From Promicromonospora umidemergens (lineage in GTDB: Bacteria; Actinomycetota; Actinomycetes; Actinomycetales; Cellulomonadaceae): a stretch of 64,000 bases of DNA. Positions 1 to 64,000 of this stretch are shown piece by piece. A model generated the notes under the pieces. The model made no database searches. It was not told the origin of the DNA and saw only the letters and a program-made list of their open reading frames with translations. Within the stretch, counting starts at the first letter, position 1; the number at the start of each line of letters is the position of its first letter. Both the position numbers and the translations under genes were made by a program. The stretch lies in contig NZ_JAMTCT010000016.1 of assembly GCF_024171995.1 (NCBI RefSeq), forward strand, positions 1 through 64,000, given 5' to 3'.

Positions 1-32
1 AGCCGCAGGCTCAGGCGGCACAGGTAGAGCCT

Positions 33-119
33 GAGCCGGAGGCGCAGCGCAGGGTGCGGGCCGAGGAACGAGGCACTCGCCCGGAGCGGAGCCGGAGGCG
101 CAGCGCAGGCTGCGGGCCG
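33..119. repeat. Two-copy direct repeat
   Basis: A 31-base unit beginning GAGCCGGAGGCGCAGCGCAG occurs at 33-63 and again at 89-119 with one mismatch (G versus C). It lies just past the 3' end of the App1-type phosphatase gene. The function is unknown; it may be a local duplication or the end of a neighbouring gene that lies outside the window. Confidence 0.6.
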
Positions 120-124
120 GCACC

Positions 125-1195
125 TCAGCCGTCCAGCACACCGGGCACGGTGGCGAGGCGACGGGTGAGCTCGGCCCCGTCCCGCCCGTAGACGGTCGGA
201 ACCGGGCGTACCTCAAGGTCGGCGTCCGGCGTGCCGCCGTCCGGGATGTTCCCGGCGAGCACCTGCTGCCCGCCCGTGAGCTGCCGGATCGCCACCGCGT
301 GCACGCGGTCGGGACGGCGGTCCACGGCTTTCGCGTAGATCTGCGGGTCATGCTGGCCGTCGTCACCGATAAGCAGCCAGCGCACGTGCGGGAACCACGA
401 CATCAGGTGCTCGAGGCTCGCCTCCTTGTGCGCCGGTCCGCTGCGGAACCACCCGGTGAGGGTCGGGCCCCAGTCGGTGAGGAGCAGCGGTCCCCGCGGG
501 TAGTCGTGACGCGAAAGGAAGGCCCGCAGCGTGTTCGCGGTGTTCCAGGCGCCGGTCGACAGGTAGAAGAAGCCGTCTTCCGGATGGGCCCGCTGCAGAG
601 TCCGGTACAGCTCCGGCATGCCCGGCACCGCCCGCCGCCCGCTGGAGTGCCGCACGAACGTGTTCCACGCCGCGAGCAACGGCCGCGGCACCGCTGTCAC
701 CATCGTCGTGTCGTCCATGTCGCTGATGACGCCGAACCGGGTGTGCTCGTCGAGCACCCGGATCGAGGCCTCGGCCTCCCAGGGATCCGGCTCGTCGAGC
801 ACCGTCAGTACCGCGGACTGCCACCCGGCCGGCAGCGGAACGCCGGTGGGGAGCTCGACGTCGATGTAACCGGCGCGGTCGCTCGTCACGACGGACGTGT
901 GGCTGCCCACCCGGAGCCGCACCCGACGGTGCGGTACCGGCACGGTGAGAAAGTGGCGGAACCCTCGCCGACCGGCACGGATGGCCTCGAGGTCCGGGGC
1001 AGCCGGACGCGGCCGGGAGAGCAGGACGCGCGCCAGCACCCGCACCTGGTCCGGCGTGCCGTAACCACGGTAGGTCTCGAGCCGGGGGTGCCAGCCGGCA
1101 CGGCGGAGCAGCCACCCCGCCGCGGCGTAGAAGTGATCTTCCACAACCGCGGCGAGGTGCGGGCGCTGTGAGGGGTGCGGAGTCGGAGTAGCCAC
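125..1195 (-). CDS. App1-type phosphatase domain protein (DUF2183)
   Basis: 356 residues. The C-terminal half carries an App1/DUF2183 domain: the HAD-like motif DMDDT at about 159-163, a central STGAWNT segment near 213, and a late acidic motif GDDGQHDP near 277. App1 is a yeast phosphatidate phosphatase with a related catalytic domain; bacterial members are poorly characterised. No signal peptide or membrane segment is evident, so a cytoplasmic location is inferred. The gene starts 15 bases after the stop of a sugar ABC permease and points the same way, so it is probably the last gene of that operon. The substrate cannot be told from sequence; a phosphorylated lipid or sugar product is possible. 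Confidence 0.75.
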   Translation of the reverse strand: MATPTPHPSQRPHLAAVVEDHFYAAAGWLLRRAGWHPRLETYRGYGTPDQVRVLARVLLSRPRPAAPDLEAIRAGRRGFRHFLTVPVPHRRVRLRVGSHTSVVTSDRAGYIDVELPTGVPLPAGWQSAVLTVLDEPDPWEAEASIRVLDEHTRFGVISDMDDTTMVTAVPRPLLAAWNTFVRHSSGRRAVPGMPELYRTLQRAHPEDGFFYLSTGAWNTANTLRAFLSRHDYPRGPLLLTDWGPTLTGWFRSGPAHKEASLEHLMSWFPHVRWLLIGDDGQHDPQIYAKAVDRRPDRVHAVAIRQLTGGQQVLAGNIPDGGTPDADLEVRPVPTVYGRDGAELTRRLATVPGVLDG

Positions 1196-1210
1196 ACCCG
1201 ATTGTGGCTG

Positions 1211-2122
1211 CTACTGGCCACCCATGCCGGTAGTCGCCACGCCTTGCACGATGCGCCGCTGGAAAAGCATGAACAGGATGAGCAGCGGCAACGCCGCGAT
1301 CATGGCGGAGGCCATGTTCTGGGCGTACTGCACGCCGTAGGCGTCCTTCACCGTGGACAGACCCACCGGCAGGGTCATGAACTGCGGGTCCGTCGTGATG
1401 ATGAACGGCCACAGGAAGTTGTTCCACGCGCCGATGAACACGAAGATCGCCACGGCGACGAGGATCGACTTCGACAGCGGCAGCACGATCGTCCAGAACA
1501 GTCGCCACGACCCAGCGCCGTCGATCCGGGCGGCGTCGAGCAGCTCCTGCGGGATCGCGTCGAAGAACCGCTTGAGGATGAACACCATCACGGGCGCCAC
1601 AATCTGTGGGAGGACGATTCCCGCGAACGTATCCACGAGCCCCATGACCTGCATCTGCTTGAACAGCGGCACGATGAGGATCTGCCCGGGCATCATGATC
1701 GCCGCGAGGGTGAGCCACTGCATCACCCCCCTGCCCTTGAACAGGGTCTGGGAGAACGCGAAGGCGGCCATAGCAGAGATCAGCACGGTGAGCGCCGTGA
1801 CGAGCACGGCGACCACCAGGCTGTTCCACATCCACAGCAGCAGGTCGCTGTTGCCGAGCACCTTCTCGTAGGCCTCGAGCGTCCAGCCCATGGTGGGCAA
1901 CAACGACGCGGGGAGAGCGGCCTCGGCCTCGTGCTTGAAGCTGGTGACGGCGCCCCAGATGATGGGCACGAGCCAGAGCCCCGCGAGCACGACGAGCGCC
2001 GCGAGCGCCCCGGCCCGCGCCCAGGGCGACGGGCCGACGGTCAGCTTGGTGAGGGCCCTGTTCTCGGCCCGGTTCTGCAGCGCCTTCGTCCGGCGGACGT
2101 CGGTGAGGTCGGCGAGAGCCAT
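1211..2122 (-). CDS. Carbohydrate ABC transporter permease, MalG/UgpE type
   Basis: 303 residues with about six membrane helices and the permease EAA loop signature seen as DAARIDGAGSWRLF near residue 200, which contacts the ATPase. It pairs with the permease encoded just upstream: that gene's stop is one base away from this ATG, and the ribosome site GGAGG lies inside the end of the upstream gene, so translation is probably coupled. The operon has binding protein, MalF-like and MalG-like genes but no ATPase; such CUT1 systems in actinobacteria usually borrow a shared MsiK-type ATPase. The sugar is not known, but the neighbouring GH2 enzyme suggests a plant or microbial oligosaccharide. Confidence 0.88.
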   Translation of the reverse strand: MALADLTDVRRTKALQNRAENRALTKLTVGPSPWARAGALAALVVLAGLWLVPIIWGAVTSFKHEAEAALPASLLPTMGWTLEAYEKVLGNSDLLLWMWNSLVVAVLVTALTVLISAMAAFAFSQTLFKGRGVMQWLTLAAIMMPGQILIVPLFKQMQVMGLVDTFAGIVLPQIVAPVMVFILKRFFDAIPQELLDAARIDGAGSWRLFWTIVLPLSKSILVAVAIFVFIGAWNNFLWPFIITTDPQFMTLPVGLSTVKDAYGVQYAQNMASAMIAALPLLILFMLFQRRIVQGVATTGMGGQ

Positions 2123-2123
2123 C

Positions 2124-3092
2124 TCAGGCCTCCTTCTTCGTCGGCAGGAGCCGCACCAGCGTGAACACGAGGATCAGGGCGAAGAACACGTACGAGATCG
2201 CCGACGCGTACCCGAGCCGGTAGTTCGTGAACCCGGTGTCGTAGATGTACTCGAGGATCGGACGCGTGCTTCCGTTCGGCCCGCCCATCGTGAGCAGGTA
2301 GATCTGGTCGAAGACCTTGAGCGAGGCCAGGAGCTGCAGCACCAGGATGACGCCCGTGATCGGACGCAGCTGGGGCAGCGTGATGGAGAAGAGCCGCCGC
2401 CACCCGCCCGCGCCGTCGATCGTCGCCGCCTCGTACTGCTGGGCCGGGATGCCCTGCAACGCGGCGAGGTAGAGCAGGAAGTTGAAGCCGACGGTCCACC
2501 ACACGGTGACCCCGGCGATGGAGAACATCGCGACGTTCTCGTCGGTGAGCCAGCCGAGGGGCTGCAGCCCAAGGCCTTTGATCCAGGTGTCGAGCAGACC
2601 GATGTCCGGCTGGAACATCCAGTTGCTGAGGTGCCAGACCACGGCGCTGGTCAGCAGGTACGGCGCGAAGAACGACATGCGCCACACCCACTGTCCCGGC
2701 AGGCCCGTGTGGACGAGCACCGCCATCACGAGGGCCACCAGCACCAGGGGGATGGTGCTGAGGATCGTGAACCACACGGTGTTCCCCAGGGTCTGCCAGA
2801 CCTGGGGATCGCTGAAGGCCTCTGCGTAGTTCGCGAAGCCGATGAACTCGCTCCCGGTGCCCGTCAGGCTCTGGTTCGTGAAGCTCATCCACAGGCCGTA
2901 GAGCGTCGGCACGACCAGGAAGAGTCCGGTGGCCACGGCGAACGGCGCGACGAACAGGTAGCCGGACTTGTCCCGCGAGCGCAGAGAGTCCTCAGAGGTC
3001 TTGGTGCGCGTGCCGGGCCGGCTCGCTGAGGTCCGCCGGTCAGGTGCTGCCCTCCCGGCGAGCGGGGTGACGCTGGCGTTCGAGACAGTCAT
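2124..3092 (-). CDS. Carbohydrate ABC transporter permease, MalF/UgpA type
   Basis: 322 residues. A polar N-terminal tail of about 40 residues precedes six predicted helices; the EAA loop reads YEAATIDGAGGWRRLF near residue 220. It is the first of two membrane subunits of a CUT1 sugar importer and starts 14 bases after the binding-protein stop codon. It should form a heterodimer with the adjacent MalG-like permease. Regulation most likely comes from the LacI operators upstream of the binding-protein gene. Confidence 0.88.
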   Translation of the reverse strand: MTVSNASVTPLAGRAAPDRRTSASRPGTRTKTSEDSLRSRDKSGYLFVAPFAVATGLFLVVPTLYGLWMSFTNQSLTGTGSEFIGFANYAEAFSDPQVWQTLGNTVWFTILSTIPLVLVALVMAVLVHTGLPGQWVWRMSFFAPYLLTSAVVWHLSNWMFQPDIGLLDTWIKGLGLQPLGWLTDENVAMFSIAGVTVWWTVGFNFLLYLAALQGIPAQQYEAATIDGAGGWRRLFSITLPQLRPITGVILVLQLLASLKVFDQIYLLTMGGPNGSTRPILEYIYDTGFTNYRLGYASAISYVFFALILVFTLVRLLPTKKEA

Positions 3093-3106
3093 CGTCGTCC
3101 TCTCGA

Positions 3107-4510
3107 TCAGGCGGGGTCGGGCAGAGCGAGGAACCTGTCCATCTCGCTCAGCATCCGGGTCACGGCAGTACGCGGCGGCGCCTCGCCTGCCAGGGTGTCC
3201 GTCATCGCGTCGGCCATGCGGACCTGGAAGTCGCTGCCGCCGCCCGTGAACCAGGCGTCAGGATCGAAGACGGCGACCTCGGCGGCGGCGGCGTAGTCGC
3301 GCTGCGGGGTGAGCTCCTGGTACGCGGGCTCCTCGACGATGGGCTGGTAGGCCGGGATGTGCCCGGCCGAGGCCCAGGTCAGCCCCTCCTTGAGGAGCCC
3401 GGCAAGGACCTGGTACGTCGCCTCGCGGGCGGCGGGGTCTGCTTGCTCCTGTCGGGGCAGCACGAACGCGTGCGAGTCGGCATAGTTCGCCGGGGTGTCG
3501 AAGATCGCGGGGAACGGCGTGGCCCCGACGTCGGGCAGCGCTTCGCGGAACATCGGCAGGTCCCACTCACCGGCGAACATCATGCCCGTGCGTTCCGCCA
3601 TGAAGCGGGCGGACGCGGCGTTGCCGTCCTGGTTCTTCGCGGCGACCGTGCCGTCCACCATGGCCTGCAGGAACTCGAAGACCTCGGCGGCGGCCTCCTC
3701 GTCGAGCGCCGCCGGGCGGCCCGGCGTGAGCTCGTAGCCGCCGCCGTTCTGGGAGTAGAGGCCCCAGAACATGCGCCAGCACCCGGCCGGGTCGCGCTGA
3801 TAGCCCCAGCCGACGCCGGTCTCTCCCGTGACCTCGGCCAGCGTACGACCGGCCGCGAGGAAGTTGTCCGCGCCCGCGAGGGCGTCCAGGTCGAGCTTGC
3901 CGTCCGCCGTCGCGAGGCCGGCCTCCTGGACGATCGTCGGGTTGTTGAACACGATGTACGGGTGGGTGTCCAGCGGCAGGGCATAGAGCTGTCCGTCGAA
4001 CTGGGCCTTCTCCCACACCGCGGGTGCGAAGTGCTCCTGACCCACTCCGAGCTCGGCGAGCTTGTCGAGGTCGAACGGTTCGAGGAGCCCGCCGGGCGCA
4101 TAGCCGGCGAGCCGGGACATATGCATCACTGCCGCCTCGGGCGGCTTCCCGCCCGACGACGCCATCGCCAGCTTCGTGTAGTACGGCGGCCCCCAGGCGA
4201 GAGTCGTCGACTCGACGGCGATGTCCGGGTTGGCCGAGGCGACCACGCCCACCATCTCCTGCATGAGCGCACCGTCGCCGCCCGAGAAGAGGTCCCAGAT
4301 CATGACCCCCGTCCGGCCGGATCCGGCGGCGTCCGGCGTGGCGCAGCCGGCGAGCGTCCCGCCCAGCGCGACACCGCCGGCGCCCACCAGGGCAGCCCTG
4401 AGCAGGTCACGGCGGCTCAGGCCTCCGGAACTCTCTGCACGACTGCGGGTTCTCGACGCGATCACGGGACTACCTTGCCCCGGGACGCCACGTCCTCGTA
4501 GCACGGTCAT
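3107..4510 (-). CDS. Sugar-binding lipoprotein of ABC transporter (Tat lipoprotein)
   Basis: 467 residues from the preferred start. A twin-arginine stretch (SRRDLLRAALVG) is followed by a lipobox LAGC, so the protein is probably exported by Tat and anchored as a lipoprotein. The rest matches family 1 extracellular solute-binding proteins. The open frame extends up to 4555, but that extension would cover the operators. A GGAGG at 4517-4521 supports ATG at 4510 (six-base spacing) or 4513. It is the first gene of the operon and divergent from lacI. The ligand is not known; a sugar used by the nearby GH2 enzyme is inferred. Confidence 0.85.
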   Translation of the reverse strand: MTVLRGRGVPGQGSPVIASRTRSRAESSGGLSRRDLLRAALVGAGGVALGGTLAGCATPDAAGSGRTGVMIWDLFSGGDGALMQEMVGVVASANPDIAVESTTLAWGPPYYTKLAMASSGGKPPEAAVMHMSRLAGYAPGGLLEPFDLDKLAELGVGQEHFAPAVWEKAQFDGQLYALPLDTHPYIVFNNPTIVQEAGLATADGKLDLDALAGADNFLAAGRTLAEVTGETGVGWGYQRDPAGCWRMFWGLYSQNGGGYELTPGRPAALDEEAAAEVFEFLQAMVDGTVAAKNQDGNAASARFMAERTGMMFAGEWDLPMFREALPDVGATPFPAIFDTPANYADSHAFVLPRQEQADPAAREATYQVLAGLLKEGLTWASAGHIPAYQPIVEEPAYQELTPQRDYAAAAEVAVFDPDAWFTGGGSDFQVRMADAMTDTLAGEAPPRTAVTRMLSEMDRFLALPDPA

Positions 4511-4527
4511 CATCGACCTCCAATGGT

Positions 4528-4550
4528 GCAACGTTGCGCTCCAACGTTGG
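4528..4550. promoter_or_regulatory. Paired LacI-type operators
   Basis: Two ten-base palindromes, GCAACGTTGC (4528-4537) and CCAACGTTGG (4541-4550), sit 13 bases centre to centre between the divergent transporter and lacI genes. A third CAACGTTG lies before the GH2 gene. AACGTT-centred palindromes are typical for LacI-family repressors, so the adjacent regulator is the likely ligand. Confidence 0.75.
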
Positions 4551-4611
4551 ATCACGATGGACTAGGCCGGGCGTCCCGTCAAGGGGCAATGGTGCGGAAG
4601 GAAGTGAAGGG

Positions 4612-5649
4612 TTGTCGGAACAAGTGGGCCGTCGAGTCGGTATCAAGGAGGTCGCTGCGGCGGCAGGGGTCTCCTGGAAGACCGTCTCCAACGTTGTCAA
4701 CGAGACCGGCCGAGTCGGTGACGTCACCAGGGCGCGGGTGGAGGCGGTGATCGCCGAGCTGGGCTACCGGCCCAACCTCGCCGGGCGGCAGCTGCGGCGA
4801 GGCCGCACCAACACGCTCGCGCTCGCCGTGCCGTGGGTGCAGTCACCGTACTTCTCGGTGCTCGCCCACCAGATGATCGACGTCGGCAACTCACGCGGCT
4901 ACCGGGTGCTCATCGAGGAGACCCGGTCCACGCGCGAGACCGAGCTCGAGGTCGCGCGGGGCTTCGACGTACAGTCGATCGACGGGATCATCTTCTCGCC
5001 GCTGGAGCTCTTCCCGGCCGAGATCGACGAGGTGCGCGGCAGCGTGCCCCTGGTCCTGCTCGGTGAGCGCGCCGATCAGGACCCGGCGCGCGAACGCCGC
5101 ACCGACCACGTGAGCATCGACAACGTCCGCGCGGCGGCGCAGGTCACGGAGCACCTGCTGGTGTCAGGGCGGCGCAGGCTCGCGTTCCTCGGCGACGAGC
5201 CGCGGGGCGTGGCCCGCACGGGCGCCCCGCGCGTCCAGGGGTTCCGCGAGGCGCACGCGGCGGCCGGGATCGAGGTCGACGAGCGCTGGGTGCTCGGTGC
5301 GGCGGAGTTCTCGCGCAGCTCCGGTGCGGCGTCGGTCGAGGCCGTGCTGCCGCGCATCGGCCAGATCGACGGGCTCGTGTGCGCCAACGACGAGCTCGCG
5401 CTGGGGGCGCTGTACGCGCTGCGCCGCAACGGGGTGCGCGTCCCCGAGGACCTCGCCGTGACGGGTTGGGACAACACGGAGGACGGTCGCTTCTCGAACC
5501 CGTCGCTCACCACTGTCGCACCCGACCTTCGAGCGATCGCGGAGACGGCGGTGGACCGGGTCCTCGCCCAGCTCGAGGACTCGTCGATCGAGCCGGTCGA
5601 CGCCGTCATGCCCCACCGCCTGCTGGTCCGGGAGAGCACCCGGGCCTGA
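4612..5649 (+). CDS. LacI-family transcriptional regulator
   Basis: 345 residues from a TTG start. The N-terminal helix-turn-helix is clear (IKEVAAAAGVSWKTVSNVVN, with the usual GYRPN hinge start), followed by a periplasmic-binding-like sensor domain containing CANDELALGAL and VTGWDN. The frame is open back to 4534, but that extension covers an operator and lacks LacI similarity; GGAAGGAAG at 4596-4604 supports TTG at 4612, while GTG at 4624 is an alternative. It lies between the transporter and the GH2 gene and most likely represses both through CAACGTTG sites, including its own promoter. The effector is probably a sugar released by or imported for the GH2 enzyme. Confidence 0.88.
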   Translation: MSEQVGRRVGIKEVAAAAGVSWKTVSNVVNETGRVGDVTRARVEAVIAELGYRPNLAGRQLRRGRTNTLALAVPWVQSPYFSVLAHQMIDVGNSRGYRVLIEETRSTRETELEVARGFDVQSIDGIIFSPLELFPAEIDEVRGSVPLVLLGERADQDPARERRTDHVSIDNVRAAAQVTEHLLVSGRRRLAFLGDEPRGVARTGAPRVQGFREAHAAAGIEVDERWVLGAAEFSRSSGAASVEAVLPRIGQIDGLVCANDELALGALYALRRNGVRVPEDLAVTGWDNTEDGRFSNPSLTTVAPDLRAIAETAVDRVLAQLEDSSIEPVDAVMPHRLLVRESTRA

Positions 5650-5707
5650 GCCCCGGAGCGTCATCCAGTGCCCCACCGGCGGGGCACCGAGGCGTCTCCA
5701 GGTGATA

Positions 5708-5715
5708 CAACGTTG
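5708..5715. promoter_or_regulatory. Single LacI-type operator before GH2 gene
   Basis: CAACGTTG in the context ACAACGTTGCA, 62 bases before the preferred GH2 start. It shares its core with the paired operators at 4528-4550, which ties the glycosidase to the same LacI regulon. Confidence 0.65.
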
Positions 5716-5777
5716 CATTCCCATTGGAAGACGTGTTGAATCGCCGCGCACATGTCGTAGACGCAACGGAGCAGCTG

Positions 5778-7661
5778 ATGACCTTCCTCGACCGCTTCTC
5801 GCCCGCGGGCGCACAGGCGGCTACCGCCGTGCCGCGCCCCGAGTACCCCCGCCCGCAGATGGCCAGGGACCGCTGGCTCAACCTCAACGGCACCTGGCAG
5901 TTCGAGATCGACTCCGGCGACTCCGGGCTCGAGCGCGGACTGGTCCGGCGGCCGCTCCAGAGCGAGATAGTCGTGCCGTTCGCGCCCGAGTCGGAGCTCT
6001 CCGGCATCGCGAACACCGACTTCCTCGAGGCCGTCTGGTACCGCCGCGAGGTCACCGTTCCCGCGGAGTGGTCCGCCGTCGGCGACGACCCGCACATCCT
6101 GCTGCACTTCGGTGCCGTCGACCACGACACCACGGTCTGGGTGAACGGCACCGAGGTCGTGCGGCACCGCGGGGGGTTCACGCCCTTCACGGCTGACCTG
6201 CACGGGATCGCGGGCCCCGGCGACACGGCCACCGTCGTCGTGCGGGCAAGGGACACCCGGCACGGACCGCAGGCCCGTGGCAAGCAGAGCAACCGCTACG
6301 CGAACTTCGAGTGCAACTACACCCGCACGACGGGCATCTGGCAGACCGTGTGGCTGGAGCCGGTGCCCGCGGCGCACCTGCGCCGCCCGCGGATCACGCC
6401 GGACCTCGCCAGCTCGGCGTTCGACGTCGTGGTGCCGCTGTCCGCGAACCGGCGCGGCCACACGGTGACGGTCACCGTGACCGACGACGAAGGTGCGGTC
6501 GGGACCGCCACCGCGCGCGCCGACCTGGACCTGGCGCCGGCGCTGCGCGTCGTCGTCCCCGCGGAGCGCCTGCGCACCTGGGGCCCTGGGGATCCGCACC
6601 TGTACGGCGTGGACATCGAGCTGCACGACGCCGACGGCACCGTCGTCGACTCCGTGCGCTCGTACGCGGGCCTGCGCTCCGTGTCCATCGACGGGCAGGT
6701 CGTGCGGATCAACGGCGAGGCCGTGTTCCAGCGGCTCGTCCTGGACCAGGGCTACTGGCCCGAGTCGCTCATGACCGCGCCGTCGGACGCCGCGCTCGCG
6801 CGGGACATCGAGCTCGGCCTCGCCGCCGGCTTCAACGGTGCCCGGCTGCACCAGAAGGTCTTCGAGGAGCGCTACCTGTTCCACGCGGACCGGCTCGGCT
6901 ATCTCGTGTGGGGCGAGTTCGGCGACTGGGGCGTCAGCGGCTACGGCACGCCTGCCGACGGCCAGCGGCCGACGACGTCGTTCGTCGCCGAGTGGATGGA
7001 GGCGCTGCAGCGCGACCACTCGCACCCGTCGATCATCGGGTGGTGCCCGCTCAACGAGACGCACCAGGACCTGCACGACCGCATCACACAGCTGGACGAC
7101 GTCACCCGCGGCATGTGGCTCGCCACCAAGGTGGCCGACCCTTCACGGCCGGTGCTGGACGCCAGCGGCTACTCGCACCGGGTACTCGAGACGGACATCT
7201 GGGACTCGCACCTGTACGAGCAGGAGCCGACGGAGTTCGCGAAGCAGGTCGGCGGCCTCGCCGAGGGGCGGCCGTACGAGAACGCGCGCGACAACGGCAC
7301 CAAGCTGTCGGTGCCGTACCGGGGCCAGCCGTACTTCGTCAGCGAGTACGGCGGCATCTGGTGGAACCCGGAGGCCGCAGCCACCGCCTCCGGCAGCTCG
7401 CCGGACTCCTGGGGCTACGGCCAGCGCGTCGCGGACGAGGAGGAGTTCCACGCCCGGTTCCGCGGACTGACCGACGCACTGCTCAGCGACCCGCGCATGT
7501 TCGGCTACTGCTACACGCAGCTCACCGACGTGTTCCAGGAGGAGAACGGCGTCTACCGCTTCGACCGCAGCGAGAAGCTCGACGTCGCACGCGTCCGGGA
7601 GGTCCAGGTCCAGGTCGCAGCCATCGAGGTGGCCGACGGCGACAAGGGTGCGGAGGGCTAG
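5778..7661 (+). CDS. Glycoside hydrolase family 2 (beta-galactosidase/glucuronidase-like)
   Basis: 627 residues from ATG 5778, which has GGAG six bases upstream; an upstream TTG at 5724 is less likely. Domains in order: GH2 sugar-binding jelly roll (LNLNGTWQF near the N-terminus), Ig-like domain, then a TIM barrel. The acid/base glutamate is E427 in CPLNETHQ and the nucleophile is probably E523 in FVSEYGG. There is no signal peptide, so it should act inside the cell on sugars brought in by the neighbouring importer. The length is typical for compact GH2 enzymes rather than LacZ. The exact substrate (galactoside, glucuronide, mannoside) cannot be settled from sequence. Confidence 0.85.
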   Translation: MTFLDRFSPAGAQAATAVPRPEYPRPQMARDRWLNLNGTWQFEIDSGDSGLERGLVRRPLQSEIVVPFAPESELSGIANTDFLEAVWYRREVTVPAEWSAVGDDPHILLHFGAVDHDTTVWVNGTEVVRHRGGFTPFTADLHGIAGPGDTATVVVRARDTRHGPQARGKQSNRYANFECNYTRTTGIWQTVWLEPVPAAHLRRPRITPDLASSAFDVVVPLSANRRGHTVTVTVTDDEGAVGTATARADLDLAPALRVVVPAERLRTWGPGDPHLYGVDIELHDADGTVVDSVRSYAGLRSVSIDGQVVRINGEAVFQRLVLDQGYWPESLMTAPSDAALARDIELGLAAGFNGARLHQKVFEERYLFHADRLGYLVWGEFGDWGVSGYGTPADGQRPTTSFVAEWMEALQRDHSHPSIIGWCPLNETHQDLHDRITQLDDVTRGMWLATKVADPSRPVLDASGYSHRVLETDIWDSHLYEQEPTEFAKQVGGLAEGRPYENARDNGTKLSVPYRGQPYFVSEYGGIWWNPEAAATASGSSPDSWGYGQRVADEEEFHARFRGLTDALLSDPRMFGYCYTQLTDVFQEENGVYRFDRSEKLDVARVREVQVQVAAIEVADGDKGAEG

Positions 7662-7745
7662 TGCTCTTGATCGGAGGATGAGGTTTTGTGGGTCTCTTTA
7701 GTCTTTTTCACCACATATCGCCCCGTCCACAGGATCCCTTGAGGG

Positions 7746-8405
7746 GTGCACAATAGGCCGGTGACGTACCGGTTCCTCAAGCTCATCCTCTCGATCCTCG
7801 TGCTCGTGCTTCTGCGCCCGCGCGTCACTGGCCTGCAGAACATCCCGAAGCGCGGCGCCGTGATCCTGGCGAGCAACCACCTGTCGTTCATCGACTCGCT
7901 GCTCATCCCGATCATGGCGCCGCGCCACGTCGCGTTCCTGGCCAAGGCGGAGTACTGGACGGGCAAGGGCATCAAGGGGCGACTCTCCCGCTGGTTCTTC
8001 ACCAAGATGGGCGACATCCCGGTACAGCGGGACGACCCGCGTGCGGGCCAGCGCTCCCTCGAGGACGCCCTGGCAGTGCTGCAGCGCGGCGGCGCGTTCG
8101 GTATCTACCCCGAGGGCACCCGCTCGCGCGACGGCAAGCTCCACAAGGGCCACACCGGCGTCGCCTGGCTGGCGCTGACCGGCAAGGCCCCGGTAGTCCC
8201 CGTGGCGCTGCTCGGGACGGACAAGGTGAAGCCCATCGGCAAGATGCCGCGGTTCGCCCGGGTCGAGCTGCACTTCGGCGTGCCGATCGACCCGTCACGC
8301 CAGATCGCGGCAGGCACCAAGCCTGCCCAGGCACGGCGTGAGCTGACCGAGCAGGTGATGCAGTCCATCCAGGCGATGAGCGGCCAGGAGCGCGCCGACA
8401 GCTGA
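7746..8405 (+). CDS. 1-acyl-sn-glycerol-3-phosphate acyltransferase (PlsC family)
   Basis: 219 residues. The acyltransferase motif NHLSFID (H45 and D50) and the phosphate-binding motif YPEGTRSR (121-128) are both present, with a hydrophobic N-terminal anchor. These enzymes add the second acyl chain in phosphatidic acid synthesis at the membrane. The start is GTG 7746; GTG 7761 is an alternative giving a protein five residues shorter. It lies 84 bases after the GH2 gene and is probably separate from the sugar regulon. Confidence 0.85.
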   Translation: MHNRPVTYRFLKLILSILVLVLLRPRVTGLQNIPKRGAVILASNHLSFIDSLLIPIMAPRHVAFLAKAEYWTGKGIKGRLSRWFFTKMGDIPVQRDDPRAGQRSLEDALAVLQRGGAFGIYPEGTRSRDGKLHKGHTGVAWLALTGKAPVVPVALLGTDKVKPIGKMPRFARVELHFGVPIDPSRQIAAGTKPAQARRELTEQVMQSIQAMSGQERADS

Positions 8406-8423
8406 CCCTGTGCCGGCGTGGCC

Positions 8424-8541
8424 GACTGCAGACTTCGTCGCAGACGCGGCCGACGAGTGCAGAGTTGGTTGCGGCTGAAGGGCCCTCAACCGCGACTAGC
8501 TCTGCACTCGGGGATCGGCGCCGCGACTAAGTCTGCACTCG
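8424..8541. repeat. Nested palindromic REP-like element
   Basis: Between the plsC-like gene and metF. Inner arms GAGTGCAGAG (8455-8464) and CTCTGCACTC (8500-8509) flank the eight-base palindrome AGGGCCCT (8479-8486). Outer arms are GACTGCAGACTTCGTCGC (from 8424) and a near-complement ending GTCTGCACTC at 8540. The right half also holds two near-identical direct copies (8490-8510, 8520-8541). It could fold as a long hairpin and act as a terminator for the converging genes. Confidence 0.7.
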
Positions 8542-8646
8542 CGGGCCACGCCCAGGTTCACCGCAGCAGTCCGCACCAACCTGTACGACACCCGGCTGTC
8601 GGAGGTCAGGCAGCCGACCAGCCGGTCACGCAGAACGACCATCCGG

Positions 8647-9591
8647 TCAGGCCGCCGCGCGGCCCGTCAGGCCGACGCGTTCGAGCAGGTCGAGCGCCGG
8701 CCGGTGCTTGTTGAACGTGTAGACGTGCACGCCGGGTGCCCCGGCGTCGAGCACCTCGCGGGCGAGCGCCGCCGAGTACTGGATACCGTGCTCGTGCTGC
8801 GCCTCGGGGTCGACGACGCCATCGGCGGCGGTGAGCCCGTCGAGGTCCCTCAGGAGGCCTGCGGGCGCGGCCACACCCGTGAGCTCCTCGACGCGGCGCA
8901 GCCTGCGGGCCTCCGTGGTGGGCAGGATCCCGGCGAGGATCGGGATGGTCACGCCCGCCGAGCGCGCCGCGTCGACGAACCCGGTGTAGGACTCCGCCCG
9001 GTAGAAGAACTGGGTGATCGCGAAGCTCGCGCCGGCCTCCTGCTTCTCCAGCAGTCGCCGCACCTCCTGGTCGCGGGTGGTGCCGGCACCCGGATTCCCG
9101 TCCGGGAACGTCGCCACGGCGATGGTGAGGGGGCGGGTGGCGGCCCGCAGGGCCGCGCTGGCGTCGGCGGCGACGCGGCGCTGGTCCACCTGCGTGAGCA
9201 GCCGGACCAGGTCGACGCTGGAGCGCACCCCGTCCGACGACGGACGCCAGTTCGGCTCGTCGCGCGGCGGGTCACCGCGCAGTGCGAGGAAGGACCGCAC
9301 GCCGGCCTCGAGGAACTCGTCGATCACCTCGGACACGTCCTCGCGCGACGCTCCCACGCAGGTCAGGTGGGCCACCGGGAGCACGGGCGTGCCACGGAGC
9401 AGCGTGGCGAGCACCTCGCGGGACGTCGCTCGGTCGCCCCCCGCGGCGCCGTAGGTGACGGACACGAAGTCCGGCCGTGCCGCAACGAGCCGCTGTGCCG
9501 TCTCCCAGAAGTTGGGCGCTGCCTCGGGCCGACGCGGTGGCATCAGCTCGAACGACACCGTTGGGCGGTGCGGATATGCCTCGACAACCAT
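8647..9591 (-). CDS. metF: 5,10-methylenetetrahydrofolate reductase
   Basis: 314 residues, normal for bacterial MetF. The barrel begins VSFELMPPR and carries VSVTYGAAG, the HLTCVG strand and LALRGDPP, all standard family motifs for FAD and folate binding. It makes 5-methyl-THF for methionine synthesis in the cytoplasm. The ATG at 9591 has GGAG five bases upstream, and that GGAG lies in the closing stem of a probable SAM-I riboswitch, so synthesis should fall when SAM is plentiful. Confidence 0.92.
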   Translation of the reverse strand: MVVEAYPHRPTVSFELMPPRRPEAAPNFWETAQRLVAARPDFVSVTYGAAGGDRATSREVLATLLRGTPVLPVAHLTCVGASREDVSEVIDEFLEAGVRSFLALRGDPPRDEPNWRPSSDGVRSSVDLVRLLTQVDQRRVAADASAALRAATRPLTIAVATFPDGNPGAGTTRDQEVRRLLEKQEAGASFAITQFFYRAESYTGFVDAARSAGVTIPILAGILPTTEARRLRRVEELTGVAAPAGLLRDLDGLTAADGVVDPEAQHEHGIQYSAALAREVLDAGAPGVHVYTFNKHRPALDLLERVGLTGRAAA

Positions 9592-9596
9592 GGTTG

Positions 9597-9708
9597 CTCC
9601 ATCGAACCTGGCGTGAGCACCTTACGTCCACGCGCCACGGCTGCGGGGCAGGAAGTCTGCAGGTTGCTGCGGTGTCAGGGAGCCAGGACTCTCGACCGCT
9701 CTGGATGG
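9597..9708 (-). promoter_or_regulatory. Probable SAM-I (S-box) riboswitch upstream of metF
   Basis: Read on the minus strand, the leader holds the S-box hallmarks in order: ATCCAGAGCGGTCGAGAG, CTGGCTCCCTGACACC, GCAACC, and AAGGTGCTCACGCCAG. A closing stem pairs CCATC (9704-9708) with GATGG (9599-9603). The 3' strand of that stem overlaps the GGAG Shine-Dalgarno of metF, suggesting control of translation start: ligand-bound folding hides the ribosome site. The assignment rests on motif recognition, not a covariance search. Confidence 0.72.
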
Positions 9709-9730
9709 GATCGCCACCATGCTAAGCGAT

Positions 9731-9757
9731 TGTCCAGCACTGGGACATATTTTGTCC
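9731..9757. promoter_or_regulatory. Inverted repeats upstream of metF leader
   Basis: TGTCC (9731-9735), GGACA (9743-9747) and TGTCC (9753-9757) form two overlapping short inverted repeats just upstream of the riboswitch, where the metF promoter should lie. They could bind a regulator, but the arms are only five bases. Confidence 0.3.
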
Positions 9758-9803
9758 GGCGGTCGAGACGCCCTGCTCCACCGTGCACCCGCGCACGTTG
9801 CGG

Positions 9804-10727
9804 TTACTTCACCGACCCCGCCATCAGGCCACCCACCAGCCGCTTCTCGATAGCCATGAACAGGATGATCACCGGGACGATCGCCACGATGGACACCCCG
9901 AACACGTAGTGCCACGAGGTCTCGTACTGGCCGACGAACTTGGTGAGCGCCACCGACAAGGGCTGGTTGCCCGGTGTCGACAGCAGCACCAGCGAGGCCG
10001 CGAACTCGTTCCAGGACGCGACGAACGTGAAGATGACGGCCGTCACGATCCCCGGCCAGACGAGCGGCAGGTTGATCTTCGTCAGGACGGCCAAGGTGCC
10101 CGCGCCGTCGATCTGCGCCGCCTCGTCGACCTCCTTGGGGATCGCCGCGAAGAAGCTGTGCATGATCCAGACCGCGAACGAGAGGTTGAACGCCGCGTTG
10201 ACCAGGATCATGGCCCCCCACGTGTCGATGATCCCGATGGCGATGAACTCGCGGAACAGGCCTGACGTGAGCACCGCCGGCTGGATCATCTGGGTGACGA
10301 TCACGAGGAACAGGAAGACGAGCCGCCCCCGGAACCGGAACCGTGCCGTGTAGTACGCGGCAGGCAGCGCGACCGCGAGCACCAGCAGCGTGGCGCACAG
10401 CGAGATCACGAGGGTGGAGATGACGTTCTGCGCCAGCGGGGTCTCCGGCGTCGACCACATCGTGACGTAGTTCTCCCAGTGCCACTCCGTGGGGAAGTAC
10501 GTCGGGTCGACCGACCTGATCTCCGCCTTCGTCTTCACCGAGCCGAAGAACATGATCAGGTACGGCAGCAGGAACACCACGACCACGACGAGCCCGGTGA
10601 ACATGCGGAGCAGGACGGACCCGATCGGCACCTGGTCCGCGGTGTACTTCCGCACCCGCGGCCGGTCGTCCGACGGCGGACGGGTCGTCTGGCGCGGGGC
10701 CGTCCCCGATTCGGCGAGCGCAGTCAT
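9804..10727 (-). CDS. Carbohydrate ABC transporter permease, MalG type (second system)
   Basis: 307 residues. The permease loop reads DEAAQIDGAGTLAVL and six hydrophobic helices are visible; a charged N-terminal tail of about 40 residues precedes the first helix. The ATG at 10727 shares one base with the upstream permease's stop (TGATG), so translation is coupled. The same reading frame stays open much further upstream, but that part is antisense-like shadow within the neighbouring genes. It is the last gene of a second CUT1 sugar importer without an ATPase. Confidence 0.88.
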   Translation of the reverse strand: MTALAESGTAPRQTTRPPSDDRPRVRKYTADQVPIGSVLLRMFTGLVVVVVFLLPYLIMFFGSVKTKAEIRSVDPTYFPTEWHWENYVTMWSTPETPLAQNVISTLVISLCATLLVLAVALPAAYYTARFRFRGRLVFLFLVIVTQMIQPAVLTSGLFREFIAIGIIDTWGAMILVNAAFNLSFAVWIMHSFFAAIPKEVDEAAQIDGAGTLAVLTKINLPLVWPGIVTAVIFTFVASWNEFAASLVLLSTPGNQPLSVALTKFVGQYETSWHYVFGVSIVAIVPVIILFMAIEKRLVGGLMAGSVK

Positions 10728-11602
10728 CAGACCTCCTTCAGGGGGCGGACGACCCGCACGTACACGGCCACGATGACGATGACCACGAAGAACGCGATCA
10801 CGGAGAGGGCACTGGCGAGGTCGATCTGCCGCTGGTTCTGCAGATACTTGAAGATCATGGTCATGATCGTGTCGGCGTCGTAGCCGGGGATGGATCCCGT
10901 CATGACCCGCAGGATCGGTAGGGAGTTGAACACGTTGATGATGTTGATCAGCACCGCCACCGACACCGCGCCCCGCAGCTGGGGCAGCACCACGCTGAAG
11001 TACGTCCGCACGCCCCCGGCGCCGTCGATGCGCGCCGCCTCGACGGTCTCGCCGGGGACGGACTGCAGGCCGGCCAGGATCGTGTAGGTGGTGAACGGGA
11101 GCGACACGAACACGGCGACCACCATGGCCCACGCGAAGGCCGTGACCGGGTGCCTGGTCCAGCCGTAGCCCTCGGGCGATGCGATGAGGCCGACGTCCAC
11201 GAGGAACGAGTTGATGATGCCGAAGTACGGCTCGAGACCGTAGTGCACCACCATCGTCGTCATCACGACGCTCGACGCCCACGGCACGATGACGGCCATG
11301 CGCACCAGACGGCGGCCGGGGAACGACTTGTCCAGCAGCGCGGCGAGGGCGAGCGACCCGAGAAGGGTGACGCCGACGACGCCGACCACCCACACGACGG
11401 TGCGCCCGAGAATCGGCCAGAAGTACTGGAAGCCGACCACAGTCGCGAAGTTCGCGAGACCAACACCCCCGTCGTCCAGCCCGCTCTGGCTGATGTCGCG
11501 CGTCGAGTTCCAGAACATGACGCCCACCGGGAACAGGACCACGGTCGCGATGAGTGCGACCGCGGGCCCGATCCACGGCAGGGCCTTCAGCAGGTCCTTC
11601 AC
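10727..11602 (-). CDS. Carbohydrate ABC transporter permease, MalF type (second system)
   Basis: 291 residues with six predicted helices and the EAA loop EAARIDGAGGVRTYFS. It is shorter at the N-terminus than the MalF-like permease of the first system. It follows the binding-protein gene after 47 bases and overlaps the MalG-like gene by one base. It forms the transmembrane pore with that partner; energy must come from an ATPase encoded elsewhere, as is common for actinobacterial CUT1 systems. Confidence 0.87.
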   Translation of the reverse strand: MKDLLKALPWIGPAVALIATVVLFPVGVMFWNSTRDISQSGLDDGGVGLANFATVVGFQYFWPILGRTVVWVVGVVGVTLLGSLALAALLDKSFPGRRLVRMAVIVPWASSVVMTTMVVHYGLEPYFGIINSFLVDVGLIASPEGYGWTRHPVTAFAWAMVVAVFVSLPFTTYTILAGLQSVPGETVEAARIDGAGGVRTYFSVVLPQLRGAVSVAVLINIINVFNSLPILRVMTGSIPGYDADTIMTMIFKYLQNQRQIDLASALSVIAFFVVIVIVAVYVRVVRPLKEV

Positions 11603-11649
11603 AAGGCTCCCCGTGCTTTCGTTCAGCGTTGCGTGCGGTGCGGCGGGCC

Positions 11650-12894
11650 TCAGCCCGCGTCGACCTGCGCCTGGATCTCGGCGAGGACGTCCTTGGCCGA
11701 CTTGTCGCCGCCGAGCTGTCCGAACAGGGCCTTGAACGCCGGGTCCGCCGCTTGCCAGTCAGGGTTGGTGCTCGGGTAGAACTGCGCATCCGGCAGGGTC
11801 TCGAGGAACGGGGCGAGCGCCTCGTCGTCGGCGAGCTGCTCCGAGCCGGACATGGTGGTGGGCAGGAAGCCCTCCGCCTGGACCCACGGGACGTAGACGT
11901 CCGCGGAGTACAGGTGGTCGAAGAAGGCCGTGATGGCCTCCTGCTTGTCACCGTCGTTCTGGAACGCCATGAGGTGGTCCGCCACGCCCAGCGTGAACGG
12001 GCTGCCGTCCTTGGTGGGGATCGGGTGGACCGAGTACTCGAGCTCTGGGTTGTCGGACTCGATCTGGCCGACGCTCGGCGGGAGGCCGACCTGCATGCCG
12101 ATCTTGCCCTGGACGAAGATGTCGAAGAGCGGGCTGCGGTCGGACGCACCGGCGTCGGCCTGTGTAGCGCCCTCGTCGATCATCTTCTTGATGAACTCGG
12201 CGCCCTCGAGGTTCTCCGGGGTGTCGATGGTGATCGCGTCGGCGTCGCCGAACGTTCCGCCGCCGCCCCAGAGCCAGACGCCTGCCTCGGCCTGTGCCTC
12301 CTCGGAACCGAGCGGCATGCCGTAGCCGGCCACGCCGCCACCCAGCTCCGAGACCTTCTTGGCCGACTCGAGCAGCTCGTCCCAGGTGGCAGGCACCTCG
12401 GCGCCCGCCTCCTCGAGGAGCGCGTCGTTGACGAACAGCGCACGGGACGACGCGATCCACGGCAGGCCGTACGTGGTTCCGCCGACCTGCGCGTTCTCGA
12501 GGAACGTCGGCTGGAAGTCGGCGTAGGTCTCCTCGGAGGTGATCTCCTCGACCGGGTACAGCAGCTCGTCCTCGGCGAAGCCTGCGAACGGACCACCGTT
12601 GTAGATGTCGGGCGCGTCGCCGCCCTGGATCCTCGTGGCGATGACGGACTCGAGGTTGTCCCACGACTCGACCTGGAGGTTGACGTTGACGTCCGGGTTT
12701 GCTTCTTCGAACCCGGCGATCACGTCTTCCCACAGACCCTGGGTGGCGTCGGAGTAGCTGGGGACGAGCAGGTCGAGCGTGGCTCCGTCGCCGCTCTCTT
12801 CACCGCTCGACCCGCCGAACCCGCAGGCCGTCAGTCCCGTTGTCGCGGCGAGCGTGATCGCCATGATCCCGCCGAGCCTCTTGTACTGAGCCAT
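11650..12894 (-). CDS. Extracellular sugar-binding lipoprotein (second ABC system)
   Basis: 414 residues. A Sec signal peptide ends in the lipobox LTAC, followed by a Gly/Ser/Glu linker and a family 1 solute-binding fold rich in acidic residues. It is the first gene of the second importer. No LacI gene is adjacent, but an inverted repeat lies upstream. The ligand is probably an oligosaccharide; its identity is unknown. Confidence 0.86.
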   Translation of the reverse strand: MAQYKRLGGIMAITLAATTGLTACGFGGSSGEESGDGATLDLLVPSYSDATQGLWEDVIAGFEEANPDVNVNLQVESWDNLESVIATRIQGGDAPDIYNGGPFAGFAEDELLYPVEEITSEETYADFQPTFLENAQVGGTTYGLPWIASSRALFVNDALLEEAGAEVPATWDELLESAKKVSELGGGVAGYGMPLGSEEAQAEAGVWLWGGGGTFGDADAITIDTPENLEGAEFIKKMIDEGATQADAGASDRSPLFDIFVQGKIGMQVGLPPSVGQIESDNPELEYSVHPIPTKDGSPFTLGVADHLMAFQNDGDKQEAITAFFDHLYSADVYVPWVQAEGFLPTTMSGSEQLADDEALAPFLETLPDAQFYPSTNPDWQAADPAFKALFGQLGGDKSAKDVLAEIQAQVDAG

Positions 12895-12919
12895 TACCGT
12901 CCCTCTCCTTCGTGGTGGT

Positions 12920-12955
12920 GCAGGTCACGTTTGCACCTGCCCCCGAATCTGTCAA
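12920..12955 (-). promoter_or_regulatory. Possible promoter and operator of second ABC operon
   Basis: An inverted repeat GCAGGT (12920-12925) / ACCTGC (12935-12940) lies 26-46 bases before the binding-protein ATG. On the minus strand a TTGACA sequence (12955-12950) stands just upstream and could be a -35 element, with the repeat covering the expected -10 region. No good -10 hexamer was found, so the promoter call is weak. Confidence 0.35.
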
Positions 12956-13032
12956 CAGTTCTAACAAACCTGTGACACATGAGTGACACCGGGGCTTCGA
13001 TCGGCCCGTGAGGGCTGTGGAAAGACGGCGAT

Positions 13033-13063
13033 GGAGGGCCGCAGCACGTGGCTGCGACCCTCC
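13033..13063 (-). terminator. Hairpin after secreted-protein gene
   Basis: GGAGGG-C-CGCAGC pairs with GCTGCG-A-CCCTCC around a five-base loop (12 pairs, one internal mismatch), 45 bases past the stop of the gene at 13108. The minus strand continues into a short TCTTT run. Confidence 0.6.
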
Positions 13064-13107
13064 TTCAGGACCTCTCGGGGGCGGCGGAGGGCGCCGCAAG
13101 CCCGCGG

Positions 13108-13959
13108 TCAGCAGCCGCAGCCCGAGTGGTCGCCCTGCGGAAGCCAGGACTTGTCATCGGCCCACTGGACCCCGCCCGGGTAGGTGATGTACCACCACCG
13201 GTCACGCGCCGGGACGACGGTCGAGAACCAGCCCTTTGGCCCGATGGTCAGCTTGCGCACGAACACGTCCCTCTCGCCGTCCTCCCAGGGGCCGTCCGGG
13301 TCGTAGGAGAGGATCACGGTCCCGCTGCGGAACGTGCCCCAGGTGAGATCGCCGTCGCGACTGATATTGAGCATCCGCACCCTCCCGGTGATCCGCGAGT
13401 CCCGCCCGTCGGTGGCCGTGGGGTTCTTGATCGTCGCCTCGATCTTGGTCTGTCGCTGGACGGGCACCGTCTTGCCGTTGTTCACGTCGACGCTGTGCTG
13501 GACCAGCCGGCCGCCGGGGCGCTCCACCGCCGCAGTGAACTCGATACCCACCCGGTAGGAACCGGGCGTAACGGTTCCGGGCAGAGCGATCCTCTTGGTC
13601 CGGTCCCCGTCTGCGTCCAGGGTTACCGGGTACCTGCGCACCTGCTTGGCGCCGGCCCGCTGGAGCGTGATCTCACCTTCGAACGCCTGCAGGTCGCCAC
13701 CGGTCCAGTCCAGGTCTACCCAGTACTGGACCCGCACGGGATAGATCTCGTCGGTCTCCACGTCGCCGCGGATGGTCGTTCCCTTGCCGTTCATCCGAGT
13801 CGTGATGACTGTGCCGTCGCGTTCGCTGGTGTCGACGACCGGTCCGGCCTGGGCCGCCGGCGCCGCGACCAGGCCCCCTGCGAGCATCGTCGCGGCGGCG
13901 GCCAGTGCCACCAGACCCCGACGGAGGATGGAAGTTCGGGACGTGCTGTGCAGTGACAT
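13108..13959 (-). CDS. Secreted protein of unknown function
   Basis: 283 residues. A Sec signal peptide with a hydrophobic core rich in Ala, Gly and Leu ends near APAAQAG, so the protein is exported. The rest is beta-rich with no recognised catalytic motif; several segments look like repeated Ig-type strands (for example PGSYRVGIEF). The C-terminus ends in GCGC, giving a possible disulfide pair. It stands alone between two hairpins. A role as a cell-surface or released beta-sandwich protein is inference only. Confidence 0.75.
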   Translation of the reverse strand: MSLHSTSRTSILRRGLVALAAAATMLAGGLVAAPAAQAGPVVDTSERDGTVITTRMNGKGTTIRGDVETDEIYPVRVQYWVDLDWTGGDLQAFEGEITLQRAGAKQVRRYPVTLDADGDRTKRIALPGTVTPGSYRVGIEFTAAVERPGGRLVQHSVDVNNGKTVPVQRQTKIEATIKNPTATDGRDSRITGRVRMLNISRDGDLTWGTFRSGTVILSYDPDGPWEDGERDVFVRKLTIGPKGWFSTVVPARDRWWYITYPGGVQWADDKSWLPQGDHSGCGC

Positions 13960-14070
13960 CGTGATTCCTGTCCGCTCGATGGTGCCTGTCCCGCCGAGCG
14001 CGCAGCTCGCCGTCAGGCTCTACCAACGAGTACGGACGGAAGGACCAGAGCGTTGTGGGTGAACAACGCG

Positions 14071-14106
14071 AGAGCGCCCGCCCGGTCGAGACCGGGCGGG
14101 CGCTCT
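14071..14106 (-). terminator. Perfect 17-bp hairpin terminator
   Basis: AGAGCGCCCGCCCGGTC is followed after two bases by its exact reverse complement. It lies 17 bases past the stop codon of the small membrane protein at 14123 and separates it from the secreted-protein gene. Confidence 0.85.
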
Positions 14107-14122
14107 GCTCAGCGTGCGTTGC

Positions 14123-14341
14123 TTACCGCTCGGTGGCGCCGATCATCGGCAGGCCGAACGACAGGCCGACGACGAGGATGCCGCCGACGAACAGATACGG
14201 CGACGACGCGTCGGCACCGATGGAGCCGATGGCCATCAGCGCGAACCCACCGATGAACAGTGCGAAGCACCCGAGCACCCGGACCAACAGAGTCGCCGTG
14301 GGCTCCTGCTTCTGCCTACGGGCCACCTCGAAATCGCTCAT
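14123..14341 (-). CDS. Small two-helix membrane protein (DUF2530-like)
   Basis: 72 residues. A charged N-terminus is followed by two hydrophobic helices joined by a short polar loop (GADASS). The size and layout resemble small actinobacterial proteins annotated as DUF2530, but no diagnostic motif settles this. The gene begins 17 bases after the stop of the large phosphodiester glycosidase gene and probably shares its transcript. Function unknown. Confidence 0.6.
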   Translation of the reverse strand: MSDFEVARRQKQEPTATLLVRVLGCFALFIGGFALMAIGSIGADASSPYLFVGGILVVGLSFGLPMIGATER

Positions 14342-14358
14342 GAGGCAAATCTACCGCC

Positions 14359-17300
14359 CTATCGGCGTGCGCTGACGGCCAGCTCGCCGACCAGCCCGTT
14401 GACCGTGACGGTCACGACGGCCTCGCCTGCTCGCAGAGCCGTCAGCTCGTGCGTGTCCGGGTCGAGCGCGAGCACCGCGCCGCGCGGGCAGTCGCGCAGA
14501 GCAGCACGGCCGCGCAGGTCCGTCGTGCACACTCCCTCACCGCCCCAGGCCGACGACACCGGCCACGCGACCGGCACCTCGCGCGTCTCGTCCTGCACGA
14601 CGACGGCGCGCGCTCCCGCGGACTCACCGACGTCGAGCGACCGGGGGCCGGAGACGGTGACCTGCTCGGCGCGTGCGTTGACCTCCCAGCTCAGCCACTG
14701 TCCCGGCCCTCGGACGCCCGACGCCGGACGGATGCCCAGCATCGACCAGCCGGTGAAACCGCCGTCGGCCGGCGTGCTTGCCGGACTCTTGCCCGAGTTG
14801 CCGTTGACCAGGTACTGAACCCCGTCCTGCGTGCTCGCGTGGAAGACCCCGACGTGCGAGGCCACCGAGGTGATCGACTTGCCGGACGTCTCCCGGAAGT
14901 CCTCAAACCAGCCGCGCAGCGTATCGGCCTCGAGGCGATCGGTGAGCTGGCTGGCCTTGGTCGGCAGCGGGTCGTCCAGGGGATGGTGGGCGAACACCAC
15001 GACGCCGGTGACCGAACGGTCGGTGGCGGCGTCGTCCAGGGCGTCCCGCAGCATCCGCACCTGGGCGAAGTCGACGCCCAGGCGGCCGGCCGACGAGTCC
15101 AGCATGACGAGCCGTGTGGTGCCGCCCGCCCGGCCCGGCGTCGGCACGTCCAGCACACGGGTCCGGTCGCCGAACTCCTCCTCGAAGTTCGTGATCGAGC
15201 CACCCATGACCTCGTGGTTGCCGGGCGCGTAGTACCAGGGGAAGTCCGCACCGGCGAGCTCCTCGGTGAGGACGCGCCGGGCGAGGTCGAAGTCCTCCGG
15301 CGCGGCCTCGTCGACCAGGTCACCGTTGATGACCAGGAGATCCGGGTCGTCGGCGACGATCTCGCGGAGGGCGTCACGTGCGCCGGCCACCGCTCCGGAC
15401 TCGGGGTCGCGTGCCACGAACTGGGCGTCCGAGAGCACAGCCACCCGCAGCGGGGCCCCATCGGTGGCGCCGTCGGCAGCCACCGTCGGATCCTCTACCC
15501 GAGGCGCCTCCGGAGCGTCCACGGCGGGCGGTACCTGCGCCGCTGTCCGGGAGAAGGTCAGGGCGCCGGAGTACTGCTCGCCCGCCGTCGTCTCCAGGGC
15601 GCGGATCCGCTGCAGCCGCAGGGGGAACGCGACGCCGTCGGGCACCGTGAACGTGACCTGGCGCCAGCCGGTCCAGGTCACCTCCGGACCGTCGAGCTGG
15701 GTGACCACACCGTCCCCCTGCCGCACCTGCAGCCGCAGCCAGGCCCCGTTGCCGTCGCCGTCCACCCACAGGGTCACCGCGCGCGGCGAGCCGGGCAGCT
15801 CGCGCCCTCCCGTCGCAGCCTCCGGCAGCACCGCGTACTGGCCCCGCGTCGCCGTGGACCGGGTGAAGTCGTAGGCCATCCGCAGGCCGGCCGTACCGTC
15901 GTGCCCGTCGGCCGGGGCCACCGAGCCGCCCGGAGCCCGGTCGTGCGCGGAGGTCCAGGAGGCGGCGTCCGTGAAGTCCGCGACCACGTCCTCCTCCAGG
16001 CTGACCGTCACGGCGACCTCGGTCGTCAGGTCCTCCCCGTCCGGACCGGGCACTGACAGCTCGAAGGTGGTGCCGCCCACCGGCGCGAGCGCGCGGACCT
16101 CGAAGGACCCGTCGGCCGCTGGCACGAGCTCGGCGACCGGGGTCCCGGCAGGCTCGGCCACCGAGACCGTGACATCCCGCGCCTCGATCGGCGCTGCGAA
16201 GCCCCTGGCGTCATAGCCGGTCAGGACCAGCGGCGCAGTCGCCTCGGCGTCGTCAAGACCGATGACCGGGGTGTCCACACCTGTCCGGACCAGTTCTCCG
16301 AGCACCTCGACCTCCGTAGTGCCGGTGGCGAGGCCGGAGCGACCGAAGGAGGCGGCCGTGACGACCGTGCTGCCGGGCTTCCGGCCGGTCACCACACCGT
16401 CGCGCACCGAGGCGACCGACCCGTTGCGCGTGCGCCACGAGGACGGCTCGGCGTCGACGGGCCCCATGGCATCGTCGTACCCCTTGCCGACCAGGGTGCG
16501 GTGCAGACCGGGGAAGACCCGGTCGGCGTCGGCCGCCGGGACCGTGGTGCGCACGTCAAAAGCCGCGACCCGGCCCGAGCCGGCGGGCACGAACAGGCCG
16601 AGACCGTTCGCGTCGGAGCGCTCGTAGCCGTCGGACGGGCTGTTCAGGATCGTGGTGTCCGTGTCGCCGGGCATGCGGGCGACCATCTCGGAGGAGCCTC
16701 CGCCGTCGAGGTTGATCGCGTCGTCGGCGCCGACCTGCGCCATGAGCTCGCCCAGCTCGTAGAGGTTCATGCCGGTGCTGTGGGCCTGGCGGCCGTCGAC
16801 CACCACGAAGTACGCACGGTTGCCGGTCTCGTCGAAGCCGACGGCGGTGCGCGGGTGCCGCAGCTCGACGTGGTCGCCCGTGGCCGACGTGACCTCGCCG
16901 TCCTCCAGGAGCGGGTCCTCGGGTCCACCGCCGATGGCGACGGCGACGTCGCCCGCGTCCTCTCGCAGACCGTAGGCGACGTCGACGTGGTCGCCGGGCC
17001 GCAGCCCCGCGAGGGCCTCGGCCGCTGCGCCGGGCCGCGCCACGACGGCGCGCGTCCCGTCCGGCAGCTGCCCACCGGCAGGCTGCCCGACGGCGGTGAC
17101 GGTCCCCTCGGCATCGACGGTCACCTCGACGCCCTGCTCCCCGGCGGCCAACGGGCGCGCCCGCGTGAAGGCGCCCCAGCCGGCGTCGTACACGGCGACG
17201 CCACCCGCTGGCAGAGCGGTGACGTTGAGCCCGCTGACGGGCACCTCGCTGGTCGAGCCTGTCGAGGCCGCCCAGGTCACGGAGCCCTCGAGGAAGACCT

Positions 17301-17943
17301 GCGCGAGCCGCCCGGCGCCGTCGGACCCGAACACCACGGAGCGCTCCCGGCCGGGTGACGCGGACTTGACCAGCGTGCCGCCGTCGACAGCCGCGCCGAG
17401 CGCCGCGCCAGAGTTGTTGATGTCGAAGTAGTCGCCGTTCACCGCGGCGATCGCGCCGCGGGAGGCGGCCATCTCGGAGACGGTCGCATTGCCGGCCACG
17501 TGGTCCGGGCCGACGTAGCCGACCTGTACCTTCCCTGGCCGTGCCGCCGCGCCTCCTGACGAGCCGAGGTCCGCGACCAGGACCTCGCCGCTCAGCCAGC
17601 CGTCCGCACTCATCCGCGCGAACCGCGTGAGCTCCAGGCCGGGTGCGATGCGCTGTTCGTCCCGGCGCGTGACGATGGCACTACCGTCGTCATCGAGGGG
17701 AAGATGGGTGACATCTTGCGAAATTTCGACGGCCCTGCCGGAGTGCAGCGGACTCTTCGCAAACGGTGTCGGAGCCGTCAGCGCGATGCTGCTGCGGGGT
17801 ACGTCCTCCGGTCCGGGAACGGGTGCGGCCGCTGCACCGACTGCTGGCGCGACCAGGAGGGTTGCGGTGATTCCGCAGGTCAGCGCGTTGGTCAAGGATC
17901 TGCGCGGCATCATCGCCGACACCGCGGGCATCACTCGTCGCAT
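14359..17943 (-). CDS. Secreted phosphodiester glycosidase/metallophosphoesterase fusion
   Basis: 1194 residues with an N-terminal signal peptide ending near VGAAAAP. Residues about 120-450 match the phosphodiester glycosidase (NAGPA/DUF2233) domain, with AVNGDYFD and INLDGGGSSEM motifs. Middle parts are beta-rich Ig-like and carbohydrate-binding-like modules. Residues about 833-1075 form a calcineurin-like phosphoesterase with NGDLVD, GNHE, FAHHPL and a late SHVGVFH; the first motif is SDAQ rather than the usual DxH. Together the two catalytic domains could remove sugar-1-phosphate caps and then phosphate from surface polymers such as teichoic acids. That joint role is inference. A dispersed repeat (17249-17266) falls within the gene. 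Confidence 0.82.
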   Translation of the reverse strand: MRRVMPAVSAMMPRRSLTNALTCGITATLLVAPAVGAAAAPVPGPEDVPRSSIALTAPTPFAKSPLHSGRAVEISQDVTHLPLDDDGSAIVTRRDEQRIAPGLELTRFARMSADGWLSGEVLVADLGSSGGAAARPGKVQVGYVGPDHVAGNATVSEMAASRGAIAAVNGDYFDINNSGAALGAAVDGGTLVKSASPGRERSVVFGSDGAGRLAQVFLEGSVTWAASTGSTSEVPVSGLNVTALPAGGVAVYDAGWGAFTRARPLAAGEQGVEVTVDAEGTVTAVGQPAGGQLPDGTRAVVARPGAAAEALAGLRPGDHVDVAYGLREDAGDVAVAIGGGPEDPLLEDGEVTSATGDHVELRHPRTAVGFDETGNRAYFVVVDGRQAHSTGMNLYELGELMAQVGADDAINLDGGGSSEMVARMPGDTDTTILNSPSDGYERSDANGLGLFVPAGSGRVAAFDVRTTVPAADADRVFPGLHRTLVGKGYDDAMGPVDAEPSSWRTRNGSVASVRDGVVTGRKPGSTVVTAASFGRSGLATGTTEVEVLGELVRTGVDTPVIGLDDAEATAPLVLTGYDARGFAAPIEARDVTVSVAEPAGTPVAELVPAADGSFEVRALAPVGGTTFELSVPGPDGEDLTTEVAVTVSLEEDVVADFTDAASWTSAHDRAPGGSVAPADGHDGTAGLRMAYDFTRSTATRGQYAVLPEAATGGRELPGSPRAVTLWVDGDGNGAWLRLQVRQGDGVVTQLDGPEVTWTGWRQVTFTVPDGVAFPLRLQRIRALETTAGEQYSGALTFSRTAAQVPPAVDAPEAPRVEDPTVAADGATDGAPLRVAVLSDAQFVARDPESGAVAGARDALREIVADDPDLLVINGDLVDEAAPEDFDLARRVLTEELAGADFPWYYAPGNHEVMGGSITNFEEEFGDRTRVLDVPTPGRAGGTTRLVMLDSSAGRLGVDFAQVRMLRDALDDAATDRSVTGVVVFAHHPLDDPLPTKASQLTDRLEADTLRGWFEDFRETSGKSITSVASHVGVFHASTQDGVQYLVNGNSGKSPASTPADGGFTGWSMLGIRPASGVRGPGQWLSWEVNARAEQVTVSGPRSLDVGESAGARAVVVQDETREVPVAWPVSSAWGGEGVCTTDLRGRAALRDCPRGAVLALDPDTHELTALRAGEAVVTVTVNGLVGELAVSARR
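17249..17266. repeat. Dispersed TCGACAGGCTCG-type repeat, copy 1
   Basis: CTGGTCGAGCCTGTCGAG inside the phosphodiester glycosidase gene; it matches the copy at 22238-22257 and, in inverted orientation, the core at 24753-24766. Confidence 0.65.
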
Positions 17944-18098
17944 GCTCGTTCCTTCTGGGGAGTCGGGGGAAGCGTTCCGCGGCAGCGTTGCGCGGCGAGG
18001 TTATGACCCGGCGGCGGGGGTGTGAATAGTGAAGGAACCGTAATGGTGTTCGCTGAGCGCGAAACATGGGCGAGTTCTGGTGACACTACGATGCGTTC

Positions 18099-18920
18099 GT
18101 GGCAAACACGTCCCCCGCCTTCGACCAGCGACCCGCCCGTGTGCGCACGGACTGGGGTATCTCCGGCGCCCTCGCCCTGACCGCTACGGATGCGCGCTCG
18201 TCGCTCGTGGTCGTCGTGGACGTGCTCACCTTCTCCACCACGGTCACCGTCGCGTGCGAGCAGGGCGCCGGCGTGTATCCGTTCCCGTACCACGACCCCG
18301 CCGGGGCTGCCCGGCTCGCGCGCACGATGCGCGCAGCCCTCGCCGGCCCGCGGTGGGAGGACGGCATCAGCATCTCCCCCGCGTCGCTGCAGGACCTCGA
18401 CGCCGAGCGTCTCGTCATCCCGTCGCCCAGCGCGGCCCAGATCTGCCACACCATCGCCAACCGGGGTGCCCTCATCGTCGCGGGCAGCCTGCGCAACGCG
18501 AAGGCCGTGGCCGGCCTCGCGGCGGCACACCTGGACGCGTCCGACACGCACGACGTCGTGCTCGTCCCCGTCGGCGAGCGGTGGCCCGACGACACGCTGC
18601 GCCCCGCGCTCGAGGACTACCTCGGCGTCGGAGCCATCGCGACGCGGCTCACCGCGATGCTGCCCCGGGTCAGCATCTCGCCCGAGACCGCCGCGACCGT
18701 CACCCTCTGGAAGGGCACCAACGACACCATGGACACGGTGGGCGGCACCGCGAGCGGTCGCGAGCTGCTCGACTCCGGGTTCGCCGACGACGTCACGATC
18801 GCCACCGAGGTGGACGCCACCGACGTGGTGCCCGTACTGATGGACGGCGCGTTCGTGCCCCTCGGGCACCGCGTCGCCGCGGCCCGCAACCGCAGGGGCG
18901 TCTCGGCCGGCGTGCACTGA
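18099..18920 (+). CDS. ComB-like 2-phosphosulfolactate phosphatase family protein
   Basis: 273 residues from a GTG start. The family core VVVDVLTFSTTV near residue 32, the SPSAAQICH stretch, and the GSLRNAKAVA segment are all present. ComB in methanogens dephosphorylates 2-phosphosulfolactate in coenzyme M synthesis with Mg2+. Actinobacterial homologues lack the rest of that pathway in view, so a different phosphatase substrate is likely. The gene is divergent from the large secreted fusion and stands alone. Confidence 0.75.
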   Translation: MANTSPAFDQRPARVRTDWGISGALALTATDARSSLVVVVDVLTFSTTVTVACEQGAGVYPFPYHDPAGAARLARTMRAALAGPRWEDGISISPASLQDLDAERLVIPSPSAAQICHTIANRGALIVAGSLRNAKAVAGLAAAHLDASDTHDVVLVPVGERWPDDTLRPALEDYLGVGAIATRLTAMLPRVSISPETAATVTLWKGTNDTMDTVGGTASGRELLDSGFADDVTIATEVDATDVVPVLMDGAFVPLGHRVAAARNRRGVSAGVH

Positions 18921-18944
18921 CACGTCCTGTCCCGCTCGGGTTCT

Positions 18945-19370
18945 CTACCTCGGAGCGAGGTGTCCGGCGAGGGCGGCCACGATCTGGACGTCACCGTCCA
19001 GCCACGGGACGTCGTCCAGCTCGGCCGCCGTCAGCCAGCGCAGCTCGTCGTGGTCCTCCAGCGGTTCGGGCGGGCCCTGCTGCAGCCGCGTGAACCACAC
19101 GCGCATCCGGTGCTTGGTGGTGATCGGCCACGCGCCGCCGTCGGGCCCTGGTAGCTCGGCACCGACGGCCACCGTCACGCCCAGCTCTTCGACGAGCTCA
19201 CGACGCAGCGCTGCCAGATGTTCCTCGCCCGCCTCCACCTTGCCGCCCGGGAACTCCCAGCGACCGGCGAGCGCCGCCGGGGCCGAGCGGCGGGCGGCGA
19301 GCAGCCGGGTGGGGTGGTCCAGGTCGTCCACGATCGCGGCGGCGACCACGTCGATGAGGGTCTCCTGCAT
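18945..19370 (-). CDS. Nudix hydrolase, MutT-like
   Basis: 141 residues from ATG 19370 (the frame is open to 19415). The Nudix box fits GX5EX7REUXEEXGU: it starts GGKVEAGEE and ends RRELVEELGV. The sequence after it (HRMRVWF, DHDELRWL) resembles MutT and related (d)CTP or 8-oxo-dGTP pyrophosphatases. It probably sanitises oxidised nucleotides in the cytoplasm. It converges on the ComB-like gene with a 24-base gap. Confidence 0.82.
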   Translation of the reverse strand: MQETLIDVVAAAIVDDLDHPTRLLAARRSAPAALAGRWEFPGGKVEAGEEHLAALRRELVEELGVTVAVGAELPGPDGGAWPITTKHRMRVWFTRLQQGPPEPLEDHDELRWLTAAELDDVPWLDGDVQIVAALAGHLAPR

Positions 19371-19414
19371 GGCGAGCAGTCTTTCACCCGGCACCGGAAA
19401 GCCGTGGACCGACA

Positions 19415-19460
19415 CAGGACGACGACGGCACCTCTGGGGATGGGCGCCGTCGTCGTGGAC
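19415..19460 (-). terminator. Hairpin after luxR-type gene
   Basis: ACGACGACGGC (19419-19429) pairs with GCCGTCGTCGT (19446-19456), an 11-bp stem with a 16-base loop, 16 bases past the stop of the LuxR-type gene. Confidence 0.6.
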
Positions 19461-19471
19461 CTGTGAGTGTG

Positions 19472-19696
19472 TCAGTCAGCGATCTGGAACTCGTTCGCCT
19501 TGGCAATCGCCTCCGCACGCGAGGACACGCCGAGCTTGCGGTAGACACTACGGACCTGTGTCTTCACCGTGTTACGGGTGACATACAGGCGACGAGCAAT
19601 CTGCTCGAGCGTGGCGTCCTCGGTGAGGTTCGCCAGGATTACCCGCTCACGGCGGGTGAGGCTGGGCACACGGTGGTCAAGGGTCATCACAGTCAT
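19472..19696 (-). CDS. Single-domain LuxR-type DNA-binding regulator
   Basis: 74 residues from ATG 19696, which has GGAGG nine bases upstream. The whole protein is one LuxR/FixJ helix-turn-helix: LTRRERVILANL, then LEQIARRLYVTRNTVKTQV and RKLGVSSRAEA. It has no receiver or sensor domain, so it cannot take a phosphorelay signal by itself. Freestanding LuxR domains of this kind occur in actinobacteria; the targets here are unknown. It lies downstream of gcvH with a large hairpin between them. Confidence 0.8.
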   Translation of the reverse strand: MTVMTLDHRVPSLTRRERVILANLTEDATLEQIARRLYVTRNTVKTQVRSVYRKLGVSSRAEAIAKANEFQIAD

Positions 19697-19828
19697 GATC
19701 GGTTTCCTCCACACAGCGGCCGGTTCTGGGGTTCCGGCCTACGGTTGCTGCTACGAGGTAAAGCGCTCCGCACGGAGTTCATGACGCGGTTCTGGGCGAA
19801 CTCTTCGACTGTTACCTTACCGAGATCA

Positions 19829-19871
19829 AACCGCCCCCCAGATGGGTACAAAGGAGACCTGAGGGGCGGTT
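19829..19871 (-). terminator. Hairpin between gcvH and luxR-type gene
   Basis: On the minus strand AACCGCCCCTCAG pairs with CTGGGGGGCGGTT (13 pairs, one U-G) around a 17-base loop, starting 30 bases past gcvH. It probably ends the gcv transcript. No U-run follows, so partial read-through into the luxR-type gene is possible. Confidence 0.6.
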
Positions 19872-19900
19872 CGACGTCCGGCTTGGAAGGTCCGGAGCGG

Positions 19901-20272
19901 TCAGCTCCCGGTGTGCGCCGCGTACTGGGCCGCGGTGAGCAGCTCACCCGCGCCGGTGACCTCGACCTTGAAGAGCCAGCCCTTGCCGTACGGGTCCTGG
20001 TTCACGATCTCCGGGTTGTCCACCGCCTCGGAGTTCACCTCGGTGATGGTGCCGCTCACCGGGGTGTACAGCTCGGAGACGGACTTGGTGGACTCGATCT
20101 CGCCCACCACGGCGCCCGCCTCGACGGTAGCGCCGACGTCGGGGAGCTCGAGGTAGACCACGTCACCGAGCGCTTCGGCCGCGACGTCGGTCACCCCGAT
20201 GACGGCGGGTGTGGACTCCTCGAGCCATTCGTGCTCGGTGGTGTACTTGAGGTTCTCGGGAAAGTCGGCCAT
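19901..20272 (-). CDS. gcvH: Glycine cleavage system H protein
   Basis: 123 residues from ATG 20272, a normal H-protein length. The lipoyl attachment lysine is K63 in IESTKSVSE, and the usual EHEWLE and GVTDVAAEALGD segments are present. The lipoyl arm carries the aminomethyl group from P protein to T protein. It is the last gene of gcvP-gcvT-gcvH, 55 bases after gcvT, under the upstream glycine riboswitch. Confidence 0.93.
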   Translation of the reverse strand: MADFPENLKYTTEHEWLEESTPAVIGVTDVAAEALGDVVYLELPDVGATVEAGAVVGEIESTKSVSELYTPVSGTITEVNSEAVDNPEIVNQDPYGKGWLFKVEVTGAGELLTAAQYAAHTGS

Positions 20273-20327
20273 GACAGCTCCTTGCACGATTCGGGTCGGG
20301 GGTACCGGCGGTCGAGCCGCCGTTCGT

Positions 20328-21494
20328 TCAGTTCTGAGGACGACGGTAGAACGGCATGGGCACCACCACGAATGGTTCGGCCCGCCCGCGGACGTCGACC
20401 GCGAGCTCCGAGCCCTCCGCCGACACCTCGGGTGTCACGTATGCCATCGCGATCGGGTACCCGAGCGTGGGCGACGGCGCGCCAGAGGTCACCCGGCCGA
20501 CGACCGTTCCCGGTTCGGTGCCGGTACCCCGACGCACGACCTCGTAGTCCGCGCGCGCGGGGCGTCGGCCCTCGCCGCGCAGGCCCACGAGCACCCGCGC
20601 GGGCGGTGAGGTCTTGCGTGCGGCCAGGGCGTCCCGGCCGACGAAGGGGAGCGGCGTGCCGTCGTCCGACACCTTGTCGAGGCGCACCACGCGCCCCATC
20701 CCCGCCTCGAAGGGCGTGGTCGTGGTGTCGAGCTCGTGCCCGTAGAGGGGCATGCCGGCCTCGAGACGCAGCGAGTCGCGCGCCGAGAGGCCCGCCGGGA
20801 CGAGGCCCAGCGGCGCACCGGCCGCGAGCAGGGCGCGCCACAGCGCGACGGCCTGCTCCGCCGGGACCCAGATCTCGAAGCCGTCCTCGCCCGTGTAGCC
20901 GGTGCGGCCCACCAGCACGGGCTCGCCCTCGAAGCGCATGCGCAGGCAGGCGTAGTACTTGAGGTCGGCGAACGCGGTGCCGCCCGAGATCTCGGCGTCC
21001 TCCACGAGGCCGGTGGTGGCACGCATGATCTCGGCGGCCCGTGGACCCTGCACGGCGATCAGTGCATGACCGGCCTGGACGTCCTTGAGCACCACGTCGA
21101 AGCCGGCAGTGCGCTCCTGGAGCTTCCCGAGGACGAGCTCCGCGTTGGCGGCGTTCGCGATGACCGAGTACTCCTCGGCGGCGAGGCGGTAGACGATCAG
21201 GTCGTCCAGCACGCTGCCGTCCTCGGCGCAGATCATCGAGTAGCGCGCGCCCATCTCGCGGACCTTCGAGATGTACCCGACGAGCGCGTGGTCGAGGAAC
21301 GCGGCGGCGCCGGGCCCGGTCACCTTGATGTTGCCCATGTGCGACAGGTCGAACAGGCCGGCGGCCTCGCGCACCGCTCGGTGCTCGGCCAGGTCGGACG
21401 TGTACCGCAGCGGCATGAGCCAGCCGCCGAACGGCGTCATCGAGGCGCCGAGCCCCACGTGCTCGAGGTGAAGCGGGGTCGTCTTGTCGGTCAC
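20328..21494 (-). CDS. gcvT: Glycine cleavage system T protein (aminomethyltransferase)
   Basis: 388 residues from GTG 21494, which has AAGGAGAG five bases upstream; the open frame extends to 21551 without support. Family motifs include DLSHMGN near the N-terminus and the folate-binding GRTGYTGEDGFE. It moves the methylene group from lipoyl-H protein to tetrahydrofolate and releases ammonia. It follows gcvP by 82 bases in the gcv operon. Confidence 0.93.
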   Translation of the reverse strand: MTDKTTPLHLEHVGLGASMTPFGGWLMPLRYTSDLAEHRAVREAAGLFDLSHMGNIKVTGPGAAAFLDHALVGYISKVREMGARYSMICAEDGSVLDDLIVYRLAAEEYSVIANAANAELVLGKLQERTAGFDVVLKDVQAGHALIAVQGPRAAEIMRATTGLVEDAEISGGTAFADLKYYACLRMRFEGEPVLVGRTGYTGEDGFEIWVPAEQAVALWRALLAAGAPLGLVPAGLSARDSLRLEAGMPLYGHELDTTTTPFEAGMGRVVRLDKVSDDGTPLPFVGRDALAARKTSPPARVLVGLRGEGRRPARADYEVVRRGTGTEPGTVVGRVTSGAPSPTLGYPIAMAYVTPEVSAEGSELAVDVRGRAEPFVVVPMPFYRRPQN

Positions 21495-21576
21495 AAGCTC
21501 TCCTTGGTTGTGAGCGTGATCTTTGCGACTATCTGTCCGTTTTGGGCGCAACGGTCGCGCTCACAGCACAATGGGG

Positions 21577-24500
21577 TCACTCGGCGTAGGCCTCTACCGG
21601 CGGGCAGGAGCACACCAGGTTGCGGTCGCCCTTGGCGCCGTCGATGCGACGCACCGGCGGCCAGTACTTGTTCGCACGGAGCGACGCGACGGGGAACGCG
21701 GCCAGCTCGCGCGGGTACGGCTTGTCCCACTTGTCCGTCATCAGGGACGCCGCCGTGTGCGGTGCCCCGCGCAGCGGCGAGTCCTCGGCGCTCCAGCGGC
21801 CCGCGGCGACGGCGTCGATCTCGCCGCGGATGGCGATCATCGCGGTGATGAACCGGTCGAGCTCCGCCAGGTCCTCCGACTCCGTCGGCTCCACCATGAG
21901 TGTGCCCGGCACCGGGAACGCGAGGGTCGGCGCGTGGAAGCCGTAGTCCATGAGCCGCTTCGAGACGTCCTCCGCGGTCACCCCCGTCTCCGCGGTGATC
22001 TTGCGGAGGTCGAGGATGCACTCGTGCGCCACCAGCCCGTTCGGGCCGGTGTACAGCACGGGGAAGTACGGGTCGAGGCGCGAGGCCACGTAGTTCGCCG
22101 TCAGGACGGCGGTCTTGGTCGCCTCGGTCAGCCCGTCCGGTCCCATGAGCGCGACATAGGCGTACGAGATCGGGAGGATTCCGGCGGAGCCGTACCGCGT
22201 GGAGGACACGGGGATGCCCGCCACACCGTCGGCGCCGCTGGTCGAGCCTGTCGAGACCCCCGGCGTCGGGTCGCCCGGCAGGAACGGCACGAGGTGCTCG
22301 GCCACGGCGACCGGGCCAACACCCGGGCCGCCGCCACCGTGCGGGATGCAGAACGTCTTGTGCAGGTTCAGGTGCGAGACGTCGCCGCCGAACTCGCCCG
22401 GCCGCGCCAGTCCCACGAGCGCGTTCAGGTTCGCGCCGTCGATGTAGACCTGGCCGCCGGCGTCGTGCACCAGGTCGCAGACCTCGCGCACGTGCTCCTC
22501 GTACACGCCGTGCGTGGACGGGTAGGTGATCATGATCCCCGCGACCTGCGGCCCGTGCTTCTCGAGCTTGGCACGCAGGTCGTCCAGCAGGATCTCGCCG
22601 TCGTCCGCCGTCGCCACCACCACGACCCGCAGGCCCGCGAGCGCCGCCGACGCCGCGTTCGTGCCGTGCGCCGACGCCGGGATCAGCACGATGTCCCGAC
22701 CCTCGTCGCCGCGCGACGCGTGATACCCCTTGATCGCGAGCAGGCCGGCGAACTCACCCTGGCTGCCCGCGTTGGGCTGGAGGGAGACTGCCGCGTAGCC
22801 GGTGATCTCGGCCAGCTGCCGCTCCAGCGCGGTGACCAGCTCCGTGTAGCCCTGCGTCTGGTCGACGGGGGCGTACGGGTGGATGTCCGCGAAGCCGGGC
22901 CAGGAGATGGCTTCCATCTCGGCGGTGGCGTTGAGCTTCATGGTGCAGGAGCCCAGCGGGATCATGGTGCGGTCCAGCGCGAGGTCCTTGTCGGAGAGCT
23001 TGCGCAGGTAACGGAGCATGCTGGTCTCGGAGCGGTGCTGGCGGAAGATCGGGTGGGTGAGGTAGTTCGTTTCTCGCTTCAGTCCGGCGGGGAAGTCGGC
23101 GAACGCTCGCGCGGGAGCGTTCACGGGCGCCAGGGCGCCCTCCACTTCGGGAACAGATACTCCCGCGCGAGCGTTCGCCGACTTCCCCGCCTCTGCGTTC
23201 GGCTCCAGACCCAGGGTGGTGAGGAGGGTGGTGGCGACCGTCTCGATATCCGACTGCGTGGTCGTCTCGTCGAGGCTGATCTGGAGGTGGTCGGCGTCCG
23301 GGACGTAGAGGTTGTAGCCCGCCTCGGCTGCCGCGGCCGCTGCTTCCTTCGCCTTGCCGGGAACGTTCAGGCGGATCGTGTCGAAGAAGGTGTCGTGCTC
23401 GACCGTGACACCCGCCGTCGTCAGGGCTCCGGCCAGGTCTGCCGCGTGCTGGTGGACGCGCTGGGCAATCGCCTTGAGGCCCTCCGGGCCGTGGTAGACC
23501 GCGTACATGCTGGCCACGATGGCCAGCAGGGCCTGGGCCGTGCAGATGTTGCTCGTGGCCTTCTCACGGCGGATGTGCTGCTCGCGGGTGGCCAGCGCCA
23601 GGCGGTAGCCGGAGGCGCCGTCGACGTCGATCGAGACGCCGACCAGGCGGCCGGGCAGCTGGCGCTCCAGGCCCTTCCTGACCGCCATGTAGGCGGCGTG
23701 CGGACCGCCGTAGAACAGGGGGACGCCGAACCGCTGCGCGGAGCCGACCGAGATGTCGGCGCCCAGCTCGCCCGGGCTGGCCAGGAGCGTGAGGGCGAGC
23801 AGGTCGGTGGCCACCGTGACGAGCGCGCCGGCTTCCTTGGCCTCCGCGATCACACCGCGCGCGTCGATCACCCGGCCCGACGCACCGGCCTGCTGCACCA
23901 CGAGGCCGACCAGGGGGCCGGCGGGTAGCTCGGAAGGCAGGCCTGCCTGGAGGCCGTCGCTGAGGTCGGCCACCACCACCGGGAGGCCGATCGCCTCGGC
24001 GCGGCCCCGCGCGACGGCGAGCGACTGCCCGAACAGGTCGGCGTCCAGGACGACGTACCCCTCCTTCGCCTTCGACCCGCGCCACATCAGGGCGACGGCC
24101 TCGGCGACGGCGCTAGCCTCGTCGAGCAGCGAGGCGTTGGCGATCTCGAGCCCGGTGAGGTCCTCGACGGCGGTCTGGAAGTTGAGGAGCGCCTCGAGCC
24201 GGCCCTGGCTGATCTCCGGCTGGTACGGCGTGTAGGCCGTGTACCAGGCGGGCGACTCGAGCACGTTGCGGCGGATGACGGCGGGGGTGTGCGTGCCGTA
24301 GAAGCCCTGACCGATCATCTGGGTCTTGACCTGGTTCTTGCCCGCGAGCTCACGCAGGTGGGCGAGAACCTCGGGCTCCGTGCGGGCGGCCGGCAGGTTC
24401 AGCGGCGCCTGGCTGCGGATCGCTTTCGGGACCGCCCGGTCGACCAGGGTGTCCATGGTGTCGATGCCCAGCTGGTCCAGCATGGTGCTGACCTCGCGGC

Positions 24501-24615
24501 CGCGCGGGCCGAGATGCCGGTCGGCAAAGACGTCGGGATTGTGGGGCGTGCTCACGGCGGGCTCCTGGCTGTCCGAGGGCGTGGGGACGACTGCGGTCCC
24601 TCCCCGCTCTGTCAT
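21577..24615 (-). CDS. gcvP: Glycine dehydrogenase (decarboxylating), P protein
   Basis: 1012 residues, a fused full-length P protein. The PLP lysine is K753 in LNLHKTFC, next to the glycine-rich PHGGGGPG. The N-terminal half carries [10 protein letters not shown] and the C-terminal half [12 protein letters not shown]. The linker between the two halves (about residues 475-510) is lengthened by a stretch encoded by a 32-bp inverted repeat, which looks like an in-frame insertion. Another dispersed repeat lies at 22238-22257. The ATG is preceded by a hairpin and a tandem glycine riboswitch. Confidence 0.93.
22238..22257. repeat. Dispersed TCGACAGGCTCG-type repeat, copy 2
   Basis: CTGGTCGAGCCTGTCGAGAC within gcvP, where it adds a Ser/Gly/Thr-rich turn near [12 protein letters not shown]. 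The first 18 bases are identical to the copy at 17249-17266. Confidence 0.65.
23086..23191. repeat. In-frame palindromic insertion in gcvP
   Basis: A perfect 32-bp arm (23086-23117) and its reverse complement (23160-23191) flank a 42-base spacer. The arms start GGCGGGGAAGTCGGCGAACG. Both are translated in frame as [10 protein letters not shown] and [12 protein letters not shown] in the P-protein linker. A palindromic element inserted into coding sequence is the simplest reading. Confidence 0.85.
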
Positions 24616-24617
24616 CG

Positions 24618-24646
24618 GACGCCCTGCCCGCTCGCGGGCGTGCGTC
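24618..24646 (-). promoter_or_regulatory. Expression-platform hairpin before gcvP
   Basis: Outer stem GACGC/GCGTC and inner stem GCCCG/CGGGC lie between the second glycine aptamer and the gcvP ATG. The AGGG ribosome-site candidate falls in the bulge, so the hairpin could gate translation in response to glycine. Confidence 0.5.
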
Positions 24647-24920
24647 TACCTGAGAGTTTTGCCGGTCCGCCGTGACCCTGCCGGAGGACCGGAGAGGATC
24701 GGGACGCGCCGACTTGCACCGTCGGTGGAGCCTCCGCACCCGGTGCCCGACCCTTCGACAGGCTCGGAGCACAGCGGCGGCGGCTCGCTTTCCAGAGTTG
24801 CCTCGCTGTGACGGTACGGGGGCCTGAGAGATTCCCGGGGAGGAAATTGCTCCTTCGGCGCCGGTGTTCCCGAGGCGCTCCGCCGACGGCGGTGGTGCGC
24901 GCCCGGCCGGACTCTCCCGT
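24647..24920 (-). promoter_or_regulatory. Tandem glycine riboswitch controlling gcv operon
   Basis: On the minus strand the first aptamer runs from GGGAGAGTCC through GGCGCCGAAGGAGCAA to AATCTCTCAGGC and AACTCTGGAAAGC. The second has CACCGACGGTGCAAG and ends AAAACTCTCAGGTA. These are the conserved core pieces of the gcvT-type glycine RNA. The P2/P3 arm of the first aptamer is extended, and a dispersed repeat (24753-24766) lies between the aptamer cores. Glycine binding is expected to switch on gcvP-gcvT-gcvH. Confidence 0.88.
24753..24766. repeat. Dispersed TCGACAGGCTCG-type repeat, copy 3
   Basis: CTTCGACAGGCTCG between the two glycine aptamer cores, inverted relative to the copies at 17249 and 22238. 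On the RNA its GAGCCT can pair with AGGCTC 27 bases later, so it may form part of the second aptamer's outer stem. Confidence 0.6.
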
Positions 24921-24974
24921 CACGGCTGATGGCGGCACGGTCCTGGTGATCGAGCTGCCGACACCCGGGACCGT

Positions 24975-25003
24975 TGAAGATCTTCAGTTATGCGCACATC
25001 GTA
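24975..25003 (-). promoter_or_regulatory. Possible gcv promoter with palindrome
   Basis: A TACGAT hexamer on the minus strand (25003-24998) could serve as a -10 box, placing the transcript start about 70 bases before the riboswitch. A 12-base palindrome TGAAGATCTTCA (24975-24986) lies near that start. No matching -35 was found, so this is tentative. Confidence 0.3.
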
Positions 25004-25017
25004 GCCGCGCGTGCGCT

Positions 25018-25135
25018 GCCCTGAAGCAACCCCCTGCGCCGCCGGAAGCTCAGGCCGGCTTCGCCCCGTACACCACAAGACCACGGCGATGACGATATTG
25101 GCGTCAACGACGATGCCTTGGCTCACTCCGGCCAT
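25018..25135 (-). pseudogene. PIN-domain toxin remnant (VapC-like)
   Basis: The first residues from ATG 25135 read GIVVDANIVIAVVLW, the typical start of a PIN ribonuclease with its first catalytic Asp. The similarity stops after about 20 residues and the remaining frame (to 24920) runs into the gcv leader, so the gene is truncated. It overlaps the end of the small upstream frame by 13 bases, the usual arrangement of an antitoxin-toxin pair. The evidence is short; chance similarity is possible. Confidence 0.4.
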
Positions 25136-25257
25136 CCGTCACGTACCTCGTCGAGGTACCCGTCCGGGTAGTAACCGGCGAACTGGGAGAGCTCATCGAG
25201 CGCCGCCATCCACTCGTGTCGCGAGCTCTCGATCTCACGAGCATGCTCGACCACCAT
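25123..25257 (-). CDS. Small protein, possible antitoxin remnant
   Basis: 44 residues from ATG 25257, acidic and probably helical (HAREIESSRHEWMAALDEL). It ends in GWPE and overlaps the PIN-like remnant by 13 bases. The order small acidic protein then PIN domain matches VapBC-type pairs, but it is shorter than usual antitoxins and no DNA-binding motif is visible. It may be broken or a chance frame. Confidence 0.35.
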   Translation of the reverse strand: MVVEHAREIESSRHEWMAALDELSQFAGYYPDGYLDEVRDGWPE

Positions 25258-25274
25258 GTAGCCCCGCACGACGA

Positions 25275-26180
25275 CTAGCCCAGGTCGATGTCGCGGGCCG
25301 CCGCGACCATCTCGTCCACGACCGCCCGCACCGCCGGCCCGGGCTCGTGCCGGTTCTTGCGGTGCCGTACCACCATGCGCCGCGAGCCGAGACCGGCCAG
25401 CGCGACCACGGCGACACCTTCGGGCACCTCTTGCTGCAGAGCCAGTGCGGGCAGCATCGCGATCCCCTGGCCGGCAGCGACGAGCGAGATGGCGGTGTCG
25501 AAGTCGTTGTAGGCGTGTCTCATGTCGAAGGCCGTGCCGAGCTGAGCGGCGAGGCGCCCGACAGCGCGAGCCGCAGCCGAGCCGGCCTGCGGGCCCACCC
25601 ACATGAGCCCGGCAAGGTCGTCGATGCGTTCGGGTTCGGGCAGGCTCGTCGGGACCACGATGCGCCACGGCTCGTCGAGCAGCGGGACGTCGTGCGCGCC
25701 GCGCGGAGCCGGGGCGTCGACCTCGACGTCGCGCTCCAGCACTATCGCGTCCAGGTCGCCGGCACGCAGGCGACGGGTCGCCTCCGGCGGGTCGTACTCC
25801 TGCACGTCCACCTCGATGTGGGGGTGCCGCTCGGCGAGCGAGACGAGCATCGGCGCCACGACCGTACGGATGGCGGTCTGGATCGACCCGACCGAAACCC
25901 GCCCCGTGAGTTCACCGCCCAGGGCGGCAACGGCTTGACGCGCCTGGACCAGCTCCGCCTCGATGCTCTCGGCCGCGTCGGCGAGCACCCGGCCGGCCGG
26001 CGTGAGAGTCACTCCGCGAGGACCGCGGTCCAGCACATCGATGCCCTCTTCGGCCTCCAGACGAGCGATCTGCTGCGAGACCGCCGAGGGCGTCACATGC
26101 AGTAGATCTGCCGCTGCGAGCACTCCACCGGCGCGGTGCACGGCGAGGAGAAAAGCGAGTCTGCGCGGATCGGTGGGCAT
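25275..26180 (-). CDS. LysR-family transcriptional regulator
   Basis: 301 residues. The N-terminal winged helix reads LAAADLLHVTPSAVSQQIAR and the effector domain follows (ELTGRVSVGSIQT onward), the standard LysR plan. A perfect 23-base palindrome covers its own start codon, pointing to autoregulation. It is divergent from a small membrane protein that is the likeliest target. The effector is not known. Confidence 0.87.
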   Translation of the reverse strand: MPTDPRRLAFLLAVHRAGGVLAAADLLHVTPSAVSQQIARLEAEEGIDVLDRGPRGVTLTPAGRVLADAAESIEAELVQARQAVAALGGELTGRVSVGSIQTAIRTVVAPMLVSLAERHPHIEVDVQEYDPPEATRRLRAGDLDAIVLERDVEVDAPAPRGAHDVPLLDEPWRIVVPTSLPEPERIDDLAGLMWVGPQAGSAAARAVGRLAAQLGTAFDMRHAYNDFDTAISLVAAGQGIAMLPALALQQEVPEGVAVVALAGLGSRRMVVRHRKNRHEPGPAVRAVVDEMVAAARDIDLG

Positions 26181-26198
26181 GTAGCAATGCTACATGCC
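26176..26198. promoter_or_regulatory. Perfect palindrome over lysR start codon
   Basis: GGCATGTAGCA and its exact reverse complement are separated by one base (26187). It includes the lysR ATG at 26180-26178. This is a strong candidate operator for the LysR protein, controlling itself and the divergent gene. Confidence 0.65.
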
Positions 26199-26371
26199 GG
26201 AGTCACAAACATTCGATTGTGCTGAACGCGATTCTGGCTCATGCTTGACCTTGGCGGCGGTCGGAGCGAACTCTCCCGACCTGAAGCCCACACCCCCACA
26301 TGGATTCCGACCTGGTCTCCACCCGCATCCTCGAATCGTTTCGATCCGTCTTTTTCCACAGGAGTATTGCC

Positions 26372-26755
26372 ATGACCCTCATGATGGTCATCACCGTCCT
26401 CGGCTGGTTCGGCGCACTCGCCGGAATCGTGGCGTATGCCATGGTCAGCCGCGGTCGCTGGAGCGCCGATTCCCTCGCGTTCCAGGGCACCAACGTGCTG
26501 GCGGCGACCATCCTGATGACCGTGGCCGGGGCCAATGGCGCCTGGCCGTCCGCCGCCTCGAACACCGTGGTGATCGTGATCGGCGCGAACGCGCTCTTCA
26601 CCGTGCTCCGCGGCCGGCTCCGCCGGTCGCAGAACGCGCCGGTGCTGGCGGTCGTCGAGGACGCCGCACAGGACGCGCCGGCACCGGTCGCCGTCGCGCA
26701 GCCGGCCGCGCAGCCGGTCGCCGTTGCCCACCGGGCCTACGCCGAGGCAGCCTGA
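26372..26755 (+). CDS. Small membrane protein (CBU_0592-like)
   Basis: 127 residues from ATG 26372, with GGAG seven bases upstream. Three hydrophobic helices span about residues 3-75 (LGWFGALAGIVAYAM and later), followed by a basic stretch and an Ala/Pro/Val-rich cytoplasmic tail. The helix pattern resembles the CBU_0592-like membrane family of unknown function. It is divergent from the LysR gene, which probably controls it. Confidence 0.65.
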   Translation: MTLMMVITVLGWFGALAGIVAYAMVSRGRWSADSLAFQGTNVLAATILMTVAGANGAWPSAASNTVVIVIGANALFTVLRGRLRRSQNAPVLAVVEDAAQDAPAPVAVAQPAAQPVAVAHRAYAEAA

Positions 26756-26759
26756 CGCG

Positions 26760-26912
26760 TTGGCACCCGACATCGCCGCGCTCACGGAAGCCCGGGACCG
26801 CGCTGTGACACTCGGTGCGACCCTGCGCCTCGACCGCTCCGACGACCCGGACGAGCCGCTCTACGCCCTGGCAGACCCCATGGGTCACACGTTCTGCATC
26901 TTCGTCGCCTGA
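26760..26912 (+). pseudogene. Truncated VOC/glyoxalase-like domain
   Basis: About 50 residues resembling only the C-terminal end of a VOC-fold protein: RAVTLGATLR, then LYALADPMGHTFCIFVA. The first half of the domain is absent, and the frame begins right after the stop of the membrane protein gene. It is best read as a decayed gene fragment. Confidence 0.55.
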
Positions 26913-26925
26913 CGGCCAGAGCTCG

Positions 26926-27762
26926 CTATCTCTCTGGCGGGGCGGCCCTCAGGTCCACGACCAGCGCCCGGTGGTCCGAGACTCCGGTGTCGACCGCTCG
27001 GCCCTCGGCGTCGGGTGCCGCGCCGCCGTCCAGGAGGATGTGGTCGATCTGGAACCGCGGGTCGTGTCGGGGAAAGGTGTCCCCCGTCGCGAGGGCGTGC
27101 CATCCGGTGCGGTCGGCCGGCACAGGACCGCGCAGGTTGAAGTCGCCCAGCAGGACCAGTGGCCGGGGTAGCCCCGCGAGCCGACGTCGCAGGTGGTCCA
27201 CCTGCCGTTCCGCGTGCCGTTCCCCCGGCGTGCCGCTGCGGTAACCCGCAGCCCGCCGAGCCAGGCCCGTCACCCGGGTCGCAGCGGGGAACCGGTAGAC
27301 GCTGAGATGGGTGCACACGATGGTGAGCGGGCCCGACGGCGCATCGACCTGCGCCGCGAGCGCCACGCGCGGCTCGTCCGTGCCGAGCTGGACCCTGCCC
27401 CAGACCCACGGGGTGGCGGGCGGCAGCAGCACCGTGTGCCAGCTCCGCACGGGATAGCGGGAGAGCAGTGCTATGCCGTAGCCGGGAGCACCGGGCCGTT
27501 CCCCCCGGCGGGCGCGCCGTCGGACGCCGGGGTAGCGGAACGGACCGGCGAGCGCGGGCTGGAACCGGTGGTCGGCCGCGCCCATGGCCTCGGCACAGAT
27601 CCGTGCCTGGTCCACTCCCCCGGACCGTGCCTGCCCGCGGTCGACCTCCTGCAGCCCGACCACGTCGGCGTCGAGCGCCGCGACCGCGTGGGCCAGGCGG
27701 CGGTTGTCGACGTGACCGTCAGGGCCGAGGCCGTGCTGGACGTTGAACGTGGCGATGCGCAC
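26926..27762 (-). CDS. Endonuclease/exonuclease/phosphatase family protein
   Basis: 278 residues from GTG 27762; the longer frame to 27804 adds a basic tail without support. Catalytic-fold motifs are in order: ATFNVQHG, GLQEVD, the central THLSV, GDFNLRG and SDHRALV. These match the metal-dependent DNase I-like superfamily. No signal peptide or membrane helix is seen. Substrates in this family range from DNA to phospholipids and cannot be assigned here. Confidence 0.85.
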   Translation of the reverse strand: MRIATFNVQHGLGPDGHVDNRRLAHAVAALDADVVGLQEVDRGQARSGGVDQARICAEAMGAADHRFQPALAGPFRYPGVRRRARRGERPGAPGYGIALLSRYPVRSWHTVLLPPATPWVWGRVQLGTDEPRVALAAQVDAPSGPLTIVCTHLSVYRFPAATRVTGLARRAAGYRSGTPGERHAERQVDHLRRRLAGLPRPLVLLGDFNLRGPVPADRTGWHALATGDTFPRHDPRFQIDHILLDGGAAPDAEGRAVDTGVSDHRALVVDLRAAPPER

Positions 27763-27840
27763 GTGCTGATCTTGGGCCCAACGGGGCCGGGACCGCGACC
27801 GCACGGAGACATGTTGCCGCGTGGCGGTCCGGCTCGATGG

Positions 27841-27875
27841 TCAGGCGTCAGGCGTCAGGCGTCAGGCGTCAGGCG
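27841..27875. repeat. Five-copy heptanucleotide tandem repeat
   Basis: TCAGGCG is repeated five times without error, and the run contains the stop codon of the PAS-ANTAR gene (27862-27864). Copy-number change by replication slippage is likely. Because the stop lies near the gene-proximal end, extra copies would mostly leave the protein unchanged. Confidence 0.9.
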
Positions 27876-28548
27876 ATTCAACAGGGTTGTCCAAGAACTT
27901 GTCGATCGCCTCACGCGTCGGGAACGCCGTCACGTCCGGTCCGGAGAACAGGTGCACGAGCGTCTGGGCGATGTCCCGGACCGGGACGTTGGCCAGGTTC
28001 GAGGCCTGCCGCAGCAGATCGAACGCCGGCTCCTCTTCGGTGCTGTAGACCACCATGAGCACGCCCTTGGCCTGTTCGATCACCGCCCGTCGCTCCGCCG
28101 ACGCCTGGATCGAGGCCGTCGCATCTCGCGCAGCCGCCTCCCGGTGGGACTCGGTGACGTCGATGAAGTAGCCGAACAGCTCGGTCACTCTCCCGGTCGC
28201 GGGGTCGCGCCGTCCCTGGCCCGTGACGGCCAGCGTGCGCGTCATCCCGTGGGCGTTGCGGATCCGGTGCACCGAGCTGAACGGCTGCCCGGTCTCGGCG
28301 GCACGGCGTAGGAGCCCGTCCACCCGCGCCCGGTCGTCCGGGTGCTTGTGGGACAGCATGAGCGGCGTGGTCGGCACGATCTGTCCCGGGTCGAACCCAT
28401 GCATCACGTAGACCTCGTCCGACCATGCCCACTCACCCGTCGCCAGGTCGAGCCGATACCGGCCGACGGGCGGTCGGGCGCCTCCGGCGAGCACTTCCTC
28501 GAGCGTTTCGTCGAGCGGGGGCTCGCTAGGCGTGGTTGGGGAGGTCAC
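27862..28548 (-). CDS. PAS-ANTAR RNA-binding regulator
   Basis: 228 residues. A PAS sensor domain (about 25-135, with HPDDRARVDGLL and GYFIDVTE) is followed by an ANTAR domain (about 150-205) carrying ERRAVIEQAKGVLM and the later FDLLRQAS. ANTAR proteins bind paired stem-loops in mRNA and act as antiterminators, so this protein probably adjusts transcript elongation in response to a PAS ligand. Its 3' end runs into a heptanucleotide repeat. It is divergent from the SDR gene. Confidence 0.85.
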   Translation of the reverse strand: MTSPTTPSEPPLDETLEEVLAGGARPPVGRYRLDLATGEWAWSDEVYVMHGFDPGQIVPTTPLMLSHKHPDDRARVDGLLRRAAETGQPFSSVHRIRNAHGMTRTLAVTGQGRRDPATGRVTELFGYFIDVTESHREAAARDATASIQASAERRAVIEQAKGVLMVVYSTEEEPAFDLLRQASNLANVPVRDIAQTLVHLFSGPDVTAFPTREAIDKFLDNPVESPDA

Positions 28549-28693
28549 GAGGCTCCTTCCAGGACTGACACAGAACCGCTGCTCCGACAGTACGGGATGT
28601 GCGACACGTCAGCGCTCGGGCTAGCGTGTTTTTCCAGGGTCGAGGAGAGGCCACCACGCGGGTCGGACACGTCATACGACGATGGAGGACAGC

Positions 28694-29554
28694 ATGAGCC
28701 AGAACCAGCCCTTCCCACCGCAGCAGCAGAACCCGCCCGGATCGACCGATCAGATGATCCCGACTCCGGACCATGGCGAGGCCAGCTACGTCGGCAGCGA
28801 GAAGCTCGTCGGCTACAAGGCCCTGGTCACCGGTGGTGATTCCGGCATCGGACGTGCGGTGGCCATCGCGTTCGCCCGCGAGGGGGCCGACGTCGCCATC
28901 TCGCACCTCCCCGAGGAGGAGAAGGACGCGAGGACGACGGCGGAGTGGGTCCGCAAGGCGGGCCGCAAGTGCACGCTGCTCCCCGGGGACCTCCGGGACG
29001 AGGCGACCGCGCGCGGCGTCGCCCACCGGGCTGCGGGCGAGCTGGGCGGCCTCGACGTGCTGGTGAACAACGCGGGCTATCAGATGGCGCGCAGAGGCTC
29101 CGTCGAGGACATCACGACCGACGAGCTGGACCGCGTGCTCAAGACCAACCTGTACGCGCTGTTCTGGGTGACCCAGTCAGCGCTCTCGCACCTCGGCGAG
29201 GGCGCTGCTGTCATCAACAACTCCTCGATCCAGGCGTACCAGCCGTCGACCTCGCTGCTGGACTACGCGGCGACGAAGGCTGCCATCAACAACGTCACGG
29301 TGAACCTCGCCGCTGAGCTGGGACCGCGTGGGATCCGGGTGAACGCCGTGGCTCCCGGGCCGATCTGGACGCCGTTGCAGCCGGCCACCCAGCCGGAGGA
29401 GAAGATCGCGTCGTTCGGCTCGGACACGCCCTTGGGCCGTGCGGGGCAGCCCGCCGAGGTAGCACCGGCGTTCGTGTTCCTCGCGTCCCCCGTGACGGCG
29501 TCGTACGTCTCCGGGACGGTGCTCGGTGTGACCGGCGGCAAGCCGGTGTTCTGA
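28694..29554 (+). CDS. SDR-family oxidoreductase (stress-type, YdaD-like)
   Basis: 286 residues from ATG 28694, which has GGAGG five bases upstream; ATG 28682 is an alternative. A Gln/Pro-rich tail precedes the Rossmann domain with the nucleotide motif TGGDSGIG, NNAG, and the catalytic Ser plus YAATK. The N-terminal extension and overall layout match general stress SDRs such as Bacillus YdaD (GSP39). It probably reduces an aldehyde or ketone with NAD(P)H; the substrate is unknown. Confidence 0.87.
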   Translation: MSQNQPFPPQQQNPPGSTDQMIPTPDHGEASYVGSEKLVGYKALVTGGDSGIGRAVAIAFAREGADVAISHLPEEEKDARTTAEWVRKAGRKCTLLPGDLRDEATARGVAHRAAGELGGLDVLVNNAGYQMARRGSVEDITTDELDRVLKTNLYALFWVTQSALSHLGEGAAVINNSSIQAYQPSTSLLDYAATKAAINNVTVNLAAELGPRGIRVNAVAPGPIWTPLQPATQPEEKIASFGSDTPLGRAGQPAEVAPAFVFLASPVTASYVSGTVLGVTGGKPVF

Positions 29555-29573
29555 CGGCGGGGCCGCCGGGCGC

Positions 29574-32168
29574 TCAGCCGTTCCCGGCGCCCGCCGGCTC
29601 CAGGATCTCCACGGTCCCGTGCGCGCCGTCGACCCGGAGCAGGTCGCCCGTGCGCAACCGCATCGTCGCGTTGCCGCACCCCACCACCGCGGGGATGCCC
29701 AGCTCACGAGCGACGATCGCGGCGTGCGAGAGCGGTGCGCCCACGTCCGTCACGACGGCGGCCGCGCGCGGGAAGAGCGGGGTCCAGCCCACGTTGGTGA
29801 CCGAGGTGACCAGCACCTCGCCGGGCCGCAACGCGTCGCCGTCGTCCACCGTGCCGACCACCCGTGCGACGCCCTCGACCACTCCTGCCGCACCCGGGAA
29901 GCCCCGGACCTCGTCGCCGGCCTCGACCGCAAGGCCGTGCTCGTCGAACACGTCGGTACGGCGCGCGGGGTCCGACGCCCACCAGACCGGGTCGAACCGG
30001 CCGCGGATCACCGCCGGGTAGGCGGGCAGGTCGCGGTACTGCTCGTAGGTCGCGCGCCGGATCGCGATGCGCCCGCGCGGCACCTCGGCTCCGTCGAGCA
30101 CGCCGACCAGCTCGTCGCTGTCCAGGTAGATGACGTCGTCGCCCAGCCCGGTGAGCTCGCCGGCCCGCAGCGCGAAAGTACGGAGCGCCCAGAACGTACG
30201 GACCACCTCGGACCGTGCGCTCTCGCGGTCGCGCGCGGTCCTGGACCAGCGGGCGAGCCGACGCCGCAGCGCCGCCGCCTTGCGCGGTGACCGCTCGTCG
30301 AGGCGCGCCCATGCGGCAGCCCGGACCTCGGCCTGCCGCGCCAGCAGGGTGTCGACGTCCGTCGCGGTCAGGCCGGCGAGCTGCCGGTCCAGCCAGCCCG
30401 GCTGCTCGGCGGGGCGGGGTTCCGAGACCTCGAACTCGTCCGCGCTGCGATGCCCGTACCGGCGCACGTAGGTCTCGCGGTCGATGTTGCCGCGGGCCAC
30501 CTCACGCAGGCCGACCAGCGGCCCCATGCTGGCGAGACCCTGGCCCCCGGCGGACAGACCCGACGTCAGCGCCTCGGCATCGGCGTCGCCGAGCTTCTCC
30601 CGCAGGTCGCGGCGGAGCCTGAGCAACGCGTTGCCGTCCTGCTTGCCGGCGCCGCGCAGCATCCGGGAGCTCTCCACCAGGTACGGGGCGAGCTCCTCGC
30701 GCCAGAAGGCTGCCAGCTCCCCCACGTCGTCGATACGGGCGACGCGCTCGCGCAGCTCGGTGCCGCGCCCCTCGGCCGTCGCCAGGTAGCCCGGCAGGGC
30801 CCGCAGGTCGGCGGCGAGCGCCTTCTGGTTGGCCCGGACCGCCGGGACGAGCATCTTGATCAGCGCCCAGCGCCCGATGGGGATGACGGGGATGTCGACG
30901 TGGCCGGGGAGCTGACCGAAGACCTCGCGCTGCGCGGCGTCCGACATCTCGGTCATGCCGAGGGCGCGGCCGACCGTCTCCGTCACACTGAGGTTCATGT
31001 AGAAGCGGCCGCCGATGGTGCCGTACACCGGGTGTCCGAGCTCGGCCGAGGCCATGGCATTGGCCATGAAGATCTGCACGAGCGACCAGGTCAGCGGCGT
31101 CATCACGCTCGGCAGCGCCTCGCCGAGGTTGGCGTTCGTCCACAGGTAGTCGCCGCGCAGGCTGTCGTTCCAGACCTCGGTGACGGCACGTCGGCCGGCG
31201 GCGCCCGTGACGGGCCGTGCCTGGAGGATGAACGGTGACCCGTCGCGCAGCGCCCACTCGACGTCCATGGCGACCGCGTACAGCTCCTCGATGCGGGTCC
31301 CGAGCGTCGCGAGCCGGGCTGCCTGCTCTTCGGTGAGCGCCGGGCGGTCCCGCAGCTCGGTGGGCACCGGTTCGTTCCGGGTGCCGTCAGCCGTCCGTAC
31401 GGTCCGCACCTCCTTGGTGCTCACGCCGGCGTCGACCGCGCCGCCGACGCGGGCCACCAGGTAGGTGTCCGGCGTGACCTGCCCCCCGACGACGGCCTCC
31501 CCCAGGCCCCACGCCGCGTTGATGAGCACCCGGTCGCGGGAGCCTGTCATCGGGTCGACCGTGAACAGGATGCCCGCGGCGTCGGCGTCGACGAGGTGCT
31601 GGACCACCACGGCGAGGGTCACGTCGGAGGCGGGGATGCCGTGCCTGGCCCGGTAGCCGATGGCACGCGCCGTCCACAGGGAGCCCCAGCAGTCCCGGAC
31701 GGCGCACAGCAGGGCGTCCGCGCCACGGATGTTGAGGAAGGAGTCCTGCTGGCCGGCGAACGACATTCCGGGCAGGTCCTCGGCGGTGGCCGAGGACCGC
31801 ACGGCGACCGGCGAGTCGGCCGGATCGCCTGCGGTGCGCAGCCGCGAGTACCCGGCCCGGACGGCGTCGGCCACCGCTGCCGGGACCTCCAGGGCCGCGA
31901 ACACCTCGGCGATGCGGGCCGCGGCGGCCTCGTGGGTCTCGGGTCGGTCCGGGGCCACCGTCCCCATCGCGTCGATGATCGCGCGCTGCGGGGCGCCCAC
32001 GACCGCCGCCCGGTACGCGCCCGTGGTGACGTGGAAGCCGCCGGGGACCGGCAGTCCCGCGGCTGCCAACCGGGCCAGGGACGAGCCCTTGCCTCCGGTC
32101 AGCTCCAACTGGACCGCCGCCGGGTCCGCGAGGTCCAGCACGAACGGCTGATCGATCTCACTGGTCAT
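29574..32168 (-). CDS. PEP synthase/rifampin phosphotransferase-like dikinase
   Basis: 864 residues. An N-terminal ATP-grasp domain (GGKGSSLARLAAAGLPVP near residue 25) is followed by a long middle domain and a C-terminal swivelling phosphohistidine domain with H815 in LSHAAIVARELGIPAV. The length and domain order resemble Rph enzymes (about 865 residues), which phosphorylate rifamycins, more than classical PEP synthase (about 790). The middle domain decides the substrate and cannot be assigned by eye. It overlaps the upstream tetR gene by 11 bases, so the regulator and enzyme are co-expressed. Confidence 0.8.
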   Translation of the reverse strand: MTSEIDQPFVLDLADPAAVQLELTGGKGSSLARLAAAGLPVPGGFHVTTGAYRAAVVGAPQRAIIDAMGTVAPDRPETHEAAAARIAEVFAALEVPAAVADAVRAGYSRLRTAGDPADSPVAVRSSATAEDLPGMSFAGQQDSFLNIRGADALLCAVRDCWGSLWTARAIGYRARHGIPASDVTLAVVVQHLVDADAAGILFTVDPMTGSRDRVLINAAWGLGEAVVGGQVTPDTYLVARVGGAVDAGVSTKEVRTVRTADGTRNEPVPTELRDRPALTEEQAARLATLGTRIEELYAVAMDVEWALRDGSPFILQARPVTGAAGRRAVTEVWNDSLRGDYLWTNANLGEALPSVMTPLTWSLVQIFMANAMASAELGHPVYGTIGGRFYMNLSVTETVGRALGMTEMSDAAQREVFGQLPGHVDIPVIPIGRWALIKMLVPAVRANQKALAADLRALPGYLATAEGRGTELRERVARIDDVGELAAFWREELAPYLVESSRMLRGAGKQDGNALLRLRRDLREKLGDADAEALTSGLSAGGQGLASMGPLVGLREVARGNIDRETYVRRYGHRSADEFEVSEPRPAEQPGWLDRQLAGLTATDVDTLLARQAEVRAAAWARLDERSPRKAAALRRRLARWSRTARDRESARSEVVRTFWALRTFALRAGELTGLGDDVIYLDSDELVGVLDGAEVPRGRIAIRRATYEQYRDLPAYPAVIRGRFDPVWWASDPARRTDVFDEHGLAVEAGDEVRGFPGAAGVVEGVARVVGTVDDGDALRPGEVLVTSVTNVGWTPLFPRAAAVVTDVGAPLSHAAIVARELGIPAVVGCGNATMRLRTGDLLRVDGAHGTVEILEPAGAGNG

Positions 32169-32925
32169 GGGGTTCGTCCTTCTCCGGCCGGAGGTCGTCG
32201 CCGAGCGACTCGCGCAGCTTGGCCCGCGCGATCTCGTAGGCGCGGTCGACGTACTCGTAGGTCGCGGTGGCGCAGGCGGCGAGTGCCGCCGCCGACGGCG
32301 TCCGATCCGTCACGAGGAGACGCTCGAACGCGTCGTCGAGCAGCTCGCCCTGGCGCCCGTCCGGGACCCGAAAAGCCTGCGGCAGCATCCGCGTGGTCGC
32401 GACCGACCCGTACAGGACGGTGGCGAGGAGGGTCAGGTGGTCCTGTGCGGACAGGTCGGCACGCGCCATCCCGTGCTCACGGAGCCGGTCCAGGTACTTC
32501 TGGAACGGCTCGACGATCTCGCCGGCGGTACCGCTGGTCCGTCTGCGTTGCACGAGCTTGCCCAGCACCTCGGAGTCCTGAGTCAGCGCCGCCTGGATCA
32601 GCGGGCGCCGGTCGATCTCGCGTGCAAGGTGGCTGAACAGTCCCGGGAGGGTCGCTGCGGCCGGATCCTCCCGGAGCTGGCGGCGCACCGCGCTGACCAT
32701 GTCCGCGCGGTCCCACCGCAGGAGCGCGGCGAACAGCTCTTCCCGGCTGCTCCAGTGCAGGTAGATGGTCCCCTTCGCGACACCGGCGCGGCGGGCGACG
32801 TCGTCGATCGTCACCTTGTCGTAGCCCCAGCGCAGGACGAGCTCGCTCGCGGCGTCGAGGATCCGCTCGGCACGCTCGATCCGCCGTCGGGTGGTCCCGT
32901 GCCTGCGGGTGGTGGCTGCGCTCAT
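32158..32925 (-). CDS. TetR-family regulator of the dikinase operon
   Basis: 255 residues. The N-terminal helix-turn-helix reads VTIDDVARRAGVAKGTIYLH; the C-terminal ligand domain is helical with no recognisable family. A perfect nine-base inverted repeat lies 32 bases upstream, so the protein likely represses its own operon with the overlapping PEP-synthase/Rph-like gene. A small-molecule inducer, perhaps an antibiotic, is inferred from this arrangement. Confidence 0.86.
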   Translation of the reverse strand: MSAATTRRHGTTRRRIERAERILDAASELVLRWGYDKVTIDDVARRAGVAKGTIYLHWSSREELFAALLRWDRADMVSAVRRQLREDPAAATLPGLFSHLAREIDRRPLIQAALTQDSEVLGKLVQRRRTSGTAGEIVEPFQKYLDRLREHGMARADLSAQDHLTLLATVLYGSVATTRMLPQAFRVPDGRQGELLDDAFERLLVTDRTPSAAALAACATATYEYVDRAYEIARAKLRESLGDDLRPEKDEPHDQ

Positions 32926-32956
32926 GTGTCGCCTCCGTCGGGCTCTCGTGAACAGG

Positions 32957-32980
32957 TGACCAGATTCGTCTATCTGGTCA
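32957..32980. promoter_or_regulatory. TetR operator
   Basis: TGACCAGAT (32957-32965) and ATCTGGTCA (32972-32980) form a perfect nine-base inverted repeat with a six-base spacer, 32 bases before the tetR start. TGGTCA-type arms are common for TetR-family operators. Confidence 0.8.
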
Positions 32981-33070
32981 GATTTTGAGGTTAGCCCCGT
33001 CCGCCGGCGCGGTCAACCGCCCTGGCCGAGCCGTTCACCTGCGGATTCGGATTGCTCCCCGACGTGCGAA

Positions 33071-33148
33071 AAGGTCCGCCTCGACCATGCGGTTCAGCAT
33101 GCTTTCTCGCGAGAATGCATGCCAGATCGCATGGTGGAGGCGGACCTT
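33071..33148. repeat. 78-bp imperfect palindrome
   Basis: The element is symmetric about 33109/33110, with 33 of 39 positions paired and a perfect central TTCTCGCGAGAA. The outer arm AAGGTCCGCCTC is perfect over 12 bases. It lies between the TetR operator and the DUF6328-like gene. Read on the minus strand the hairpin is followed by TTTT, so it could also terminate transcripts. Confidence 0.8.
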
Positions 33149-33252
33149 CGTGGCAGGGCCAGCCTTCCGTGATTTGGACCGCATTCTGCGACGCCGCCTG
33201 CGGGCTCTTGCTCCGACCACCCGCGACGTCCGAATCACGCCACAATGGGACC

Positions 33253-33717
33253 GTGGAAACCGATGGACGCAGTGAGTCACCCGCCGAACGCGCCGACCGC
33301 AACTGGAACGAGCTCCTCCAGGAGCTCCGTGTCATGCAGACCGGTGTGCAGATCCTCACGGGGTTCCTGCTCACGCTGCCGTTCCAGGCACGGTTCGCCG
33401 ATCTCGACAGCTACCAGCGCATCGTCTACCTGGTTCTGGTCGTGACGTCGGTGACGGCCACCGCGCTCATCGTGGCGCCGGTGAGCGTGCACCGGTCCCT
33501 GTTCCGCAAGCAGATGAAGGCCCACGTCGTCACCCTTGGCGACCGGCTCACCCGCGTAGCCCTCGGGGTGCTCGGGCTGGTGATCACCGGCGCGACGTTG
33601 CTCGTCTTCGACGTCGTCGTGGGGCGGACCGAGGGGATAGTGGTCAGCTCCTGCGTCCTCGTGCTGCTGGCGGTCGTGTGGGTGGTGCTCCCCGAGGTGC
33701 TGCGCCGCCGCAGCTGA
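33253..33717 (+). CDS. Membrane protein, DUF6328-like
   Basis: 154 residues from GTG 33253. A charged helix rich in Glu and Arg (NWNELLQELRVMQTG) leads into four hydrophobic segments, the second after FADLDSYQRIVYL. This layout matches actinobacterial DUF6328 proteins, whose function is unknown. The frame is open further upstream, but that part would run through the palindrome and is unlikely to be coding. It converges on the aminotransferase gene. Confidence 0.75.
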   Translation: METDGRSESPAERADRNWNELLQELRVMQTGVQILTGFLLTLPFQARFADLDSYQRIVYLVLVVTSVTATALIVAPVSVHRSLFRKQMKAHVVTLGDRLTRVALGVLGLVITGATLLVFDVVVGRTEGIVVSSCVLVLLAVVWVVLPEVLRRRS

Positions 33718-33734
33718 CCGGCGGCCGGCGACGA

Positions 33735-34904
33735 TCAGAGCGTCTCGTGCCAGGCCACCATCCGGTCGACCGCACGCGACACCGTGTCCAGGGAGGACGC
33801 GAACGACAGCCGCACCCACTCGTGCCCGTGCACCCCGTCGAAGTCGGTGCCAGGGGTGATCGCCACGTCGGCCTCGGCGAGGAGCCGCGCGCAGTACGTG
33901 ACGGAGTCCAGTCCGAACGCCGAGATGTTCCCGTACAGGTAGAACGCGCCGTCGGCCGGTGCGACGGGGCGCCAGCCGAGCTCACCGAGCCGCTCCAGGA
34001 GCAGGGTGCGCGACGCCGCGTACCGGGCCACGTTCTCCGCCGCCGCCGCGTAACCCTCCGGTGTGAACGCGGCGATGCCCGCGTGCTGCGCGAGGGCAGG
34101 CGGCGAGAGCGCCACGTTGCCCGCGAGGGCATCGACCGGCGCGGCCAGCTCGTCCGGCAGCACCAGCCAGCCGAGCCGCCAGCCGGTCATCGCCCAGTAC
34201 TTCGAGAACGAGTTCACGACGACGGCGCCCTGGCCGAGGAACGTCGCGGCCGTCGCCTGCGCCACCTCGTCCGAGTACGCGATGCCGTGGTAGATCTCGT
34301 CGCTGATCAGGCGCACCTCGTGGTCCGCACACCATGCGGCGATCGCGGCCAGCTCGGCCGGCGTGATCATCGTGCCGGTCGGGTTCGCGGGCGAGGCGAC
34401 CATGACGCCGTCGAGCCCTCCGCCGTAGTACGCCTCGTTGAGCTGCGACACCGTGGGCTGATAGCGGGTCTCCGGGCCGCAGTCGAGCTCGATGACCTCG
34501 CAGCCCAGTGCCGACAAGATGTTCTTGTAGGCGGGATAGCCGGGCCGGGCGAGGGCCACCCGGTCACCGACGTCGAACGACGCGAGGAAGGCGAGCACGA
34601 ACCCGCCGCTCGAGCCCGTGGTGACGGCGATGCGCGCCGGGTCGACGTCGACGTCGTACCAGCGCTTGTAGTGGCCGGCGATCTCGGCGCGCAGCGCGGG
34701 AACGCCCATCGCCTCGGTGTAGCCGAGGGTGCCGTCACGGAGCAGCGCGATGGCCCGCTCGCGCACCACCTCGGACGCGCCGGTCGACGGCTCCCCCGCG
34801 CAGAGGTTGAGCACGTCCGCCCCGGTGGCGCGGCGCGCGTTCGCGGCGGCGAGCACCTCCATGACGGCGAACGGGGGCACGAGAGACCGACGAGAGACCT
34901 TCAT
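33735..34904 (-). CDS. PLP-dependent aminotransferase, class I/II
   Basis: 389 residues from ATG 34904; the longer frame to 35144 lacks support. The PLP lysine is K235 in FSKYWAMTGWRLGW, with ASPANPTG upstream and the C-terminal arginine in VRLSFA. These are fold type I aminotransferases, often acting on aspartate or aromatic amino acids; the donor cannot be fixed from sequence. The gene is divergent from the DUF1992 gene. Confidence 0.87.
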   Translation of the reverse strand: MKVSRRSLVPPFAVMEVLAAANARRATGADVLNLCAGEPSTGASEVVRERAIALLRDGTLGYTEAMGVPALRAEIAGHYKRWYDVDVDPARIAVTTGSSGGFVLAFLASFDVGDRVALARPGYPAYKNILSALGCEVIELDCGPETRYQPTVSQLNEAYYGGGLDGVMVASPANPTGTMITPAELAAIAAWCADHEVRLISDEIYHGIAYSDEVAQATAATFLGQGAVVVNSFSKYWAMTGWRLGWLVLPDELAAPVDALAGNVALSPPALAQHAGIAAFTPEGYAAAAENVARYAASRTLLLERLGELGWRPVAPADGAFYLYGNISAFGLDSVTYCARLLAEADVAITPGTDFDGVHGHEWVRLSFASSLDTVSRAVDRMVAWHETL

Positions 34905-34983
34905 GCGGCCATCATGCCCGCATCCGGTGGGGCCTGCGCCAACGGCCCTTCCGAGCCGCTTGTGAAAGTCGTAACATGGCTCC

Positions 34984-35625
34984 ATGGCGCAGGGATCGCG
35001 CGACGACGCAGACAACGACCCGCTCCGCAGGGCCGCGCAGTATCGCGTGGACCGGGAGTCCGACGAGGAGAGCGCCGCGCAGGACGCCGAGCCTGAGAAC
35101 GCGGAGCCGGAGGACGTCACCGTCCAGCCCTCGACCCGCAGCATGAGCGTCGAGGAACGTTCCCGCTACGTCGACACCGTGGTCGACCAGGCGATGCGCC
35201 GCGGCGAGTTCGACAACCTGCCGCTGCAGGGCAAGCCGATCCCTGGCCTGAGCGGCACCCATGACCCCGACTGGTGGCTCAAGGGCCTGATCGAGCGCGA
35301 GAACATCACCGGCGTCCTGCCGTCGGCCCAGCTCCGCAAGGACGACGCGGAGCTGGACGCCAAGCTTGATCTCGAGGCGATGGAGGAGCGCGTGCGGGAG
35401 ATCGTCACGGACTTCAACGCCCGCATCATCGACGCACGGCGCCAGCTCCAGGGCGGCCCACCCGTCGTCACCCCCACGCGGGACGTGGACGAGGAGGTGC
35501 GCAGCTGGCGTGCCCGCCGCGCGGAGCGAAGGGCGGCCCGACGGGCGGCAGGCTCCCGCCCGACGCCGGCCACCCGGAGCGAGCCGGCGACGTCAGCGGA
35601 CCGGCCGTGGTGGAAGTTCTGGTGA
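34984..35625 (+). CDS. DUF1992 (DnaJ-C28 homologous) domain protein
   Basis: 213 residues. An acidic N-terminal tail is followed by the DUF1992 core: VDQAMRRGEFDNLPLQGKP and the DPDWWLKGLIERENI segment. The C-terminus is Arg-rich and ends WWKFW. The domain occurs in eukaryotic DNAJC28, but its function in bacteria is unknown. No membrane segment is present. Confidence 0.82.
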   Translation: MAQGSRDDADNDPLRRAAQYRVDRESDEESAAQDAEPENAEPEDVTVQPSTRSMSVEERSRYVDTVVDQAMRRGEFDNLPLQGKPIPGLSGTHDPDWWLKGLIERENITGVLPSAQLRKDDAELDAKLDLEAMEERVREIVTDFNARIIDARRQLQGGPPVVTPTRDVDEEVRSWRARRAERRAARRAAGSRPTPATRSEPATSADRPWWKFW

Positions 35626-35640
35626 CGGACCCGCTCCGGG

Positions 35641-35934
35641 TCAGAACCCGTACGCGGTCACGATGACCACGGCGGTCATCAGCCAGTAGGGCACGGAACC
35701 GAGCGTGAACCCCAGTCCGGCTGCCACGGCCAGCCGGCCCCAGCTGGCACCGAACCCGCCGAACAGTGCTCCGGCAGCCATGGCGAGACAGCCCGCGATC
35801 GTCACCCCCTCGGCGGTTCCCTGCGAGATCAGCATCCCGAGGATGAACGCAGCGATCCCAGCGGCGGTCTCGCTGCGAGCGAGAAACGGCCCGCCCCGGC
35901 GCGCCCGGGGATGGGTCTCCTGGTGCGTTGTCAT
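35641..35934 (-). CDS. Small membrane protein of unknown function
   Basis: 97 residues from ATG 35934 (the frame is open to 35994). A short Arg/His-rich N-terminus precedes three hydrophobic helices (from about residue 22 to the end, including GITAGCLAMAAGALF-like small-residue packing). It converges on the DUF1992 gene with a 15-base gap. No family was recognised. Confidence 0.6.
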   Translation of the reverse strand: MTTHQETHPRARRGGPFLARSETAAGIAAFILGMLISQGTAEGVTIAGCLAMAAGALFGGFGASWGRLAVAAGLGFTLGSVPYWLMTAVVIVTAYGF

Positions 35935-36045
35935 GGCACATCGCCCCTCGTGCCCGACGTCGGTGTGGGCACCTCTGCTCCAGGATCTCACCATGACCCC
36001 ATCATCGCCAGATACCCCAGGACCGAGGAATCAGGCGGCTCGGCG

Positions 36046-37260
36046 CTACGCCTGGCCGAGCACGTAGCCGCGGAACCAGCGACCCGCCTCGCGCCACACG
36101 CGCTCGCGTGCGGGCTTCGCGGAGAGTGTCACGTCGTGCAGACCGCCGGCGATGCGCACCAGCGTGGTGAGGGAGCCGACGTCGGGCACCCGGCGGGCGA
36201 TCCCGACCACGTCCAGCACCGAGTCGGTGCTCTTCATGTCCTCGCTCCACCGCGTCGGGATGGTGCTGCGCGTGCTGAGCAGCACCAGGACGGGCACCTC
36301 GATACCGAGACCGCGCGCCACCTGGTCCTGCCCGCGGAAGATCGCCGCGAGCCAGCCCGGCGTGGCGCGCCATCCGGCATCGGGTCGCCAGGCGACGTCG
36401 TAGTCCCACTCACCGTCGAACCGTGACGAGATGGAGCGCGCGTACAGACCACGGTCCAGGTTGACGAGCTGGCTGCGCGGCACGAGCGCCGACTGCACCC
36501 GGATGCCCGGCTCCATGATCTTGCGCACCGCCTCGCGGGGCTGGAACTCAAGCCACGGCGAGTTCAGCACGAGCCCCGCCACACGTTCCTGGTTGCGCGC
36601 CGTCCACAGGCTGACGACGAGACCGCCGGTGGAGTGGCCCATGAGCACGAGCTTGCGCTCGGGTGCTGCGTCGCGGCCGTGCCCCATGGCAGCGAGCGCG
36701 GCCTCGATCTCCTCGTCGTAGGTGGTGAGGCTGCGGACATATCCCGGGGTCTGGCCCTCGCGCAGGCTGCGACCGTAACGCCGCAGGTCCAGGGCGTGGA
36801 ACCGCACTCCCAACGACTCCCAGAAGTCCGCGAGGTGGGTCTGGAAGAAGTAGTCGAGCCAGCCGTGCACGTACAGCAGGTCGATGCCGGGGTCGAGCGC
36901 GACGGTCCGCGGCTCGGTGTCCTCCGCCACGCCGTCCACCGGATCGGGGTGCCGGCGCGCCGCACCCCGCAGGTGCAGCCGCCGCCCCAGCTCCGACAGC
37001 TCGTCCCAGAGCCGCGCCACCTGCGGGTTCTCGGCGCCCACCCGGTGCAGGCCCCGGCGCGGCTCGTCGCCGTCGGGCTGACCCGCCGAGGGCTCGTCCG
37101 GCGCGATCTGTGCGCGCCGCACCAGGGTTGCCACGACCTCTGGCTCGTCCTCGTCAGGTTGCAGGGGCAGCGTCAGGCGTTCGAAGCCCGGCAGCACGTC
37201 GGGCTCCCACGCGAGCTCCGGCGTCGTTCCGTCGTCCAGACCCGGGGAGAGGCTCGTCAT
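36046..37260 (-). CDS. Alpha/beta hydrolase (serine hydrolase)
   Basis: 404 residues from ATG 37260. A polar N-terminal region of about 130 residues is unusual for the family; the hydrolase core begins near LLYVHGWLDYF and carries the nucleophile elbow GHSTGG. The His is probably in GGLHDVTLS near the C-terminus. It overlaps the upstream NmrA-like gene by four bases (ATGA), so the two are translated together. It is probably a cytoplasmic esterase or lipase of unknown substrate. Confidence 0.82.
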   Translation of the reverse strand: MTSLSPGLDDGTTPELAWEPDVLPGFERLTLPLQPDEDEPEVVATLVRRAQIAPDEPSAGQPDGDEPRRGLHRVGAENPQVARLWDELSELGRRLHLRGAARRHPDPVDGVAEDTEPRTVALDPGIDLLYVHGWLDYFFQTHLADFWESLGVRFHALDLRRYGRSLREGQTPGYVRSLTTYDEEIEAALAAMGHGRDAAPERKLVLMGHSTGGLVVSLWTARNQERVAGLVLNSPWLEFQPREAVRKIMEPGIRVQSALVPRSQLVNLDRGLYARSISSRFDGEWDYDVAWRPDAGWRATPGWLAAIFRGQDQVARGLGIEVPVLVLLSTRSTIPTRWSEDMKSTDSVLDVVGIARRVPDVGSLTTLVRIAGGLHDVTLSAKPARERVWREAGRWFRGYVLGQA

Positions 37261-38192
37261 CTCACCGACGGTAACCGCAGGTGTGCCCACTCCGTCGGAT
37301 AGTCGTCGAGCCACGCCTCGAGCGACCGCGCCCCCCGCCCCGCCAGCTGCCTCACGTCAGGGCTCACCCCGGTGAGCACGCCCGCCGCGATCGCCTGGCA
37401 CTGCGTGATCCAGTCCTCGACCTCGGCGGCGGTCGACCGGTAGAACAGCGAGCGTGCCTGGTCGAGGGTCTGCGGTGCGTACCGGATGGTCCGGCCCGTG
37501 GCCGTCGACAGCGCCGCGGCCACCTCGTCGAGACTCAGCGCCTCCGGGCCGGTCAGGTGGTAGATCCGGCTTGCGTGGCGGTTCGGGTCCTCGTCCAGGA
37601 GGACCGCGGTGGCGACGTCGGCCACGTCGTCGTGCGCCACGGAGGCGACCCGACCGTCTCCCGCCGGCGCGCGAAGCACCATGCCCGGCAAGGACCTGCG
37701 CGACTCGTCGTAGACCGCGAAGGTCAGGGTGCGGTGGAACATCGTGATCCGGAGCATCGTCCACGTCAGGTCGGTCCCCCGCAGGTACTCCTCGGTGAGC
37801 CAGTCGTCGCGGGCGGCGGACGCCACGGCGTCGGGCCCCGCGCCCACCGACGACACGTAGACCACGTGCCGCACGCCGGCGAGCACCGCCGCGTCGATGA
37901 CCGCGCGATGCTTGGCCAGCCGTCCGGGGCGCTCCTTGCCCGGAACCAGGAACACGGCGTAGGCGCCGGCGAACGCCCTGGTCAGAGTCCTGGCACCCGG
38001 TTCGGCCTGGACGGCGACGATCTCCGTCTCCGGCAGCGACGCGCCGTCGGGCAGCCGGGGTACCACGCCCTGGCCGGTGACCAGCAGGCGCTGGCGACCG
38101 CCCGCCGCTGCCACGCGGAAGGCGAGCCTGGATCCCAGGCGACCGTCAGCCCCGGTGAGGACGACCAGCCGGCCGGGCGACGCGGAGGTCAT
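37257..38192 (-). CDS. NAD(P)H-binding NmrA-family oxidoreductase
   Basis: 311 residues from ATG 38192. The Rossmann start VVLTGADGRLGSRL, the GAYAVFLV strand and VYVSSVGAG are typical for NmrA/QOR2-like atypical SDRs, which use NAD(P)H to reduce quinones or sense redox state. The catalytic Tyr of classical SDRs is not in the usual YxxxK form. It overlaps the hydrolase gene downstream by four bases. Confidence 0.8.
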   Translation of the reverse strand: MTSASPGRLVVLTGADGRLGSRLAFRVAAAGGRQRLLVTGQGVVPRLPDGASLPETEIVAVQAEPGARTLTRAFAGAYAVFLVPGKERPGRLAKHRAVIDAAVLAGVRHVVYVSSVGAGPDAVASAARDDWLTEEYLRGTDLTWTMLRITMFHRTLTFAVYDESRRSLPGMVLRAPAGDGRVASVAHDDVADVATAVLLDEDPNRHASRIYHLTGPEALSLDEVAAALSTATGRTIRYAPQTLDQARSLFYRSTAAEVEDWITQCQAIAAGVLTGVSPDVRQLAGRGARSLEAWLDDYPTEWAHLRLPSVR

Positions 38193-38664
38193 CCCCACAC
38201 CGTAATCGGCAGACCGTCACTGAGCCGGGCGTGGTGGGGTGAAACGTCCTCCGGCACGTGCCCGAGGACACACCGAGCTCCGCCCGGAGGCGCGGGAAAG
38301 CCCGCGGGGCGACTTGTGTCAGCCGTGCTGGACGAGGGCACGGCACCCGCGGGCTCCGGTGGTCGCGAGAATCTCGCCACCTTGTCCCGTTGCGCCTGGC
38401 AGATCAGGAAGGCCCCGTGCTGAGCCACCCGACCGGCGTCGGCGCGAAACGCTTGCGCGTCACGCGACTAGCGCGCGACCACCTCATGGGTCCGATGTGA
38501 AATCACTGCGTCGGATCACCTCCTTTTCTCATGTGCCCACGAACTTACGCCTCGAGTCGACGGGCGCCCAGGTTTTTTCCTCGCGGCGAAATCAGGCGCA
38601 AGGTCGATAGCCTCGAGCACCTGTCGGAGCGACGACTTTTGGGGCGCCGACCCGTCTGCCCTGC
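38193..38664. other. Gene-poor region with an extended Shine-Dalgarno-like sequence
   Basis: No convincing gene in 472 bases between two divergent genes. It holds AAGGAGGTGATCC on the minus strand (38525-38513), identical in its complement to the 3' tail of 16S rRNA. Two tiny frames follow it on that strand: GTG 38506 (12 residues) and ATG 38487 (27 residues). Neither is supported by similarity. Promoters for both flanking genes should lie here. Confidence 0.5.
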
Positions 38665-39492
38665 ATGACGACCATCACCGTCGACTCCTTCACGACGTCG
38701 GCAGACGGCACGCGGATCGCGTACGACCTGACCGGACCGACCCCCGGTCTGGCGCCCGCGATAGTGGTGGTCGACGGCGTGCTCGCCCACCGCCTGCCCG
38801 TCACGCTCGCCGTGGCGTGCGCACTGGGCGACCGGGCGACGACGCTGCGCTACGACCGGCGCGGCCGCGGCTCCAGCGGCGACACTTCCCCGTACAGCGT
38901 GGACCGGGAGATCGACGACATCGCCGCCCTGCTGGAGGTCACGGGTCCGGCTGCCCTGCTCGGTATCTCCTCCGGCGCGTTCCTCGCGCTGCGTGCGGCA
39001 GCCGACCTCGGGGCCGACGTCACGGGCGTGCTCTGCTACGAGCCGACGTACGACGTCGCGAGCGGCGAGCCGCCCACCGATCCCCGGATGATCGCCGGGG
39101 TCGAGATCTGCGTCGAGGTGGGCGACCCCGGCAGCGCCGTCGAGCTGTTCCTCGACGTGGTCGGCATGCCGTGCGGGCTCCTGCCGCGCATGCGGGAGTC
39201 GTCCTCGTGGGCCGGCCTCGAGGCGATCGCCCCGACCATCGCCTACGACGGCCGGATACTCGCCGGTGTCACCCTGGGCCGCCGCGCCCTGATGGGCCTG
39301 TGGCACCAGATCGGCCAGCCGGTGGTCGTGGTCGACGGTACGGCGAGCACCGTATCCGTCACGCGTGCCGCGGAGTCGCTGGCGGCGGTGCTGCCGGCGG
39401 CACGTCGTGTGACCCTGCCCGGGCACGGGACGGACGTGCCACCGGCGGCGATGGCGGAGGTGGTGGCGGACCTGCTCGGCGTCGGTCGGTGA
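38665..39492 (+). CDS. Alpha/beta hydrolase
   Basis: 275 residues. The fold starts ADGTRIAYDLTGP; the nucleophile serine is in LLGISSGAFLAL, the acid is probably in VVVDGTAS, and the histidine in LPGHGTD. The usual HGxP oxyanion motif is replaced by VVDGVLAH. No signal peptide is visible. It is likely a small-molecule esterase or epoxide-hydrolase relative with unknown substrate. Confidence 0.82.
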   Translation: MTTITVDSFTTSADGTRIAYDLTGPTPGLAPAIVVVDGVLAHRLPVTLAVACALGDRATTLRYDRRGRGSSGDTSPYSVDREIDDIAALLEVTGPAALLGISSGAFLALRAAADLGADVTGVLCYEPTYDVASGEPPTDPRMIAGVEICVEVGDPGSAVELFLDVVGMPCGLLPRMRESSSWAGLEAIAPTIAYDGRILAGVTLGRRALMGLWHQIGQPVVVVDGTASTVSVTRAAESLAAVLPAARRVTLPGHGTDVPPAAMAEVVADLLGVGR

Positions 39493-39508
39493 GCTTGTCA
39501 CCGTGCGG

Positions 39509-40357
39509 TCAGAACGGGCGGCGCGCCGTGACCAGGATGCGCGGCGCCTCGTCGACGAGCTCGTTGCCCGTCGCGAAGTGCATGTGCAGCGCGCGCAGCC
39601 CTGCCTCGTGCCGAGCGACGGCGGCCGGGCTGAGGTCGGCGAGGCCGGGCACCTGCCACGCCGCCATCCGGAGGTACCAGAGCACGGAGGACAGGTCCTT
39701 GAACGTGCGCGTGCCTGCGTACTCGGTGGCGTTCACGATCTCGAGACCGGAGGCGACGAGGCCGTCGGAGACGACGTCGACCGTGACGGCGTCCGGGTCC
39801 CAGCCGAGCGGCACGCCGAGGGCCCGGTTGAGGACGATGCCGTCGCGCGTGTCGACCTGTTCGGTGAGGAAGGTCCCGCCCGGCTCCAGGACGCGGCCCA
39901 CCTCGTTGGGTTCGATGGTGCTGAACCGGCTGAGCACGACGCTGTACTGACCGTCGAAGAACGGCAGCAGCACATCGCCCGTCCAGGACGGCTCGGCGCG
40001 GCGCACGTCGACGCCGAGCGGCTCCAGGCGACGTCGGGCGGCGAGGAAGGCCGGCCCCGTCTCCGTGGCGGCCGAACCCTTCGGGAGCGGGCCGAGGCCC
40101 GCGAAGAAGTCACCGTTACCGGTGCCGATGTCGAGCACGGCGCCACGGGAGCTGGATACGATCTCGCGGGCGAGAACGGGGTAGTCCCAGCCCGGGGCGT
40201 CGATCGTGAGACGGTCGTCCACGGGGGCGTCGGTGAGCCCGCCGGTGAAGAGCGCCGCGGGTGTCAGAGGAGTAGCAGGGGCGTTGCGCGCCCATTCGAT
40301 GTGGTCCTCGAACGGCGCGTCCGGCGCCGGAGCTGGGGCGATCGAGACGTCGAGCAT
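39509..40357 (-). CDS. SAM-dependent methyltransferase
   Basis: 282 residues from ATG 40357. The SAM-binding motif I is VLDIGTGNGDFF, and a later LEPGGTFLTE matches motif post-III of class I methyltransferases. An N-terminal segment of about 70 residues precedes the core. Its 3' end meets the hydrolase gene, and it is divergent from anmK. The substrate is unknown. Confidence 0.83.
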   Translation of the reverse strand: MLDVSIAPAPAPDAPFEDHIEWARNAPATPLTPAALFTGGLTDAPVDDRLTIDAPGWDYPVLAREIVSSSRGAVLDIGTGNGDFFAGLGPLPKGSAATETGPAFLAARRRLEPLGVDVRRAEPSWTGDVLLPFFDGQYSVVLSRFSTIEPNEVGRVLEPGGTFLTEQVDTRDGIVLNRALGVPLGWDPDAVTVDVVSDGLVASGLEIVNATEYAGTRTFKDLSSVLWYLRMAAWQVPGLADLSPAAVARHEAGLRALHMHFATGNELVDEAPRILVTARRPF

Positions 40358-40429
40358 GGTGGAGATTGTGGCGCAAAGTGCGGCCAAGGGGGTAACACTG
40401 GCTCAAACACGACCGGAGGAGTCGGTCCG

Positions 40430-41659
40430 ATGGGGAAACCGATACCCAGAAACCAGCCATCACCTGCGCATATATCACCTCCGCTGCGGGTGGTCGGGCT
40501 CATGTCCGGCACGTCCCACGACGCCGTCGACGCCGCAGCGTGCGAGCTTCGGCTCGTGGGCGACACGCTGACGCTGACGCCGCTCGGACACCTCTCCGCC
40601 CCCTACCCGCCGGCCCTGCGGTCCGCGCTCGTGACAGCGCTGCCCCCGGCCGGCGCCACGCTGGAGACCGTGTGCCGCCTCGACACGGGGATCGGGCAGG
40701 CCTTCGCCGACGTCGCCGCGCGAGCGGTCGCAGAGCTCTGCGCCGGACGCGCAGACCTGGTCGTGTCGCACGGGCAGACCGTCTTCCACTGGGCGCCGCC
40801 CGACGGCGGGGTCGTGCTCGGCACCCTGCAGCTCGGCGAGCCCGCGTGGATCGCGGAGGCCACCGGTCTGCCGGTCGTCTCGGGCCTCCGCACCCGCGAC
40901 GTCGCTGCGGGCGGCCAGGGCGCTCCCCTGGTGAGCCTGTTCGACGCGCTGTGGCTGGCCGGCCGGCCCGGCACCGCCGTCGCCCTCAATCTCGGCGGCA
41001 TCGCGAACGTGACGGTGCTGGGGGAAGAGACGACCCCGCTCGCCTTCGACACCGGTCCGGCCTGCGCCCTGCTGGACGCCGCGACGCACCACGTCACGAA
41101 CGGCCGCCTCACCTTCGACGCCGACGGCGCTCTCGCCGCCCGCGGACAGGTGCTCCCCGAGCTACTCGCACGCCTGCTCGACGAGCCCTACTACGCGCGG
41201 CCGGCGCCGAAGTCGACGGGCAAGGAGCTGTTCCACCTCGACTACCTGCTGGCTCGACTCGGCCGCACGCCGCCGACGCCGGAGGACCTGCTCGCCACCC
41301 TCGTCGCGCTCACCGCCCGCACCGTGGCGGACGCCGTCCGGCACACCGCCACCGAGGTCGTCGCCTCGGGCGGCGGCACCCGCAACCCGGTTCTCCTGGC
41401 GGCGCTCCGGGCAGAGCTGCCCGGCGTCAGCGTCCACACGTCCGACGCGCTGGGCGTGCCGGGCCAGGCCAAGGAGGCGCTGGCTTTCGCCGTGCTGGGC
41501 TGGCACACCTGGTACGGGCTGCCCGGTGTGCTGCCGGGCGCTACCGGTGCGCGACTTCCGAGCGTGCTGGGCTCGGTGACGCCGGGCGCGGACGGCCGCT
41601 TCCCGCCGGGCCGGGCCACCGCCGTCGGGCAGCCGAGGCGGCTGGAGATCTGGCCATAG
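40430..41659 (+). CDS. anmK: Anhydro-N-acetylmuramic acid kinase
   Basis: 409 residues from ATG 40430, which has GGAGGA nine bases upstream. Family motifs are clear: VVGLMSGTSHDAVDAA at the N-terminus, SHGQTVFH, LNLGGIANV, FDTGPACALLD and ASGGGTRNP. The enzyme opens and phosphorylates 1,6-anhydroMurNAc from peptidoglycan turnover, giving MurNAc-6-phosphate. The frame is open far upstream through the methyltransferase gene, but that part is a shadow. No murQ is in view. Confidence 0.92.
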   Translation: MGKPIPRNQPSPAHISPPLRVVGLMSGTSHDAVDAAACELRLVGDTLTLTPLGHLSAPYPPALRSALVTALPPAGATLETVCRLDTGIGQAFADVAARAVAELCAGRADLVVSHGQTVFHWAPPDGGVVLGTLQLGEPAWIAEATGLPVVSGLRTRDVAAGGQGAPLVSLFDALWLAGRPGTAVALNLGGIANVTVLGEETTPLAFDTGPACALLDAATHHVTNGRLTFDADGALAARGQVLPELLARLLDEPYYARPAPKSTGKELFHLDYLLARLGRTPPTPEDLLATLVALTARTVADAVRHTATEVVASGGGTRNPVLLAALRAELPGVSVHTSDALGVPGQAKEALAFAVLGWHTWYGLPGVLPGATGARLPSVLGSVTPGADGRFPPGRATAVGQPRRLEIWP

Positions 41660-41851
41660 GCCTGAGCCGTCGGAGCTCGCCCGCGCCACTGGACGGACGA
41701 TGGCGTGCGCGGTGCTGATGGGCGACACTTCGCCCGGGTGATTACGAGTATTACGTCATGATTTCGACGGGAATGCGGGCATGCCGTCGATAGAGTCGCG
41801 CGACCTGTCGTCCGCGCATGGATCATGCGCCTCATTCTGCTGGAGCGTTCG

Positions 41852-44665
41852 ATGCCGACCCCAGTACTTCGGCGGTACCTTCCCTCGGCCCGGCGGGCCT
41901 GTGCTTCTCTGATCGCGTCCGGGCTGGTGCTCGGCCTCGCGACGACCACTGCCGGTGCCGCGCCTGCCCGTGCCGAAAGTCCACCGGCAGGCCTTCCTGC
42001 CGCGGTGGTCCCGACGGCCACCGAGTCCCTTGACCCCGCCTTCGTGCAGGAGGGCATGCCGAGCGGGCACGGCGGGCAGGTGGTTGCGTGGGGCGACCGT
42101 GCGGGAGCCTACGACCCCGCGAGCAGCCAGCGTGTGCCGGCCGCGTTCCCCGACGGTGTGCACGCAACCGCCATCTCTACCGACGGGTCAGACCTTCTGA
42201 TCCTCCGCAGCGACGGGCGAGTCGTCGACCCCTCACTGGCCGACCCACAGGCGGCTGTGCCGCCGGACGGCATGACCTACGTCGCGGTCGCTGCCATGTC
42301 TAACCGCGGCGGGCGGTTGCTACGGTCGGACGGTGCCGTCGTGTCGCAGGACGGACAGCACGTCATGGAACCGCCGGACGGGACCACGTACACCGCGATC
42401 GCCGGCCTGTACGTCCTGCGCTCCGACGGCGTTCTGGAGGCCCCCGCGGGCGACCCAGCCACCTGCACGGATGCGCTCGTTCCCGGACCGGGTCTTAGCT
42501 ACACGGCCATCTCGGCGCGCGGAAGCATGTACAGGTGGGCGGCGCTCCGGAGCGACGGCGCCTACGTGTACTGCGAGGGGCGCGGCGCCGAGGAGGCAGC
42601 GAAGGTGATCAGGCCACCGTCGGGGACACGCTTCATCGGTATCGACATGGGCCGGAGCGACGTCCTTGCCGCCACGGCCGACGGCAGGGTGCTCTCCTCG
42701 GCGAGCGGCCGGCTGGCCGCTGCCCCACCGAGTCGGTCGATCATCTCGCTCACCGCGATGGAGGACGGCCAGGGCGCAGCAGCCCTCGACGACGGCACGA
42801 TCATGAGCTGGGGCATGGACTCGGAGAACTCCGCGCTACCGGGAGTACCTGCTGACCGTGCCGCCTTCTCAGCGGTCGGAGGAGACACCGGACACGGGAT
42901 CCACTGGGCGATCATGATCGGGGACGCCATCCCGGTCGAGGTCGTGGTGGACAACGACGCCCCGCAGGACCGCGTGCCGCGCGTGACGGATACGGTGAGG
43001 TTCGACGTGACGGCCACCCTGGCAGACGGCACGCCCGCGGATGGCACGGTCACGCTGAACGTCCAGGCCCCGGACGGGCGGACGAGCGAGGTCGCCGCTG
43101 CCGGCGCCTTCGGCGGGACCGGAGAAGCGGTGTTCGCGCTACCCGACCACGAGCAGGTCGGCACCTACGATGTCGACGTCACGTTCCTCGGTTCCCCGTA
43201 CGTGACCACTGCCGTGCGCACCAGCCTCGACCTCGCAGAGCCCAGCCCGGTCGTCATCACCGCGTCAGGCCCGACGAGCTGGCCGGCGACCTCGGAAGAC
43301 ACGTTGTGCTTCGATCTGGCGACAGAGGACGGGTCACCTCGGTGGTCGCCGCACGACGACGTCGCGATCACCGTCGACGGCCACCCGGAGCACGACTACG
43401 CGACCAGCGGTGTCGATCGCGTGTGTCTGGACAGTCTCCAGCTCCGCCAGGGCTCCTACACGGTCCACGTCCGATATGAGGGCTGGGGTGCTGCGGACGC
43501 CGCATCACTGACGGCGGACGTCGTGGTGCTGCGGCCTTGGTCGACAGACATCTGGAGCGACCTGCCGACGTCGTGGCGCTACGGACAGATGCCCGATTCG
43601 ATCCGGACCGCAGTGTCCTCCATCGGTCCCGAGTCCTCCACCGGTCCCGTCCCGGTCGGAACCGTCGACATCGAGCATGAGAACGGGACGCCGTTCGGGT
43701 CCAGCATGGTTCTCGGCGAGACCGGTCATGCCGATATCGGGATCAGCCACGAGGAGGAGCTGGTTCCCGGCGAGTACCCGATGATGATGAGGTACCGAGG
43801 CGGCTACGGCTTCTTCCCCACCCGCCTGAGGCGAACGGTCTGGGTCCTCCCGGCCGTTTTCACCGCGACGCCGGATCCGACGATCACCGGGACGGCGAAG
43901 GTCGGCTCGAAGCTGACCGCGGATCCGGGTACCTGGTCGCCGGTCCCCACGAAGCTCTGGTACGCGTGGTACGCCGACCGCAAGGTCGTCACCGGTGCGA
44001 CGACGAGGACGTTCACCGTTCCGGCGTCCGCGGCGGGCAAGACGATCACGGTGCGGGTCGGGGCCTTCAAAGAGCACTACAGGCGGAGCTCGTCGTCGAG
44101 CGCGCCCACGGCAGTAGTCGCCCGCGGGACCTTCACGGCACCGCGGCCGACCATCACGGGCACGGCGAAGGTCGGCAGGACGCTGACGGTGAACCGTGGG
44201 GCGTGGTCGCCCGTGCCGTCGTCGGTGAAGTACGTGTGGAAGGCGAACGGAACGACGATCGCGACCCGGACGAGCAACAAGTTCGTGGTGCCTCCCTCCG
44301 CCTGGAACAAGCGGCTGACGGTCACGGTCACGGGGTCGCGAGCCGGGTACACGACGAAGTCGGTGGCGAAGGAGGCAACCGCGAAGGTCGCAGCCGGGAC
44401 GTTCACAGCGCAGCGGCCGACGATCACGGGGACGACGCGGGTCGGCTCGACGTTGACGGTCGGCCGTGGCACGTGGTCGCCCACGCCGTCGTCGGTCACG
44501 TACTTGTGGAGGGCGGACGGCGTGCTTCTCGATCTGCGGACGAGCAACCGGTTCGTCATCCCGTCGCAGGCTCGGGGCAAGCGGCTGACGGTCACGGTCG
44601 TCGGCTCCCGCACCGGCTACACGACCAAGTCGGTGGCGAGCTACCGGACGGCCGCGATCCGCTGA
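41852..44665 (+). CDS. Large exported protein with RCC1-like propeller and Ig-like repeats
   Basis: 937 residues from ATG 41852 (GGAG six bases upstream). A signal peptide ends near APARAES. Residues about 70-350 hold repeats with LRSDG and DDGTIMSWG motifs that resemble RCC1-type beta-propeller blades. Ig-like domains follow. The last 270 residues are three tandem repeats of about 88 residues with the pattern TITGTAKVGxxLT, GxWSPxPxxxxYxW and VTGSRxGYTTKSVA. No catalytic site or sortase signal is seen, so it is probably a released or loosely held surface protein, perhaps for adhesion or glycan binding. Confidence 0.78.
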   Translation: MPTPVLRRYLPSARRACASLIASGLVLGLATTTAGAAPARAESPPAGLPAAVVPTATESLDPAFVQEGMPSGHGGQVVAWGDRAGAYDPASSQRVPAAFPDGVHATAISTDGSDLLILRSDGRVVDPSLADPQAAVPPDGMTYVAVAAMSNRGGRLLRSDGAVVSQDGQHVMEPPDGTTYTAIAGLYVLRSDGVLEAPAGDPATCTDALVPGPGLSYTAISARGSMYRWAALRSDGAYVYCEGRGAEEAAKVIRPPSGTRFIGIDMGRSDVLAATADGRVLSSASGRLAAAPPSRSIISLTAMEDGQGAAALDDGTIMSWGMDSENSALPGVPADRAAFSAVGGDTGHGIHWAIMIGDAIPVEVVVDNDAPQDRVPRVTDTVRFDVTATLADGTPADGTVTLNVQAPDGRTSEVAAAGAFGGTGEAVFALPDHEQVGTYDVDVTFLGSPYVTTAVRTSLDLAEPSPVVITASGPTSWPATSEDTLCFDLATEDGSPRWSPHDDVAITVDGHPEHDYATSGVDRVCLDSLQLRQGSYTVHVRYEGWGAADAASLTADVVVLRPWSTDIWSDLPTSWRYGQMPDSIRTAVSSIGPESSTGPVPVGTVDIEHENGTPFGSSMVLGETGHADIGISHEEELVPGEYPMMMRYRGGYGFFPTRLRRTVWVLPAVFTATPDPTITGTAKVGSKLTADPGTWSPVPTKLWYAWYADRKVVTGATTRTFTVPASAAGKTITVRVGAFKEHYRRSSSSSAPTAVVARGTFTAPRPTITGTAKVGRTLTVNRGAWSPVPSSVKYVWKANGTTIATRTSNKFVVPPSAWNKRLTVTVTGSRAGYTTKSVAKEATAKVAAGTFTAQRPTITGTTRVGSTLTVGRGTWSPTPSSVTYLWRADGVLLDLRTSNRFVIPSQARGKRLTVTVVGSRTGYTTKSVASYRTAAIR

Positions 44666-44689
44666 CCTGCGGGTCCTGACTGCCAAGAA

Positions 44690-44719
44690 TCTCCCGCCCG
44701 GAGCGATCCGGGCGGGAGA
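44690..44719 (+). terminator. 13-bp hairpin terminator
   Basis: TCTCCCGCCCGGA pairs with TCCGGGCGGGAGA around a GCGA tetraloop, 24 bases after the large exported protein's stop codon. Confidence 0.85.
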
Positions 44720-44797
44720 CTCAGCCGATTCATGGCGAGCCGGCTGGGGAGAAGTGCTCATGTCAGACGCCCGGGACGGCCCGGGTCCGGGCATGAC

Positions 44798-44828
44798 GAA
44801 GGCCCCGACTCGATGAGTCGGGGCCTTC
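44798..44828 (-). terminator. 14-bp hairpin after tRNA-Leu
   Basis: GAAGGCCCCGACTC pairs with its exact complement around a GAT loop, ten bases past the tRNA 3' end on the minus strand. Confidence 0.82.
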
Positions 44829-44837
44829 TTCACAACG

Positions 44838-44921
44838 TGCGCGAGGGGGGAGTTGAACCCCCACGCCCTTTCGGGCACACGGACCTGAACCGTGCGCGTC
44901 TGCCTATTCCGCCACTCGCGC
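44838..44921 (-). tRNA. tRNA-Leu (CAG anticodon)
   Basis: The acceptor stem GCGCGAG pairs with CTCGCGC. The anticodon loop TTCAGGT between CACGG and CCGTG gives anticodon CAG, reading CUG leucine codons. A long variable arm (TGCCCGAAAGGGCG) and the T-arm GGGGGTTCAACTCCCCC are present, as expected for class II tRNA-Leu. The CCA end is not encoded. About 84 bases including the discriminator A. Confidence 0.93.
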
Positions 44922-45159
44922 GCTGCTGGATGAGGCTAGCACGGCACAGAGGGACACTCCGAATCCAATAACCGTGAAGTGGTTCACGTCCCGCCGCAGG
45001 TCCGGTAGCGTGCGGATCCGCCCACACCTCTCTTCACCGCGCCACCTGAGGGAAGATCGGAGAAGATCCGCAGGACATCCACAGTATTGGAGTCTGCGGG
45101 GACCTACCGGTCTATACGATCTAGGTAGTCTGCCCGGCGCAGACCCGGAAGGAGGTGGC

Positions 45160-45876
45160 ATGGGCGCCCTGGACCGCTTCGAGAAGAGCGTGGAGCGCAT
45201 GATGAACAACGCGTTCGCCAAGGTGGGACGTGGCGAGGTGAAGCCGGTCGAACTGGCGAGCAGGCTGCGACGCGAGCTCGACGACCGTGCCGCGGTCGTC
45301 GGACGCGACCGTACTGTCGCGCCGAACGAGTTCACCATCGAGCTCGCTCCGGACGACTTCGCGCAGATCGAGGCGTGGGGTGCACAGACCCTCGCCGACG
45401 AGCTCGCGTCCAACATCACGGCGTACGCCGCGACGCAGCACTATGCGTTCGTCGGCCCCGTGAGCGTGACGTTCGACGAGCAGTACGAGCTGGTACCCGG
45501 CCGCTTCACGGTGCGATCACGCAGCGTGCAGGGAAGCGTCGCCCCGGCGACGTCCGGCGCGCCGACCGGCCGGCACCCGCTCATCGACATCGATGGCCAG
45601 CGGTACCTGCTCACCGGCCCCGTGACCGTCATCGGTCGCGACGCCGAGGCGGACATCGTGGTGGACGACCCGGGCGTGTCCCGGCGCCACCTGGAGATCC
45701 GCGTGACGCCGGACGGCGTCGTGGCGACCGACATGGGCTCGACGAACGGCCTGTACGTGGAGGGTCACCAGGTTCCGGCCGCGACCCTGCTCGATGGCAA
45801 CACGATGACCATCGGCCGTACCCGCATCATGTTCTGGACCGGTAGCGCATCCGGTGCAGACAACGAGGACTGGTGA
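45160..45876 (+). CDS. fhaA: FHA-domain protein FhaA (DUF3662)
   Basis: 238 residues from ATG 45160 with AAGGAGG upstream. The N-terminal DUF3662 domain starts MGALDRFEKSVERMM; the C-terminal FHA domain (about 150-225) has GRDAEADIV, SRRHLEIR and STNGLYV, the phosphothreonine-binding loops. In mycobacteria FhaA binds PknB-phosphorylated MviN and controls peptidoglycan synthesis at the septum. It is the first gene of the kinase-division cluster. Confidence 0.92.
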   Translation: MGALDRFEKSVERMMNNAFAKVGRGEVKPVELASRLRRELDDRAAVVGRDRTVAPNEFTIELAPDDFAQIEAWGAQTLADELASNITAYAATQHYAFVGPVSVTFDEQYELVPGRFTVRSRSVQGSVAPATSGAPTGRHPLIDIDGQRYLLTGPVTVIGRDAEADIVVDDPGVSRRHLEIRVTPDGVVATDMGSTNGLYVEGHQVPAATLLDGNTMTIGRTRIMFWTGSASGADNEDW

Positions 45877-45886
45877 AAATCCCGAC

Positions 45887-46378
45887 ATGAGCGAGCTGAC
45901 GTTCACCCTGCTTCGGCTGGGCTACCTCGTGCTGCTGTGGGTGTTCGTGCTCTCCGCCGTCGCCGTGCTCCGGCGCGACCTGGCCGGACCACGCACGCCC
46001 AGCAGCCGACGGCGCCGACCGGAGCTCGCGGGTCCGGCCCCGGCGCCGACCCCCGGTGGCGGCGCGCCCCGCGCTCCCCAGCGCGGCGGCCCCTCGCGAC
46101 TCGTCGTGGTGGCGGGCCCGCTCACGGGGACCACCATCCCGCTCACGTCGTCCGGCGTACTGATCGGACGTGCGCCGAGCTGCACCCTCGTGCTCGACGA
46201 CGACTACTCGTCGTCGCGCCACGCACGGATCTTCCCCCAGGGCGGCCAGTGGTTCGTGGAGGACCTCGGCTCCACGAACGGCACCTACATCGGCGAGGAG
46301 CGCGTGCAGGGGATCATCCCGCTCGCTCCGGGTGTGGGCGTGCAGATCGGACAGTCCGTCGTCGAGCTCCAGGGATGA
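45887..46378 (+). CDS. fhaB: Membrane FHA-domain protein FhaB/FipA-like
   Basis: 163 residues. One N-terminal transmembrane helix (about 8-26) and a Pro/Arg-rich linker lead to a C-terminal FHA domain with GRAPSCTLV, SSRHARIF and STNGTYIG. In mycobacteria FipA links phosphorylated FtsZ and FtsQ at the septum. It starts 11 bases after fhaA. Confidence 0.9.
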   Translation: MSELTFTLLRLGYLVLLWVFVLSAVAVLRRDLAGPRTPSSRRRRPELAGPAPAPTPGGGAPRAPQRGGPSRLVVVAGPLTGTTIPLTSSGVLIGRAPSCTLVLDDDYSSSRHARIFPQGGQWFVEDLGSTNGTYIGEERVQGIIPLAPGVGVQIGQSVVELQG

Positions 46379-46385
46379 CCATCAC

Positions 46386-47921
46386 GTGACCGTGACCTTG
46401 CGGTATGCCGCGCGTTCCGACGTCGGCCTCGTCCGCTCCAACAATCAGGACTCCGCCTACGCGGGGCCCAACCTCCTCGTCGTGGCCGACGGGATGGGCG
46501 GGCACGCCGGCGGCGACGTCGCGTCCGCGCTGACGATCGCTGCCCTGGTGGCTCTTGACCGCCCTGACCACAGCTCCGACCAGTCGATGTCCCAGCTGGA
46601 ACGCTCGATCGACCGCGCGAGGCAGGACCTCGTCGACGCGACGACGGCCGACCCGGACCTGGCGGGCATGGGCACCACGGTCACGGCGCTGCTGAAGTCC
46701 GGCAACACGCTGGCCATGGCCCACCTGGGCGACTCGCGCGCGTACCTGCTGCGCGACGGCACCCTCGCGCAGGTCACCGTGGACCACACCTTCGTCCAGC
46801 ACCTGGTCGACACCGGCCGCATCACGCCCGACGAGGCGGAGAGCCATCCGCAGCGCAACGTCGTCATGCGGGTCCTCGGCGACTTCGACCTGGACCTCAC
46901 GCCCGACCTGTCGATCCGCGAGGCCGTGCCCGGCGACCGCTGGATGCTCTGTTCCGACGGTCTGTCCGGGTTCGTGCCCGACGACGAGATCGCCGGGGTC
47001 CTCGTCTCGATCACCACCCCGCAGGACGCCGTCGAGCGACTCGTCTCGATGTCCATGCGTGCGGGCAGCACCGACAACATCACCGTCGTCGTGGCCGACG
47101 TCCTCGACGAGGCGGCCGCTGCCACGACCGCCGCCACGGTCACCCCGGAGATCGTCGGCTCGGCCGCGCTCGCCGGCGTGACCGCTGGGGGCGGCGACCA
47201 GGCCTCGCCCACCTCCCTGCCGGGCTCCGACATCGATGGCGACACCGTGACCGGCTTCACCAGGTCCACGGTGCCAGGGGGCAGCCAGCCCGCCACCGCG
47301 CCCATCGCGGTGAGCGTCCTGCCCGACGCCGTGGCGCAGGACGGGCTCGCCGACACGCTGGAGCAGGCGATGCTCGCGGGCGGGTCCGAGGAGGAGCAGT
47401 ACCAGCCGGACATCCAGCCCGACGACGACCTGGACGGAGAGGCCGACGACGAGGAGACCCCGCCGAAGAAGCGCGTCTGGCTGACCGTGCTCGGTGCACT
47501 GCTGCTCGTCGTGGGCCTCGTGCTGGCGGGCTGGGCCGGCTTTCGCTGGACGCAGACCCAGTACTACGTCGGCGAGTCGGACGGCCAGGTCGCCGTGTTC
47601 CGCGGCATCCCGGCGACGGCGGGCCCCCTGACCTTCTCGACCCCGGTCGAGCTCACCGGCACGCGTGTCGACGAGCTGCCCGACTTCGTCGCCAACCGCG
47701 TGAACGAGAGCATCCGAGCCACGTCGCTCGAGGACGCCCGGGGGCGGGCCGACCGCCTCATCGAGGACGCGACCGAGGAGCCCGAGCCGACGCCGTCGCC
47801 CACTTCTGCTCCCACGTCGACTCCGACTTCCACTCCCACCACGAGTGACGAGCCCAACGGTGGCTCTTCGCCGAAGTCCGAGAGGACTTCGAACGACTCC
47901 GGTCAGGAGAAGAACGGATGA
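46386..47921 (+). CDS. pstP: Ser/Thr protein phosphatase PstP (PP2C family)
   Basis: 511 residues from GTG 46386. The PP2C domain spans about 1-245 with VADGMGGHAGGD, GDSRAYLLRDG, CSDGLSG and TDNITVVV, the metal-binding aspartates. An acidic linker, one transmembrane helix (about 361-385) and an extracellular tail rich in Pro/Thr/Ser follow, as in mycobacterial PstP. It dephosphorylates PknA/PknB and their targets. Its last four bases (ATGA) overlap the start of rodA. Confidence 0.93.
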   Translation: MTVTLRYAARSDVGLVRSNNQDSAYAGPNLLVVADGMGGHAGGDVASALTIAALVALDRPDHSSDQSMSQLERSIDRARQDLVDATTADPDLAGMGTTVTALLKSGNTLAMAHLGDSRAYLLRDGTLAQVTVDHTFVQHLVDTGRITPDEAESHPQRNVVMRVLGDFDLDLTPDLSIREAVPGDRWMLCSDGLSGFVPDDEIAGVLVSITTPQDAVERLVSMSMRAGSTDNITVVVADVLDEAAAATTAATVTPEIVGSAALAGVTAGGGDQASPTSLPGSDIDGDTVTGFTRSTVPGGSQPATAPIAVSVLPDAVAQDGLADTLEQAMLAGGSEEEQYQPDIQPDDDLDGEADDEETPPKKRVWLTVLGALLLVVGLVLAGWAGFRWTQTQYYVGESDGQVAVFRGIPATAGPLTFSTPVELTGTRVDELPDFVANRVNESIRATSLEDARGRADRLIEDATEEPEPTPSPTSAPTSTPTSTPTTSDEPNGGSSPKSERTSNDSGQEKNG

Positions 47922-49399
47922 GCGCGCTCCGGCCCGAGGAGAACGCCCCGTCCCGCGTGGCGGAAGCCGTCCTGATCGTCGTAGCGCTCGCGCTCGGCAT
48001 GGGCGGCATGTGGATGGTCGGCTACTCGCTCGAGGACAGCCTGCCCGAGGGGTTCTGGACCTACTCGATAGTGCTCGCCGCGCTGGCCTTCACCGCGCAC
48101 ATCGTGCTGCGGCTGCGCGCGCCCTACGCCGACCAGGTGATCCTGCCTTCGGTGGTCCTGCTGAACAGCGTGAGCATGGCGACGATCCTGCGGCAGGACC
48201 TCGTCGACATCGACGGCGCCAACGCGTCGCGCCACCTCATGTGGACGGCGCTGGGGATCGTCGTAGCCTGCGTGGTCCTCTTTGTCATCAAGGACCACCG
48301 CAGCCTGCGTCGCCTGACGTACACGGCGATGATCGTCGGCATCGTGCTGGTGATCCTCCCGCTGGTCCCCGGCCTCGGCCGCGAGATCAACGGCGCGCAG
48401 ATCTGGATCTTCATCGGTCCCTTCTCGGCGCAGCCGGCCGAGTTCGCCAAGATCGCGTTCGCCGTGTTCTTCGCGGGCTACCTCGTCGCCAACCGCGACA
48501 CCCTGGCACTGGCCGGCAAGAAGTTCATGGGACTGCAGCTCCCGCGCCTGCGCGACCTCGGCCCGATCCTCATCGTCTGGGCCGTGTCCCTCGCGGTCCT
48601 CATCGGCGAGAAGGACCTCGGTACGTCGCTCCTGTTCTTCGGCCTGTTCGTCGGCATGCTCTACCTCGCCACCGACCGGGTCGGCTGGATAGTCATCGGT
48701 CTCGTGATGTTCGCCGGGGGCGCCGTCGCGGCGTGGTCGATCTTCACCCACGTGCAGCTGCGGGTGAACATCTGGCTGGACGCGCTCAATCCCGACCTCA
48801 TGGACGGCCCGTCGTACCAGCTGGTCCAGGGCCTGTTCGCCATGTCCTACGGCGGCATGTTCGGCGCAGGCTGGGGCGAGGGCTACCCGCAGTACGTGCC
48901 GTTCGCCTTCTCCGACTTCATCTACGCCTCCCTCGGCGAGGAGCTCGGCCTCACCGGGCTGCTCGCGATCCTGCTGATCTACCTGGTGATCGTGCAGCGG
49001 GGCCTGCGGCACGCGGTCGGCGTGCGGGACGGCTTCGGCAAGCTGCTCGCCGGCGGTCTCGCGTTCGTCATGGCCCTGCAGCTCTTCGTGGTGGTCGGCG
49101 GGATCACCCGCGTCATCCCGCTCACCGGTCTGACCCTGCCGTTCATGGCCCAGGGCGGATCGTCCCTGCTCGCGAACTGGATAGTCATCGCACTCATGCT
49201 GCGCATCTCCGATGCCGCCCGACGGCCCTCGGCCCTGCCGACCCGTGGCGCCCTGGCCGACCCGGCACCCGCCGCGGTGGGCGGCGGCGCCATCGAGGTA
49301 GGGGGCGGAAGCCCTGTCCAGGCGGAGACCGAGGCCGGTGCCGGCGGTGGCACGATGCCTGAGGACTCCACGCAGATCATCCGGGGGGTGGACCGGTGA
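47918..49399 (+). CDS. rodA: Peptidoglycan polymerase RodA (SEDS family)
   Basis: 493 residues with about ten to twelve membrane helices. SEDS features are visible: the GAQIWIFIGPFSAQPAEFAK segment, VQGLFAMSYGGMFG and the C-terminal FMAQGGSSLLANW. SEDS proteins polymerise glycan strands from lipid II with a class B PBP partner, here the adjacent PbpA. The C-terminal tail is acidic and Gly-rich. Its start overlaps pstP and its stop overlaps pbpA by four bases. Confidence 0.93.
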   Translation: MSALRPEENAPSRVAEAVLIVVALALGMGGMWMVGYSLEDSLPEGFWTYSIVLAALAFTAHIVLRLRAPYADQVILPSVVLLNSVSMATILRQDLVDIDGANASRHLMWTALGIVVACVVLFVIKDHRSLRRLTYTAMIVGIVLVILPLVPGLGREINGAQIWIFIGPFSAQPAEFAKIAFAVFFAGYLVANRDTLALAGKKFMGLQLPRLRDLGPILIVWAVSLAVLIGEKDLGTSLLFFGLFVGMLYLATDRVGWIVIGLVMFAGGAVAAWSIFTHVQLRVNIWLDALNPDLMDGPSYQLVQGLFAMSYGGMFGAGWGEGYPQYVPFAFSDFIYASLGEELGLTGLLAILLIYLVIVQRGLRHAVGVRDGFGKLLAGGLAFVMALQLFVVVGGITRVIPLTGLTLPFMAQGGSSLLANWIVIALMLRISDAARRPSALPTRGALADPAPAAVGGGAIEVGGGSPVQAETEAGAGGGTMPEDSTQIIRGVDR

Positions 49400-50931
49400 A
49401 CGCGACCCTCCGCCGCCTGTCGACGGTCGTGCTGGTCATGTTCCTGGCCCTCATGGTGTCCACGAGCTGGATCCAGTTCGTGGCCGCGGGCGAGCTGAAC
49501 GACCACCCGAGGAACGTGCGCGGGATCTACAGCGCCCTCGCACGGGACCGCGGCCCCATCGTGGTGAGCGGCGGTGAGGCGGTCGCCACCTCCGTGCCGG
49601 TGGACGACAACTTCAAGTACCAGCGCACGTACTCCGAGGGTGACGCCGGCGCTGCCAGCGTCTACGCGCCCGTCACCGGCTACTTCGCCATCAACGGCAC
49701 GGTCACCGGCATGGAGCGGTACGCGAACAGCTACCTCGCGGGCGAGGACGACTCGCTGTGGCTCGACCGCCTGCAGAACCTCATCACCGGTGAGGAGGCG
49801 CAGGGCTCCTCGGTCGAGCTCACCATCGACCCCAAGGTGCAGAAGGCCGCCTGGGACGCGCTGGGTGACAACATCGGCGCTGCCGTGGCCCTCGACCCGA
49901 AGACCGGAGCCATCCTGGCAATGGTCTCCAAGCCGTCGTACGACCCGAACGCGCTCGCCGTGCACGACGCGGCCGAGGTCACGGCGACCTCTACGGCGTT
50001 GATCAACGACAAGCCGCAGGTCAACTCCATCGACGGCGAGGAGCGGTTCAGCCCGTACGGGCCCACCATCAACCGCGCGATCAACGCCACCTACCCGCCC
50101 GGGTCGACGTTCAAGCTGCTCACCACGGCTGCCGCCATCGAGTACAACGGGATCACTCCGGACACCTCGATCCCGGCGGAGGACGTCTACCAGCTTCCCG
50201 GTACGACCGGCGAGGGTGGCATGGTGCAGAACTACGGCGGCACGAGCTGCGACCCGAGCGGTTCGATGCTGCTCAAGGATGCCCTGCGGATCTCCTGCAA
50301 CACCGCCTTCCTCGCCCTGGCCAACGAGGTCGGCAAGGACGGCATGCAGCAGATGTTCCAGGACTTCGGCTTCACCGAGTCGATCGACATCCCGATGTCG
50401 ACCTCTGTCGGCGCCTACCCGGGCCTGTCCGACACCGCCACGGACGACTCGGCCGCCCGCATCGCCCTCTCCGGCATGGGCCAGGGTGACCTGCGCATGA
50501 CGCCGCTCCAGGTCGCCATGCTGTCGGCCGCCATCGCGAACGACGGCGACCTCATGGAGCCTTACCTCATCCAGAGCGTGCGGGACAGCGACCTCGAGCT
50601 CGTCAGCCAGACCAAGCCGAACCGCTACAAGAGCCCGTTCTCGTCGTCCACGGCTGACGCGCTCACCGAGATGATGGTCACCGTCGTCAACGACGGCTCC
50701 GGAACCGGCGCGCAGATCTCGGGTGTCGAGGTGGCGGGCAAGACCGGCACCGCCGAGGACGACCCGCGGTCGCCCACGCTGTGGTTCACGTCGTTCGCAC
50801 CGGCCGACGACCCGGAGGTCGCCGTCGCCGTCGTGCTGGAGAACGAGGGCCAGTCCACCGACGAGTCCACGGGCGGCGCCCTCGCCAGCCCGATCGCCGC
50901 GCAGATCATGCAGGCGGCGATCTCGAAATGA
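49396..50931 (+). CDS. pbpA: Class B penicillin-binding protein PbpA
   Basis: 511 residues from a GTG overlapping the rodA stop (GTGA). One N-terminal membrane anchor precedes the pedestal region. The transpeptidase motifs are complete: S237TFK, S300CN and K449TG. With RodA it cross-links new peptidoglycan. Its stop codon overlaps the pknA start by one or two bases. Confidence 0.94.
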   Translation: MNATLRRLSTVVLVMFLALMVSTSWIQFVAAGELNDHPRNVRGIYSALARDRGPIVVSGGEAVATSVPVDDNFKYQRTYSEGDAGAASVYAPVTGYFAINGTVTGMERYANSYLAGEDDSLWLDRLQNLITGEEAQGSSVELTIDPKVQKAAWDALGDNIGAAVALDPKTGAILAMVSKPSYDPNALAVHDAAEVTATSTALINDKPQVNSIDGEERFSPYGPTINRAINATYPPGSTFKLLTTAAAIEYNGITPDTSIPAEDVYQLPGTTGEGGMVQNYGGTSCDPSGSMLLKDALRISCNTAFLALANEVGKDGMQQMFQDFGFTESIDIPMSTSVGAYPGLSDTATDDSAARIALSGMGQGDLRMTPLQVAMLSAAIANDGDLMEPYLIQSVRDSDLELVSQTKPNRYKSPFSSSTADALTEMMVTVVNDGSGTGAQISGVEVAGKTGTAEDDPRSPTLWFTSFAPADDPEVAVAVVLENEGQSTDESTGGALASPIAAQIMQAAISK

Positions 50932-52790
50932 GGCCGGTCGAGGGTCTGTCGCTCGGTGAGCGCTACACGCTGGTGCGGCGCATCGCCATGGGCGGTATGG
51001 GCGAGGTCTGGGTAGCGCGCGACGAGAAGCTCGCGCGCGAGATCGCCGTGAAGGTGCTCCGCGAGGAGTACACGGGCAACGAGGACTTTCTTCGTCGCCT
51101 GCGCACGGAAGCCCGGAACTCGTCGACCCTCGTTCATCCCAACATCGCGCAGATGTTCGACTACGGCGAGGAGCGCGGAGCCGGCTACCTCGTCATGGAG
51201 CTGGTGCTGGGCGAGCCGCTCGCGGACCTGCTCGAACGGGAGCCGGTGCTCCCGCCGGCCCGGCTCCTCCCGATCCTGGCACAGACGGCCCGCGGCCTGC
51301 ACGCCGCTCATCTCGCCGGGGTCGTGCACCGCGACGTGAAACCGGGCAACATCCTGCTGGAGCACTCCGGCACCGTGAAGATCACCGACTTCGGTGTCTC
51401 GGTGGCGCAGAACCAGGTGCCCATGACTGCCACCGGCATGGTCATGGGCACCGCGCAGTACCTGTCACCCGAGCAGGCGGTCGGCCAGTCGGCCACCGGA
51501 GCGTCCGACATCTATGCGCTCGGCGTCGTCGCCTACGAGGCCACGGCCGGTCGCCGACCGTTCACGGGCAGGACGCCGGTCGACATCGCGATCGCCCACG
51601 TCAACGCACCGGTGCCCCTGCTGCCGACGTCGGTCCACCCGGGCCTTGCCGAGACCATCACGAAGATGCTGGAGAAGGACCCGGCGCAACGCATCACCTC
51701 GGCGGACCAGCTCGCGCGGCATCTCGACGTGCTCGCCGCGGAGATCGCGGAAGACCCGTTCGGCAGCTCGCGCTTCGCGCGCCGTACCCGCCGCGACGGC
51801 CAGCCGGCCGGCCCGCAACGGCCCAGCAACGGCCGGAGCGGCGCCGCGGTGCAGCCCGGGCCGTCCCACGCGCGCCGACAGGCACCGTTCGGTCAGAACA
51901 GCGGCGGGCGACACACCACGGTCGCGAACGCGCAGTCCGCGCCGCCCAGCCCCGACCAGGGCACACCGTCCGGTGGTCATGACTCCAGCACGCCTGCGGG
52001 CGGCTACGGATCGGGCACTCCCGCGGGCGGCTACGGCTCCGGCACGCCTGCCGGCGGCTACGGCTCCGGGCCCTACGGCTCCGGGCCTTACGGCTCGGGC
52101 GCGCACGGCTCCGACTCTGCCGGGTACGGCACGACGTCGGGCAGCTATGGAACGGACGCCTACGGGCGTCCGTACTCGCCTGTGCCGGGCACGCCGAACG
52201 GTGGCCCGGCGCCATCAGGACCGTACGGTACGGACTCGTCGGGATACGGCACGGACTCCTCCGGGTACGGCTCGGACTCGTCGGGGTACGGCACCACGTC
52301 GGGCACGTACGGCACCGACGCCTACGGCCGTCCCCACGGTTCTGGGTACGTCCCGCCGCCGTCGGGCAGCGGAGCGAGCAACGGCGCGTCGAACGGCACG
52401 AGGTCCTACCCGTCACGCCGTGAGGTGCACTCGACACGCCAGGACGGGCGAAGGGTCCCCCAGCAAGGGCGGTCCGGGGGGCACCCTGGGAAGAGACGGA
52501 ACTTGTCGTCCGACATACAACGTTGGGTGGGTGGGATCGAGGACCGAATCGGCGTCCGCGTGTCCTGGCCGCTCGTCGCACTGGTCGCGTTGCTGCTTGC
52601 GGTGCTCATCATCACGCTGGTCACCGGAAACGGCGACAACAGCGCTCTGCGGGAGCCGTGGGGTTCCTCCGAAATCTACGCCGAAACGCTGAATCCCCCG
52701 GCAGCGGCCGCGCTCGCCGCTTCTGGGATGATGCTTTTCAACGAGCCGTATGCCCTGAGGCAGACGGCCATGACATCAAAGGACGTATGA
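50928..52790 (+). CDS. pknA: Ser/Thr protein kinase PknA
   Basis: 620 residues from ATG 50928. The kinase domain (about 10-270) has the ATP-lysine K42 in IAVKVL, HRDVKPGN with D136, and DFG. A long low-complexity linker with repeated YGSG and TPAGGYGSG units (about 350-480) separates it from a transmembrane helix (about 547-567) and a short outer tail. No PASTA domain is present, as in mycobacterial PknA. It controls FtsZ and cell-wall enzymes together with PknB. A CAACGTTG inside the gene (52518) is probably chance. Confidence 0.93.
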   Translation: MRPVEGLSLGERYTLVRRIAMGGMGEVWVARDEKLAREIAVKVLREEYTGNEDFLRRLRTEARNSSTLVHPNIAQMFDYGEERGAGYLVMELVLGEPLADLLEREPVLPPARLLPILAQTARGLHAAHLAGVVHRDVKPGNILLEHSGTVKITDFGVSVAQNQVPMTATGMVMGTAQYLSPEQAVGQSATGASDIYALGVVAYEATAGRRPFTGRTPVDIAIAHVNAPVPLLPTSVHPGLAETITKMLEKDPAQRITSADQLARHLDVLAAEIAEDPFGSSRFARRTRRDGQPAGPQRPSNGRSGAAVQPGPSHARRQAPFGQNSGGRHTTVANAQSAPPSPDQGTPSGGHDSSTPAGGYGSGTPAGGYGSGTPAGGYGSGPYGSGPYGSGAHGSDSAGYGTTSGSYGTDAYGRPYSPVPGTPNGGPAPSGPYGTDSSGYGTDSSGYGSDSSGYGTTSGTYGTDAYGRPHGSGYVPPPSGSGASNGASNGTRSYPSRREVHSTRQDGRRVPQQGRSGGHPGKRRNLSSDIQRWVGGIEDRIGVRVSWPLVALVALLLAVLIITLVTGNGDNSALREPWGSSEIYAETLNPPAAAALAASGMMLFNEPYALRQTAMTSKDV

Positions 52791-54851
52791 GTGGTGGAGA
52801 ACACGCCCCGCGTACTCGCCGGCCGTTATGAGGTCGGCGAGCTTGTCGGCCGTGGCGGCATGGCCGAGGTACACATCGGCCACGACACCCGTCTCGGTCG
52901 TACGGTGGCGATCAAGGTGCTGCGTTCGGACCTCGCTCGCGACCCGTCCTTCCTGGTGCGGTTCCGACGCGAGGCCCAGTCCGCCGCCGCGCTGAACCAC
53001 CCTGCGGTCGTCGCCGTGTACGACACGGGGGAGGACATCCACCAGAACGCCGCCGGCGAAGACGTGCACGTGCCGTTCATCGTCATGGAGTACGTGGAGG
53101 GCCACACGGTCCGCGACATCCTGATCGACGGCGCCGCCGTGCCCATCGAGGAGGCCGTCGAGATCACCGTCGGCGTGCTGAGCGCGCTGGAGTACTCGCA
53201 TCACGCGGGCATCGTGCACCGCGACATCAAGCCCGCCAACGTCATGATCACGCCCACGGGTGCGGTCAAGGTGATGGACTTCGGCATCGCGCGCGCCATG
53301 GCGGACTCCGCCGCGACGATGACGCAGACGAACGCCGTGATCGGCACCGCGCAGTACCTCTCCCCTGAGCAGGCCCGTGGCGAGCAGGTGGACACCCGCT
53401 CCGACCTGTACTCGACGGGCTGCATGCTGTTCGAGCTGCTCACGGGCCGCCCGCCGTTCCAGGGCGACTCGCCGGTGGCGGTCGCCTACCAGCACGTCGG
53501 CCAGGAGCCGCAGCGCCCGTCGGAGGTCGCTACCGACGTCCCCGACGTGCTGGACCGCATCACGCTCATGGCGCTGACGAAGGACCGCGAGCAGCGGTAC
53601 AGCACGGCGGCCGAGTTCCGGCGCGACCTGGAGGCCGCGATGCGCGGCGGCCAGATCAGTGCGCCGATGGTGGGCGCCATGATGGGCGCCACGCAGGTCT
53701 CCGGCCAGCCCGCTTACGGCGCCACACAGGTCATGTCGCCGACCCAGGCGAACTGGGGTCCGGCGACGGCGCAGCAGAGCCCGGTCACGCCCGGCGGGGG
53801 ATACCCCGGCCAGCCCACCCGCGCCAACCAGCAGGAGCCCGAGAAGAAGAGCAAGGCCCTCATGTGGTGGCTGCTCGGCATCGCCCTGGCGGCGGTCGCG
53901 GCCATCGCCATCGCGATGGCGATGGAGAACGCGGGCGACCAGGAGCCGACGACCGTGCCGGTGCCCACGATCGCGGAGGGCCTGACCGCTGAGGATGCCC
54001 GCGCCCAGATCGAGGCGGCCGGGCTGACGTACGAGCAGGCCATCGACGAGGAGTCGGACCTCGAGGAGGGGAGGACCACCGGGGAGACCGATCCGGCGGC
54101 CGAGTCGGAGGTCTCCGCGAGCTCGACGGTCACCGTCTTCGTGGCAGGCGCTCCTGGCCAGGTGACGATTCCCGACGTGAGCGGGATGTCAGAGAGCGAC
54201 GCCCGGAGCCGGCTCGAGGAGGACAACCTCACGGTCGCCGGCACCGAGTCGGAGAACAGCCCGGACGTCGCAGAGGGCACCGTGACCAAGAGCGAGCCCA
54301 CTGCCGGGCAGACTGTGCAGGAGGGCGCTGAGGTCTCCCTGTATCTCTCGACCGGCCAGGTCACCGTTCCCGACCTCGCAGGCGAGTCGCGAGAGACCGC
54401 CGAGCAGAAGCTCCAGGAGATCGGCCTGAGCTACGAGTTCAAGAACCAGCCGAGCGAGGAGATCGACGAGGGACTGGTGGTGGGCACCGACCCCACCGGG
54501 GACGTCGACCAGCGGTCCTTCGTCACCGTTTTCCTCGCCACCGCACCAGAGCCCAAAGAGACGCAGGTCCCCAACGATCTCTACGGCCAGATGTATGAGG
54601 AAGCGCAGGTCGCGTGTACCGGCGTGAAGATCACCTGCGTCGAGGCGTCCCGAGAGCCGTCCGCTGTCTTCCCGGAGCCGGGACAGGTGATCCGGTCCGA
54701 CCCGGGTCCCGGTTCCACGGTCGAGGAGGGCGCGACCATCAACCTGGTGCTCTCGTCCGGTCCCCCCGAAGGCGAAGGCGAAGGTAACGGCAACGGCAAC
54801 GGTGAGGGAGAAGGCGGGGACGAGGGCGAGGGCGAGCCCATCTTCCCGTAG
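52791..54851 (+). CDS. pknB: Ser/Thr protein kinase PknB with four PASTA domains
   Basis: 686 residues from GTG 52791, directly after the pknA stop. The kinase has K42 in AIKVLR and HRDIKPAN with D145, plus the activation-loop ATMTQTNAVIGT. A transmembrane helix (about 357-379) is followed by four PASTA repeats (about 384-665), which bind muropeptides or lipid II outside the cell, and a Glu/Gly-rich tail. It senses cell-wall precursors and controls FhaA, MviN and related targets. Confidence 0.95.
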   Translation: MVENTPRVLAGRYEVGELVGRGGMAEVHIGHDTRLGRTVAIKVLRSDLARDPSFLVRFRREAQSAAALNHPAVVAVYDTGEDIHQNAAGEDVHVPFIVMEYVEGHTVRDILIDGAAVPIEEAVEITVGVLSALEYSHHAGIVHRDIKPANVMITPTGAVKVMDFGIARAMADSAATMTQTNAVIGTAQYLSPEQARGEQVDTRSDLYSTGCMLFELLTGRPPFQGDSPVAVAYQHVGQEPQRPSEVATDVPDVLDRITLMALTKDREQRYSTAAEFRRDLEAAMRGGQISAPMVGAMMGATQVSGQPAYGATQVMSPTQANWGPATAQQSPVTPGGGYPGQPTRANQQEPEKKSKALMWWLLGIALAAVAAIAIAMAMENAGDQEPTTVPVPTIAEGLTAEDARAQIEAAGLTYEQAIDEESDLEEGRTTGETDPAAESEVSASSTVTVFVAGAPGQVTIPDVSGMSESDARSRLEEDNLTVAGTESENSPDVAEGTVTKSEPTAGQTVQEGAEVSLYLSTGQVTVPDLAGESRETAEQKLQEIGLSYEFKNQPSEEIDEGLVVGTDPTGDVDQRSFVTVFLATAPEPKETQVPNDLYGQMYEEAQVACTGVKITCVEASREPSAVFPEPGQVIRSDPGPGSTVEEGATINLVLSSGPPEGEGEGNGNGNGEGEGGDEGEGEPIFP

Positions 54852-54857
54852 GCCGTC

Positions 54858-54886
54858 TGCGCTGACCGGGAGACCCGGTCAGCGCA
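54858..54886. terminator. 13-bp hairpin between pknB and trpG/pabA
   Basis: TGCGCTGACCGGG pairs with CCCGGTCAGCGCA around an AGA loop, seven bases past the pknB stop and 22 bases from the end of the converging amidotransferase gene; it can serve both strands. Confidence 0.85.
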
Positions 54887-54907
54887 GGACGGGCATGGCG
54901 TCGTTGG

Positions 54908-55585
54908 TCACGAGGTGACCAGCGGCGCCATTCCCTTTGCCCGCTCCACGGCTCCGTCGAGCCCGCACGTCTCCAGCCAGTTCGCGAGCAACCGGTGCCC
55001 ACCCTCGGTGAGGACGGACTCCGGGTGGAACTGGACGCCGTGCAGCGGCAGCTCACGGTGCTGCAGCCCCATGACGATGCCCGACTCCGTCACGCACGTC
55101 ACCGCGAGCTCCGCAGGCACGCTGTCCGGCGTCACCGCGAGCGAGTGGTACCGCGTGGCGGTGAACGGCGTCGGCAGGCCGGCGAGCACGGTCGGCCGGT
55201 CGAGGCCGCCGTCCTGCGCGAGCACCTGGCTCGTCTTGCCGTGCATGAGCTCGGGCGCGTGGGTCACCTTGCCGCCGTACACCTCGGCCAGGGCCTGGTG
55301 TCCCAGGCAGACGCCGAGCATCGGGGTCCGGGACCGGGCACAGGCGCGGATCACGTCCTCGGAGGCGCCCGCCTCCGTCGGGGTTCCCGGACCGGGCGAC
55401 ACGAGCACGCCGTCGTAAGGCACGGGGGAACCGTCGCCGCCGTCGTACCAGTAGCGACCGTCAGCGTCGGGGGAGGGCACGGCGTCGTTCCGGACCACTA
55501 CGGTCCGGGCGCCGATCTGGTCGAGGTAGCCGACGATCGTATAGACGAACGAGTCGTAGTTGTCGACGACAAGGATGCGCGTCAT
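54908..55585 (-). CDS. Glutamine amidotransferase, TrpG/PabA
   Basis: 225 residues. The class I amidotransferase triad is present: C93 in GVCLGHQ and H187/E189 in FHPES. It releases ammonia for anthranilate or 4-amino-4-deoxychorismate synthesis with a partner not in view. An insert around residues 38-56 (ADGRYWYDGGDGSPVP) lengthens the N-terminal region compared with typical TrpG. It is the last gene of the sortase operon, nine bases after the 52-residue membrane protein, as often seen near pknB in actinobacteria. Confidence 0.88.
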   Translation of the reverse strand: MTRILVVDNYDSFVYTIVGYLDQIGARTVVVRNDAVPSPDADGRYWYDGGDGSPVPYDGVLVSPGPGTPTEAGASEDVIRACARSRTPMLGVCLGHQALAEVYGGKVTHAPELMHGKTSQVLAQDGGLDRPTVLAGLPTPFTATRYHSLAVTPDSVPAELAVTCVTESGIVMGLQHRELPLHGVQFHPESVLTEGGHRLLANWLETCGLDGAVERAKGMAPLVTS

Positions 55586-55594
55586 GCAGGAATG

Positions 55595-55753
55595 CTACGC
55601 GCCGACCGTCGTCTCGTTGAACGGCATGTAGTCGCTGAGCCACGGAAAGAACTCGGTGAAGCACACCGCGACCGCGCCGAACACGAGCACGAGGCAGACC
55701 AGGAACTTGAACCAGCCCGGCCCGGGGATGGCCCGCCAGATCAGCGCATACAT
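55595..55753 (-). CDS. 52-residue membrane protein downstream of sortase
   Basis: One hydrophobic helix (FKFLVCLVLVFGAVAVCF) between WRAIPGPGW and a C-terminal MPFNETTVGA. Its ATG shares one base with the sortase stop (TGATG), so the two are translated together. Similar tiny proteins follow class E sortases in other actinobacteria. Function unknown; a helper for the sortase or division machinery is inferred. Confidence 0.75.
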   Translation of the reverse strand: MYALIWRAIPGPGWFKFLVCLVLVFGAVAVCFTEFFPWLSDYMPFNETTVGA

Positions 55754-56595
55754 CAGCCCATCAGCTCCTTCGGCTTTCCTTCGCCCACCGGCGACCAGTA
55801 CTCGAGCTCGCCGTGCACGATGTACCGCTCGGTCGCGGAGAACATCGGGTGGCAGGAGGTCAGCGTGATGAACCGTTTGGTCGGCTCTGGCATGGGCTGA
55901 TCGCTGGTCACCCCGGGCACCGGCGCGATCACCTCGACGTTCTGCGGGTAGACGATCTTCGACTCGGTGACCTTGTAGACGTACCAGGTGTCCTTGGTAC
56001 GGACCACCAGGGCGTCGCCGTCCTTGAGCTCCGCGATCTGGTTGAACGGCTTGCCGTACGTGGTGCGGTGCGCGGCGAGGGCGAAGTTGCCGAGGGCACC
56101 CGGCATCGCCGTGTCGACGTAGTGCCCGATCCCGATGGTGTCGAGCACCGTCGCCTTGTCCGTACCCTCCGCGACCGGCTTGATGTAGTCGTCGCCGAAC
56201 CGCGGGACGTACATCTGCGCGAAGAGGCCCCCGGCCTCCAGCGGCTCCTCCATCACCGGCGGTGGCCCGTGGTTCTCGGTGGCGGCCGCCGGCGCCTGCG
56301 CCTGCGGAGCCGACTCCCAGTCCATCTCGGCGATGATCTCGCTCTGGGCACGCGCGCCCTCGACGTCGGTCCACCAGAGCTGCCACACGACGAAGAGCCC
56401 GAGCACCAGGCCCGCAGTGACCAGGAGCTCACCCAGCACACCGATCAGCCAGGCGACAGGCCGCATGGGTGCCGCCGATCCGCGCGACGGACGCCGCGCG
56501 TTGCGCGGACCCATGCCGGACGGACCGCGCTGATACGCGATGGGGAAGACCTCCTGTGACAGCGGCACGTTATGGCCGGCCTGCGCGTGGGTCAT
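55753..56595 (-). CDS. Class E sortase
   Basis: 280 residues. A basic, Arg-rich cytoplasmic N-terminus and one transmembrane helix (about 49-75) precede the extracellular catalytic domain. The active site is H176, C248 in TLTSCHP and R257. The TLTSC signature and long N-terminus fit class E, the housekeeping sortase of high-GC actinobacteria, which recognises LAXTG-type signals. Its start overlaps the DUF881 stop by four bases. Confidence 0.9.
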   Translation of the reverse strand: MTHAQAGHNVPLSQEVFPIAYQRGPSGMGPRNARRPSRGSAAPMRPVAWLIGVLGELLVTAGLVLGLFVVWQLWWTDVEGARAQSEIIAEMDWESAPQAQAPAAATENHGPPPVMEEPLEAGGLFAQMYVPRFGDDYIKPVAEGTDKATVLDTIGIGHYVDTAMPGALGNFALAAHRTTYGKPFNQIAELKDGDALVVRTKDTWYVYKVTESKIVYPQNVEVIAPVPGVTSDQPMPEPTKRFITLTSCHPMFSATERYIVHGELEYWSPVGEGKPKELMG

Positions 56596-57407
56596 CCAAA
56601 GACCTCCGTACCGTCGGGAACCGTCGCATACTGCAGGCCGCCGCCGTCGTACGCGGGGAGATCCAGGTGGTCACTGCGTTGCACATCCCAGCCCAGATGT
56701 ACCCAGTCGACGTACTCGAGATACATCTGCACACCCTCGGAGCTCATCAGCGCGGACTCCATCTTGGCCGGGTCTCCGACTACCGTCACCTCGTAGGGCG
56801 GTGAGAACACCTTGCCGTGCAGCAGCAGGATGTTGCCGGAGCAGCGAAAGGCCGACGTCGAGGTCACGCGCTCACCCTGCAGCGTCATCGCCTCGGCTCC
56901 GCCCGCCCACAGGGCGTTGATGACGTGCTGCAGATCCTGCTGGTGCACCACGAGATCGTCGGGCTGCGGTTCCACACCGCCCGGCCCTGCGCCGACCGCC
57001 GTCGGCGGCGCGTCATCGAGCGTCACCGTCAGCCCCTTACCTGTCACCGGCGCGGATCCGGACACCACACCTTCGCGTTCCACCAGGTCTCCGTCCTGCG
57101 CGGGCACAGTGATCCCGGCCCGCGCACTGAGCGTCTCGACCTCACGGTCGAGCTCGCTGGTGCGTTCGGTGAGCTCGGTGACCCGTCCGGTCTCGGTGTC
57201 CACCAGCTGCGCGAGGTCCTGTGGGTCGCGGGTGTCGGCGCCGCCGCCGTCGGCCAGCCGCGCACTCGCGCTGAACATGAGGCCGGCCAGCACGGCCACC
57301 GCGCCCACACTGAGCCAGGAGCGCCACCGCGCGTGCGTCCAGGCACGGCTGAAACTTGTCGCACCACCAACGGCAGACCGCGCCGGGGTCGGCTCTGCTC
57401 CGGTCAC
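56592..57407 (-). CDS. DUF881 membrane protein
   Basis: 271 residues from GTG 57407 (AGGAGGG six bases upstream). A cytoplasmic N-terminus, one transmembrane helix (about 35-52) and a coiled-coil-like stretch rich in Glu/Arg/Thr (TETGRVTELTERTSELDREV) lead to the conserved DUF881 domain, with GLTVTLDD and the LHGKVFSPPYEV region. It is first in the operon with the sortase and is divergent from crgA. DUF881 proteins occur beside division genes in actinobacteria; the function is unknown. Confidence 0.85.
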   Translation of the reverse strand: MTGAEPTPARSAVGGATSFSRAWTHARWRSWLSVGAVAVLAGLMFSASARLADGGGADTRDPQDLAQLVDTETGRVTELTERTSELDREVETLSARAGITVPAQDGDLVEREGVVSGSAPVTGKGLTVTLDDAPPTAVGAGPGGVEPQPDDLVVHQQDLQHVINALWAGGAEAMTLQGERVTSTSAFRCSGNILLLHGKVFSPPYEVTVVGDPAKMESALMSSEGVQMYLEYVDWVHLGWDVQRSDHLDLPAYDGGGLQYATVPDGTEVFG

Positions 57408-57552
57408 CGCGTCCCTCCTGCAACATTCGACAAACCCGCGGACGCGTCTGGTCACGCCTGCGGCCTGTGGACCACTACGCTAGTCCACGAGCAAGCAGAC
57501 GTCGGCTCGGCACACCCGTCGGGCAGACCACACCAGGACAGGAGCCCGCCTC

Positions 57553-57825
57553 GTGCCCGAGTCGAAGTCCCGTAACAAGAAGAAGGCCACGGCCAAGGCT
57601 GAGAAGTCCGAGGCCAAGGTCGGCCTGCCCGGAGCAGCGACCAACCCGCGTTGGCTCGCCCCGGTCATGCTGGGCCTGATGATTCTCGGCCTCGTCTGGA
57701 TCGTGACGTTCTACCTGACGAGTTCCGACCTCGGCCTGCCGGTCCCGCAGCTGGGTCAGTGGAACCTCGCGGTCGGCTTCGGCCTGATCATCGTCGGTTT
57801 CGGTCTCACGACCCGCTGGAAGTGA
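57553..57825 (+). CDS. crgA: Cell division protein CrgA
   Basis: 90 residues from GTG 57553. A Lys-rich N-terminal tail is followed by NPRWLAPVMLGLMILGL and a second helix after a short loop, ending in TTRWK. CrgA in mycobacteria recruits FtsI and other septal proteins; in Streptomyces it restrains FtsZ. Its place beside the pknB cluster is conserved. Confidence 0.92.
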   Translation: MPESKSRNKKKATAKAEKSEAKVGLPGAATNPRWLAPVMLGLMILGLVWIVTFYLTSSDLGLPVPQLGQWNLAVGFGLIIVGFGLTTRWK

Positions 57826-57828
57826 CGG

Positions 57829-57858
57829 TGCCGCGGCCGCACTGAGGCGGCCGCGGCA
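57829..57858 (+). terminator. 12-bp hairpin after crgA
   Basis: TGCCGCGGCCGC pairs with its exact complement around the loop ACTGAG, three bases past the crgA stop codon. Confidence 0.8.
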
Positions 57859-57870
57859 GTGTGTCCCCAT

Positions 57871-57890
57871 TTATCCACAGCTGTGGGTAA
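57871..57890. other. Head-to-head DnaA-box sequences
   Basis: TTATCCACA (57871-57879) matches the strict DnaA-box consensus, and TGTGGGTAA (57882-57890) is a one-mismatch box on the other strand, only two bases away. Sequences of this strict form are expected rarely in GC-rich DNA. The pknB cluster lies close to oriC in many actinobacteria, so this may be an origin-linked DnaA-binding site. Confidence 0.6.
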
Positions 57891-57983
57891 AGCTGGGGAA
57901 AAGAGAGTGCTGATACATCGCCAGGTCTCCAGATCGGCGCGGTTCCGCCGTTCGGGCAGGTCCGCCGCGGTGGCATCGCTTGT

Positions 57984-58865
57984 TCACAGCATGCCCAGCG
58001 AGCTGTAGCGCAGTACCGCCAGGCCCGTCAGAAGCGCGATGCCGACGACCGGAACCACCCAGGCGACGGCGGCCCGGCGTTCCTTCGGCGCGTACGCGTA
58101 CGCCGCGGCGACCAGGGCTCCGGTGACGAGCCCGCCCAGGTGCGCCTGCCACGAGATGTTCGGCACGAAGAATCCGATCGCACCGTTGATCGCGAGCAGG
58201 ACGAGCACCTGGCCCATGCTTCGGCCCAGCCGCCGCATCACGGGAAGCATCGCCCCGAACAGGCCGAAGACCATCCCGGATGCGCCGACCACCGGCGTCA
58301 CCCAGGCGGCCGACGTGAGCGGGTCGCCCGCGAGGAGCAGCACCGCGACCGATCCGCCGACGGCCGAGAGCAGGCAGAGGACACCGAAGCGCAGCCGGCC
58401 GAGCAACGGCTCGAGGAACTGCCCGGTTATCCACAAGGCGTACATGTTGAACAAGATGTGCAGCGGTGACGTGGAGTGCAGGAACGAGGCGGTGAGGAAG
58501 CGCCACGGCTCGATCAGCCCGCCCCAGGGCCAGAACCACAGCGCCTCCGTCCACGCACCCGACGTCACCAGCTGCAACAACCAGCTCACGGCACAGATGC
58601 CGATGATCGTGAGCGTGACGACAGGACGACCGTTGACCGTGGCGCTGTCGGCAGAGCCGCCGAACACGGTCCGGACCCGGGGTGCCGCCCGCTTCGACTC
58701 CCGGACGCAGTCGACGCACTGCACGCCGACGGCCGCCGGCCGTTGGCACTCGGGACACGCCGGTCTGCCACAGCGCTGACAGCGCACATAGGCCACCCGG
58801 TCCGGGTGGCGCGGGCAGACGGGAGCCGCGGCCTCGGTCGGCTCGTCGGCGGCCGGGTCGTTCAT
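57984..58865 (-). CDS. Rhomboid intramembrane serine protease with zinc-ribbon N-terminus
   Basis: 293 residues. The N-terminus carries paired cysteines (CPRH, CQRCG, CPEC, CVDC) like a B-box zinc finger. Six helices follow with the rhomboid catalytic Ser196 in VVGASGMVFG and His242 in QAHLGG; HILFN carries the conserved Asn140. The enzyme cleaves transmembrane substrates inside the bilayer. Its C-terminus points toward crgA, with a DnaA-box sequence inside the gene. Confidence 0.92.
   Translation of the reverse strand: MNDPAADEPTEAAAPVCPRHPDRVAYVRCQRCGRPACPECQRPAAVGVQCVDCVRESKRAAPRVRTVFGGSADSATVNGRPVVTLTIIGICAVSWLLQLVTSGAWTEALWFWPWGGLIEPWRFLTASFLHSTSPLHILFNMYALWITGQFLEPLLGRLRFGVLCLLSAVGGSVAVLLLAGDPLTSAAWVTPVVGASGMVFGLFGAMLPVMRRLGRSMGQVLVLLAINGAIGFFVPNISWQAHLGGLVTGALVAAAYAYAPKERRAAVAWVVPVVGIALLTGLAVLRYSSLGML
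58427..58435 (+). other. Third DnaA-box sequence, inside the rhomboid gene
   Basis: TTATCCACA, a perfect consensus match about 550 bases from the pair at 57871-57890. It is translated as part of ALWITGQ, so it may be chance; the close grouping of three boxes makes it worth noting. Confidence 0.4.
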
Positions 58866-58948
58866 CGCGATACGTCCTCAGTCCCCTCGGTCCTCAGTAC
58901 TCACCGGTCGTGCTGGTCGAGCCGGAGCAGCGCGGCTACCGCCGTGCC

Positions 58949-59488
58949 TCAGGGCTCGATGGTGACGGACGTGATCGTGATGTCTTCGACGGGGCGGTCG
59001 CCAGGACGCGTACGCGTCGTGCCGACCTCGTCGACGATCAGACGCGACGCGTCGTCAGCCACCTTGCCGAAGATGGTGTGCTTGCCGTTCAGCCATGGGG
59101 TCTCTGCGGTGGTGAGGAAGAACTGCGACCCGTTGGTCCCCTCGGTCTCGCCGGTCACCGGGTTGCGGCGCTTGCCGGCGTTGGCCATCGCGAGGATGTA
59201 CTTCTCGTTGAACTGGAGCTCCGGGTGGATCTCGTCGTTGAACGTGTACCCCGGCCCGCCGGTTCCCGTCCCGAGCGGGCAGCCGCCCTGGATCATGAAG
59301 TCCTCGATGACGCGGTGGAAGATGAGGCCGTCGTAGAACGGGTCCTTGCGCTCCTCACCCGTCCGCGGGTCCGTCCAGGCCTTCTCGCCGGTCGCGAGTC
59401 CGACGAAGTTCTCGACAGTCTTGGGCGCGTGGTTCGGGAAGAGCTCGATTCGGATGTCACCAGAGGTGGTGTGCAGGATTGCGAACAT
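58949..59488 (-). CDS. ppiA: Cyclophilin-type peptidyl-prolyl isomerase
   Basis: 179 residues. The cyclophilin core shows FHRVIEDFMIQGG and the later GTNGSQFFLTTA and HTIFGKV motifs. No signal peptide, so it is probably the cytoplasmic enzyme that speeds proline isomerisation during folding. A homologue lies near pknB and crgA in many actinobacteria. Confidence 0.93.
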   Translation of the reverse strand: MFAILHTTSGDIRIELFPNHAPKTVENFVGLATGEKAWTDPRTGEERKDPFYDGLIFHRVIEDFMIQGGCPLGTGTGGPGYTFNDEIHPELQFNEKYILAMANAGKRRNPVTGETEGTNGSQFFLTTAETPWLNGKHTIFGKVADDASRLIVDEVGTTRTRPGDRPVEDITITSVTIEP

Positions 59489-59610
59489 GTATCAATCCTC
59501 CCACGGAGCGGCCCGCTGGCGCTGCATCATCTTCGCCGCCCTCGCCAGCAGCCGCAGGCGGTGGCAGAGTGGCACCTTGAGGAGTATCTGAACAGTTCGG
59601 GGGGAGCTTT

Positions 59611-60612
59611 ATGACCCGCAAGAAGGTGACCGACTACGTCGACACCAGCAAGATCGACTCCGAGAAGGTCCGGGAGAGGGCCGCGGAGGCTTCAGCCCTG
59701 CTGTCCGACGTCAGCTCCAGGGCCGCGGTACAGGCCGAGGCCCTTGCCGCACAGGCGCGGGGCCAGGCTTCGAGCGCCAAGGAATGGGCCCAGCCCCGAG
59801 TCAGCGACTTTATCGCCTGGCTGACGCCGCGCGCAGAGAAGGCCTGGCAGGACAGCCTTCAGGCTGCCGCGCCCCAGGTCGAGAGGGTCGCTGGGAAGGC
59901 AGGACCGCTCATCGACTCCGCACACGACAAGCTCGTGGACGACCTGCTTCCGAAGATGGTCGCCACGTTCAACGATGCCGCGTCCAACGCCGCGTCGGCG
60001 CAGGGCAAGGCAGCACTCGCCGAGTCCGTCACCGCCGCGGCGGACAGGGCGAACGAGAAGGGCTCCAAGAAGGGCTGGCTGGTCGCTCTGGCCGCCGGCG
60101 GTGCCGCGGTCGCCGGCTACGTGTTCTGGAAGCGTGCGCAGCCACAGACCGACCCCTGGGCAGAACCCTGGGAGCAGGGCACGGGGGCTGACTACACGGA
60201 CGGCACCGCGCGGCACGCGTCCGGCGTCGGCTCAGCGGCCGGCTCCGCCGTCGCCAAGGGCAAGGAGGCGGGGGCCAAGGCCGCACAGACGGCCAAGGAC
60301 CTCGGCGTCCGGGCGTACTCGGCAGCGAGCCCCGCGTTCGAGGCCGCCAAGGAGAAGGCTGCTCCGGTCTTCGACGCTGCGTGGTCTTCGGCCCAGAAGG
60401 CAAGCTCCGCCATGTCCGACGCCACCCAGAAGGGGCGCGACGGCGTCCACGACCCCATCGTGCCGACACCGGAGGCGGCCGGCAGCGGTACCACTGCGGC
60501 GCCGCCGGCACCGGAGAGCGCCGTCCTCGGCGAGCCGGTCCCTGAGCCGGTGGTCGACAAGACTCCGCCCGCGCAGCCCAAGCCGGCGGGGGAGAGCAAG
60601 CAGGAGGGCTGA
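59611..60612 (+). CDS. Ala/Lys-rich membrane protein of unknown function
   Basis: 333 residues. A long helical N-terminal region rich in Ala, Lys and Glu is followed by one transmembrane helix near residue 155-172 (WLVALAAGGAAVAGYVFW), a Trp/Pro stretch (DPWAEPWEQG), a second helical Ala/Lys region and a Pro-rich tail. The composition resembles apolipoprotein- or LEA-like amphipathic helices. A similar gene often follows cyclophilin in actinobacteria. A membrane-associated structural role is inference. Confidence 0.75.
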   Translation: MTRKKVTDYVDTSKIDSEKVRERAAEASALLSDVSSRAAVQAEALAAQARGQASSAKEWAQPRVSDFIAWLTPRAEKAWQDSLQAAAPQVERVAGKAGPLIDSAHDKLVDDLLPKMVATFNDAASNAASAQGKAALAESVTAAADRANEKGSKKGWLVALAAGGAAVAGYVFWKRAQPQTDPWAEPWEQGTGADYTDGTARHASGVGSAAGSAVAKGKEAGAKAAQTAKDLGVRAYSAASPAFEAAKEKAAPVFDAAWSSAQKASSAMSDATQKGRDGVHDPIVPTPEAAGSGTTAAPPAPESAVLGEPVPEPVVDKTPPAQPKPAGESKQEG

Positions 60613-60630
60613 CCTCCGTCTCACCCTCGG

Positions 60631-60675
60631 CAGCACAGGAGGGCCCGGCCGCTGCGGCCGGGCCCTCCTGTGCTG
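60631..60675. terminator. Perfect 20-bp bidirectional hairpin
   Basis: A 20-base arm beginning CAGCACAGGAGGG and its exact complement flank a five-base loop between converging genes. Confidence 0.9.
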
Positions 60676-60696
60676 CACGGATCGATCGACGCCGCG

Positions 60697-61899
60697 TCAC
60701 CCGCCGATCGGTGTTGCCCTGCCCGTGAACGGGTCCAGCTGGATGAAGGCCTCGGTCGGGTCGCCGTCGTGCACGAGCGACTCCTGGTTGACGACGTCGT
60801 CGAACGCGAAGGCGTACGCCTTGCCGTCAGCCATCTGCTCGTGGATGTACTTGGCGTAGTAGTTGGTCACCGAGTCCTGATAGAAGCCGGCAGGGTCCTG
60901 GGTCGGCTGCGTGGTGCTGTCGAGCAGGGCCGACCGGTTGAAGCCCGCGCACAGCGTGCGCGCGATAGCCCCGACGTCGTCGTTAGGGGCTGCCAGGTCG
61001 CCGGCACACCCGAAGATCGACTCGCCCGACGGCTTGGGGAACGTAGCGATGACAGCGCCGGACGTGTCGGTGAACGTCATCGTGTCGCCCGATACGGTAC
61101 CGAGGAACTTGGTGTCCGGCCGGTCGCCGTAGGGCACTACGGTCAGGGTCTCGCTGGAGTACTTGCTCCAGACCTGGTCGACGTAGTCCGACATGATGTT
61201 CGCGTCGATCTGGCCCGTGCCGACAGCGTGGCCGGGGGAGAGCACACGCAGCACCGAACCGTCAGGTGCGGTCTGCGCGAGACCGCCCCAGCCCTCCTGC
61301 TGGGACAGTGCCGAGACCACGTTGTCCCAGCCGTCCGGCTTGAGCATCCCGGTGTGCCGGAGCTCGCCGCTCGAGGAGCGCAGACCCGTCTGGTAGGGCG
61401 CGGAGAAGAAGTCGACCTGTGTGCTGTTGATCCACAGGCCGGAGTCGTTGAGCGTGTACTCCGTCCAGTTGAACAGGATGTCCCGGTTGGGATCGTCCGG
61501 GTTCTGTACGGCCGGCTGCACGAGCTGACCGTCGTTGACGATCTTGAAGTCCAGCTTGCTGCCGTACGAGAAGTAGACCCGGCCCGACAGCTTGGGCATC
61601 TGGATGGTGACGTCCTGCCCGTCGGCCGGGCCCGTGATCGACGCGTCCGGCGCCGGCTCAGGGACGGTTCCCGCGTCCGGCCAGGCGTGGAACACGCCCT
61701 CGGCGTCCGCGTAGCCGAGCTCGCCGCCGGACTCGCCGAGGACATAGATGAACACCTGGTCACCACGGCCCGAGTCGTTGGTGATGGTGAGCGGGATGGT
61801 GTCGGGGACTGCGGTGGCTGTCGGCATGGCGACCGCTGCGGCCGACAAGGCTGCGGTCAGCGCGGCGGCGGTGCCGATGAGTTTCCTGGTCAGGGACAC
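60697..61899 (-). CDS. GH64 endo-beta-1,3-glucanase (thaumatin-like fold)
   Basis: 400 residues from GTG 61899 with GGAG upstream. A Sec signal peptide ends near ATAVP, so the enzyme is secreted. The sequence matches GH64 laminaripentaose-producing glucanases in length and in segments such as VYFSYGSKLDFKI, LFNWTEYT and FGCAGDL. The catalytic acids cannot be marked safely by eye. It would attack fungal cell-wall or storage beta-1,3-glucan. A large hairpin ends its transcript. Confidence 0.88.
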   Translation of the reverse strand: MSLTRKLIGTAAALTAALSAAAVAMPTATAVPDTIPLTITNDSGRGDQVFIYVLGESGGELGYADAEGVFHAWPDAGTVPEPAPDASITGPADGQDVTIQMPKLSGRVYFSYGSKLDFKIVNDGQLVQPAVQNPDDPNRDILFNWTEYTLNDSGLWINSTQVDFFSAPYQTGLRSSSGELRHTGMLKPDGWDNVVSALSQQEGWGGLAQTAPDGSVLRVLSPGHAVGTGQIDANIMSDYVDQVWSKYSSETLTVVPYGDRPDTKFLGTVSGDTMTFTDTSGAVIATFPKPSGESIFGCAGDLAAPNDDVGAIARTLCAGFNRSALLDSTTQPTQDPAGFYQDSVTNYYAKYIHEQMADGKAYAFAFDDVVNQESLVHDGDPTEAFIQLDPFTGRATPIGG

Positions 61900-62098
61900 G
61901 CGGTGCTCCTCGGATCACGAGGGGCCGGTCAGTTTGGGTGGTGCTGCCCCTCGCGTTCGAGGTTATGGAAGGAGTCCTGACTTGTCAGCACTCTGCGGGC
62001 GATTGCGGGTGAAAAAGCGCCGAAGCGGCCAAACATAGGGGAATCCCACAGGCCCGGCGTACGGGTTTTCGCTGAGCCGGTCGGTCCGACCACGGATA

Positions 62099-62132
62099 CG
62101 ACAGAAGCCCGGACGAATCCGGGCTTCTGTCG
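62099..62132 (-). terminator. 15-bp hairpin next to tRNA/tmRNA-like fragment
   Basis: CGACAGAAGCCCGGA pairs with its exact complement around CGAA. It sits two bases past the CCA of the RNA-gene fragment, where the terminator of that tRNA/tmRNA gene would be. Confidence 0.8.
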
Positions 62133-62134
62133 AG

Positions 62135-62172
62135 TGGTGGAGCCACCGGGACTCGAACCCGGAACCCCCTGC
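62135..62172 (-). other. 3' end of a tRNA/tmRNA-like gene; probable attachment site
   Basis: On the minus strand a complete T-arm CCGGGTTCGAGTCCCGG is followed by TGGCTCC, discriminator A and encoded CCA. The 5' half of a tRNA is absent: the upstream sequence cannot form the matching GGAGCCA acceptor strand, and a REP-like stretch takes its place. The tail GCTCCACCA and T-arm resemble the tmRNA 3' end, a common integration target. A second GCTCCACCA lies at 62173-62181. Read as an att site left by integration. Confidence 0.65.
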
Positions 62173-62289
62173 TGGTGGAGCGGGTTTCGACGCTCGCTCA
62201 CAAGGCTGTCTTGAGTGGGCTGGTGTTAGCCCTGTTACTGGTGCAGAAACGGCTAGATTCCGCCATTCCTGCGCCGCTCGGGATCAGCC

Positions 62290-62389
62290 TGACACGGTTG
62301 GCATTCGTAGGCAAGCGTTGTCGCCCGTGGTCGTCCGAACCGTGTCATGTCGCGTGTCACGGGCGGCAATCGTGTCAGGAACCGTGTCA
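62290..62389. repeat. Five CGTGTCA repeats near the att junction (possible integrase arm sites)
   Basis: Direct copies of CGTGTCA begin at 62341, 62353, 62371 and 62383 (steps 12, 18 and 12); an inverted copy TGACACG lies at 62290-62296. Three copies extend to AACCGTGTCA. Regular short repeats beside an att site are typical of tyrosine-integrase arm-type or excisionase sites. The rest of 62182-62478 holds no gene. Confidence 0.65.
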
Positions 62390-62478
62390 GCCTCGGCGGT
62401 TGGCTTAACGCGAGAAGTGAGCGGTGATCTCCGAACGGCGGATCGGCCGAGAGGAGACCACCACCCACTTCGGCGCTG

Positions 62479-63099
62479 CTAGGCGGCAGCCTGCCCGTCC
62501 TGGCCGACGTCGTTCAGGAGCTGGGCGAGGTCGTTCCCGGCCTCGTTCAACCACTCGTCGTAGACCGACAGGTCCCGCCCACGCGTGGTGTGCATGGTGG
62601 CGCGCTCGACGTCGACGAACGTGATCGTCTCGGACGGGTAGGCCCGCTGCACGATGCGCAGCACACCCAGAACGACGTGCAGGGGCAGCCGGCCCCGGTT
62701 GAACCGGACGTACAGGACCTCGAGCTCACCGTCGGGGTGCCGCTCGGCGCACAGCCTGGGAAGCCTGACGGTCAGGTCGCCGACCTGGACTGAGCGACCG
62801 GTCTGCCGCTCGTGTTCCAACCCGTCCCACCATGGGGCCAGCTGCACCCAGTTCCGCGCGGCGGCTGCGTACGGACCCTTCTTCTTGGCGTCCGTAGCGG
62901 CTGCGGCCGCGGCTGCCAGCGCCTGACCGTCGCGGGTCCCGCGACGGTCAGTGAGGAGTGCATTCTTGAGCTGGAGCCAGAAATCGGTCCAGTGGTGGTA
63001 CCTGCCAGTTTCCTGGGCCAGCTTGCGGCCGACGCGCTCAGCCGAGGCCGGAGGAGCGCTGAGGTACTTCGTGAACTGGCTGATGTAGATCTCTGCCAT
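62479..63099 (-). CDS. Hypothetical protein of the presumed integrated element
   Basis: 206 residues, no family recognised. The N-terminal half is mixed helical with a Lys/Ala-rich stretch (LAAAAAAATDAKKKGPY); the C-terminal half has strand-like segments (LEVLYVRFNRGRLP, ITFVDVERATMHT). No signal peptide or membrane helix. It lies inside the region to the right of the att-like junction and may be a conserved element protein. Confidence 0.65.
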   Translation of the reverse strand: MAEIYISQFTKYLSAPPASAERVGRKLAQETGRYHHWTDFWLQLKNALLTDRRGTRDGQALAAAAAAATDAKKKGPYAAAARNWVQLAPWWDGLEHERQTGRSVQVGDLTVRLPRLCAERHPDGELEVLYVRFNRGRLPLHVVLGVLRIVQRAYPSETITFVDVERATMHTTRGRDLSVYDEWLNEAGNDLAQLLNDVGQDGQAAA

Positions 63100-63584
63100 G
63101 GGCGGTCGTTACTCCTAGAGTCACGACCGTGCTGCACTGAGTGACTGTCCCGAACATGCGGCCACTGGGTGAACGACGTCATTGAGTGTTTCAACACATG
63201 GCGTAACGGTTCACACCATCACTCAGCGCATGGCAGGATGATCAGAGTTCTCCCAAAGAACATCTGACGCCCTGCCGCACGGTCATCGTGGGTAGAGGTG
63301 TTGCACTCAGGCCAGGTGTTGGACGCACCTGGCCTTTGTGCTGCCGGAGGTGACTTACACGGGTGTGGTTCGTTCACCGCCAACAGGTAGGAGTCTAGAT
63401 CGCTTTGCTGACATCCCCGAGTGCTGCGCGCCACATCTGGTGAGACGCTGCGCACACGTGTTTCAACAGGGGTGAGAGCCGTCGATCCTCGTCCACCTGC
63501 AACAAGCGTAGGAGGGTCCGCCACACGACCTCACGAATGTGGGCCATCTGCCCAGGTCAGAGCGTTGCTGGCGTAACAGGACCG
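63100..63584. other. Gene-poor region with repeated GTGTTTCAACA and a hairpin
   Basis: No convincing gene in 485 bases. GTGTTTCAACA occurs at 63186-63196 and 63458-63468; the first is part of the palindrome GTGTT-TC-AACAC. A hairpin AGGCCAGGTG/CACCTGGCCT (63309-63335) is followed by TT on the plus strand and could be a terminator. TGAGTG motifs recur near 63138, 63184 and, inverted, 63220. Together this looks like a regulatory region, as for a phage-type repressor. Confidence 0.5.
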
Positions 63585-63977
63585 TCAGTCGCGCCGGGCA
63601 TAGCGCGCATCGTCGAGACAGTTCTCGCTGTCGATAGGACCGAAGTCGTCACCGATCCCGCGCGAGCGACTCAAGAGCCACAGCTGTTCGCGGGCACTAC
63701 CACAAATTCGGCACGGCGTGGCTCTTGCGTAGACCACCCGCACAAGCTGGCGGCCGTACCACAACTCGCCCGGTGCTTCGAACCCGAAGTCCCTGAGGTT
63801 CGACGGGTCGCGCTCCAGCTCGCGACACACCTCCGGCGGCAGGTCAGCATCCTTGCGGGCCCGGTAGTCGGCCTGTCGACAGGCACGATCGCAGTATCGG
63901 GTGCCCTGGCGCAGCATCCCGGACAGGCCTGTGCCACATCGCAGGCAGCGCCGGATGGTCAAGGGAACAGTCGCCAA
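63585..63977 (-). CDS. Zinc-ribbon-like hypothetical protein
   Basis: 130 residues from TTG 63977; the 5' end may extend past the window or start elsewhere. Four N-terminal cysteines in CLRCG and YCDRACR suggest a zinc ribbon, and CRICG occurs again near residue 92 without its partner. No known family was recognised. It lies within the presumed integrated element. Confidence 0.6.
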   Translation of the reverse strand: MATVPLTIRRCLRCGTGLSGMLRQGTRYCDRACRQADYRARKDADLPPEVCRELERDPSNLRDFGFEAPGELWYGRQLVRVVYARATPCRICGSAREQLWLLSRSRGIGDDFGPIDSENCLDDARYARRD

Positions 63978-64000
63978 CGCACAGCGGTGCGCTCCGGTTG

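Follow-up and report, generated by a model that had tools for sequence, protein, structure and literature searches.

The DNA analysed here, referred to as the window, corresponds to positions 1 to 64,000 of contig C16, which is 170,100 bp long and belongs to a 6.6 Mb genome assembled in 65 contigs. Coordinates without prefix refer to the window and those preceded by C16 to the contig. Near the right end of the window the host sequence, which includes a gene for a glycoside hydrolase 64 protein (60697-61899), is followed by a hairpin, the 3' part of a tRNA gene, an array of CGTGTCA motifs and the first open reading frames of an element that extends beyond the window (Table 1). Elsewhere the window contains a SAM riboswitch (9596-9711), a glycine riboswitch (24802-24929) and an Ms_IGR-5 sRNA match that is barely above threshold (38292-38534).

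Table 1. Features of the left junction and of the element on contig C16
Feature	Position	Strand	Remarks
Host hairpin, likely terminator, once 3' of tRNA-Ala(TGC) before insertion	62099..62132	-	fold and relatives
Left attachment copy, host-derived 3' part of tRNA-Ala(TGC)	62135..62173	-	95% identity to right copy
Predicted strand-exchange zone, 11 bp, AACCCCCTGCT	62163..62173	.	comparison of both copies and of the G014 element ends
Inverted copy TGACACG of candidate arm-type motif	62290..62296	-
Candidate arm-type site 1, CGTGTCA	62341..62347	+
Candidate arm-type site 2, CGTGTCA	62353..62359	+
Candidate arm-type site 3, CGTGTCA	62371..62377	+
Candidate arm-type site 4, CGTGTCA	62383..62389	+
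First ORF of element, 206 aa	62479..63099	-	no Pfam match
Second ORF, 162 aa	C16:63585-64073 (window part 63585..64000)	-	no Pfam match
ApeA-like HEPN defence protein	C16:64117-65730		just beyond window; PF18862 193 bits, PF18739 73 bits, PADLOC PDC-S58 157 bits
MobF/TrwC relaxase with helicase part, 1169 aa	C16:70721-74230		one open frame; NCBIfam MobF 217.6 bits, cut-off 100
FolE (GTP cyclohydrolase I)	C16:79228-79845
Integrase	C16:88736-90058	-	Phage_integrase PF00589, Phage_int_SAM_3 PF14659, Phage_int_M PF22022
xis-like gene, 95 aa	C16:90062-90349		adjoins int; HTH_17 42.3 bits
Candidate right arm sites, two CGTGTCA, 12 bp apart	C16:90420 and 90432		between xis-like gene and tRNA

The minus strand of region 62099-62134 folds with -29.3 kcal/mol (z -8.0), and none of 200 shuffled sequences folded as well. 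A strict consensus scan for intrinsic terminators found none at either element end; the hairpins of both ends are strong by folding, yet lack a T-run. A first-pass annotation of this DNA had called the left structure a native-type terminator; the strong host hairpin is present, and its identity as a terminator is likely rather than proven. Next to it lie an encoded CCA (62135-62137) and a truncated RNA gene body (62138-62173, minus strand) made up of the acceptor 3' strand, T-arm, variable loop and anticodon stem 3' strand, and neither ARAGORN nor Rfam detected a complete RNA gene at this site of the window. The same annotation had recognized the T-arm, acceptor 3' strand and CCA correctly but left the type of RNA as tRNA/tmRNA-like. 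The gene is a tRNA, namely tRNA-Ala(TGC): positions 62137-62173 are 95% identical to C16:90520-90556, which form the 3' end of a complete tRNA-Ala(TGC) on the same contig. A tmRNA target was rejected because no tmRNA was detected by Rfam or ARAGORN and the complete gene that matches the fragment is tRNA-Ala. A viral or free form of the left junction was likewise looked for and rejected: exact matches to it in viral_contigs numbered 0, and it occurs in 3 of 221 family genomes.

The complete tRNA-Ala(TGC) at C16:90520-90593 (ARAGORN) is followed by tRNA-Ile(GAT) and, beyond it, by genes for a DUF3566 protein, GyrA and GyrB. The two tRNA-Ala copies are 28,383 bp apart. Direct repeats of the tRNA 3' end are thus present at both element ends, and the right one completes the gene. 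A search of the genome with the C16 tRNA-Ala (E <= 0.001) gave seven matches, namely the gene itself, the window fragment, two Ala(GGC), two Pro and one Trp, with no second TGC gene among them. In agreement with the earlier expectation that an element continues rightwards to a matching att copy with a complete RNA gene, both were found, the element lying within C16:62163-90593.

A complete tRNA-Ala(TGC) is present in all 12 same-genus genomes. In five of these (G002, G005, G006, G009 and G010) the site is uninterrupted and both flanks are joined: all or nearly all of the flank 60601-62173 aligns unbroken into a complete tRNA-Ala adjoined by a similar hairpin, and the other flank follows. A complete tRNA joined directly to the same hairpin and flanking gene in relatives is what an insertion predicts. 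The first-pass annotation had regarded a complete RNA gene at this place in close relatives as an argument against integration; such a gene does exist, but as the empty site. In the remaining seven genomes the left neighbour is different or only partly similar. In G008 and G007 the sequence at the tRNA is similar, over 94 or 57 bp, to the right end of the element, without paired CGTGTCA nearby, and these sites may therefore hold other insertions.

Two positions that form a base pair in the T-stem distinguish the attachment copies, with C-G in the left (host) copy and G-C in the right one. The stretch AACCCCCTGCT is identical at both ends and is bounded by this T-stem difference and by the loss of identity. 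Since the copies are identical over this stretch and then diverge, strand exchange probably occurred somewhere within 62163-62173. In the related element of G014 the host copy has an A-T pair in the T-stem, and the element copy again has G-C. The CCA is encoded in the host copy and absent from the element's copy, and the element brings a new hairpin (-32.5 kcal/mol) 3' of the tRNA. The working tRNA carries the T-arm and acceptor strand of the element.

The tyrosine integrase that had been predicted was found at the far (right) end, 28 kb off. It matches PF00589 with 59.8 bits and keeps all six catalytic residues (R239, K282, H355, R358, H380 and Y391) of the tyrosine recombinase signature R-K-H-R-H-Y. 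Comparison by sequence with solved structures gave one weak match (3nkh, 26 bits), and 37 plasmid records gave a match, all of less than 60% identity. An excisionase had likewise been expected, and a candidate gene does adjoin int at the right end; its identification is drawn from the HTH_17 match and its position only, the match to the excisionase domain model being weak and below cut-off.

Integrase matches at E <= 1e-60 were collected from 150 family genomes. Such matches are present in 13 genomes; the 17 matches represent 16 elements, because G097 has two pieces, and three of them reside in the window's own genome. ARAGORN predicted tRNA-Ala(TGC) at two of the 17 loci, tRNA-Ala(CGC) at 11 and no tRNA at four. 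By eye, two of the tRNA-less loci (G000 C4 and G008 C2) lie within a small protein gene, at its 3' end. At these loci (G000:C4 near 95688 and G008:C2:169114-177866) the core CATCTTCTG of the small protein gene resembles, again by eye, the tRNA-Ala(CGC) core ACCTTCTC.

A direct repeat of lag 12 (at least 7 of 8 matches) is present upstream of the xis-like gene in 15 of the 16 elements, that of C16 included. The exception, G069, has a full-length integrase and an xis-like gene on a 4.6 kb contig, at the same place as L053, and neither a lag-12 arm pair nor a tRNA was found in its upstream region (L068, G069:C6). Among the 14 right ends other than those of G069 and G085, the next commonest lag, 9, reaches at least 7/8 in six. 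At lag 12, 11 of these right ends score 8/8, and 1 to 4 of 500 shuffles do as well; the other three score 7/8, with 41 to 52 of 500 shuffles as good. For G085 the pair scores 8/8 (7 of 500 shuffles as good). In G061 the arm-like pair is weaker than the best lag-12 match and is found at a different place, and for G014_C46 the score of lag 9 exceeds that of lag 12. A lag-12 pair is also present in L058 (a MAG with a 47% integrase), and none was found in L059, which has a distant integrase (34%). Depending on the element, the arm motif is CGTGTCA, CGTGGCA, CGAGGCA, CGTGGAA or CGTGACA.

Both ends were located in 10 of 14 elements, which measure 4.5 to 72.9 kb, and not in those of C30, C4, G098 and G007; the left end of the C4 element, in the window's genome, was not found in C4:1-95688. 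Eight of the 10 two-ended elements, including that of C16, have a left four-site array in their own motif (at most one mismatch per site), located 200 to 260 bp from the core and arranged as two pairs (11-12 bp within and 18-20 between), where 0.12 to 0.36 such sites per 110 bp are expected by chance. The counts for both right and left ends are descriptive, since the motifs and the search window were chosen with the sequences in view and the elements are relatives of one another. The left end of G061 has a mixed array with two of four sites in its own motif. That of G127 has 0 sites in its own motif and, by eye, another repeat, GCGTACG, at similar spacing; the two ends of G127 may come from different elements.

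The C16 and G014_C34 elements are closely related. G014 belongs to a different genus, and its element has the same site, the 12/18/12 array, the inverted copy and the right pair; at the DNA level, C16:74587-75776 and 78829-87228 are common to both elements at 93-94% identity. Beyond the G014 element, at a distance of 766 bp, lies another tRNA-Ala fragment (L045:16203 and 16969), left by an earlier insertion into this site, and truncated second tRNA-Ala copies are also present in G011 (L046) and G025 (L047). In G002, a CGC-type element (117692-173046) contains a left end of the TGC type, including hairpin and tRNA fragment (G002:C4:147087-147331; L087, L120); the TGC site of G002 itself is empty, so that this is a captured junction in a mosaic element.

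We also compared 10 full-length integrases over residues 1-64 and 80-410. Pairs sharing the arm motif (n=12) have mean identities of 64.5% in residues 1-64 and 70.0% in residues 80-410, and pairs with different motifs (n=33) 47.3% and 65.7%, respectively. This difference was reached by 15 of 20000 label shuffles, a procedure that ignores relatedness. These values suggest that similarity of the integrase N-terminus tracks the arm motif.

The arrangement of the CGTGTCA copies in the window is exactly as the first-pass annotation had described it: four direct copies at 12/18/12 spacing plus one inverted copy. The rest of the 64 kb window holds one direct copy (33328) and one inverted copy (18918), and four copies within 50 bp are therefore not due to chance. 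The TGC-type left ends of G014 and G002 have an inverted copy at almost equal distance. We consider that the array is best read as arm-type sites of the integrase. Its location between the element end and the first ORF might instead suggest an operator or another array bound by a regulator. However, this ORF is on the minus strand and runs towards the array, which is consequently downstream of it, the motif recurs, again with lag 12, at the opposite end 28 kb off near the xis-like gene and int, and the left and right motifs change in step across elements. Binding of a regulator is for these reasons a very improbable explanation of the array.

Damaged or partial integrases among the relatives (G008_C2 contains one internal stop, G097 is split into two frames, the open frames of G007 and G125 are short, and the match in G085 is incomplete), together with a changed first catalytic Arg in G060, would fit a degenerate, immobile genomic island whose array is a fossil of past integration. 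For the C16 element this is unlikely, as it retains an intact int, xis-like gene, set of arm sites and pair of att copies, its relaxase gene is an uninterrupted frame of 1169 aa, and a related element in another genus (G014) has matching ends. A prophage is scarcely credible: relatives of the integrase do occur in 457 phage records, the 20 of these 457 that were listed being from Gordonia and Arthrobacter phages with 32.2-33.5% identity, but a Pfam scan of 26 ORFs of the element revealed no capsid, terminase, portal or tail family, and a MobF relaxase is present.

In that scan 11 of the 26 ORFs had no match at E <= 0.001. Other cargo matches are DUF2188, an NAD(P)H-hydrate dehydratase with YjeF_N part, a haloacid-dehalogenase hydrolase, a 6-pyruvoyl-tetrahydropterin synthase family protein, DUF2797 and a glycosyltransferase; the genes for all of these except DUF2188 form a cluster with that for GTP cyclohydrolase I (C16:74627-85000). 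Among regulators, one HTH protein scores above and one below the Pfam cut-off, and a ParB-like protein scores below it. A DUF4238 ORF overlaps the 5' end of the ApeA-like gene, a defence gene carried by one member of the element family. As to transfer functions, neither the coupling protein TraG-D_C nor the FtsK family (PF01580) had a match on C16 at E <= 1e-5, the latter corresponding to the FtsK/TraB-type translocase that AICEs use. Given its MobF relaxase and the lack of coupling-protein matches on C16, the element is probably an integrative mobilizable element (IME). The relaxase gene is present, and use of a helper would supply the remainder; the choice of mobilizable over conjugative or immobile is the weakest step of the explanation.

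Taking these results together, we regard it as very likely that a 28.4 kb element, C16:62163-90556, was integrated in the 3' half of tRNA-Ala(TGC) by its own tyrosine integrase, with the CGTGTCA copies as arm-type sites, the small HTH protein as directionality factor, and an integrative mobilizable element as the most likely class. According to this model the integrase (440 aa, right end) would have recombined an attP holding a copy of the tRNA 3' part with the chromosomal gene, at the 11 bp of shared sequence in the anticodon-stem/variable-loop region. The right end would then have received an entire tRNA, with the T-arm, the acceptor 3' strand and the hairpin downstream of it all derived from the element, and the left end the displaced host tRNA 3' part with the host hairpin. 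The N-terminal domain of the integrase would grip the arm-type sites and so bring the ends together, the small HTH protein adjoining int would act as directionality factor, and for mobilization or transfer the element would borrow a conjugation apparatus.

The C16 junction is an ordinary but very clear and well-preserved attachment junction. Elements of this kind are already known, and our understanding of site-specific integration is left unchanged; mildly new is the clean comparative picture, with arm sites changing along with the integrase. Judged by titles, no literature report on this actinobacterial element family was found, and its ends, empty sites and likely arm sites are now given. 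Arm motif, integrase N-terminus and target all vary among members that can be aligned with one another, so that the family offers a ready natural data set on changes of integrase arm and core specificity. A wider proposal, tentative and rather doubtful as a whole, is that Promicromonospora-type elements of 4.5-73 kb form a family with a common integration module, in which the two halves that read DNA evolve independently of each other: the arm motif, with its five or more variants, would track the integrase N-terminus, and the target would shift among tRNA-Ala(TGC), tRNA-Ala(CGC) and a small protein gene, used at its 3' end. The three elements of the window's genome have three different targets and one identical right arm pair, and their integrases might for that reason act on each other's ends. 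One of them is on contig C4, which has a TraG-D_C match at 78211 and a TrwC match at 25361; these coupling-protein and relaxase genes could act as helper for the C16 MobF element.

Among known systems, the IMEs treated in passages of a 2017 review (PMC5704250) resemble the C16 element in having a single tyrosine integrase, in targeting the 3' end of a tRNA gene, in restoring the target by one repeat, and in encoding a relaxase; IMEs do so without a mating apparatus, as the C16 element probably does. These passages state that no canonical IME known at that time encodes MobF, and the C16 element differs in this respect. AICEs such as pSAM2 share with it the tyrosine integrase, the tRNA 3' ends and the actinobacterial hosts, and with its family the related integrases on different tRNA genes and the presence of several elements per genome, as far as covered by the part of PMC3218068 considered; their translocase is of the FtsK/TraB type (PMC5704250, PMC3218068), whereas no FtsK-type match was found on C16. 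The MOBF T4SS-type ICEs of Actinobacteria, in the same part of PMC3218068, likewise have a MOBF/TrwC relaxase, but no match to their TraG-D_C coupling protein was found on C16; the G097 element has both relaxase and TraG-D_C coupling protein within its ends. The closest parallel for the array itself is offered by excerpts of a study of cluster K mycobacteriophages (PMC3203893). These phages differ from the C16 element in having no relaxase, in their tRNA-Lys or tmRNA targets and in the motifs and numbers of their arm sites. Pixie and the cluster K attP, however, have an RNA-gene core flanked on either side by arm-type sites, which in Pixie are direct copies plus one inverted copy; in CrimD, a putative stem-loop terminator separates the core from the arm site. 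According to the same excerpts, the arm consensus of cluster K differs between close relatives and was compared with the integrase N-termini.
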